Virus record (IMG/VR): IMGVR_UViG_3300046512_000131
Coordinates: 1 to 31,649 of that record
Length of the DNA stretch: 31,649 nt
Origin: a virus
Strand: one strand, 5' to 3'
In this document: positions 1 through 31,649 of the stretch, piece after piece
How the letters are laid out: each line of letters starts with the position of its first letter
How positions within the stretch are numbered: the first letter of the stretch is position 1
Notes under the pieces: model-generated
Told to the model about the DNA's origin: nothing
Databases searched by the model: none
Seen by the model: only the letters and a program-made list of their open reading frames with translations
Position numbers and translations under genes: made by a program

Positions 1-198
1 CAGCTTCTTGGCGCTGAAGCCGATGTGCAGCCAGGCGCCCTTGGGGGTGTGCTTGAGAACGGCAATCGGCTGAACGATCAGCTCGGAGCTGGTGTAGGAG
101 TGGTCTCCATACTCGTCGGCGTTGGACCAGTGCCTGGCCTCGACCCGGAACCAATGAGGTTCCAGGACGGCCCGTAGATCGAGATCATCCTGGGTCAT
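1..198 (-). CDS. Hypothetical protein, partial (3' end outside window)
   Basis: The first 66 codons of a gene that runs off the left edge. The start ATG (198-196) overlaps the stop of the gene upstream in an ATGA arrangement, which supports translation. The visible part begins MTQDDLDLRAVLEPHW and contains aromatic and charged residues without a motif I recognise. It is the last visible gene of the long minus-strand operon. Confidence 0.75.
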   Translation of the reverse strand, partial: MTQDDLDLRAVLEPHWFRVEARHWSNADEYGDHSYTSSELIVQPIAVLKHTPKGAWLHIGFSAKKL

Positions 199-425
199 TG
201 GCTTCCCTTGCTGGGTTGTTGGGCGGCTCGATGGAAGGCCTTATAGGTCTCGTGCTCGGCCTTCAGACGGTCGGTTGTCCGATCGAGTATGGCTCGGAAG
301 GCTGCCTGGTCCTCCGGCGACAAGAATCCCGAAAGAGCGGACCAGGCCCAGCGCATCTGGCCCTGTTTCTGGTTCACGGAATGCGCCGACAGACTGACGG
401 GGTGAGTGTTGCGTCGCCGAGTCAC
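195..425 (-). CDS. Small hypothetical protein (76 aa, GTG start)
   Basis: The GTG start at 425 overlaps the TGA of the upstream gene as GTGA, and its own stop overlaps the next ATG, so it sits in a translationally coupled chain. The N-terminus is basic (VTRRRN). The C-terminal half, from SPEDQAAFRAILDR, is predicted to be helical and charged. An internal ATG (MRWAW) is a possible shorter start. No known family was recognised. Confidence 0.7.
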   Translation of the reverse strand: MTRRRNTHPVSLSAHSVNQKQGQMRWAWSALSGFLSPEDQAAFRAILDRTTDRLKAEHETYKAFHRAAQQPSKGSQ

Positions 426-754
426 GGCTTGCTGTCCTCGGACCGGTAGCCGAAGGGGTAGGCCTGCTCGATGGCCTGGCCGACGTGGCTCAAGGGTTTG
501 AAGCTGGAAAGGATGTCGATCTCGTGGATCCGCTTCATGCTTTCCACGAATCGGATCCAGTCGGCGTCTGGCGTGGCTGGATTGAGTTTGAAGCAATCCT
601 CGCAATGGGTGCCGGCCATCTGCTGTTCGGAGGTGCCGTGGACGTCCACGCCCAGCGAGGAGAAGCGACCCAGGCAAATGCCGTCGTAGTCGTTGACCCA
701 GACGGTTTTGCCGTCGGTCAGGACTTCTCGGTTGTTCTGGTGCATCGAGATCAT
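422..754 (-). CDS. Hypothetical protein (110 aa)
   Basis: The ATG at 754 overlaps the stop of the winged-helix gene (ATGA), with a GAGGAG Shine-Dalgarno about 8 bases upstream. The protein is acidic and mixed alpha/beta, with an HCEDC segment near the middle that could bind a metal, though a single Cys pair is weak evidence. I do not recognise the family. It lies downstream of int and the putative attP, so its linkage to the operon would change on integration. Confidence 0.8.
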   Translation of the reverse strand: MISMHQNNREVLTDGKTVWVNDYDGICLGRFSSLGVDVHGTSEQQMAGTHCEDCFKLNPATPDADWIRFVESMKRIHEIDILSSFKPLSHVGQAIEQAYPFGYRSEDSKP

Positions 755-1146
755 GTCGACGGCTCCTCAACGGTGGTCCACCATTTCGTGCCGACCTCGG
801 TGATGCAGTAGCCTGAGCCGGCCGTCTGGCCGTCTTCGTTCATCAAGCCCCGATGGTGGGCGACAAACCCCAAACGACGTAGGGCGCCCAGCGCACGACC
901 GACCTGTATGTTCGTCAGGCGTGCATCTTCCTCGATCGTTCGGCGGTAGAGGCAGACGTAGTCGTAGTCGTGCATGTTCCGCTGACCGTGGAATAGGATG
1001 CCCAGCACCTTCTTTTGGTGGGGCGTCAGCTCGTTGAGCCTCGCCTGAAGGCGCTCTTGCTTTTCCAGCTGGATCTCTCCGCGGAGCGTGTTCGCTCTCT
1101 GGACTAGCTGTCGCAGCTCATCCTGTTTCATGGATAGGGTTGCCAT
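751..1146 (-). CDS. Winged-helix DNA-binding protein candidate (131 aa)
   Basis: The N-terminal 40 residues are charged and predicted to form a coiled coil (MKQDELRQLVQRANTLRGE). They are followed by LTPHQKKVLGILFHG, then a helix-turn-helix-like stretch (RTIEEDARLTNIQVGRAL, about residues 69-86) and RLGFVAHHRG as the wing. This resembles MarR/replication-initiator type winged helices. I chose the ATG at 1146 because CGGAG lies just upstream; an in-frame upstream extension to 1182 would run into the repeat elements. It is the first gene after int and the putative attP. It could be a regulator, but no partner or operator is proven. Confidence 0.75.
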   Translation of the reverse strand: MATLSMKQDELRQLVQRANTLRGEIQLEKQERLQARLNELTPHQKKVLGILFHGQRNMHDYDYVCLYRRTIEEDARLTNIQVGRALGALRRLGFVAHHRGLMNEDGQTAGSGYCITEVGTKWWTTVEEPST

Positions 1147-1163
1147 GGGGATCTCCGATCCCG

Positions 1164-1184
1164 GGGACAATTCCAGGGACAATT
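1164..1184 (+). repeat. Pair of GGGACAATT repeats, left of putative attP
   Basis: Two direct copies of GGGACAATT at 1164-1172 and 1176-1184, spaced 12 bp. They have the same orientation as the two copies inside the 3' end of int. The spacing of about one helical turn is typical of protein-binding sites lined up on one DNA face. Confidence 0.7.
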
Positions 1185-1271
1185 AAGACGATTGATGATG
1201 CCTGGAGCCATACTCAGGCCCCGTATTCGTTGGGTTATTTATGGCTGAGGGCATCTTGGATCGTCTTCTGA

Positions 1272-1288
1272 GGAGGTTCAGGTCCTCC
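1272..1288 (+). other. T-arm-like hairpin inside putative attP
   Basis: GGAGG-TTCAGGT-CCTCC forms a 5 bp stem with a 7 base loop, the geometry of a tRNA T-arm. The loop starts TTC, but the position that is nearly always A58 is G. Integrases often use tRNA 3' ends as attachment sites, so this could be the att core. It is not a complete tRNA: no anticodon arm or acceptor is visible. It may simply be a hairpin. Confidence 0.3.
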
Positions 1289-1324
1289 AGTATACGTCCT
1301 AAACCCTCAATGAATTCAACTTAG

Positions 1325-2488
1325 TCAGCCAGTGCGGGGACAATTCGGGGACAATTGCTTGGGCGCGTACAGCTCAGCGAGCTTCGCAGCCTCCCGGCCT
1401 TTGTCTCCGCTGTCGATCCACTTCGAGTAGGTCTGGAAGAGCATGGCAGTGGTCGAGTGGCCCATCTGCCTGGCGATGTAGGCCGGGTTTATCCCGCCCA
1501 TCAGGGCCGTGGTGGCATAGGTGTGCCTGGTCTGGACAGCACCCCGGAGCCGGATGTCCAGTCGCTTCAGGGTAGGCGTGAAATAGACCTCTCGCTGGTT
1601 CCGCTCGGAGGCCCAGATCTTCTTCGTGTCCGGGTTCCAGAAGATCGGGTGATCCAGGCCCTTCATGAAGGTGGCCGGCTTCATCGCAACCAAGGCAGCG
1701 ACAGCACGAGGCGTCAGGTCGACGTCCCGGATCGTGCTCGTCTTGGTTCCCTTTTCCCGACCGTAGGTCTTGGCGGCGTCGATCCGCAGCTGATTGGTGG
1801 CCCAGTCGACCTTGCCCCACTTGACTATGATCTGCTCGCTGGGGCGAAGGCCGGTGCAGAAAGCGAACTCGAAATAGGCCCAGACCTCGACAGGCTGGCG
1901 CTGCTTCATGTCCGCCAGGATCCGTTCCATCTCGTCGACGGTGAACGGATCGGGGGTGGGCTTCTGGTGCTTTAGGTTCTTGATCTTGTCAGCCGGGCTG
2001 TTGGCGATCAGCTGATCATCGACAGCGGCTTCCAGGACGGCCCGAAGAGGGACCAGGTCGTTGTTGATCGTCTTGCCGGAGACGGACTTTGCCCGCTCGG
2101 CGATGACGGTCTTGATGTGGGACTGACGGACGTCTTCGATCGCTCTCTCACCCAGGGCAGGGACCCAGATTTTGTTGATCGAGCTCTGGTAGTGGAGGAA
2201 CGTGCCGTGCTCAACGGTCAGGGTGGCCAGCCAGTCTTTGGCGAAGGTCTTGAACGGGGTTCGACCTGTGACCTTGCCGTTGGCCTTCGCTTCGAAGAAG
2301 TCTTCACGACGATAGACCCCGGCCTCCATGGCGCCAGAAATCCGGGCCATCAGTCGGTTGGCGGCCTTCATGTTGGCTGGCGTCGGAGCCAGGTCGAGCG
2401 TTTCGGTCTGCCGTTCACCCAGGTGGGTGAACTTCAGCCTTATGCTGCTCGCCCTTGCTTCGACGGTTCCAGTTGACCTTCGACCCAC
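1325..2488 (-). CDS. int: Tyrosine site-specific integrase with DUF3596-type arm-binding domain
   Basis: Catalyses site-specific recombination between attP and a host attB. The N-terminal 65 residues (GTVEARASSIRLKF, then LDLAPTPANMKAANRL) match the DUF3596 arm-binding domain of lambda-type integrases. Residues about 78-165 form the core-binding SAM-like domain, and 180-360 the catalytic domain. The catalytic residues are visible: R215 (TGLRPSE), a Lys near 249, R321 (QTRHTYAT), H344 (QMGHS) and the nucleophile Y354 (FQTYSKW). The first His of the HxxR box is replaced by Val318; related integrases also vary there. Length 387 aa is normal. The start is GTG at 2488, inside the excisionase gene, with GGGG upstream. 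The last codons cover two GGGACAATT repeats. No disruption is seen. An integrase is unexpected in an N4-like genome. Confidence 0.95.
   Translation of the reverse strand: MGRRSTGTVEARASSIRLKFTHLGERQTETLDLAPTPANMKAANRLMARISGAMEAGVYRREDFFEAKANGKVTGRTPFKTFAKDWLATLTVEHGTFLHYQSSINKIWVPALGERAIEDVRQSHIKTVIAERAKSVSGKTINNDLVPLRAVLEAAVDDQLIANSPADKIKNLKHQKPTPDPFTVDEMERILADMKQRQPVEVWAYFEFAFCTGLRPSEQIIVKWGKVDWATNQLRIDAAKTYGREKGTKTSTIRDVDLTPRAVAALVAMKPATFMKGLDHPIFWNPDTKKIWASERNQREVYFTPTLKRLDIRLRGAVQTRHTYATTALMGGINPAYIARQMGHSTTAMLFQTYSKWIDSGDKGREAAKLAELYAPKQLSPNCPRTG
1337..1356 (+). repeat. Pair of GGGACAATT repeats in the 3' end of int
   Basis: Copies at 1337-1345 and 1348-1356, spaced 11 bp, in the same orientation as the pair at 1164-1184. 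They lie within the last codons of int, outside its catalytic domain. Probable integrase arm-type or accessory-factor binding sites. Confidence 0.7.
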
Positions 2489-2649
2489 TTCTCAACCCCT
2501 ACCGTGTCGATCATGATGCGCCCGTCGGGCGCCTTCTTGTACTGGCGATTTTCGAGCCAGACGCCCCTCTGGATCTTGTTCCGGATAGCGTCGGGGCTAT
2601 AGCCGCTATCGGCCGCGAACTTGTCAACGGTGACGTATTTCAGGCTCAT
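2440..2649 (-). CDS. xis: Excisionase-like small DNA-binding protein
   Basis: A 69 aa protein with the pattern of Xis-type proteins paired with DUF3596 integrases: YVTVDKFAADSGYS (first helix and turn), AIRNKIQRGVW (recognition helix), KAPDGRIMIDTVGVEKWVE (wing and last helix). Such proteins bend attP/attL/attR DNA and bias integrase toward excision. The gene overlaps the start of int by 49 bp, so the two should be made together. The ATG overlaps the upstream stop (ATGA). Assignment rests on the pattern and on the position next to int. Confidence 0.82.
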   Translation of the reverse strand: MSLKYVTVDKFAADSGYSPDAIRNKIQRGVWLENRQYKKAPDGRIMIDTVGVEKWVEGQLEPSKQGRAA

Positions 2650-2933
2650 TGGCCGACCACCTTGAGCTTGGACTTGGCCTTAGTCAGCGGCTTGGTAGCT
2701 GCTGGCTGGACCCACTTGGGATCTCGATCGATGCAGGTGACGTTGGGCCCTTCCACATCTAGCCAGGAGATGTTGGGCTTTGAGGTTCCGTTGCCCTTCA
2801 TCAGCTCGACGTAGCTGCCTTTGCCGACTTCGGCGTAGATTTTGGATCCCCGCCGCAAGATCGTGTTTTGCGTATAAGTGCCGTTAATCCGAAGGATCAC
2901 AGCACCTTCGTCGATGACGTGGAAGAGGTCCAT
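2646..2933 (-). CDS. Hypothetical protein (95 aa)
   Basis: Beta-rich in the first 60 residues (VILRINGTYTQNTILRRGSK), with a lysine-rich tail (TKPLTKAKSKLKVV). AGGTAG lies upstream of the ATG. The stop overlaps the excisionase start, so it is coupled to the integration genes. The family was not recognised. The basic tail would suit nucleic-acid contact, but that is only a guess. Confidence 0.8.
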   Translation of the reverse strand: MDLFHVIDEGAVILRINGTYTQNTILRRGSKIYAEVGKGSYVELMKGNGTSKPNISWLDVEGPNVTCIDRDPKWVQPAATKPLTKAKSKLKVVGQ

Positions 2934-2994
2934 CGGTCTACCTGTCTTGTTGACTCAAGCCCCTGGCCCTTTGGGCTCTGCGGAGCGGGGTGGA

Positions 2995-3013
2995 TCGCTG
3001 CTTCAGGCAGCGA
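2995..3013. other. Hairpin in the gap before the xis-int cluster
   Basis: Perfect 7 bp inverted repeat TCGCTGC/GCAGCGA with a 5 base loop, just after the stop at 3020. No U-run follows on the minus strand, so it is not a standard intrinsic terminator. It could be an mRNA-processing or stability element. Confidence 0.4.
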
Positions 3014-3019
3014 GATGGG

Positions 3020-3250
3020 TTAGTCGGCGTCGTTGCTGCACAGAGAGCAGGGAACCTCGGTGACGGTCCCGTGACCAGAGGAAATTTCCTCGATCTTGCT
3101 TCCGCCGCAGACCTCGCAGTCGGGCTCCGGACACGCACCGTTAGTGTGGTCCATGAACGGAGCGCTGCAGTTGGCGCACCAGTCAGAAACGTTCTTCCCG
3201 GCATTGCCCTCAGCATGGGCTTTCGGATCTCTGGCGAGGAAATGGGTCAT
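3020..3250 (-). CDS. Small Cys-rich, probable zinc-binding protein (76 aa)
   Basis: Cysteines are arranged as CANC, then ACPEPDCEVCGG and a late PCSLC. That gives three to four pairs able to form one or two zinc ribbons. The start ATG overlaps the upstream stop as TAATG. Small zinc-ribbon proteins of this kind are common in phage early operons and mostly uncharacterised; some bind host polymerase or nucleases. No specific target can be named. Confidence 0.8.
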   Translation of the reverse strand: MTHFLARDPKAHAEGNAGKNVSDWCANCSAPFMDHTNGACPEPDCEVCGGSKIEEISSGHGTVTEVPCSLCSNDAD

Positions 3251-3525
3251 TACTCGCCGTCCTCGGCATCCAGAAGCTGCCGTTCCAGGTCCGTGGCCGA
3301 GGCCAGGTCCTCTTCCTCGGCTTCTTCGACGTCGTTGACGTCCCAGTCTTCAAGCTCGTTGTCGAAGTTACCCGGGCCGGCGTCGTCGGGGCAGTTGTTG
3401 TTGGCCTCGTCTGCCAGCTTGTTGCCGATTTCCTCGGCCTGGGCTTCGTTGTCGGCTTCGATGAACCGGGTGAATCGATCCCAGTTGACGACCTTTCGGT
3501 CGATGTTGACCTTGAAAACGGGCAT
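3250..3525 (-). CDS. Acidic small protein (91 aa)
   Basis: The N-terminal half looks like a small alpha/beta domain (MPVFKVNIDRKVVNWDRF, then a helix rich in Ala and Glu). From about residue 50 it is extremely acidic (ELEDWDVNDVEEAEEEDLA). Acidic tails can mimic DNA or contact basic partners. The ATG overlaps the upstream TGA (TGATG). No family recognised. Confidence 0.8.
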   Translation of the reverse strand: MPVFKVNIDRKVVNWDRFTRFIEADNEAQAEEIGNKLADEANNNCPDDAGPGNFDNELEDWDVNDVEEAEEEDLASATDLERQLLDAEDGE

Positions 3526-3965
3526 CAGGGGGTGCCTCCTTGCAGGCGGAGCTCTTGGCAGGCCCGTTCATGTTGATCCGTCGCCGCCTCCAGTTCAGCC
3601 TTGGTCCAGGCGAAGCGAGCTTCGGCGCAGGCCAGAAAGGTCGGCCCGCGCCACACAGGCCTGGTGTCTTCCATGCTGGTCCAGCCGGCCGAAGCGAAAC
3701 GAGTAGCGACCGTGTCCAACATCTTCTCGAAATCGTCGGGCCAGGACGAGGTGACGTCTGCGTCGATCGAGTAGATGAACTCGCCGTTTTCCACGGAGAG
3801 GTGGATGTGGCCGTGTTGAGACTCCTCGAAGCAAGTCGCCCCGTCCTCGACGACGTCATCCGGCCAGCCTGGTCCAGCGACGTAGAGGTCGAAGATGTCG
3901 TTGAATTTGGTTCCGTCCTTCAGGGGGGCGGAGCCGTCGTAGTGAGCTTCAGCGCCCATTTTCAT
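3525..3965 (-). CDS. Hypothetical protein (146 aa)
   Basis: Soluble acidic protein with many aromatic residues, for example DLYVAGPGWPDD, HGHIHLSVENGEFIYSID and PVWRGPTFLACAEARF. The HGHIHLS stretch is the only conspicuous local feature. The start overlaps the stop of the upstream 46 aa gene (ATGA), and its own stop overlaps the next start. No known domain recognised. Confidence 0.82.
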   Translation of the reverse strand: MKMGAEAHYDGSAPLKDGTKFNDIFDLYVAGPGWPDDVVEDGATCFEESQHGHIHLSVENGEFIYSIDADVTSSWPDDFEKMLDTVATRFASAGWTSMEDTRPVWRGPTFLACAEARFAWTKAELEAATDQHERACQELRLQGGTP

Positions 3966-4102
3966 TCCTCGTCGGGCAGTTCCCGAATGCGTTGGGCGGC
4001 TTCCTCCAGGACATTGATGTCGTGAGAGTTGAAGCCGTTGGTCTTCAGGACCTGGTCGATCGCCTCAGCCAGCGCCTTGTTGGAGGTGCTGGCTCCGATC
4101 AT
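3962..4102 (-). CDS. Very small hypothetical protein (46 aa)
   Basis: Codes MIGASTSNKALAEAIDQV and onward, ending ELPDEE. It starts with an ATG overlapping the upstream TGA and ends overlapping the next ATG. These overlaps on both sides and the amphipathic helical sequence support a real gene. It looks like two helices. Function unknown. Confidence 0.72.
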   Translation of the reverse strand: MIGASTSNKALAEAIDQVLKTNGFNSHDINVLEEAAQRIRELPDEE

Positions 4103-4380
4103 TCGGAAGTGTCCTTGGGTGCCGGCGCCGGCTCATAGCTGTCGAGCAGTTCGCGAAGGTCCCGACGGGCCACCGGATTGGCCAGCACCTGGCTCAAGGC
4201 GAAGGCGAAACGCTTGGGGTGACCGTCGATGGCGCCGGTCATTTGAATGGAGCGTCGGCCGGCAGCGATCTGGGACAGAGCATTGCCCGTGGCCGTCATC
4301 GTGATCTGATTGTAGGCCAGCCTGCTGGCCTCGGAACCTGCTTTCATGAGAGCAGGGAATGCTTCTGGACGCTTAGGCAT
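4099..4380 (-). CDS. Hypothetical protein (93 aa)
   Basis: Alpha-helical, slightly basic protein with a proline-rich C-terminus (SYEPAPAPKDTSE). A GAGGA Shine-Dalgarno lies before the ATG, preceded by the recurrent ATCCTGAGGA leader. It is the first gene after the 230 bp gap with the long hairpin, so it may start a sub-operon that includes xis and int. No family recognised. Confidence 0.78.
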   Translation of the reverse strand: MPKRPEAFPALMKAGSEASRLAYNQITMTATGNALSQIAAGRRSIQMTGAIDGHPKRFAFALSQVLANPVARRDLRELLDSYEPAPAPKDTSE

Positions 4381-4463
4381 GGCTCATCCTCAGGATTGCG
4401 CCCGAGCAGCCGTGAATACGGCAGCATTCTGGCGGCGTTGATTAGGACTACAATGTGAGGGAA

Positions 4464-4513
4464 CCGGCCTCTCCTCTTCTGCCCGGGGGGTGTGGCGAAG
4501 AAGGAGAGACCGG
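4464..4513 (-). terminator. Long imperfect inverted repeat, terminator-like
   Basis: CCGGCCTCTCCTCTTC (4464-4479) pairs with GAAGAAGGAGAGACCGG (4497-4513) with one bulge and one mismatch; the loop is 17 bases. On the minus strand the stem is followed by TTCCCTC, only a weak U-tract. It lies in the gap 4381-4610 after the deaminase gene. Most likely a terminator; an operator is possible. I see no gene and no convincing promoter in the rest of that gap. Confidence 0.5.
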
Positions 4514-4610
4514 AGGGGGCGTCGCAACGCGCAGACGTTACTGACGTTCCCTTGTCACACTAGAAACTGATTTGGTCCAAGCGAATTCGTCGCTACTGCG
4601 ACAGATTTAC

Positions 4611-5111
4611 TCAGGCAGCGATTGCCTCGACCGGCAGATCTCCTTGGTTCTGATATTTACCCTCGTAGGTGGCAGGACATGACGTCCTGTGGAACACCAC
4701 TTGGGCTATGCCCGAACCAGCAGGGATCAATAGCTTTCCGGACCCGTGATAGACCAATTCCAGGGTCAGAAATCCTTTCCACCCTGGCTCGATCACCGTG
4801 TTGAAGACGGAAAGACCACGCCTTGCCCAGGTCGACTTGTCGTGGACGATGCCCACCAGGTCGTTAGGCATATCGAACTCCTCCATGGCCGAAGCGATGG
4901 TGAAGCGGCCATGCCTGGTCTGGCTGGGGCCGGCAGGATCTCGGACGGTGACCACGTTGAGGTGCGGATCGAACGTCACTTCCTGCTTGAGCCGGATGTC
5001 GTATCCGACCTCGGCCAGGCCGTGGGAGACCCCTTGGTAGCGGGTCTTGGTGTCGAGCATGTCCCGAATCGGGGATGCCATGAGCAGATCGTCGCCGTTG
5101 ATGACCATCAT
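4611..5111 (-). CDS. dcd: dCTP deaminase / dUTPase superfamily protein
   Basis: Probably deaminates dCTP to dUTP, or hydrolyses dUTP, to supply thymidylate precursors for phage DNA. Visible signatures of the trimeric dUTPase/Dcd fold: DIRL near residue 38, HDKSTWARRGLSV (90-102), the VIEPGWKGFLTLEL strand pair with a candidate catalytic Glu108, IPAGSGIAQVVF (129-140), and the C-terminal GKYQNQ (151-156), which is typical of dCTP deaminases and closes over the substrate. Length 166 aa is slightly short of bacterial Dcd. The ATG at 5111 overlaps the upstream stop; ATG 5108 is an alternative. Confidence 0.88.
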   Translation of the reverse strand: MMVINGDDLLMASPIRDMLDTKTRYQGVSHGLAEVGYDIRLKQEVTFDPHLNVVTVRDPAGPSQTRHGRFTIASAMEEFDMPNDLVGIVHDKSTWARRGLSVFNTVIEPGWKGFLTLELVYHGSGKLLIPAGSGIAQVVFHRTSCPATYEGKYQNQGDLPVEAIAA

Positions 5112-5290
5112 TCAAAATCCCACTTGGGCATGTCCATGGACCGGCACTCTTCCAGAGTGAACCTGAAGGACATGCCGTCCTTGGTGACGTATTTGGCACC
5201 GCCTCCAGGGAAGGCCTGACCGGAGATGACGGGGTGCTGCTGGTTCCATTCCAGGAAGGTCTGGACGTTCGCGGTTTGCTTTTTGTCCAT
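5108..5290 (-). CDS. Small hypothetical protein (60 aa)
   Basis: Begins MDKKQTANVQTFLEWNQQHP and ends in an acidic-aromatic stretch (MDMPKWDFE). The ATG at 5290 overlaps the upstream stop in TGATG, which is why I prefer it to a longer in-frame start at 5374. Its stop overlaps the deaminase start. No family recognised. Confidence 0.75.
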   Translation of the reverse strand: MDKKQTANVQTFLEWNQQHPVISGQAFPGGGAKYVTKDGMSFRFTLEECRSMDMPKWDFE

Positions 5291-5487
5291 CAGGAGTCGC
5301 AAGCCTTCTTCAGTCGGTCGATCTCCGCTTGTGGAGCATACGACGCCAGGGAAACGAGGCGCTCCAGGAGCCAAGGAGACACCAGGGCGGAGCCCTTCCA
5401 GGTGTGTTCGATCCCGCCACTCCAGCAGGCCTGCTCTTCAACCAGGTCGCGGACCTGGTTGACTTTGGTGAGCTTGGTTCGAGCCAT
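5290..5487 (-). CDS. Small hypothetical protein (65 aa)
   Basis: Starts MARTKLTKVNQVRDLVEE, two bases after the vWA gene stop. The in-frame extension up to 5598 lies inside the vWA gene and is not needed. Helical, with a tryptophan-rich middle (CWSGGIEHTWKGS). Function unknown; it is coupled to the AAA/vWA pair by position only. Confidence 0.75.
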   Translation of the reverse strand: MARTKLTKVNQVRDLVEEQACWSGGIEHTWKGSALVSPWLLERLVSLASYAPQAEIDRLKKACDS

Positions 5488-5489
5488 GG

Positions 5490-6680
5490 TCAGGCCTTGA
5501 TGTGGATGATGTCGCCGAACGGCACGGAGGCCGATCGATTGGCGATAGCGACCCAGATGGTGGGCACCTTTATGGGGAGCTTCTGCATAGGGACGCATTG
5601 AAGGTCCGAGAAGATGATCGCCGCGGTGGGCTTGTTCTGGATCATGTGATCCCGAACCGGACCCAGATGGGTTCCGCCTCGTCCGATGACGACCAGCTCA
5701 TCGAAGGGGTCTTCTTCGAGGAAGGTCTTCTCCCAGGTGATCCGGGTGTCGAACTGGACCAGGGTAAGCTTCCGAGGCTGGTAGGTGTCCTTGATGAACT
5801 TCACCTCGGAATTGAACCGAATGACCTGGGCGTCGGAGACCGAGCCAGAGACGTCCAGGTAGTAGATCAGGTGCTCCAGTCGGCCCTGGTCTTCGATCTC
5901 GCCCGGCAGGTAGACGTCGTTGTAGCGACGGTCCCTGACCTGCCACGAGAAGTCGTGCTCGATCAGGTCCTGGAAGAACCGGTGCAGCGCCGTCTCCCAA
6001 GGGATGATGGGCGCCAGGAAGGTCTTCAGGGTCTTTTCGACCTCCCCCGGGATCGAGCCAGCCTGGCCTGTCATCCGAGCGCTGTGGGCGGCCTGGATGA
6101 CGTTGTTGATGGCTTGCTGCTGCTGACCGTTGGAGGGCGCCTGCATGTCGCATTGGGGCAGGGGCTTGCCGTCGGGAGTGACGGTGCCTTTGCCGGTGGC
6201 CCCGAAGGGGTTGTTGCAGGGCGGATGGAGCTTCTTCGCGCAGATCTGGTCGTAGATCTCCTCGGCCGATTGCTGGCCGAAGGACTGGTCCTTCCAGCAG
6301 CTCTCTATGCCTTCGAACGAGTAGCCCTCGTTCTCCAGCATGTTGTTTATGACGATGTCGCAGGCCCAGTTGAACGTCAGGTGGTCTCGATCACCCTTCC
6401 GCAGCATGTGCAGAAAGGCGACGTGCCACAGCTCGTGCATGAGGACGGTCTTGCGGGTATCAGCCGTCAGTTGGAGGAAGAAATGGGGGTTCCAGTAGAA
6501 GTTGACCCCGTCTGTAGCGGCGGTGTCGATGTCCTCAACCCACATGAAGTTGAGGTAACACATCAAAGCACCGAGAAAGCCGGCGTTCTTATCCCGGAAG
6601 ACGTGGGACTTGGTGCGATCCAGCTCCAAATTGAGCAGGTCCAGATCGATCTCTGTGGGCTCAATGGGAGCTGGAAGCAT
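5490..6680 (-). CDS. vWA-domain protein with HExxH metallopeptidase-like N-domain (N4 gp25 position)
   Basis: Two-part protein of the DUF2201/VWA-like family. The N-terminal half has a zinc-metallopeptidase signature HELWH (82-86) followed by VAFLHMLR. The C-terminal half is a von Willebrand A domain with a MIDAS motif DVSGS (276-280), preceded by LIYYL, and later strands FDTRITWE and AAIIFSDLQC. Such proteins work with a MoxR-type AAA ATPase, encoded here directly upstream with a 2-base gap. N4 has the same AAA-vWA pair (gp24/gp25). The pair is presumed to remodel or chaperone a partner; the substrate in phage is not known to me. Whether the HExxH site is active cannot be judged. Confidence 0.9.
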   Translation of the reverse strand: MLPAPIEPTEIDLDLLNLELDRTKSHVFRDKNAGFLGALMCYLNFMWVEDIDTAATDGVNFYWNPHFFLQLTADTRKTVLMHELWHVAFLHMLRKGDRDHLTFNWACDIVINNMLENEGYSFEGIESCWKDQSFGQQSAEEIYDQICAKKLHPPCNNPFGATGKGTVTPDGKPLPQCDMQAPSNGQQQQAINNVIQAAHSARMTGQAGSIPGEVEKTLKTFLAPIIPWETALHRFFQDLIEHDFSWQVRDRRYNDVYLPGEIEDQGRLEHLIYYLDVSGSVSDAQVIRFNSEVKFIKDTYQPRKLTLVQFDTRITWEKTFLEEDPFDELVVIGRGGTHLGPVRDHMIQNKPTAAIIFSDLQCVPMQKLPIKVPTIWVAIANRSASVPFGDIIHIKA

Positions 6681-6682
6681 CG

Positions 6683-7744
6683 TTATTGTCCGTTGAAGTA
6701 GCGGCTGAGTTCGCTCATGGCCTTGGCGAACTCAGGGTGAGTGCGCAGCTTGGGCTGTCGAGCGATGATCGAACGGAAGAACAGCACCCGGAATTCCGCG
6801 GTGAAGCGGTTCACATAGATGCTGATGTCGGCGAAGTTGGCGGCGTCCACCTTGTCCATAAGGTGGGAGATGACCGCCCACTTGGTCGGCGGATCGGCGG
6901 GGACGAACATGCCGGCCGGATCCGAGAGGATCTGCTTGATGTTGGGCATGTTCAGATAGACCTTCGTGAAGGTCACGAAGTCGACGGCCACGCCGCTGGT
7001 GATGGTGCCGGCGTAGAGGCTGGTCTTGGCGTCGGTGACTTCCTTGTCCTTCACCAGCTTGTTCATGAACTCCCAGGTCCGGGGGCAGCAGAACGTCTTC
7101 TCGTTGTGGTTCGGCTTGAAATCCATCAGGAAGCCGCTTTGGTAGTTCAGGAAGGCGATGATCCGCGGATCGTAGTTCCGGGCCAGGGCGACGTCTTCCA
7201 GCCACTCCTGGTGGCTGAGAACCATCTCGATGTGGACCACGCGTGACTGCATGGCCGTCGAGAGCGGGTTGGTGATGGCCCGGTCGGTGGAGAGGTTGCC
7301 GGCGCAGACGATGGCCGTGTTGGGGTGCAGGTCACGGAGGCCGGACTTCTTGTCCAGAACCAGCTTGTAGGCGGCCGCCTGGGTAGCTTTGGACGCAGCG
7401 TTGAACTCGTCCAGGAACAGCAGCCAGCCGTCCTTACCTGCCGGCAGGGGCGTGGTGTCGAGAGGATAGACGTCGAAGGGAGTGAACGTGGCCACTCGCT
7501 GCCCATCCCGCTCGACGAAGTCGGGGATGCCGGCCAGATCGACGGGGGACCTGGTGGACAGGCGCTCGTCTAGGACCTTCAGATTGAAGCCCTTGCCGAT
7601 GTCGTTGACGATCGAGCTCTTGCCCATGCCGGGCGAGCTTTGGATGTAGGGAACCAGGCCGGCTTCGATGCAGTCCATGATGGCGCTGCGAGCCTGGCGA
7701 GGCGTGCATTTGTAGAGGCTTTGGGCCGTGACTTCGTCGGTCAA
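6683..7744 (-). CDS. MoxR-type AAA+ ATPase (N4 gp24 position)
   Basis: AAA+ ATPase with Walker A SPGMGKSS (37-44), Walker B LFLDE (109-113), a sensor-1-like VCAGN and a SRVVHIEM arginine region, as in MoxR ATPases. It should use ATP to remodel a target presented by the vWA protein encoded next. The start is TTG at 7744, overlapping the upstream TGA (TTGA), with GGGAG upstream; the reading MTDEVTAQSL fits the family and the next ATG would cut into the domain. Length 353 aa is typical. Confidence 0.92.
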   Translation of the reverse strand: MTDEVTAQSLYKCTPRQARSAIMDCIEAGLVPYIQSSPGMGKSSIVNDIGKGFNLKVLDERLSTRSPVDLAGIPDFVERDGQRVATFTPFDVYPLDTTPLPAGKDGWLLFLDEFNAASKATQAAAYKLVLDKKSGLRDLHPNTAIVCAGNLSTDRAITNPLSTAMQSRVVHIEMVLSHQEWLEDVALARNYDPRIIAFLNYQSGFLMDFKPNHNEKTFCCPRTWEFMNKLVKDKEVTDAKTSLYAGTITSGVAVDFVTFTKVYLNMPNIKQILSDPAGMFVPADPPTKWAVISHLMDKVDAANFADISIYVNRFTAEFRVLFFRSIIARQPKLRTHPEFAKAMSELSRYFNGQ

Positions 7745-7956
7745 GGTAGGGTCTCCCGGTCGACGGCGACCTCAGTCAAGCCGTCGGAAATGGTGTCGAG
7801 GATTTCGGGGTAAGAGCCGATCGTGGCTGCCCGGATGACGAGCTGACCATCGTGAGCCAGGTGTTGGCCTTGGATCGACTTCTCGATCTGAGCTTCGACC
7901 AGGTTCCTGGGGCCGACGTATTCGATGATCCGAAGGACCCGAACGATGTCGACCAT
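7741..7956 (-). CDS. Small hypothetical protein (71 aa)
   Basis: Starts MVDIVRVLRIIEYVGPRNLV, with mixed strands and helices. The ATG overlaps the upstream stop (TGATG) and the stop overlaps the AAA ATPase start. Coupling to the AAA gene suggests co-expression only. Family not recognised. Confidence 0.78.
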   Translation of the reverse strand: MVDIVRVLRIIEYVGPRNLVEAQIEKSIQGQHLAHDGQLVIRAATIGSYPEILDTISDGLTEVAVDRETLP

Positions 7957-8240
7957 CAGCGGAGAGCAGAGTCGGCGGCCAGCTTGAAGTCGTGGCTGGT
8001 GCCCGGCTCCTTCATCCGTTCGGGGTGCTCGACGGTGAAGGCGAAGAAGGAGCCGATGCTCTCTTCCACCGCCGCCTGGTGGTGCTCATCCTTGATGAGC
8101 TGGCGGTAAAGGGTCAGGACCTCCAGGGCGTGGATGTCCCGAGCCCGGAAGATAAAGACCGGTTCGTCCTCGGGAATGGACACGCCCGACACGCGGTTGA
8201 TGATTTTGCCGCCGTAGAAGCTGAACTTGCGGTCGTGCAT
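7956..8240 (-). CDS. Hypothetical protein (94 aa)
   Basis: Contains a short beta-rich start (HDRKFSFYGGKIINRVSG), the stretch PVFIFRARDIHALEVLTLYRQL and a helical end. The pattern (FRARD, then a helix) resembles small phage proteins found near dNTP or replication genes, but I cannot assign a function. The ATG has AGGTAGAG upstream. Its stop overlaps the next ATG. Confidence 0.8.
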   Translation of the reverse strand: MHDRKFSFYGGKIINRVSGVSIPEDEPVFIFRARDIHALEVLTLYRQLIKDEHHQAAVEESIGSFFAFTVEHPERMKEPGTSHDFKLAADSALR

Positions 8241-8323
8241 GGTCTCTACCTGTCTGGAGGAGCAGCTCGTCCGTCCTTTGGCTCATGGCCTAGGGATCGA
8301 GACGAGCTTCTCCGAAGGCGGCC

Positions 8324-8521
8324 TTAGGCCACCTGGGTCTGTTTCGTGCTGCTCGACCCGCCCTTGCGACCGGCGTTGGCGGCCAGGTCTCGATTGCGGG
8401 AGAAGCTGCGGTTTTCGGATGCCACCGAGGCGCCACCCTTACGGGTGAGCTCGGCGAAGCGTTCAGGATTGTGCTTCTGCATGTGGGCGAACCCACGAAG
8501 CTTTTTGTCGTCCGTCGTCAT
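8324..8521 (-). CDS. KGG-motif stress-type small protein (YciG/GsiB-like)
   Basis: A 65 aa hydrophilic protein with two KGG motifs (28-30 and 53-55) in the arrangement RGFAHM, RFAELTRKGGASV, NRSFSRNRDLAANAGRKGG. This is the family signature of bacterial general-stress proteins such as YciG and GsiB and of fungal con-10. Their molecular role is unclear; they are probably disordered and protective. It is the first gene after a strong terminator, so it likely has its own promoter or depends on read-through. Chromosomal versions are common; its presence in a phage suggests capture from a host. Confidence 0.85.
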   Translation of the reverse strand: MTTDDKKLRGFAHMQKHNPERFAELTRKGGASVASENRSFSRNRDLAANAGRKGGSSSTKQTQVA

Positions 8522-8565
8522 GCGATACTTGGATCCTCTGAGTCAATGGCTTGGCTATAACCAAC

Positions 8566-8601
8566 CGAAAAAACAAAACGCCCCGCTCATGGAGCGAGGC
8601 G
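8566..8601 (-). terminator. Intrinsic terminator after the SGNH hydrolase gene
   Basis: CGCCCCGCTC (8579-8588) pairs with GAGCGAGGCG (8592-8601) with one mismatch. On the minus strand it is followed by TTTTGTTTTTT (8567-8577). Good stem plus U-tract, 43 bases past the stop of the SGNH hydrolase gene. Confidence 0.85.
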
Positions 8602-8643
8602 CTAGTTTCGAGGCTGGTTCCCGGATCTCTCCGGTTCGGTCTC

Positions 8644-10056
8644 TTAGACGACGAGGCTGTACAGCAGGTCGTAGACGGCCATGGCGTAACGGATGCCCAT
8701 CTCGTCGTGGCCGTACTGGGACATGTGAGCGCCGCTGTCCCGGATGCGGCCGAAGTTGCCGGCGATGGTCGGGATGGTCTTGGCGTAGAACACCTTCACG
8801 CCCGCCGTCACCGCTCCGTTGCCCGTCCACGTCATCGTGGTGGCTCCGGTGGTGAAGGTGGCGGTCTTGGTGGTGCCGTCGTCGAAGTAGGCGGTGTAGG
8901 TGTCCGAGCCGCCCAAGCCGGCAAACGGGGCCGACAGAGTGGCATTGGTGCCGGCGACCAGGGGAGCCGAAAGCGTCACGAAGCCCGACTTGGTGGCGTT
9001 GGTTCTGTCGGTGCCGGTCATGAAGCGTTTGGCGACGGTGTCGATGTAGTAGACGTTCTTGACCCCGGCAGCGATGGCTGCAGCCACACCAGCGGCAACC
9101 GCAGCCACCTTGGTGTCGGCCGCATCGCTGCTGGTGAAGGGCGCCGTGACGACGATCATGGTGTCCGGCGCGTAGGACCGGGCGAGCTGGATGTCTTCGC
9201 TGACCGCCAGGGTCATCGCCGCATCGGTGGCGGACGTGTCGTTGTAGCCGCCGGTCAGCATGATCAGATCCAGATCGCTGACGTAGTTCGCGATCTGGGG
9301 GATACGAGTGCGGTAGCGGCCCGAGGCGGAGGCGGTGTAGCCCTCGCCGCCCTTACCCGCCGGGATGACGTCCCAGCCGGCGTACAGGCCCATACGGCTG
9401 GCCCAGCCACCGAGCGGAATGGCGACCGGAGACAGGGTGCCCTTGTACTCGACGTAGCTGTCGCCCATCACGAAGACGCGAGGACGGCGACGGAGGGGGA
9501 AGACGTCGTAGGTCGGGCGGACCTTGACGGACGACATCTGCGAGATGTCGCCGCTGTGAACCCGGATCTCCCGATCCGCGAACGAGCCGAAATCGATCAG
9601 CTGGACCTTGTCGCCGGTCGAGGTATTGTACTCGTCGGCGTTGATCTTTTCCCACAGCCGGGTGGCCTGGTTGCGGACGAGAACCGTGTAGAGGCCGCTT
9701 CGGCTGTAGAACTCGAAGGCATCCGAGTTCGTCGCGATGCCGAAGCCGCCGCCGAAGTGGTTTGCCCGAGCCAAGATAGGAGTCGACCCGGCCGGGAAAC
9801 CCCCACCCAGGGGGCGAACGAACTGACCATTCAGGTCAAAACCGCTCGTGTAGTCGCCGCCGGTCAGGCGAGACTTGCCGGTGGTGGCGACATCGGTGCT
9901 CTCGGACACGGTCGGAGGCGACGCCATCAGGGCAGGCGGAAGCTGACCATCCCTGAAAGCATTGATCAGCTTCAGGGCTCGGTAGGAGATAGCATCCCTA
10001 TACCGGCCGCCGATGGCTTCCAGGATGTCGCGGGAAAGCGGCGTGTAATCGGTCAT
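8644..10056 (-). CDS. SGNH-hydrolase domain protein, probable virion-associated esterase
   Basis: Residues about 190-470 form an SGNH/GDSL hydrolase: VFVMGDSYVEYKG with nucleophile Ser200, TGGYND (268-273) as the block with the oxyanion Asn, and DSGAHMSQYGHDEMG with His444 near the C-terminus. The N-terminal 190 residues are unrelated and may be an attachment domain. About 90 residues near 355-410, rich in Thr and Gly (TYTAYFDDGTTKTATFTTGA), look like a beta-sandwich insertion. Such enzymes de-acetylate or de-acylate surface polysaccharide. Encoded just after two beta-rich proteins with ATGA coupling, so a structural complex is likely. Substrate unknown. Confidence 0.85.
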   Translation of the reverse strand: MTDYTPLSRDILEAIGGRYRDAISYRALKLINAFRDGQLPPALMASPPTVSESTDVATTGKSRLTGGDYTSGFDLNGQFVRPLGGGFPAGSTPILARANHFGGGFGIATNSDAFEFYSRSGLYTVLVRNQATRLWEKINADEYNTSTGDKVQLIDFGSFADREIRVHSGDISQMSSVKVRPTYDVFPLRRRPRVFVMGDSYVEYKGTLSPVAIPLGGWASRMGLYAGWDVIPAGKGGEGYTASASGRYRTRIPQIANYVSDLDLIMLTGGYNDTSATDAAMTLAVSEDIQLARSYAPDTMIVVTAPFTSSDAADTKVAAVAAGVAAAIAAGVKNVYYIDTVAKRFMTGTDRTNATKSGFVTLSAPLVAGTNATLSAPFAGLGGSDTYTAYFDDGTTKTATFTTGATTMTWTGNGAVTAGVKVFYAKTIPTIAGNFGRIRDSGAHMSQYGHDEMGIRYAMAVYDLLYSLVV

Positions 10057-10475
10057 AGAGCGGCTCCGTAGGTCAGGACTTGACCCAGATACGTCAAGAA
10101 GGGACCCTGATATCCATAGGTCAGTGCGTTAGAGGCGATGCTTTCGCCGGCCGCTGTGACGCTCAAGTAGAGCGTCGTATCCTTCAGCGTCCCATTGGGA
10201 GCAGCTTCACGGATAGTAACGACGAACGCCCCTTCTTGAGCGATGCCTAGACCGACGATCAGGTTGTTGAGACCGTCGATAGCCACTCGATTATCGAGAG
10301 GCAAAATCGACAGTGTTGAGCCGGTCGTCCTGCCTTGAACGGCTCCGATGACGGTTCCCGCGGGGCTGGACTTGCTGAACGAATAGTTCGACAGGCTCAG
10401 AGTGTTGAGGACCGTCGGGAACAGAACCTGTCCCGCGACGAGCGGTAGACCGGAGTTGCCGAGAACGACGCTCAT
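10053..10475 (-). CDS. Beta-rich, cadherin-like phage structural protein candidate
   Basis: A 140 aa protein of alternating small and hydrophobic residues. The pattern FSKSSPAGTVIGAVQGRTTG, then AIDGLNNLIVG and ITIREAAP-like strands, resembles cadherin-like beta-sandwich modules common in phage tail or decoration proteins. The start overlaps the upstream stop and its end overlaps the SGNH gene (ATGA). Probably a virion or host-contact accessory; not proven. Confidence 0.8.
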   Translation of the reverse strand: MSVVLGNSGLPLVAGQVLFPTVLNTLSLSNYSFSKSSPAGTVIGAVQGRTTGSTLSILPLDNRVAIDGLNNLIVGLGIAQEGAFVVTIREAAPNGTLKDTTLYLSVTAAGESIASNALTYGYQGPFLTYLGQVLTYGAAL

Positions 10476-10828
10476 CAGCCAAACCGCCCGATGCTGGCGG
10501 CCAGGTTCGCCGGGGTGCCGCTGACCACGTGGACTCGGAGGGTGGCGTTGCCGGCCATGTTCAGCTCAGCCGTCCCGGTCGCGGTCTTGCTGGAGATGTC
10601 CAGCCAGACGTCAGCGTCGGCAGGGGCGGCCTTCGGCATGAGGGCCTGAAGGGCGACGGTGGCCGTGCCGGTGAACTGGACCGAGTAGATGTAGCGGCCG
10701 GCCGGAACACCGGTCAGCAGCGCCTCGGCGCCTGCGAAAGGAGTCGGCGCAGGATAAATCGGAGAATTCGTCGTGACGTTGAAGGCCACAAAGTTGTTCG
10801 GAGGAGTGCTCGTAGAGGTCACGTCCAT
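10475..10828 (-). CDS. Beta-rich small structural protein candidate (117 aa)
   Basis: Begins MDVTSTSTPPNNFVAFNVTT, followed by beta strands with Ala, Thr and Val (GRYIYSVQFTGTATVALQ, ATLRVHVVSG). No signal peptide. Composition matches phage decoration or fibre-tip proteins. AGGA precedes the ATG. First gene of a three-gene coupled set ending with the SGNH hydrolase, just after a strong hairpin terminator. Confidence 0.78.
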   Translation of the reverse strand: MDVTSTSTPPNNFVAFNVTTNSPIYPAPTPFAGAEALLTGVPAGRYIYSVQFTGTATVALQALMPKAAPADADVWLDISSKTATGTAELNMAGNATLRVHVVSGTPANLAASIGRFG

Positions 10829-10856
10829 CGGCAGCTATCCTAGTACAACAAGGGAA

Positions 10857-10887
10857 GGGGCGTTGCTTCAATACAAAGCAACGCCCC
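10857..10887. terminator. Strong hairpin, probable bidirectional terminator
   Basis: GGGGCGTTGCTT (10857-10868) pairs perfectly with AAGCAACGCCCC (10876-10887), 12 bp. On the plus strand TTTT follows; on the minus strand TTCCCTTGTT follows. It lies between the Ig-like gene stop (10933) and the next start (10828). Confidence 0.82.
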
Positions 10888-10932
10888 TTTTGCATAGGAT
10901 ATTATACTAGAGATAACTTTAGTTGGACTTGA

Positions 10933-11415
10933 TTAGCTGACGGTGACCGTCACGCTGCTCGTAAATCCACCATCCTTTGACTTGGCGGTGATCACCGAGG
11001 TGCCCAGGGCGACAGCGGTGATCAGACCGGAGGCGCTGACGGTGACCTTGGTCGGATCGCTCGAACTGTAGGTGACGTCGGTGTTCGAGGCCGTGGTCGG
11101 GGCGTAGGTGATGGTGGCCTGCTCGGTGGTGTCCGAGCTCAGGTTCATGGCCACGTCGGAGGCGACCAGGGTGATGCCGGTCAGGTAGGTGAAGTTGATC
11201 TTCACGGCCTGCATGTTCAGCTCGCCGATGGCGTAGAGCTTGTCCCGGATGTCGTGGAACAGGACGTGATTGGCCGGGTTGGCGTCTTCGACGTCGGTGC
11301 CTCCACCATCGTGGTAGAAATTCCCGGCGTCGGTGTAGCCGCCCGGCAGGGCAGTCCCGTAGGCCAGGACCTTCAAGTCTTTGTCGGAGGCGCGGAACGC
11401 CAGCAGATATCTCAT
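10933..11415 (-). CDS. Ig-like (BIG2) protein, capsid decoration candidate (N4 gp17 position)
   Basis: The C-terminal 85 residues form a bacterial Ig-like (Big_2) domain: VTYSSSDPTKVTVSASGLIT, then GTSVITAKSKDGG and the final strand SSVTVTVS. The N-terminal 75 residues (MRYLLAFRASDKDLKVLAYG, FHDIRDKLYAIGELN) may anchor it to the shell. In N4 the Ig-like decoration protein gp17 is encoded right after the RNAPII subunit gp16, the same place as here, so a capsid-surface role is likely. AAGGA precedes the ATG. Flanked by terminators on both sides, suggesting a single-gene, highly expressed unit. Confidence 0.85.
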   Translation of the reverse strand: MRYLLAFRASDKDLKVLAYGTALPGGYTDAGNFYHDGGGTDVEDANPANHVLFHDIRDKLYAIGELNMQAVKINFTYLTGITLVASDVAMNLSSDTTEQATITYAPTTASNTDVTYSSSDPTKVTVSASGLITAVALGTSVITAKSKDGGFTSSVTVTVS

Positions 11416-11435
11416 TTGATCTGTCCTTCGCGAAG

Positions 11436-11475
11436 AAATAGAGCCAACACCCGCTCGTCAACGGGCATTGGCTCT
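11436..11475 (-). terminator. Terminator after RNAP2
   Basis: AGAGCCAA (11440-11447) pairs with TTGGCTCT (11468-11475), with an inner CCCG/CGGG stem. On the minus strand TATTTCTTCG follows. It lies between the RNAP2 stop and the Ig-like gene. Confidence 0.7.
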
Positions 11476-11517
11476 GTCTTAGGTCAGGGTTGTTACTGGT
11501 TACAAGTTTGAGGAAGA

Positions 11518-12729
11518 CTAGCTCAGGGCGTAGTTAGCCTGCGCCACGTCTTTGTAGAGATGCTCGTCGATCTTCCCAACGCCCACTGGGCGATTGACGA
11601 TTTGGGAGACGAGGAAGCTCAGCAGCTCGCTCTTGGCGATCAGTTGGAGCTGCAGATTGTACTGCCGGCGCAAGTCGTTGCCGTAGTGGGGAAGGCACCG
11701 GAAGCAGTCGTGGATCGAGACGATGGTGAAAGGCTTGGCCGGCAGGCTGGCAATCAGCTCCAGGACCGGATCTGCGTCGATCAGTCCAGCGTTGTCGTGG
11801 TCGATGACGTCGAGGATCCGAGCAGAGAGGTATCCACTCGCTCGATAGTGATCCCAGAGCTTGGCGACCAGCTTGTCCTGAACACGGTCAGTCCGTTGGC
11901 CATGTCCTGAGCGCTCTCCAGCCAGAGCTTTTCGAACTTCGAGCACTTGTTGGGGATCGAAGTCACAGCGCCTGGTGATTTCACGGACGATCATCCCGTC
12001 GATAGAGTGGATGGTGTTGGCGCCCAGCGAGCGGCCGCTGTCGGTCGGAGCGTTGACCTTGTAGGTCACCTCGTAAGGGACGTCGAGGAAGTGGACCGTG
12101 TCGGCCACCGGGCTCATCACCTTGACGTGGACGTGGAAGTTGTCCGGCAGGACCCAGTCATGGCTCAGGCCGTCGGGGTTCCACATGGTGAGGAAGGCTT
12201 CGTTCAGCTCCCAGGCTCCGGGAGCCAGGTCACTCAGGGTCTCGTAGAAGGTGTTGAGCAGAGCGCCCTCACCGAACACCCGCTTGGGCACCGCGGTGGA
12301 GCTGTACAGGGCCGTCATGACGGCGTTCTTGGTCTGCTCAGGCGAGACCTGGGCGACGCCGCCGATACGAGTCAGCATCTCCTGGTAAATGCCCCAGTAG
12401 GCGTTCTCCCGGTTGCCGGTGTCGACCACGTTACAGAGCTGCGAGGCCAGGCGGTCGCCGGTCAGGGCAGCCAGCAGCTGGAGCCCCGAGCTGGTGGCGT
12501 CGAGGCTGATCATGTAGCCGATCGGCTGGCCCTGGATGACCTGGCGCCAGGCTTTGACGCCGGCATAGTAAAGGGCCGGTTCCTTGGCCTGTTGGATCAT
12601 ATCTTCCAGGCCGGATTCGTGCTGATCGAACCAAGCGAGGCGATCGTTCCAGGGTTCCTTGTCCAGGCCGAAGTTGCTGGCGATGTCGATCTTCAGGTAC
12701 TCACGGCCGGTGAATTCTTGGAAAGCCAT
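11518..12729 (-). CDS. RNA polymerase RNAPII, catalytic subunit (N4 gp16-like, RNAP2)
   Basis: C-terminal half of a split T7-like single-subunit RNA polymerase. The three polymerase motifs are visible: motif A SLDATSSGLQLL with Asp77 (compare T7 Asp537), motif B TKNAVMTALYSS (133-144) with Lys134 and Tyr142 (T7 Lys631/Tyr639), and motif C IHDCFRCLP with Asp341 (T7 Asp812). Length 403 aa is close to N4 gp16. In N4 it pairs with gp15 and transcribes middle genes with help from other phage proteins. I start at ATG 12729 (GGAG upstream) because the longer frame begins with TTG inside a terminator. Confidence 0.93.
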   Translation of the reverse strand: MAFQEFTGREYLKIDIASNFGLDKEPWNDRLAWFDQHESGLEDMIQQAKEPALYYAGVKAWRQVIQGQPIGYMISLDATSSGLQLLAALTGDRLASQLCNVVDTGNRENAYWGIYQEMLTRIGGVAQVSPEQTKNAVMTALYSSTAVPKRVFGEGALLNTFYETLSDLAPGAWELNEAFLTMWNPDGLSHDWVLPDNFHVHVKVMSPVADTVHFLDVPYEVTYKVNAPTDSGRSLGANTIHSIDGMIVREITRRCDFDPQQVLEVRKALAGERSGHGQRTDRVQDKLVAKLWDHYRASGYLSARILDVIDHDNAGLIDADPVLELIASLPAKPFTIVSIHDCFRCLPHYGNDLRRQYNLQLQLIAKSELLSFLVSQIVNRPVGVGKIDEHLYKDVAQANYALS

Positions 12730-12751
12730 GGTTATCTCCAGGATAAAGGCC

Positions 12752-12776
12752 AAAGAAAAAGGCCCCGAAGGGCCTT
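12752..12776 (-). terminator. Terminator just upstream of RNAP2
   Basis: AAGGCCC (12759-12765), loop CGAA, GGGCCTT (12770-12776). Minus strand: stem with TTCG loop followed by TTTTTCTTTGG. A classic intrinsic terminator, 23 bases before the RNAP2 ATG, so RNAP2 needs read-through or a promoter in this short gap. Confidence 0.88.
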
Positions 12777-12781
12777 AGGTC

Positions 12782-12988
12782 TTAATCAGTATGTGGTTTG
12801 CAAAAGTATTCCTCTCGGAACTCCTGCTCGGTTTGTTTCTTTTGTCGTTCGTTTCGCCAGTTCTCCGAGAACTGTTCCAGCTCCCATTCGTCGAACTTAT
12901 CTTCCGCATCGCAGGCGGTGGTGATCAGCTCCTGGACTTCTTCCAGGTAGCCGTCGGGGATGGGCTCTCCGCCGAGGAATGTCTTCAC
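12782..12988 (-). CDS. Small acidic hypothetical protein (68 aa, GTG start)
   Basis: Begins with GTG at 12988 overlapping the upstream stop (GTGA). Highly charged and helical: EEVQELITTACDAEDKFDEW, then NWRNERQKKQTEQEF. Lies between the two polymerase subunits and ends at the terminator. Function unknown. Confidence 0.77.
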   Translation of the reverse strand: MKTFLGGEPIPDGYLEEVQELITTACDAEDKFDEWELEQFSENWRNERQKKQTEQEFREEYFCKPHTD

Positions 12989-13182
12989 GCATCCACCGCG
13001 TGGATGGACAGTCGATCGAGGTAGCCTTTCAGGTCCTCGATCCGCTGTTTGGTGGCCATCCCAAGGGACGTCACCTGGCTCCCCTTGGGGGCATTGCGGT
13101 TGACGATCCGCAGCTCTCCGTAGCCGTCGATTCCGATGTCCTTGCCGTTGCCGAGGGTGATGTAGACGGGGCTATTCGCCAT
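12985..13182 (-). CDS. Small hypothetical protein (65 aa)
   Basis: Starts MANSPVYITLGNGKDIGIDG, with beta strands and then a helix (ATKQRIEDLKGYLDRL). The ATG has GAGAAGA upstream and lies within the end of the upstream gene. No family recognised. Confidence 0.77.
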   Translation of the reverse strand: MANSPVYITLGNGKDIGIDGYGELRIVNRNAPKGSQVTSLGMATKQRIEDLKGYLDRLSIHAVDA

Positions 13183-13531
13183 TGGTCTTCTCCTTCAAGG
13201 CAGCCACGATGAACAGCTCGACGAGGCGACAGGCCTCCTCGAACTTGGTCTGGTCGTTGTCGCAGACCCGGTAGAGCAGGGAGGTGATGGCCGGCATAGG
13301 GGCCGGAGGCTTGCCGGCCGTGTCCCGTGGGAACATGACGGTCGGGTCCTTGGTCATCATCATGATCCGCCCGACCTGCTCGGCCAGGGCTTCTCGTGCT
13401 GGCCGGGAGTCATTGAGGGCCTGGATCGAGGCCTTAGCTTTCTCCATGGCGGGGTTGATCTTCGGATCGCTCAGCGCTTCGTCCATTCCGCGGTGGAAGG
13501 CGTCGAGGCTCTCTTGTTCGGTCTCAGCCAT
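13172..13531 (-). CDS. Hypothetical helical protein (119 aa)
   Basis: Mostly alpha-helical and acidic at the N-terminus (AETEQESLDAFHRGMDEALS); the middle has MMMTKDPTVMFPRD and a C-terminal helix FEEACRLVELFIVAALKEK. Overlaps both neighbours. One of four small genes that separate the RNAPII subunit genes. Not recognised. Confidence 0.8.
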   Translation of the reverse strand: MAETEQESLDAFHRGMDEALSDPKINPAMEKAKASIQALNDSRPAREALAEQVGRIMMMTKDPTVMFPRDTAGKPPAPMPAITSLLYRVCDNDQTKFEEACRLVELFIVAALKEKTNGE

Positions 13532-13946
13532 GGTGCGCCACCGTGAGATGTTCGGCAGCCCAGCCGTCGGTCAGGTCGCCGTTGCCCTTGGGCGGCCACT
13601 GATCGGAGACCCAGATGTCGGGCTGGTTCTTGGCTCGATCCCAGGTCCAGCCGGCGAAGTACATGACGTGGTCGGGTCGGTAGTCCCGTGTCCAGTGCCC
13701 AGGCTCGCTGCTGTGGACGACGTTGAGGGGCAGGCCTGGGAGCCAGGTGAAGGGTGGATCTGGGGGTCTGGTGGGGTTGTTGACCTGGTCGCAAGGCAGG
13801 GCGCCACAGGCCGGACAGCTATCGTGTTCAGTCTCTGCTCGCATCTGGGCTTTGCCCGCCTCGACGCCAGCGACTTCCTCGGCGATGCGTTGTGCTCGGT
13901 TTCGAGCCATACTGGCATCCAGCAGTCGGGCTTCTTCCTTGGTCAT
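13524..13946 (-). CDS. Hypothetical protein with CPACG zinc-knuckle-like motif (140 aa)
   Basis: The N-terminal helix (KEEARLLDASMARNRAQRIA) leads to SCPACGALPCDQV, a Cys cluster that may bind zinc. A Trp- and Pro-rich C-terminal half follows (PPFTWLPGLP, MYFAGWTWDRAKNQPDIW). The start overlaps the RNAP1 stop (ATGA). Family unknown. Confidence 0.78.
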   Translation of the reverse strand: MTKEEARLLDASMARNRAQRIAEEVAGVEAGKAQMRAETEHDSCPACGALPCDQVNNPTRPPDPPFTWLPGLPLNVVHSSEPGHWTRDYRPDHVMYFAGWTWDRAKNQPDIWVSDQWPPKGNGDLTDGWAAEHLTVAHHG

Positions 13947-14794
13947 TCGACCAGTTCCTTCTCGGCAAGCAGGATGGTGGCCTTGTTCCAGGCCGCCCCC
14001 TGATAGTTGACGTGGTAGCCTTGGCAGTAGACCCGTCCCCGCTTGTCGTACTTGTGGGTCAGGTAGAACTCATTGCCCTCCTGGATCAGCAGGGCGATGA
14101 CGTCCTTAGCGGTCCGGTCGTACTTCTCGAACGCACGCTTGCGCTTGTCGAAGTCGTCCCTGGTCTCGCCGGCCTTGGGCTTGTCAAGGTTCCGCCACTT
14201 GTTTTGAATCATGGTGGCGGTGTCGAGATCGATGGCGAACTTGACCCGGTTCACCCTGTTGAGGTGATCCAGGCAGACGTCGTCATCGTGGTGGTTCTTC
14301 TTCAGGATCACCGATCCGCCGGTCATCAGGTAGCCAGTGTCGGTGTTGCAGGTGACCTGCTTGGGTTGGACCACCATTGGCAGAGGGTACTGGAACTTGT
14401 CCAGCTCTTCCTGGACGTCGGCCGAGAGGGTGAACTTCACGACGAAGATCCTCAGCTCGGGATTCCAGTCCACCAGGTCGGCTTCAGCGGCCCGCAGGAT
14501 CATATCCGCGGTCAGCTGGCTGTCGTCGAAGTGGTGACGCAGGACGCCGACCAGGATGGGCAGGGTGGTCCGCTTGTGCAGAGCCATCTGGGTCAGCAAG
14601 TCGAACCCGAAAGGGAACGGGATCTCCTTCTCCAGCATGTAGGCGGAGAAGTCGAAGCCGTCGCAGGTTTGGAATTCCTGCCGGATGCGAGGGATCAGCT
14701 GGTTCTTGTTGAACAGCTTCTCCAGCTCGACTTGGTGGACCATCTTAGTGGCCTCAGGGTCGACATAGGGTTCTACATAGGCGAGAGCAGCCAT
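13943..14794 (-). CDS. RNA polymerase RNAPII, N-terminal subunit (N4 gp15-like, RNAP1)
   Basis: N-terminal half of the split T7-like polymerase. The diagnostic stretch is near the C-terminus: KYDKRGRVYCQGYHVNYQG, matching the T7 RNAP region WRGRVYAV upstream of motif A, followed by ATILLAEKELVE. The rest (QVELEKLFNKNQ, ELRIFVVKFTLSADVQEE, HDDDVCLDHLNRVNRVKF) fits the promoter-recognition/thumb part. Length 283 aa compares with about 269 in N4 gp15. The ATG at 14794 is preferred to a GTG at 14839 that lies inside a terminator stem. Works only together with RNAP2, encoded 1.2 kb downstream. Confidence 0.9.
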   Translation of the reverse strand: MAALAYVEPYVDPEATKMVHQVELEKLFNKNQLIPRIRQEFQTCDGFDFSAYMLEKEIPFPFGFDLLTQMALHKRTTLPILVGVLRHHFDDSQLTADMILRAAEADLVDWNPELRIFVVKFTLSADVQEELDKFQYPLPMVVQPKQVTCNTDTGYLMTGGSVILKKNHHDDDVCLDHLNRVNRVKFAIDLDTATMIQNKWRNLDKPKAGETRDDFDKRKRAFEKYDRTAKDVIALLIQEGNEFYLTHKYDKRGRVYCQGYHVNYQGAAWNKATILLAEKELVE

Positions 14795-14824
14795 GGTTGA
14801 TGTCCGTGTCTGTCGGGAAATAGC

Positions 14825-14852
14825 CAAAGAAAAAGCCACCCGAAGGTGGCTT
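14825..14852 (-). terminator. Terminator upstream of RNAP1
   Basis: AAGCCACC (14833-14840), loop CGAA, GGTGGCTT (14845-14852). On the minus strand it is followed by TTTTTCTTTGGC, the same tract as at the terminator before RNAP2. Confidence 0.87.
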
Positions 14853-14883
14853 CTGTAGGTACTTAGTCGGTGGTGAGTTGGGC

Positions 14884-15219
14884 TTAAGCAGGCAGTATTT
14901 TGGTCGATAGGCAGTAGGAAACCACCTTTCGAAAGCCCGGCGGGACATGCCAGATGCCCTTACCAGGGTGTCCGGTCATTGAGCTGGCGAAATCCCAGGC
15001 TGCTTGCTCCGATTTGAAAAGCTTGGGCCAGGCCTGCTTGGTGTAGACGAGTCGGCCATACTGATCGGTGTGCATGGGCGCCGGCTTCAGGTTCAGGGTG
15101 ATGTACCAGCGTTTACGGGTGAGCCGCTCAGCGGCCGCTGCCTTGGCAGCCTCGGACTTGAGCCGGCGGGTTTCAGGGCTGTCCTTCTGCCTGGTCAGCC
15201 TGTGTTGGGGACGCCTCAT
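14884..15219 (-). CDS. Basic hypothetical protein (111 aa)
   Basis: Strongly basic N-terminus (RRPQHRLTRQKDSPETRRLK) with an Ala-Lys helix, then a beta-containing part (RWYITLNLKPAPMHTDQYG, KLFKSEQAAWDFASSMTG). Could bind nucleic acid; the evidence is composition only. Its ATG overlaps the upstream stop. Confidence 0.78.
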   Translation of the reverse strand: MRRPQHRLTRQKDSPETRRLKSEAAKAAAAERLTRKRWYITLNLKPAPMHTDQYGRLVYTKQAWPKLFKSEQAAWDFASSMTGHPGKGIWHVPPGFRKVVSYCLSTKILPA

Positions 15220-15401
15220 TCGTGGCGCTCCATGATCTTCAGCTGATCGGTCAGCATGTCGATGAACATCGCCAAACCGTCGGGACCAAAGACGACTTGG
15301 TCGCCGTCTGATTTCACCGTTAGGACGGACCCACTCCGGCTCAGGGTTATGCTCGACCCTCCGAAGAAGCGGAGGATTTGCTCATGCGTTTCCTGGGCCA
15401 T
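15216..15401 (-). CDS. Small hypothetical protein (61 aa)
   Basis: Starts MAQETHEQILRFFGGSSI, followed by beta strands (TLSRSGSVLTVKSDGDQVVF) and a C-terminal helix. The ATG at 15401 is in TGATG with the upstream stop; the longer frame to 15449 is not needed. Not recognised. Confidence 0.75.
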   Translation of the reverse strand: MAQETHEQILRFFGGSSITLSRSGSVLTVKSDGDQVVFGPDGLAMFIDMLTDQLKIMERHE

Positions 15402-15994
15402 CAGAAGGTGCCCCAGAACTTGGCCTCGACACAGAGGAAGGGCCGCCACACCTCGTCGAAGTAGAGGTTGGGCAGGGTGTCAGCCCGGTTCAGGCGGAAC
15501 ATCGGGGCGATGTCACGATGCTGTAGACCGGCGAGGCCGCAGCCTACAGCCGTCACCTGGAAGTCGAGCTCAGGGTGTTCCTTGGCGAAGGCCAGGAACG
15601 AATGGACGTAGGCCGCTATCGAGTTCAACGGCAGGGTCTTGATGGTCTTGCCCTTGGTAGGGATCCCGAAGCTGTTGCCTTGAAGGCCGTAGCCCTGTCC
15701 TAGGATAGCTCCCCGACGTTGGTAGGCCAATCGAGCAGCGCCAGCACCATGGACACCAGCCTCGTTGGATCCGAAGACGAAGATCATCTTGGTCACGTCG
15801 ACGGGGTTGGGCTTGCCGTAGAAGGTGGCTTCCGGGGTGAGCCCGTCAGTGATCACGGTGTTGGGATTGGATCCGCTCTTGGTGAAGGCATCCCGGATCT
15901 TACGACCCTCCGCGGTGCGGATAGGGATGTTCTGGATGTTAGGCTCGGACGGACCAGCCCACCTGGTCGGGAAGGGAACGATCTTGTCGGCCAT
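15401..15994 (-). CDS. Macro-domain-like A1S_2505-type phage protein with a DNA polymerase A-like N-terminal segment
   Basis: Residues about 70-197 match the pattern of the A1S_2505 family of phage non-structural proteins: MIFVFGSNEAGVHGAGAARL, GQGYGLQGNSFGIPTK, TLPLNSIAAYVHSFLAFA and VGCGLAGL. This is a macro-domain-like fold that could bind ADP-ribose or a related nucleotide. Residues 11-37 (RWAGPSEPNIQNIPIRTAEG, then RKIRDAF) closely resemble the segment of family A DNA polymerases just before motif A (pattern GRxSSxxPNLQNIPIRTxxG). The rest of a polymerase is absent. AGGAGG precedes the ATG. Function of either part in the phage is unknown. Confidence 0.8.
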   Translation of the reverse strand: MADKIVPFPTRWAGPSEPNIQNIPIRTAEGRKIRDAFTKSGSNPNTVITDGLTPEATFYGKPNPVDVTKMIFVFGSNEAGVHGAGAARLAYQRRGAILGQGYGLQGNSFGIPTKGKTIKTLPLNSIAAYVHSFLAFAKEHPELDFQVTAVGCGLAGLQHRDIAPMFRLNRADTLPNLYFDEVWRPFLCVEAKFWGTF

Positions 15995-16002
15995 TTGGCC
16001 TC

Positions 16003-16296
16003 CTAATACGTCCTGCAGACGTAGAGTGCGTTGGTGACGCCCCGGCAGTAGACCCAGGTCGTCCCGTCGGGTTGTTTGATCTTCTGAACTTCAGGGGCCT
16101 GATAGTTTGCCGACTGGGCCAGCATTGCTTGAGTGCTCTCTTGCAGCGGCCCGTTAGTGTAGGCGGCTGTCTGCGTCAGCACCTGGTTGAGCCCCTCGGC
16201 CGTGATCGGCGTACCGCCAGCGGTCGTGTCCCAGCTAGTTCCAGCGCAACCGGCCAGCAGGCTGACGGCGAGAGCAGCGATGAGCAGCTTGTGCAT
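16003..16296 (-). CDS. Small lipoprotein (97 aa)
   Basis: MHKLLIAALAVSLLAGC is a clear type II signal peptide with lipobox LLAGC; Cys17 would be lipidated. The mature part is Gln/Thr/Ala-rich with two late Cys (YCRGV, VCRTY) that may form a disulfide. GGGGGA lies before the ATG. Phage lipoproteins of this size act in superinfection exclusion or as outer-membrane spanins; no inner spanin gene lies beside it, so exclusion or a host-envelope role is my mild preference. Confidence 0.82.
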   Translation of the reverse strand: MHKLLIAALAVSLLAGCAGTSWDTTAGGTPITAEGLNQVLTQTAAYTNGPLQESTQAMLAQSANYQAPEVQKIKQPDGTTWVYCRGVTNALYVCRTY

Positions 16297-16330
16297 GTGT
16301 AGTCCCCCTACAAATTGTGTCTTAGGAGTC

Positions 16331-16552
16331 CTAGCCGATGATCTCCTTTATGTCATCGTGCCAGGCCAGGGCCTTGGCATGGGTAGGAGGCGTGGTGGGG
16401 ATCTCGAAGAGCAGGACCGTGTCCATCTCGCTCACCAGTTCGAAGTGCTCTCGGTGCTTCCGTCGGGCCTGGTCAGGTGAGTCGGCCCAGGCGAACAGGT
16501 CGTAGTCCTCCCCGTCGATCTCGGCAGCGATGAAATAGAGCTTAAGCTCCAT
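16331..16552 (-). CDS. Small hypothetical protein (73 aa)
   Basis: Begins MELKLYFIAAEIDGEDYDLF, with WADSPDQARRKHREHFEL next: a beta hairpin plus helix. This resembles small phage proteins that look like ribosome-associated or DUF-type alpha/beta folds, but I cannot name one. Follows the zinc-ribbon gene by two bases. Confidence 0.78.
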   Translation of the reverse strand: MELKLYFIAAEIDGEDYDLFAWADSPDQARRKHREHFELVSEMDTVLLFEIPTTPPTHAKALAWHDDIKEIIG

Positions 16553-16554
16553 GG

Positions 16555-16725
16555 TCAGTCTTCCTCTTCAGGTTCGACAGCGTCGGCGCAGCTGGGGCAG
16601 AGCCCGTCGAAGCCATCGCCAACGGTGCCGTATTCCTCGGTGCCTGGAACGGCGCCGCATTGGGTGCAGGGATCGTCGTCAGGTGCTGGCTCGTTGAGAA
16701 GCCAGTTTCCCCAGTTGAGGATCAC
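16555..16725 (-). CDS. Small zinc-ribbon protein (56 aa, GTG start)
   Basis: Two CxxC pairs (CTQC and CPSC) about 21 residues apart, in an acidic protein beginning VILNWGNWLLNEPAP. This is a zinc-ribbon arrangement. The GTG start overlaps the upstream stop as GTGA. Probable adaptor or regulatory protein; no partner known. Confidence 0.72.
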   Translation of the reverse strand: MILNWGNWLLNEPAPDDDPCTQCGAVPGTEEYGTVGDGFDGLCPSCADAVEPEEED

Positions 16726-17051
16726 GAGATCACCCCCAGGGCCTGGACCAGGTTGCCGGCGCTTTCAGCCTCCAGGAGAGCCTGCTTCTCGGTGTGGCAG
16801 AGGATCCAGCCATCGGCGAAGTCTTTGACCCGCCATGCTACGGGATCGCCTTGCAGGGCTACGATGGCGTCGAGACGCAGTTTCGTGAGAAGCTCTTCAG
16901 CCTCGTCTCGATCGTCGTATTTTCCAGGCAGTTGGGCCATGTCCAAGCCGACCACGTAGAACTGTCCGCCGTGGGCGCTGCTGTGCTGATTAACGAGGCC
17001 TCGGGTCAGGATTTGGGTGAGCTGATCTCGGTAACTCTTATCCTCAGCCAT
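16722..17051 (-). CDS. Hypothetical protein (109 aa)
   Basis: Starts MAEDKSYRDQLTQILTRG, inside the end of the upstream gene. Contains GGQFYVVGLDMAQLPGKYDD and VAWRVKDFADGWILCHTE, a mixed alpha/beta fold. The in-frame extension to 17219 is a shadow of the upstream gene. Family unknown. Confidence 0.78.
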   Translation of the reverse strand: MAEDKSYRDQLTQILTRGLVNQHSSAHGGQFYVVGLDMAQLPGKYDDRDEAEELLTKLRLDAIVALQGDPVAWRVKDFADGWILCHTEKQALLEAESAGNLVQALGVIS

Positions 17052-17223
17052 GGGTCTTTTCCTTCTCCAGCACGACCAGGCGCATGGCGAGGCTGATCGG
17101 CGATCGATCGGGCAGGGCGTTGCAGAGCACCTCCCAGTGGTGGTCCAGCTGGGCCTTCTCTTCAGGGGTCCAGCGGTTCTTACCGCCGGTGCGAGAGGTG
17201 TTGGCGACGTCGGCTTCACGCAT
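17044..17223 (-). CDS. Small protein, SANT/Myb-like pattern possible (59 aa)
   Basis: MREADVANTSRTGGKNRWTP is followed by EEKAQLDHHWEV and SPISLAMRLVVLEKEK. The RWTPEEKAQLDHHW stretch recalls SANT/Myb-type or phage resolvase-like helix-turn-helix openings, but one helix is too little to be sure. It overlaps the end of the 94 aa gene and the start of the next. Confidence 0.68.
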   Translation of the reverse strand: MREADVANTSRTGGKNRWTPEEKAQLDHHWEVLCNALPDRSPISLAMRLVVLEKEKTHG

Positions 17224-17500
17224 TGGATCGAACTTTCATCATCTCTTTGGCGATTTCGTAGGCGTCCCTGACGGCAAGATCGGTCCTGCCTTCGTAGGTG
17301 ATGGTGTGAAAGTGCTCGTTGGCGAGGATCCCCTGCAGAGCAGCCATGGCGAACTCGTCGAGCAGGGTCTTGGTGCCCTTGGCTCGTCTGAATTGACTGA
17401 GCTCCTCAGCCATGTGCTGGACCTCCTCCGGGTGGGCCTGGACAGGCTCAGCATGGAGGACACGAAGGCGGTGGCTGTCGGGCGGTGAGATGTAGGGCAT
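17216..17500 (-). CDS. Hypothetical helical protein (94 aa)
   Basis: Begins MPYISPPDSHRLRVLHAEPV, then helices VQHMAEELSQFRRAKG and LLDEFAMAALQGILAN, ending RDAYEIAKEMMKVRS. The ATG lies in TGATG with the upstream stop. The pattern of a central helix with DEFAMAALQG is common in phage proteins of unknown function. Confidence 0.78.
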   Translation of the reverse strand: MPYISPPDSHRLRVLHAEPVQAHPEEVQHMAEELSQFRRAKGTKTLLDEFAMAALQGILANEHFHTITYEGRTDLAVRDAYEIAKEMMKVRSNA

Positions 17501-17679
17501 CAGGTCTTTGCCTTGCGACGGTCACGCCGATTTGGGGCCGTGCCATCCGAATTTAGGGGGAACAGCTGTCGACCGTTCAACGAACGGAAGGTGACTTGGC
17601 CGTCCTGTCCGTATCGGATGATTTCGTGGCCTTTAGGGGTCATGACGCTGTCCCCCAGGATCCTTATGGCGGCTACCAT
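17500..17679 (-). CDS. Small basic hypothetical protein (59 aa)
   Basis: Reads MVAAIRILGDSVMTPKGHEI and ends in the basic tail RRDRRKAKT. Beta-rich body (YGQDGQVTFRSLNGRQLF). I chose the ATG at 17679, at the end of the preceding gene; the longer frame up to 18183 is a shadow of two upstream genes. Function unknown. Confidence 0.72.
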   Translation of the reverse strand: MVAAIRILGDSVMTPKGHEIIRYGQDGQVTFRSLNGRQLFPLNSDGTAPNRRDRRKAKT

Positions 17680-17840
17680 TGGTCGGTCTCCTTGCAGATC
17701 CGCCACTTGCTCCAGCGGCGCCCGTTGCGTTTCTGTCGCCGCTGCCAGCCTTTGGCCGTCAGACGGCGCTCTTCCTGGTAGCTGCCCTCGCCACCGTGGT
17801 CGTTGACGCCGGCAGAGAGGACCATGAGTTGGGCGTCCAT
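17673..17840 (-). CDS. Small basic protein (55 aa)
   Basis: MDAQLMVLSAGVNDHGGEGS, then a very basic, Trp-containing half (RRQKRNGRRWSKWRICKETD). Likely nucleic-acid binding by composition. The ATG overlaps the upstream gene's last codons (GCCTGATGG). Confidence 0.68.
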   Translation of the reverse strand: MDAQLMVLSAGVNDHGGEGSYQEERRLTAKGWQRRQKRNGRRWSKWRICKETDQW

Positions 17841-18115
17841 CAGGCCTGGGCCTGGTCTTCGACGCTGACGCCGAGCGCCGCCAGCTCGGCCACGATCGCT
17901 TCGATCTTGGTGGTGACCGTTTGGACGAACAGATCCTGGTCGATCTGTACGTCGCGAGTGTGGGGCTGGTTGGCCGAGCGGCTGGATGGGCTGAAGTAGG
18001 TGACCTGCATCCGGAAGCGGCTGTCGTCTTGCTTGGCCCGCGCAAGCGTGTGGGCCAGCTGCTCGTGTTGGCCCAGGAGTTCCTGGGCACGGTGGATCTG
18101 TTTAGGGATGAGCAT
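17840..18115 (-). CDS. Hypothetical helical protein (91 aa)
   Basis: Helical start (MLIPKQIHRAQELLGQHEQL), a beta segment RFRMQVTYFSPSSRS and a long C-terminal helix ending EDQAQA. Coupled to neighbours by short overlaps or gaps. Not recognised. Confidence 0.78.
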   Translation of the reverse strand: MLIPKQIHRAQELLGQHEQLAHTLARAKQDDSRFRMQVTYFSPSSRSANQPHTRDVQIDQDLFVQTVTTKIEAIVAELAALGVSVEDQAQA

Positions 18116-18118
18116 GTA

Positions 18119-18256
18119 TTATCTCCACAGCTCTTGAGAGCTGCCGTACAGTTTGTGGTGATAGCGCCAGTAAAGGACCGCATAGCGGTCGTTCCAGCCG
18201 CCGTTGTGTTTCTTACGACGGTACTTTCTCAGTCGATGGTAGGTTGACCATCTCAT
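18119..18256 (-). CDS. Very small basic aromatic protein (45 aa)
   Basis: MRWSTYHRLRKYRRKKHNGG followed by WNDRYAVLYWRYHHKLYG. Extremely rich in Arg, Lys, His, Tyr and Trp. ATGA overlap with the upstream stop supports it. Could bind RNA or DNA; no homolog recognised. Confidence 0.68.
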   Translation of the reverse strand: MRWSTYHRLRKYRRKKHNGGWNDRYAVLYWRYHHKLYGSSQELWR

Positions 18257-18477
18257 GATGGCTTGCAGCTCTCACATGAGAGCTTGTCGCGCCCGTTCAT
18301 GGACCAACCTATCGGGATATCAGGCTGCTCTGTCCTGAACTGAGCTTGCAGGATCTCCTGCATCTCGGAGGCACTGGCTTGCTGAACATGGGTGTGATGC
18401 CGGCTCAGGGCCTGCTTTCCACACCCACAGCACGAGATCAGGACCTGGTAGGTGAATGACCCGGAGATGAGGATCAT
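18253..18477 (-). CDS. Small Cys-containing hypothetical protein (74 aa)
   Basis: Contains ISCCGCGKQAL and a late CESCKP, two Cys clusters able to form a zinc site. Starts MILISGSFTYQVL, overlapping the upstream stop. Probably a small zinc-ribbon protein. Confidence 0.75.
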   Translation of the reverse strand: MILISGSFTYQVLISCCGCGKQALSRHHTHVQQASASEMQEILQAQFRTEQPDIPIGWSMNGRDKLSCESCKPS

Positions 18478-18755
18478 TGGTTCAGCACCAGGCCGTTCAG
18501 ATCGATGACAGCGACTAACGGTCCTCTGAGGCGTCCCGAGCTATGCGGGTTGGGGATGCTGGAGAAGATCTCGATCCGAAGGACGGATTCGTTGTCGTCT
18601 ATCAGCGTCGCAGCGATGCTGAGGGCGTTTTGCAGCCCGTGGGTGCCGTCCCATCGCTCGCTGACCGTGCCGTCGTGGACCTTACGGCCCACGGTTTGGA
18701 CCATGTACCAGTGGTGGTTGTTGATCCTCTGGCGTTTGAGTTCGTCGATCATCAA
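18474..18755 (-). CDS. Hypothetical protein (93 aa)
   Basis: MMIDELKRQRINNHHWYMVQ is followed by TVGRKVHDGTVSERWDG and a beta-rich C-terminus (SVLRIEIFSSIP, GPLVAVIDLNGLVL). ATGA overlap with the upstream gene. Family not recognised. Confidence 0.78.
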   Translation of the reverse strand: MMIDELKRQRINNHHWYMVQTVGRKVHDGTVSERWDGTHGLQNALSIAATLIDDNESVLRIEIFSSIPNPHSSGRLRGPLVAVIDLNGLVLNQ

Positions 18756-19027
18756 CCGAGCTCCGGGATGATCATAGGACCGGTGATCAAGGCGCCGTGC
18801 CGGCCGATTATGTCAGCCAGCAGTTCCAGGGCGTCGACCTTCTTGGTCATGCCCACGGCTCGGTTGGTCAGGCGGGACCTGACCTCGTCGTCGAGGCCTT
18901 CGGTGGAGACGACAGCGGCCATGAGATCAGCGTTCAGGCCCAAGGCCATCACGCGATCGGCTTCGTTCCGAAGGGCCTGGGCGACCAGGGTAGCTTCGGT
19001 TTTGGTCAGAGCTCTGACTTGGTCCAT
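18752..19027 (-). CDS. Hypothetical helical protein (91 aa)
   Basis: All-helical prediction: TKTEATLVAQALRNEADRVM, LNADLMAAVVSTEGLDDEVR, KKVDALELLADIIGRHGAL. Starts two bases after the upstream stop. No family recognised. Confidence 0.78.
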   Translation of the reverse strand: MDQVRALTKTEATLVAQALRNEADRVMALGLNADLMAAVVSTEGLDDEVRSRLTNRAVGMTKKVDALELLADIIGRHGALITGPMIIPELG

Positions 19028-19029
19028 GA

Positions 19030-19356
19030 TTAACCCTTATTCTTGGGATTGATGGCCTCACGGCCGGCCTCGAAGTGCTCTTTGGCTTCTTCGATCGCAG
19101 ACCTCAGGATCTGATCGGCGAAGCGTTCTGCAGCTCTCTTGAGGTAGGCCTCGGCAGTACTGGAGCCCGGAGTGGCCATGGCGACAGGCAAGGCGTTGAC
19201 CTTGATGGGATTGGCCTTTCCCCAGGCGTATTGGTTAAACCACTCCAGAGCGTCGGCAGCGTCGTCAGCCTTCACCAGGAAGTCCCTGATGGTCCGGATT
19301 CGCTGTTGTCCTTCTCGGACGACGACAGGGTCGAAGGGCTTGTGCTGTCCGTCCAT
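19030..19356 (-). CDS. Hypothetical helical protein (108 aa)
   Basis: Helical and charged, with REGQQRIRTIRDFLVKADDA and AEAYLKRAAERFADQILRSA; ends NPKNKG. The ATG is in TGATG with the upstream stop. Function unknown. Confidence 0.78.
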   Translation of the reverse strand: MDGQHKPFDPVVVREGQQRIRTIRDFLVKADDAADALEWFNQYAWGKANPIKVNALPVAMATPGSSTAEAYLKRAAERFADQILRSAIEEAKEHFEAGREAINPKNKG

Positions 19357-19577
19357 CAGGTGCGGTCCTTCTTTTCGAGCTCTTGGATGGCGGCTCGACC
19401 TAGAACCTGGGCGATGCTTTGGGCCATCCCCCAGGGAAAATGGATCTCCCTGACGTCATCTCCTTCGACGACCTGGATCCGGCAGAGGCCAAGGCCATCT
19501 GCATCCGGGCTCACCGCGACGTACAAGCCGGTGGTGTCGTCGAAGACTTTGATGGTCGTTTCGATCGAGAGTTTCAT
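19356..19577 (-). CDS. Small hypothetical protein (73 aa)
   Basis: I start at ATG 19577 (MKLSIETTIKVFDDTTGLYV) because the longer frame begins with TTG at 19601; AAAAAGGA and the ATCCTGA leader lie just before. Beta-rich body, HFPWGMAQSIAQVLGRAAIQ helix. The pattern suggests a small alpha/beta phage protein of unknown role. Confidence 0.76.
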   Translation of the reverse strand: MKLSIETTIKVFDDTTGLYVAVSPDADGLGLCRIQVVEGDDVREIHFPWGMAQSIAQVLGRAAIQELEKKDRT

Positions 19578-19579
19578 GT

Positions 19580-19858
19580 TCAGGATGTCCTTTTTAGCCA
19601 AGGCAGGTCAGCCTTGGTGCTGGGCTCTGCGGCCCGCTTCTGCTCGATGTACCTGGCCTTGCCGTGGGCAGGACACAGGTGGTCCCAGCCACCACGCCCG
19701 TCAGGCATGATGTACCAGCCAGCCTGCTTCACGTTGTCCTTGGCGTAGTCCCAGGTCGTGTATTCGGTGTCGTGCTGCTCATCGCAGCCGACCTCGTCGC
19801 AGGTGAAGACGACGGAGCCGTAGTTGCCGCGGTGCTCTTGGTTCCGCTCGGTGGCCAT
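19580..19858 (-). CDS. Small probable zinc-binding protein (92 aa)
   Basis: FTCDEVGCDEQHDTEYTTWD and later LCPAHGKARYIEQK give a C-x4-C, C-x2-H type site around a tryptophan-rich core (GWYIMPDGRGGWDH). This arrangement is frequent in small phage and actinobacterial proteins. The ATG is in TGATG with the upstream stop. Confidence 0.77.
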   Translation of the reverse strand: MATERNQEHRGNYGSVVFTCDEVGCDEQHDTEYTTWDYAKDNVKQAGWYIMPDGRGGWDHLCPAHGKARYIEQKRAAEPSTKADLPWLKRTS

Positions 19859-20175
19859 CAGCCTTGGTCCATGATCGCCCGGTCAGCCTTTTGTTTGGCC
19901 AGCCCGTCGTTGATCAGGGTGGCCAGGCGTTCGGCCCGGTCCTGGACGGCCCGCATATACCGCTGGCTCATCTGGGTCTTGGTGTCGGTCGGCATCCGGA
20001 ACATCACGGTGGCGACGACATCGCCAGTGCCTTCGGCGTCCACGATGTTCCAGTGTGCCATGCCTGTGTTGAAGATCGGGAGAGCGTAGCTGGATGAGAT
20101 CGAAACCTCCTCCGGAAAGGCTTGGTTTTGCCTCTCAATGGCGATCAGAAATTGGTCAGTTTCAGTGTTCGACAT
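19858..20175 (-). CDS. Hypothetical protein (105 aa)
   Basis: MSNTETDQFLIAIERQNQAF, a beta section (VVATVMFRMPTDTK) and a C-terminal helix with Arg and Lys. First gene after the terminator at 20261-20296, and preceded by three copies of the CTATC repeat; it probably starts a transcription unit. AAAGG lies 11 bases upstream of the ATG. Not recognised. Confidence 0.8.
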   Translation of the reverse strand: MSNTETDQFLIAIERQNQAFPEEVSISSSYALPIFNTGMAHWNIVDAEGTGDVVATVMFRMPTDTKTQMSQRYMRAVQDRAERLATLINDGLAKQKADRAIMDQG

Positions 20176-20193
20176 GGCTTGTTTAGCCTTTAG

Positions 20194-20252
20194 GTGTCTA
20201 TCGCCAAAATCGGCTGAAAAGTTGAAGTTGGTCTATCGCCAGTTGGACTATC
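20194..20252 (-). repeat. Three copies of a GCGATAGWCCAAC-type motif
   Basis: On the plus strand: GTGTCTATCGCC (20194-20205), GTTGGTCTATCGCC (20227-20240) and GTTGGACTATC (20242-20252). A fourth copy is at 21823-21835. All lie in gene-free DNA upstream of minus-strand starts, so promoter or regulator binding is likely. Confidence 0.6.
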
Positions 20253-20260
20253 AGTAGAGA

Positions 20261-20296
20261 TAAAGCGAACTCTAGAGCTGTGTGCTCTAGGGTTCG
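20261..20296 (-). terminator. Terminator after the 140 aa gene
   Basis: CGAAC-T-CTAGAGC (20266-20278) pairs with GCTCTAG-G-GTTCG (20284-20296), 13 pairs including one G-T. On the minus strand CTTTAT follows. Ends the single-gene unit 20752-20330. Confidence 0.75.
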
Positions 20297-20329
20297 TTCT
20301 ACAGATTGTCTTGAGGCGCCGGCCCTGGT

Positions 20330-20752
20330 TTAGGCGGCGATGTTGAACAGCTTCGGACGAGCGTAGATGTTCGACTCGTCGGTCTTCGGAGCTTCGACTT
20401 CCGCGGCGACGCGACGGATCTGAACGGCCAGGCCGCCTTCGACTTCGAGCACGTAGTCCTGGCCCGGTTGCAGGGCGCCGGCGGCTTCCAGCATCTGGTC
20501 GAGCAGGTCGTTGCGAGCGGCCTGGAACTGGGCGTAGTCCTGGTTCTGCGAACGGACGCTGACCTTGTCCATGGTGTCGAGCGGGATGCCCATGGGCAGG
20601 CTGACGAAGCGCGAGTCTTCACCTTCGGTGGTCGAGGCGACCATGTAGCCGAAGTTCAACCAGAACTGGGCCGTCGGCTTCCGTTCGGTCTTGGCGGTCG
20701 TGGTCTGAACTTGGTTGCGGCTGTTCAGGGTGCTCTTGAAATCGATAGCCAT
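20330..20752 (-). CDS. Conserved phage protein (140 aa), probably abundant early product
   Basis: The pattern FWLNFGYM, then EDSRFVSLPMGIPLDTM, NDLLDQMLEAAGAL and LAVQIRRV resembles a conserved family seen in many Pseudomonas and N4-like phages, with no function known to me. Body: beta strands and a helix. AAGGA and the ATCCTGAAGGA leader lie upstream. It stands alone between two terminators, which suggests strong separate expression. A nucleic-acid-binding role is possible but unproven. Confidence 0.82.
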   Translation of the reverse strand: MAIDFKSTLNSRNQVQTTTAKTERKPTAQFWLNFGYMVASTTEGEDSRFVSLPMGIPLDTMDKVSVRSQNQDYAQFQAARNDLLDQMLEAAGALQPGQDYVLEVEGGLAVQIRRVAAEVEAPKTDESNIYARPKLFNIAA

Positions 20753-20818
20753 GGTGATGGTGTCCTTCAGGATGAGGCCGGTGTTCCGGCTTGGGAAATG
20801 GAGAGTGAGAAACTCACG

Positions 20819-20835
20819 AAAGGCGCGTCAGCGCC
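20819..20835 (-). terminator. Short terminator-like hairpin upstream of the 140 aa gene
   Basis: GGCGC-GTCA-GCGCC (20822-20835). On the minus strand the stem is followed by TTTCG. The same hairpin occurs at 22255-22270. Confidence 0.6.
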
Positions 20836-20853
20836 CCTCGCTCAGTGGTCAGG

Positions 20854-21051
20854 TCAGAGACCGTAGTAGGTGCTGATCTCGACAGCCTTGTTCAGGTGTC
20901 GTTCGGCCCACTTGGCGACCGTTGGTGCATGAACGTGGTGGCGCTCCTGCATATCGATAGCCTTGATCTCGTAATTCGACGCCAAGGCCAGGTGGTGTTC
21001 CACGCTGGCCTTTGGATCGTTGAAGATGGGCAGCTCGGGAGAGATCTTCAC
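20854..21051 (-). CDS. Small hypothetical protein (65 aa, GTG start)
   Basis: GTG at 21051 overlaps the upstream stop (GTGA). Helical and His-rich: HHLALASNYEIKAIDMQERH, then VHAPTVAKWAERHLNK. Function unknown. Confidence 0.75.
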   Translation of the reverse strand: MKISPELPIFNDPKASVEHHLALASNYEIKAIDMQERHHVHAPTVAKWAERHLNKAVEISTYYGL

Positions 21052-21275
21052 GCCGGCACCAGTTTCATCGACTGAGCGATGAGGGGCATGGCCGTGATGA
21101 GAGGCAGCCAGACCGCGAAGATCACGGTCGACAGGACCAGGGCCACCACGCGGTTGGCCTTAGCCTGATTGGTTCCGCCGACAGCCATGACGAAGAGGGA
21201 AGTGCCCAGCGTAGGCGGCAGGATGCAGGCAGCGACCAGGCACCAATAGGCCACGGTCTCAGGCAAGATATGCAT
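21048..21275 (-). CDS. Small membrane protein (75 aa)
   Basis: Two hydrophobic segments (about 8-30, WCLVAACILPPTLG, and 43-63, VVALVLSTVIFAVWLP) joined by a short polar loop with two Lys/Arg. Leader ATCCTGAAGGA before the ATG. First of several small membrane proteins of the early operon; possible envelope-modifying or superinfection-exclusion role, not shown by sequence. Confidence 0.8.
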   Translation of the reverse strand: MHILPETVAYWCLVAACILPPTLGTSLFVMAVGGTNQAKANRVVALVLSTVIFAVWLPLITAMPLIAQSMKLVPA

Positions 21276-21327
21276 GAGGTAGTCCTTCAGGATGATGGGG
21301 CTTTTGCCCTCGTGGGATCTGTGTGGA

Positions 21328-21522
21328 TCAACTTGGCTTTGGCGCCAAGCCCTTCATTTTAGGACGCGCCTGTGACCTGGCCTTGGACCAGCCTGCGTAG
21401 AACATCAGGGCTTGGCTCACGACCACCAGCGACAAGCCGATGACGAGCATCTTGGGATTGTGGACGACGCTGGAGAGCATGATGCCCACCAGCATGGTCA
21501 CGATCGAGGCCCAGAAGGCCAT
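21328..21522 (-). CDS. Small membrane protein (64 aa)
   Basis: Two hydrophobic segments (WASIVTMLVGIMLSSVV and MLVIGLSLVVVSQALMF), then a basic tail (KARSQARPKMKG). Positive tail suggests the C-terminus stays inside. The ATG at 21522 is in TGATG with the upstream stop; the GTG at 21555 is rejected. Holin-like in size and shape, but so are many early phage proteins. Confidence 0.78.
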   Translation of the reverse strand: MAFWASIVTMLVGIMLSSVVHNPKMLVIGLSLVVVSQALMFYAGWSKARSQARPKMKGLAPKPS

Positions 21523-21764
21523 CAGTCTTGGATCGGCTTGGGCGTGAACAGCCACAGGAAGATCAGGATGAAGGCCCAGGTGAACAACATGCCCGAGAGC
21601 ATGAAGCTGGCCACGCCAGTGCGATAGACCAGGTGCTCGCTGGCCATCTGAGACAGACCGAAACCCGGCTGAATGCCAGGTGCCGACTTGAAGCTCACAA
21701 AGGCGAAGAACGCCAGGATCATGGCCGTGTAGACCGAGATGAAGATGCCTCGTGCGTAGTTCAT
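21522..21764 (-). CDS. Small membrane protein (80 aa)
   Basis: Two membrane segments (GIFISVYTAMILAFFAFVSF and FMLSGMLFTWAFILIFLW) with a soluble loop of about 30 residues between. Start chosen at ATG 21764 because AAAGGGG and the ATCCTGA leader lie just upstream; the ATG at 21809 has no Shine-Dalgarno. Function unknown. Confidence 0.75.
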   Translation of the reverse strand: MNYARGIFISVYTAMILAFFAFVSFKSAPGIQPGFGLSQMASEHLVYRTGVASFMLSGMLFTWAFILIFLWLFTPKPIQD

Positions 21765-21822
21765 CAGGATGACCCCTTTGGGGATTATGAGTTGATGGAA
21801 AGTAGACATGAGTTGAGGCTAG

Positions 21823-21835
21823 GTTGGACTATCGC
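21823..21835 (-). repeat. Fourth copy of the GCGATAGTCCAAC motif
   Basis: GTTGGACTATCGC on the plus strand, inside a GTTGAG...CTCAAC inverted repeat (21812-21840), upstream of the 80 aa membrane protein. Matches the three copies at 20194-20252. Confidence 0.55.
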
Positions 21836-21905
21836 TCAACAGCATGTGCGGGATATGTTGGGGAGACAGAGTGTGGACTGTCTTTAGGCTGAAGTTAGCC
21901 CTGGC

Positions 21906-22217
21906 TTACGCCAAGGCCTTCTTCAGTTCGGTGATGATGTCGTTGATTTCAGTGCTCTGCGTCGGATTAGCAGAGATGTAGTCATGGAGAGTAGCCCTCG
22001 ACTTAGCGATTTCGAGAGCTTTGGTGGTGACGAGGTTATCCTCGTAGCCCACCTTGGAGACAGCGATACGCTTGCTTTGTTGCCAGTGGGCATTGTCAGC
22101 GAAGGCGTTGAGCATCTTGGCACCAGTGCCAACGGATGTGACCAGCGAGGTAGCAGTGTTAGCAACCTCGGTGACAGTGGTGAGCAGGCTAGCGCCAGCC
22201 ATGCGGATGTCGGCCAT
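21906..22217 (-). CDS. First early-operon protein, hypothetical (103 aa)
   Basis: The first gene of the minus-strand arm. MADIRMAGASLLTTVTEVAN, then TATSLVTSVGTGAKMLNAFA, then a charged helical C-terminus (TEINDIITELKKALA). AGGAGGT six bases before the ATG gives a very strong ribosome site. Its position at the head of the early operon next to the hairpin region suggests high early expression. Function unknown. Confidence 0.85.
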   Translation of the reverse strand: MADIRMAGASLLTTVTEVANTATSLVTSVGTGAKMLNAFADNAHWQQSKRIAVSKVGYEDNLVTTKALEIAKSRATLHDYISANPTQSTEINDIITELKKALA

Positions 22218-22470
22218 GTAGACCTCCTGAGTTATTATCGGGTTAGAACCTGAGAGGCGCGTCAGCGCCTAAGGACATAGGGGGTACCCTATATTGTGTT
22301 AGAGATTGACCCCGGGGGGGTAGTGTTAGTGTTAGGGGGGCATAGCCCCCAGTGTAGTGCGCTAACACACAACAAACGAAAATCGGCCTACGGCGAATGC
22401 TCACCACGATCTCAACTTTATATAAAAAATGAGATCTCTCTTTACGTCCCGACATATGTTTGAGGAACCT
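22218..22470. promoter_or_regulatory. Divergent control region with clustered small hairpins
   Basis: The gap between the two arms. It contains AGGCGC-GTCA-GCGCCT (22255-22270), ATAGGG-GGTA-CCCTAT (22277-22292) and GGGGGC-ATA-GCCCCC (22336-22350; 6 bp stem, 3 base loop), plus repeated GTGTTAG (around 22296, 22324 and 22330). N4 virion RNA polymerase recognises promoters folded as 5-7 bp hairpins with 3-base loops, so the last one fits. This is inference; no transcription start is visible from sequence alone. Confidence 0.5.
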
Positions 22471-22665
22471 ATGACCCACACGGACCTGGCTCTTAAGATG
22501 CTGGCCCTAGCTGATGGTGGTCACCCCAGAGCTGCAGAGCTTAGAGAGAAAGCACAGGCTTTCGATAAGGCCACAGCCGATCGAGTCGACGCTAAGAAGT
22601 TGTTAGGGGCATGGGCCAGAGCCAGACGTTGCTGGAGTGAATGCTCGGGAGAGCCACTCATCTGA
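22471..22665 (+). CDS. Small hypothetical protein (64 aa)
   Basis: First plus-strand gene. MTHTDLALKMLALADGGHPR, helical and charged, ends SGEPLI. GAGGA precedes ATG 22471; the in-frame extension to 22429 has no ribosome site. Function unknown. Confidence 0.65.
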   Translation: MTHTDLALKMLALADGGHPRAAELREKAQAFDKATADRVDAKKLLGAWARARRCWSECSGEPLI

Positions 22666-22830
22666 GCAAGTGAGTCGACTACATGTCGATTCTACCTAAC
22701 GTCGAAGCTCTAATCTGAACACGCTGAATCCGATAGTGTGATTATTTAAAGCTTCCCAATAGTGCCTGGCCTTGGTCTGAGGAACCCGCAGACTCAAGAT
22801 CGTGTTGCGTTAATTGGGAGGATTGACCCC

Positions 22831-23307
22831 ATGCCCAGAACCAGGGGCCGGCTTCGGCCAATCATCGAGAACTACTACCCCCACCTCTCCAAGCCTGTGA
22901 ACAGGTTGCTGGTGAGGTCCGTGGTTCAAGGGCGCCAGCTGTGTGGGGGCGACCTCGACAAGCTTCTCGTACTGCAGGTCATCATCCTGAGGATGAACGA
23001 GCACCCGGACTATCCTGAGCTGTTGCCTGGCGAGATGCTCACAGGGAAGGTGGACCCACTGCCGGCCCTGCCGGTGAGCGTCCAATCGATCGCCGACATC
23101 ACCGACATTCCGCGGGAGAGCGTACGTCGGAAGGTGGGCGAGCTGGTTCGAGCTGGGTGGGTGGAGCGGATTGGAACCAGTCACCTCTTGAGGCTGACGC
23201 CTCGGGGCTACGTCGACATCCACCCGCTGCGAGAAACTTTCATCAGCCTTGTGACCGAATGTGTCGTAACCACCGACCATATTCTGGCCGAGAGGGTGTC
23301 AAGGTAA
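22831..23307 (+). CDS. Winged-helix transcription regulator candidate (158 aa)
   Basis: Residues about 83-129 form a winged helix: VQSIADITDIPRESVRRKVG with the recognition helix ESVRRKVGELVRAGW, then wing VERIGTSHLLRLTPRGYV. The N-terminal part is helical and basic (RTRGRLRPIIENYYPHLSKP). GGGAGG lies 9 bases before ATG 22831, which I prefer to 22762. In a phage with an integrase, a DNA-binding protein beside the divergent promoter region is the best candidate for a lytic/lysogenic switch, but no repressor family was recognised. Confidence 0.8.
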   Translation: MPRTRGRLRPIIENYYPHLSKPVNRLLVRSVVQGRQLCGGDLDKLLVLQVIILRMNEHPDYPELLPGEMLTGKVDPLPALPVSVQSIADITDIPRESVRRKVGELVRAGWVERIGTSHLLRLTPRGYVDIHPLRETFISLVTECVVTTDHILAERVSR

Positions 23308-23533
23308 GTCGGTGCGACATAGTGACCGCCCAAATTGGGGAGGTCGAGTTGCACTACTTTAACGCAATCTCTAAAGCCCACCTCCGGCCTCCACTCCAAG
23401 GCTCTTCGGGGAAAAATGGAGGAACCAGACACAGCATGCAGAGCTGCCTAGGGGACAGGTAAAGAACCCCAGGTGTCGTAGCATGTGAGCTGGTTCCCCC
23501 GTCCCTTATAGAGAACGGGGCCGTGGGCTCCCT

Positions 23534-23581
23534 ACCAGCGTGTACCCCAAACCATCCTGAAGAGAGGGGGGTAGCGCTGGT
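23534..23581 (+). other. Two-helix stem-loop
   Basis: ACCAGCG (23534-23540) with CGCTGGT (23575-23581), and TACCCC (23543-23548) with GGGGTA (23568-23573), leaving a 19-base loop that contains CCATCCTGAAGAG. The strongest RNA-like fold in the non-coding region. Confidence 0.6.
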
Positions 23582-23645
23582 CCCGCTCGCGAGAGACGGC
23601 GAGACTATAGAGCTAAATTGTATGGAAAGTCTGACCTAAGCCGCC

Positions 23646-23689
23646 AAAAAGAAAGCCCGCCGACCGGCTCATTCCGGTGGCGGGCTTTC
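23646..23689 (-). terminator. Strong hairpin, terminator-like on the minus strand
   Basis: GAAAGCCCGCC (23651-23661) with GGCGGGCTTTC (23679-23689) and an inner ACCGG/CCGGT; about 16 pairs. On the minus strand TTTCTTTTTGG follows; on the plus strand only TTTCG. It may stop antisense transcription or act in both directions. Confidence 0.7.
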
Positions 23690-24050
23690 GATACAGGTCA
23701 TCCGGGCGAGGAGAGAAACCCGTCTATCTGTTGCGAGTGTTATATCCCCACCGCTCGCTGGGGTCATGGCTTCGTCAGGCACAAACCCACCCTTCCAGGC
23801 AGGGTTAAAGGCGTGGCCCAGTAGTGGGCCGATGTAAATACTCTACTTAATCTGGTGGGGATTTTCCCTCTATTCCCTGGGTTCAAACCACTCCGTCAGG
23901 AGTGTTTGGACAATAGGACCCTCGGGCCTCTTCTCTTCTTATTTGAAGGAGGCAATGGGGGAGTACGGGGCTTGTGGATCAGCGATATAGGACCTAAAGA
24001 CTATCCTGTAAAGCGCCGAAGCAGCGGCGCGATCCTGACAGGTAGAAAAT

Positions 24051-24668
24051 ATGACCGACAAAGAAAGCCCCATCACTCCGACCGTCGGTCGGCAAGTGCT
24101 GGTCCGTGGTCAAGTCATCGGTCCCGGTGCCCCGTACCGAGAATTCCCCGCGAGCGTTACGCAGGTCCACAGCCAGAACTGCATCGACGTCGAAGTGTTC
24201 GGCCTGGATAGCGGTCGGCTGCTCCTGAAATCTCTGAACTTCGACGGCGATCTCGAAGTGGAAGTCCATCACGCTCGCTGGCGCTGGATGGACTACCAGG
24301 TGCTGACGGCCAAGGCGCAGTTAGAAGTTTCTGCCCCTGCGTCAACCGTCGAGTCGGCGCCGGCGCACGATCCGGGCAGTTGCTTCGGGTGGGCGCTGGA
24401 TAAGCTTAAAGACGGAGCCCGCGTGACGCGCTCCGGCTGGAACGGGAAGGGTATGTGGCTCTACCTCGTGCCGGCCGCCAGCTACCCGGCTCAGACCCAA
24501 GCGGCCAAGGACAACATTGGCCCGATGGTCCCCTACGGCGCCTACCTCGCCATGAAGACGGCCCAGGGCGTGGTCGTTCCTTGGCTCGCGTCGCAGACGG
24601 ACGTCCTGGCCGAAGACTGGTCGGTCGTGAACGACGACCTGGTGATCGACTGGTCCAAGGCTGCCTGA
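24051..24668 (+). CDS. Tad2-like (DUF2829) protein, putative anti-Thoeris factor
   Basis: The C-terminal domain (about 111-196) matches the Tad2/DUF2829 pattern: FGWALDKLKDGARVTRSGWN, GKGMWLYLV, YGAYLAMKTAQGVVVPWLAS, QTDVLAEDW. Tad2 proteins form tetramers that sequester cyclic ADP-ribose-type signals of Thoeris defence, and some also bind CBASS cyclic nucleotides. The first 100 residues are a separate beta-rich domain (TVGRQVLVRG, RWRWMDYQVL) with a linker to residue 110; most Tad2 proteins are only the short domain, so this is a fusion. Preceded by a hairpin (24013-24030) and an ATCCTGA leader. Confidence 0.85.
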   Translation: MTDKESPITPTVGRQVLVRGQVIGPGAPYREFPASVTQVHSQNCIDVEVFGLDSGRLLLKSLNFDGDLEVEVHHARWRWMDYQVLTAKAQLEVSAPASTVESAPAHDPGSCFGWALDKLKDGARVTRSGWNGKGMWLYLVPAASYPAQTQAAKDNIGPMVPYGAYLAMKTAQGVVVPWLASQTDVLAEDWSVVNDDLVIDWSKAA

Positions 24669-24671
24669 CCC

Positions 24672-24995
24672 ATGCCCCGCCCCGCGCCCAAGCCTCTGAA
24701 CCCTATGATCGTGACTAGGATCGTTCGCGACACCTGGATCAACATGAATGAGATCCTGGGAATTTCGGAGGAAGAGCGTGGGGCAGGGCACACGACGCAC
24801 CAGATGAGGGAAGCCCCGCAAGGCGCCTACTTCGTCTGGTGCAACGAAAAGACCAGCTACGCTCGACACTTAGCCGAAGAGCTCGGGCGTACCGACCTCC
24901 AGATCGTCTCGGACAAGTGGCTCACATCCAACGAGGCGATGTACTCGCCGCATAGAGCACCGATCGTCGTTGACCATGCCTTGAGCATCATCTGA
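24672..24995 (+). CDS. Hypothetical protein (107 aa)
   Basis: Starts three bases after the Tad2-like gene. MPRPAPKPLNPMIVTRIVRD, then EERGAGHTTHQMREAPQGAY and DLQIVSDKWLTSNEAM. Alpha/beta with several His. Family unknown; pairing with the Tad2-like gene is positional only. Confidence 0.75.
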   Translation: MPRPAPKPLNPMIVTRIVRDTWINMNEILGISEEERGAGHTTHQMREAPQGAYFVWCNEKTSYARHLAEELGRTDLQIVSDKWLTSNEAMYSPHRAPIVVDHALSII

Positions 24996-25061
24996 ACGCG
25001 AGGTTTCCATCCCCGGATGGAAACCGAGTACCCACTCAACGATAATAGAAAGCATCCTGAC

Positions 25062-25466
25062 ATGACCGACACCTTCCTCTTTCCGCCCACTGAAGACGAA
25101 CTGAAGAAGCGTGCAGTGGCCCCTCGGGTGACCTCCGAGGAGCTCGACGCGAACATCAGCTGCGTGAACTACATCAACGTCGGCGACGCTCTGGAAGAGC
25201 AGGGCCAACCGACCCACCCCAGCCACGGCCTGCTGACGATCTGCGTCATCGTCCTGAAGAATGGGTTCGTGGTCACCGGCGAGAGCGCCTGCGCCAGTCC
25301 GGAGAACTACCAGCAGGACATCGGCGAGCGGATCGCGTTCGAGGACGCCAAGAAGAAGATCTGGGGTCTGATGGGCTACGCCCTGAAGGAGCAGCTGATG
25401 CAGGCTGCCGAGCCCTGCGACTCCTTCGGCGTGCCGCTGTCGAAGATCTACAAGGACGAAGGCTGA
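25062..25466 (+). CDS. N4 Gp49/Sf6 gp66 family protein
   Basis: A 134 aa member of the phage Gp49 family: RVTSEELDANISCVNYINVG, LLTICVIVLKNGFVVTGESA, CASPENYQQDIGERIAFEDA and KKKIWGLMGYALKEQL all match its pattern (NGF.VTGESAC, pENy...iG..iA...A..kIW). Its biochemical role is not established. The ATG at 25062 lies in CATCCTGACATG; the extension to 25017 lacks a ribosome site. The stop overlaps the next start (TGATG). Confidence 0.9.
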   Translation: MTDTFLFPPTEDELKKRAVAPRVTSEELDANISCVNYINVGDALEEQGQPTHPSHGLLTICVIVLKNGFVVTGESACASPENYQQDIGERIAFEDAKKKIWGLMGYALKEQLMQAAEPCDSFGVPLSKIYKDEG

Positions 25467-25774
25467 TGGCCCGCTTTCGCAAGAAGCCGGTCGTGATCGA
25501 GGCCGAGCAGTGGTTTCCGGATGGGCAGGTGAAGAAGGGCGTCCACTGGGAGCGCAAGCTGCTGGATTCCGGAGAGGTCCTGATCCCCTACGTGATCACG
25601 GCCCACGAGCAACGGGCCTACCTGACGCCGGGCGATTGGATCATCCCTGAGCCCACCGAGGGCCGGTACTACCCGTGCAAGCCGGACATCTTCGCCGCCA
25701 CCTACGAGCCGGTCGACGAAGAAGTCGACAGCTTCGGGATGCCTATGCGGCCGACCTACCAACGAGACATCTAA
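25466..25774 (+). CDS. Conserved phage protein of unknown function (102 aa)
   Basis: Begins ARFRKKPVVIEAEQWFPDGQ and ends with PGDWIIPEPTEGRYYPCKPD, then IFAATYEPV. This is a widespread phage family (pattern KPV.IEA.QW, GDWI...G..YPcKPdiF..tYe). Function not known. TGATG coupling to the Gp49-family gene. Confidence 0.88.
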   Translation: MARFRKKPVVIEAEQWFPDGQVKKGVHWERKLLDSGEVLIPYVITAHEQRAYLTPGDWIIPEPTEGRYYPCKPDIFAATYEPVDEEVDSFGMPMRPTYQRDI

Positions 25775-25782
25775 AACGAAAA

Positions 25783-25824
25783 GGCAGCCAGGGTTCCTCC
25801 GCGACCAAACGGACCCTGACTGCC
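25783..25824 (-). terminator. Hairpin after the plus-strand gene, with U-tract on the minus strand
   Basis: GGCAG-c-CAGGGT (25783-25794) pairs with ACCCTG-a-CTGCC (25813-25824). The minus strand continues TTTTCGTTTTAG, the plus strand CTACACG without U. It reads best as a minus-strand (antisense) terminator, though it may work both ways. Confidence 0.6.
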
Positions 25825-25890
25825 CTACACGCCCGAAGCACCTGAGAGCCCGGACAGAAGTGAAATATCACTCATCCTGAAGGGTTTAAA

Positions 25891-26580
25891 GTGCTTACTA
25901 AAGAAGTGGTGGAGCGGGCGGTCCCCGCAAACCTGAAAAGCTCAATCACGCAGCAATTGGTCGATAGGATCAACACTGCGGTCGGCGATCCAATCATCGC
26001 CGAACAAGTCAGGGAAAACTTCCTGAACTACACGTCCGTGCTTCGCGATGGTAAGTTCAAGACCGAGGATTACCTGCACGCGGTCATGTACGTGAGCTTC
26101 AAGCTCCTAGGCGATTCCAACCTGATCGCCTACACGAAGACCTTCCCGCAGCGCTACACGGACCTGATTTCCAAGGGCACTTCGTCCAAGGACATCGCCG
26201 CTTATGTGGCGGCATACAACAAGGGAAAGCTCGTCAACCTCGTGTTCGAGCAGTCCGCCGTGCCTTCGTGGGTGCTTAACCAGCACATCTACCAGGAGGC
26301 AATCAACACTCAGTACGACCTTATGACCACCGCAGCGTCGGAGAAGGTGCGTACAGAGGCGGCGAATTCGCTTCTTACCCACCTGAAGCGCCCTGAAGCT
26401 ATCAAAGCCAGCATCGATGTCACCCTGAAGGACTCTTCGGGCATGACTGAGATGAAGGAAGCCATGCGCCAGATGGCCCTTCAGCAGCAACAGCTCATCC
26501 AGAACGGAGCCTCAGCCCGGCAGATTGCCGACATGAGCATCATCGAAGCCGAGTTCGAGGAAGTCCCGAATGAAGCTTAA
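25891..26580 (+). CDS. N4 gp69-like protein, terminase small subunit candidate
   Basis: A 229 aa helical protein starting with GTG at 25891 and preceded by ATCCTGAAGG. It sits directly before the large terminase, with an 11 bp overlap, as gp69 does in N4. It shows long helices (LKRPEAIKASIDVTLKDSSG, MKEAMRQMALQQQQLIQNG) and an acidic tail. By position it could recognise packaging sites, but a helix-turn-helix is not obvious. Confidence 0.85.
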   Translation: MLTKEVVERAVPANLKSSITQQLVDRINTAVGDPIIAEQVRENFLNYTSVLRDGKFKTEDYLHAVMYVSFKLLGDSNLIAYTKTFPQRYTDLISKGTSSKDIAAYVAAYNKGKLVNLVFEQSAVPSWVLNQHIYQEAINTQYDLMTTAASEKVRTEAANSLLTHLKRPEAIKASIDVTLKDSSGMTEMKEAMRQMALQQQQLIQNGASARQIADMSIIEAEFEEVPNEA

Positions 26581-28171
26581 GCCCCCTCTCAAGAAGCAGG
26601 AGCTCGACGTATGGCTGGATGAGGTTGACTACTCCTTCCTCAACAGCCCCGACTACCTGCCATCAGAGTTCGCTCTGATGTTCATGAACTTCATCAAGCT
26701 GGTGAACGGTTCGACCGGGGAGTCGCACAAGACCCCTCCGGTCCACCTCGCCATGCTCGATAAGGTGGCCAACGGCGGGTCCTACATCGCCAATCTGTGC
26801 TTCCGTGGGGCGGCTAAAACCACCCTGTTCATGGAGTATTTCTGCCTTTTCATCGCCGTGATGGGCTTTTTGCCGGGTCTCGGGAAGATCGACGGCATGA
26901 TCTACGTATCCGACTCCATGGAGAACGGGGTCGCCTCTGCCCGGAAAAACATCGAATTCCGGTACAATAACAGCGATTTCTTGCAGGAATGGCTGCCTGG
27001 AGCCCGGTTTACCGACAAGTACATCGAGTTCACGAACAAAGAAGGCCACCGCCTCGGCATCAAGATGTTCGGGGCCAAGACCGGCATCCGCGGTACCAAG
27101 ATCTTCGGCAAGCGTCCTAAGCTGGCCGTGCTCGACGACCTGGTGAGCGACGACGACAGCAAGAGCCAGGCCGCGATGCTGGCCATCAAGGACACGGTCT
27201 ACAAGGGCATCAACCACGCCCTCGACCCGACCAGGCGCAAGGTCATCTTCAACGGCACGCCGTTTGGCAAGGAAGACATCCTGGTCCAGGCCGTCGAGTC
27301 CGGCGCCTGGGACGTGAACGTCTGGCCCGTGTGCGAGAAGTTCCCGTGCCCCAAGGAGGACTTCGTCTCCGCCTGGCCCGACCGCTTCACCTATGAGTAT
27401 GTGCTGGAGCAGTACGAGTTGGCGGTGCTTAACGGACAGCTGGCGTCCTTCCTGCAGGAGCTGATGCTCCGGATCACCAGCGAAGAAGAGCGCCTGGTCC
27501 AGGACGCCGAGATCCGCTGGTACTCTCGGTCCCAGCTCCTCAACATGGTGTCGACGTTCAACTTCTACATCACCAGCGATATCGCCACGTCCAAGAAGCA
27601 GACCGCCGACTTCTCCAATATCTCGGTCTGGGCCTACAACGCTCAAGGTGACTGGTTCTGGGTCGACGGGATCCACGCCCGCCAGACGATCGACAAGACC
27701 TGGGACGACCTGTTTCGATTGGTCCAGGAGTACCGGCCCCAGGCGGTCGGGATCGAGGTCACGGGACAGCAGCAGGCTTACATCAAGCTGCTCCAGCTGG
27801 AGATGATGAACCGGAACATCTGGTTCAACTTCGCGTCCAATCAGAAGGGCACCGAGCCCGGCATCCGCCCAGTCGTCGACAAGCTGTCGCGCTTCAATGT
27901 CGTCGTTCCCTGGTTCAAGTCGGGGAAGATGTACTTCCCGCAGGAAATGAAGACGTCGGAGATCATGGGTTACTGCCTGGGTCAGATTAGACTCGCCACC
28001 CAGAGCGGCATCAAAGGCAAAGATGATTTCATCGACGCCATCTCGATGTTGGGTTATCTAACTCCTTGGAAGCCTTCCGAAGCAAATCCTATGATGGGTC
28101 ACAATGGTGGTCCCGAGTGGGAAGACGAAATCCCGGAAACATCTTCCGCCCTCTCATCTTATATTGTGTGA
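26570..28171 (+). CDS. terL: Terminase large subunit (N4 gp68-like)
   Basis: Packages DNA into the capsid with ATPase and nuclease domains. Walker A-like FRGAAKTT (78-85), Walker B LAVLDD (185-190), and the RNase H-like nuclease acids SDIATSKKQTADF with Asp337, VGIEVTG near the middle, and GKDDFIDAISML near the end. Length 533 aa matches the family. It overlaps the upstream gene by 11 bp (ATG inside its tail), so the two are translated together. Confidence 0.95.
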   Translation: MKLKPPLKKQELDVWLDEVDYSFLNSPDYLPSEFALMFMNFIKLVNGSTGESHKTPPVHLAMLDKVANGGSYIANLCFRGAAKTTLFMEYFCLFIAVMGFLPGLGKIDGMIYVSDSMENGVASARKNIEFRYNNSDFLQEWLPGARFTDKYIEFTNKEGHRLGIKMFGAKTGIRGTKIFGKRPKLAVLDDLVSDDDSKSQAAMLAIKDTVYKGINHALDPTRRKVIFNGTPFGKEDILVQAVESGAWDVNVWPVCEKFPCPKEDFVSAWPDRFTYEYVLEQYELAVLNGQLASFLQELMLRITSEEERLVQDAEIRWYSRSQLLNMVSTFNFYITSDIATSKKQTADFSNISVWAYNAQGDWFWVDGIHARQTIDKTWDDLFRLVQEYRPQAVGIEVTGQQQAYIKLLQLEMMNRNIWFNFASNQKGTEPGIRPVVDKLSRFNVVVPWFKSGKMYFPQEMKTSEIMGYCLGQIRLATQSGIKGKDDFIDAISMLGYLTPWKPSEANPMMGHNGGPEWEDEIPETSSALSSYIV

Positions 28172-28180
28172 GCCCATCCA

Positions 28181-28879
28181 ATGGACCTGACCGAACTGTA
28201 TCGCCGGCTGGCCGTAGGCGAGCTCTCCAACCTGTCTCTGGCTGAGGGCGGGGTGATCGACGAGGAGAAGAAGGCGGAGATCGTGCTGTACGCGAACTCC
28301 GGTCTGAAGAAGCTCTACACGCGCTTCCTCTTGAAGGAGGACTCGCTGTTCATCGACGAGCAGATCGGAAACAGGACCAACTATCCCCTCGACAAGAAGT
28401 ACGCCCTGTCAAACACCGACGTGAGCGATCCTTCTCCGCGGTACATCAACGACATCGGCAGGCCCTTCACCAACGACGTGATCAAGGTGATGGCCGTCTA
28501 TGACGGCCACGGCTGCAAGCTGCCGATCAACGATCCCAACCGACGCAACAGCGTCTACACGCCTCAGCCTGCCCTGCTTCAAATTCCTCACCCCATCCCC
28601 GGCGCCCCGCTGGGGATCCTATACCAGGCGTCTCACACCGAACTTTTGGTGTCGACGCCTCTCCAAGTTCTGGAGCTTCCCGAGTTTCTGACGGGAGCGC
28701 TCACGGCTTTCGTCGCAAGCAAGGTGTTCAGCCACATGAACACCCAAGAGAGTACGGCTAAAGCCGCAGAGCATCTCAGAAATTACGAGTCAATCTGTAT
28801 TGAAACGCTCGAACAAGACCTGGTGCCGGTTGCTTCGTTGACCGGTGAAGCCCGCTTTGTGAAGAATGGTTGGGTCTAA
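28181..28879 (+). CDS. N4 gp67-like structural protein candidate (232 aa)
   Basis: Lies between the terminase and the appendage gene as N4 gp67 does. Begins MDLTELYRRLAVGELSNLSL with LYANSGLKKLYTRFLLKED, a pattern common to phage neck or adaptor proteins (VLYANSGLKKLYTRF). The C-terminal part has a helical EHLRNYESICIETLEQD segment. Probably a head-tail connector or tail-associated protein; function inferred by position. Confidence 0.88.
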   Translation: MDLTELYRRLAVGELSNLSLAEGGVIDEEKKAEIVLYANSGLKKLYTRFLLKEDSLFIDEQIGNRTNYPLDKKYALSNTDVSDPSPRYINDIGRPFTNDVIKVMAVYDGHGCKLPINDPNRRNSVYTPQPALLQIPHPIPGAPLGILYQASHTELLVSTPLQVLELPEFLTGALTAFVASKVFSHMNTQESTAKAAEHLRNYESICIETLEQDLVPVASLTGEARFVKNGWV

Positions 28880-28882
28880 GAT

Positions 28883-31648
28883 ATGCCTGCTGCACCCCTC
28901 TTTGGTACTGTCGCCGCTGGTCCCGAAGGTCTCATCGATCGGATGATCGGTGAAGAATACGAGATCGTTAAGTCCGTCGCGGAGGACATGCAGAAGCTGG
29001 ACGATTTCATCGCGGACTGGGGCGCGTTCAGCAGCTTGGCTGAACTCCAGGCCGCCATGCTCGCCGCTGCGAATGTGTCCAACAATGCTGCCCAGGTCGC
29101 TGGACAGGCTCAGACCACCGCTGTGGACGTCAGAGACCGCTTCGCGGGCTATGCCGCATGGGCCGTCGGTACGGCTACTGGTGGCCCCAGCAGTGATGGC
29201 CTCTACCCGTTGGTGCCGACGGCCGGGGGTTCGGCGGTGCTGGTTCCCAGTCCGGCCCTCCTGGCGGCTCGAATTTCTCGAGCATCGCTGGGTTACATCA
29301 CGCCCCAGGCGTATTCAGCCGTGGGCGATGGAACGGCTGATGACCGTGCAGCCCTGGCGGCCGCCGACGCAGCGGCGGTTTCGGCAGGGTCTACCTTGCT
29401 GATCACCAAGCCGCACAAGATCGGTTCTAATCTCACCCTGAACGCCCCGCTGAAGATCCTGCCGGGCGGTAAGCTAATCCGCTCCAACCCGGTCAATCTG
29501 ACCATCACGGGCGAAATCGAGGCCGGTCACTACCCTATCTTCGGTGGCTGGGTGGCCGACGAAGCGCCCCGCGTGTTCGTGGCGGATGATAAGCTCGCGT
29601 TCACGATCACCAAGGGCCAGACCGTGCGTCCTGAGTGGTTCGGTGCGTTCGGCGACGGCACCACCAACGACAAGCCTGCCTGGCAGCGCCTGGCCTATGC
29701 TGCCCCAGATGCAGTGAGCATCGTCTGCCGGCGTAAGGCCACCTATCTGTTCGATAGTGGGGGCCTATGTGACCGCATCGATCGACCCTCGCACGCCATG
29801 TTCACGCTCCGAGGCTGGGTCGACTTCGACCTGAATGGTTCGACTCTGCGTCTGGCCGACAACACCCACTATTGCCTGATGTACTTCGCAGGCACGGACG
29901 CCCAGGCCACCGTCAATCGGTTCTTTCACATGCACGGCGGCGGCATTCTGGATGGCAACCGAGCCGGAAACGAGGCGCAGTACGAATACCAGCGAACGCA
30001 TGGCGGCTCGTCGTCCAACAAGGGCTACGGTCGACTGATCGTCATCCAGGGCTACGAACAAGTGCTGGTCGAAAACGTCCTGGTCATCAACACCATCCAC
30101 GTCGGCGTAGACGCCAGAAACTGCGAGACCACGACGTTCCGCGACGTTCGGGCTCGTGGTGGCTACCCGATGAAGTGGACCGTCCATACCGACCAGGCCC
30201 ACTATTTCGCGGCCCGGAACAACTACATGGGGCGCTCCTTCTTCCGAGGGATCGACTGCGAGGGCGGCTCGCACCACATCACTGCTCACACGGACATCAA
30301 CGACCTTGATCCGGTCGTCGCTAGCAGAACTGCCTGCTACATCGACGGGTATAATGGACTGAACTGGTCCGAGTCTGGTATCCACGTAGAAGAAAGCGAA
30401 GAGATTAAGATCACCAACATCGACATGAAGCTCGATGACGCAGCCTATAGCAGCGACAATGTTGGCGATATCTTCATCCGAGCCAACTCTAGACGAGCCG
30501 GTATCAAGCACTTGACTGTGGCCATCTCCAATGTGTCGATGGAAAACGGCATCGTCCAAGTATACAGCGAGATGGGCAACGCCGATAACCGTCCTGGTCG
30601 GGTGTCCCTGACCAACGTCCACGTCACCAAGACGATCGGCGGCCTGATGGTCGAGCCTCAGATCAAGGCCCCTGATGGGGATCTGATCAACTGTTCGGTC
30701 CGGGGGACGGTCGAGAACCCGATCAACGATCTGGCCATCACCGCGACTTCGGCCATGCAAACCACGGTCGATTACAGCCAGGGTGTGCAGATCTACCGCC
30801 GTTTCCACGGCGAGGTCCTCCACACGACCGGCGACGCCATCAAGACCGGTGGCCAGGTGGCTCAGGTCGACGCCCTTATCGACGGGGCCACCGTGGGCAT
30901 CCGACCTCGGTTCGCTGTCGAGGTTCGGGGAACGATCTCGAACGTCCAGAAGAACGCCATCTCGTCGAGCTATACCGACGGCTATATCCGGGTTCTGGGT
31001 GCTCGCATCGAGAACTGGGGGCTCAACACCGCTGCCCCCTACGCCGAGCGTGCAGCCATCGGTGGTGCTGACACCAACGGCGATGGTGCTGCGTGCGGGG
31101 TCATCGAGCTCCGAGACGTGACCTTTGTCCGGACGGACGCCAACTGCCACAATCAGGCCCTTCGTGCGACGCACAGCGGCCAGGTTTCGACCAGCCGAGG
31201 CTGTATCGCTTCGGCCGGCATGTTGGGTCAGCAGGGCACCAGCGGTGCCATCGGGAGCCTAGAACCGTTCATCGGCGAGGAAACGATCACGACCAGCCAA
31301 GTGGTCCTTACGACCGACAACGACAACGTCGGTCAGCGGATTGCCTGGCAGGCCTACAAGCTCGTTCACTTGGCTCTAACGACGGGGCAGACCCTCACCC
31401 ACATGCGATCTTCGAGCACCGATGCGCTGTCCCTCAAGGGGACCTCCTTCGTCATCATGATCGACAACGCCAACGTCACCTTCGACTTCACTCAGCCCAA
31501 AGTCGTTCGAGTCGTCGGTGCGTTGAACGAAATCTCGTACCCCCTTCGTCACACGAGCAAAACGACCTGGACCCCTACTGCAGGGTCCTGGATGCGGGTC
31601 ACCTGGACTGGCTCCGGTTGGTTCTGTGAGACCGCGGACGCCGCCTAG
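28883..31648 (+). CDS. Tail appendage/tailspike with beta-helix (N4 gp66 position)
   Basis: A 921 aa protein, close to N4 gp66 in size and place. Residues 1-100: alpha-helical attachment domain (EYEIVKSVAEDMQKLDDFIA). Around 145 and 250 are the pectate-lyase-superfamily openings YSAVGDGTADDRAALAAADA and FGAFGDGTTNDKPAWQRL, leading into a right-handed beta-helix (repeats such as MHGGGILDGNRAGN, VENVLVINTIHVGV, TTFRDVRARGG) up to about residue 750. A C-terminal beta-domain follows. Likely binds or cleaves surface polysaccharide. It ends at TAG one base before the window end and is complete. Confidence 0.92.
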   Translation: MPAAPLFGTVAAGPEGLIDRMIGEEYEIVKSVAEDMQKLDDFIADWGAFSSLAELQAAMLAAANVSNNAAQVAGQAQTTAVDVRDRFAGYAAWAVGTATGGPSSDGLYPLVPTAGGSAVLVPSPALLAARISRASLGYITPQAYSAVGDGTADDRAALAAADAAAVSAGSTLLITKPHKIGSNLTLNAPLKILPGGKLIRSNPVNLTITGEIEAGHYPIFGGWVADEAPRVFVADDKLAFTITKGQTVRPEWFGAFGDGTTNDKPAWQRLAYAAPDAVSIVCRRKATYLFDSGGLCDRIDRPSHAMFTLRGWVDFDLNGSTLRLADNTHYCLMYFAGTDAQATVNRFFHMHGGGILDGNRAGNEAQYEYQRTHGGSSSNKGYGRLIVIQGYEQVLVENVLVINTIHVGVDARNCETTTFRDVRARGGYPMKWTVHTDQAHYFAARNNYMGRSFFRGIDCEGGSHHITAHTDINDLDPVVASRTACYIDGYNGLNWSESGIHVEESEEIKITNIDMKLDDAAYSSDNVGDIFIRANSRRAGIKHLTVAISNVSMENGIVQVYSEMGNADNRPGRVSLTNVHVTKTIGGLMVEPQIKAPDGDLINCSVRGTVENPINDLAITATSAMQTTVDYSQGVQIYRRFHGEVLHTTGDAIKTGGQVAQVDALIDGATVGIRPRFAVEVRGTISNVQKNAISSSYTDGYIRVLGARIENWGLNTAAPYAERAAIGGADTNGDGAACGVIELRDVTFVRTDANCHNQALRATHSGQVSTSRGCIASAGMLGQQGTSGAIGSLEPFIGEETITTSQVVLTTDNDNVGQRIAWQAYKLVHLALTTGQTLTHMRSSSTDALSLKGTSFVIMIDNANVTFDFTQPKVVRVVGALNEISYPLRHTSKTTWTPTAGSWMRVTWTGSGWFCETADAA

Positions 31649-31649
31649 G

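Follow-up and report, generated by a model that had tools for sequence, protein, structure and literature searches.

The window analysed here spans 31,649 bp of a virus record and probably derives from an N4-like alphaproteobacterial podophage that carries a functional-looking, site-specific integration cassette consisting of xis, int, and an attP-like region. The host is probably an alphaproteobacterium belonging to the Caulobacterales. N4-like phages have been treated as strictly lytic and are used in phage-therapy work; judged from these genes and sites, some of them could probably also reside quietly inside bacteria. The first-pass annotation regarded cultured N4-like phages as lytic and devoid of integration genes. 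That the present case would be unprecedented is not supported, as integrase-bearing N4-like viruses are already known. A 2023 study lists 54 N4-like genomes or proviruses with lysogeny genes as well as 40 provirus regions, mainly in Moraxella, and its authors infer lysogeny in some lineages (PMC10654107). The Schitoviridae described there resemble the window in combining N4 hallmark genes with a phage integrase. That study counts genes and provirus regions, whereas the present analysis resolves the arms and core of attP, a tRNA-Leu target in a sister phage, donor phages, and a candidate regulator, none of which was found in the accessible part of PMC10654107. A resolved attachment site opens N4-like lysogeny to direct tests in Caulobacter, which is widely established as a laboratory host. 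For the Caulobacter N4-like phage Circe, lytic activity has been described in a text that makes no mention of an integrase (PMC13001222).

The xis-int genes in an N4-like genome

The comparisons below rely mainly on two N4-like relatives. The first is an int-bearing contig (3300028584_000320) that includes the loci L003, L007, and L068 and is called the L003 contig here; the second is L004. The main genes of the window are as follows.

1325..2488, minus strand: int, tyrosine integrase of 387 aa with a GTG start, an arm-binding N-terminal domain, and a catalytic domain
2440..2649, minus strand: xis, Xis-like excisionase of 69 aa (phrog_9668 excisionase, E 5.6e-14)
2646..2933, minus strand: small ORF directly upstream of xis, with a 4-bp overlap; a 50% identical homologue lies upstream of xis in L003
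4611..7744, minus strand: dCTP deaminase, vWA protein, and AAA ATPase, N4-like middle genes adjoining the integration cassette
11518..12753, minus strand: RNAP2, N4 gp16-like subunit of RNAP II (phrog_2051, E 1.1e-150; 77% identical in the L003 contig)
13943..14839, minus strand: RNAP1, N4 gp15-like subunit of RNAP II (phrog_2166, E 5.2e-103)
25891..28879, plus strand: gp69-like protein, TerL, and gp67-like structural protein (89%, 89%, and 64% identical in L068)

The N4-like context proposed at first pass was confirmed: the analysis recognised the split RNAP II (gp15/gp16-like), the AAA/vWA pair, dCTP deaminase, and TerL, accompanied by gp69 and gp67 in the order known from N4. As in N4 relatives, the leftward genes occupy the window from 22.2 kb down to its left edge, and the rightward late genes begin near 24 kb and continue to the right edge. 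The virion RNAP lies beyond the 31.6-kb fragment and was found in the sisters L003 (30%, ~2,340 aa) and L004 (33%); the portal, absent from the fragment, is present in L003 at 64%, and a DNA polymerase is present in both. By RNAP2, the nearest cultured phages are the Schitoviridae Rhizobium phage RHph_X3_15 (63%) and Sinorhizobium phage ort11 (60%), which share with the window the order RNAP1-RNAP2-Ig-like-AAA-vWA-dCTP deaminase. In contrast to the window, neither has an integrase, and thymidylate synthase and rIIA/rIIB follow the dCTP deaminase gene where the window has xis-int-attP.

The int ORF (1325-2488) is intact and contains no internal stop. Its product matched PF00589 with 45.4 bits (cut-off 27.1) and, at the N-terminus, Arm-DNA-bind_2 (PF12167) with 40.6 bits, above the cut-off; the PHROG integrase family phrog_1 was matched at E 1.9e-47. 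R215, R321, H344, and Y354 were invariant in an alignment of four integrases, and the histidine position of the 'HxxR' motif is occupied by V318 in the window and by Y in L003 and L004. These results, together with the phrog_9668 match and a 49-bp overlap between xis and int, confirm the intact tyrosine integrase and the overlapping Xis-like gene proposed at first pass. A single-sequence structure model of the integrase (pLDDT 37) was of no use. Over 385 aa, the integrase is 69-70% identical to those of L003 and of a prophage in Caulobacter sp. Root343; Xis is 80% identical to its L003 counterpart and 61% to that of the Caulobacter prophage, and the genes overlap in the same way in both.

The proposal that both genes are coupled into a long operon was borne out in part. 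Coupling by overlap is evident (49 bp between xis and int, 4 bp with the preceding ORF), but the operon is not unbroken: int closes its own cluster, and an 86-nt gap lies upstream of ORF 2646-2933. On gene order, this arrangement would differ from lambda-type control.

When 19 N4-like records were searched, an integrase was present in two, L003 and L004, and absent from the other 17 close relatives. In both contigs, xis-int occupies a slot matching that of the window. The L003 contig (71.8 kb) carries vRNAP, portal, TerL, gp69, RNAP1/2, DNA polymerase, and helicase together with xis-int, and L004, the third N4-like case, carries vWA, xis, int, rIIA, rIIB, helicase, DNA polymerase, and vRNAP. 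The window might instead be an assembly chimera in which an N4-like phage was joined to a temperate siphophage, and the nearest non-N4 integrases do come from ordinary temperate phages. We consider this explanation extremely improbable and the chimera alternative to have failed, because three contigs from different records carry the cassette in a matching N4 neighbourhood; moreover, the window and L003 agree on both sides of the cassette, and GC content is even along the window (0.59-0.62).

The two ends of the L003 contig share a 534-bp stretch that includes the 3' part of the dCTP deaminase gene (92.5% identity), so the contig is near genome length; the repeat represents either a tandem duplication or a mixed-strain assembly end. 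At 9906-13401 of L003, the DNA polymerase ORF breaks off and is followed by an HNH-like ORF (11932-12669), after which polymerase-like sequence picks up again in an ORF near 12712. This layout suggests a homing endonuclease within an intron or intein. In the window, two minus-strand genes lie at 8644-11415, between RNAP2 and the AAA gene: one encodes an Ig-like (Big_2) protein, and the other is a 470-aa ORF that matched no family and in which SGNH-hydrolase-like motifs were seen by eye. The conserved N4-like small protein at 15401-15994 (minus strand) resembles a family A DNA polymerase fragment in its first ~40 residues (PF00476, 25.9 bits, below the cut-off).

The attP-like region

Directly downstream of int lies an attP-like region (1162-1357) that was absent from the first-pass annotation, whose feature, placed at 1164-2649, needs to be extended leftward to 1162. 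Two pairs of GGGACAATT arm-type repeats flank a T-stem-like core.

1162..1185, no strand: int-distal arm-type repeat pair CGGGGACAATTCCAGGGACAATTA (repeat count and alignment of five attP regions)
1272..1288, no strand: putative core GGAGG-TTCAGGT-CCTCC, whose inverted repeat encloses a 7-nt overlap (five attP regions aligned)
1335..1357, no strand: int-proximal arm-type repeat pair CGGGGACAATTCGGGGACAATTG, partly within the 3' end of int, kept in L003, L004, L057, and L058

The window as a whole contains four copies of GGGACAATT, compared with an expectation of 0.22 (0/100 shuffles), and the same layout of arms and core was found in four relatives. The integrase ending that corresponds to the int-proximal repeat pair, Pro-Asn-Cys-Pro or Thr-Asn-Cys-Pro, is also retained in relatives. 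In the alignment of the five attP regions, the core of the window stands where L003 has a tRNA-Leu T-arm, and we infer that 1272-1288 is the recombination core. The 28-nt sequence TGGTGCGGATGAGAGGACTCGAACCTCC within the L003 core recurs without change in Caulobacter Root343, where it forms the 3' end of tRNA-Leu(TAG). This 28-mer was found in 136 of 398 Caulobacterales genomes, nearly always as a single copy, and its reversed control was not among the matches listed for the same genomes. The integrase gene of the Root343 prophage directly adjoins the tRNA-Leu(TAG) gene, and more distant integrases of the family adjoin tRNA-Glu, tRNA-Asp, and tRNA-Val genes. By this comparison, the core sites would correspond to the T-stem, and the 7-bp overlap to the T-loop.

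In the proposed mechanism, Int would bind the inverted-repeat core and the pairs of arm repeats that flank it, and exchange strands across the 7-bp overlap, thereby inserting the circularised genome into the host site; Int together with Xis would reverse the reaction. The L003 phage would insert at the 3' end of tRNA-Leu(TAG). The overlap of the window reads ACCTGAA, whereas that of the tRNA-Leu T-arm reads ACTCGAA, so the target of the window phage should be a host site other than tRNA-Leu(TAG). No convincing attB for the window core was detected in the 390 Caulobacteraceae and 381 Alphaproteobacteria genomes sampled, and a search of viral contigs for the core plus arms gave no match.

These observations could also be explained by a decayed cassette, in which an integrating ancestor lost integration as the window core drifted away from the tRNA-Leu T-arm (ACCTGAA for ACTCGAA, no CCA end). 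The missing attB in the genomes sampled and the resemblance of the core to a tRNA T-stem without an acceptor end are consistent with decay. However, int and xis are intact, the inverted repeat is perfect, all four arms are retained, and a new target is equally possible; we therefore regard decay as unlikely and favour a functional cassette.

Several candidates were rejected. The window core is not a tRNA gene: the window contains no tRNA, and the core has no CCA end and a non-canonical T-loop. An 18-nt core match in a conserved Caulobacteraceae gene (APLEDLNLK) is probably due to chance, with favoured codons and no integrase beside it, and is a weak lead; the gene lies ~1.8 kb from tRNA-Leu(TAG) in the genome G074 and on a separate contig from it in Root343, which points to coincidence. 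A search with the arm pattern yielded one further relative, L063, with a tRNA-Ser-like sequence and no N4 genes in the 3.5 kb covered; two other hits (L064 and L065) were unrelated simple repeats. In two Novosphingobium species (L026 and L027), integrases located at tRNA-Glu scored indistinguishably against the window integrase and had identical downstream sequence.

Source of the cassette

The integrase tree grouped the window and L003 with the Root343 prophage and the phages L057 and L058, and L004 with L059 and L060. The N4 integrases thus occupy two separate places in the tree, and supported branches force at least two changes. On this tree, the cassette needs to have been gained or exchanged at least twice, each time in the slot that follows the vWA/dCTP deaminase genes. 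The Root343 prophage (L025/L002), L057, and L058 share with the window a 70%-identical integrase, the same xis-int overlap, and the arm repeats, and their core is tRNA-Leu(TAG). They differ in having no N4-like genes in the stretches examined and, for the whole L002 record, no RNAP2. The probable source is non-N4 temperate phages that share these hosts, from which the cassette was acquired at least twice. Repeated capture of one cassette at one slot shows a route by which a lytic lineage can gain integration.

Lysogeny and the early region

The temperate life cycle proposed at first pass was not matched by a provirus. An RNAP2 scan of ~85,000 genomes with two peptide patterns detected no N4-like provirus, and the 390 Caulobacteraceae genomes gave only weak RNAP2 matches, to the N-terminal part of longer RNAP frames of T7-type length. 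The only prophage found to use this type of integrase was the non-N4 one of Root343, and no N4-like provirus with attL/attR was found. The window, L003, and L004 assemblies represent the free form, because phage genes flank attP on both sides.

Int might instead act in transient integration, or cut recombination intermediates during lytic infection, with no stable repressed provirus. T7-like cyanophages with int and att provide a precedent, as they integrate but form no stable lysogens (PMC8776855), and both the position of int at the end of a lytic middle gene cluster and the lack of an N4-like provirus in the genomes scanned agree with it. The presence of a xis gene and of a regulator restricted to int-bearing phages fits a lysogenic cycle better, however, and N4-like proviruses have been reported (PMC10654107). 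We rate integration without lysogeny as a serious but lesser possibility and retain a lysogenic cycle as the preferred reading. The candidate regulator and a neighbouring early-region element are listed below.

22290..22370, minus strand: early-region element, hairpin GGGGGC-TAT-GCCCCC followed by CTAACACTAACACTACCCCCCCGGGG (identical in L007, 1924-1965)
22831..23304, plus strand: winged-helix protein, candidate lysogeny regulator (HTH/MarR/IclR matches weak, below cut-off)

The winged-helix gene adjoins the early promoter region, and its transcription leads away from the early operon. No promoter of the sigma-70 type was seen in its vicinity. Its structure model was modest (pLDDT 67), with weak MarR-like matches (E 0.009). 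The sole homologue in 2.9 million viral contigs was on the L003 contig, at the equivalent place; none occurred in 50,697 phage records, and the gene was absent from the int-less relatives that cover the region (L008, L011, L014, L016, and L019). The co-occurrence of regulator and int is weak evidence because the window and L003 phages are closest kin.

The chances that this gene has a role in lysogeny are about even. Its function could equally lie elsewhere, such as in late-gene regulation or in a process akin to plasmid partition, and L003 could share it simply through kinship: the two phages are mutually nearest relatives (RNAP2 77%) and have other genes exclusive to both, and the partition proteins TubR and AspA were among the weak fold matches. 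On the other side, the early-region position and MarR-like fold fit a pairing of MarR and integrase that has been proposed for temperate T7-like phages; LUZ100, a phage with its own RNAP, carries both an integrase and a MarR-like regulator (PMC10134795). LUZ100 and the T7-like cyanophages resemble the window as own-RNAP phages that carry an integrase, and LUZ100 also in its MarR-like regulator. They belong to another phage family, however, and N4 early transcription proceeds via the virion RNAP; unlike in LUZ100, the regulator of the window stands away from int.

RNAP II of the phage would transcribe int along with the leftward middle genes, and a provirus would stay quiet partly because its early genes need a virion-carried RNAP that is absent from the lysogen. 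If the winged-helix gene does serve lysogeny, its product would restrain the early promoter region. Such an N4-type switch, in which a co-inherited repressor shuts the early region, the lack of virion RNAP keeps the provirus silent, and RNAP II supplies int early, is a speculative model that we hold to be rather doubtful as a whole. N4-like lysogeny raises the question of how a silent provirus would wake in a phage that relies on an injected RNA polymerase to express its early genes.

A GC-rich hairpin with a 3-nt loop, followed by CTACCCCCCCGG, heads the early region in many N4-like relatives; the element may serve as a promoter for the virion RNAP or as a signal at the genome end. The TAACAC/GTGTTA motif within it is present in four copies in both int-bearing phages, compared with 0-2 in int-less relatives. 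The element was rejected as int-specific, as shorter forms occur in int-less relatives. Further to the right, the gene at 24051-24668 (plus strand) encodes a C-terminal Tad2-like domain (Thoeris anti-defence 2; PF11195, E 5.5e-25) and has a homologue at the equivalent place in L068.
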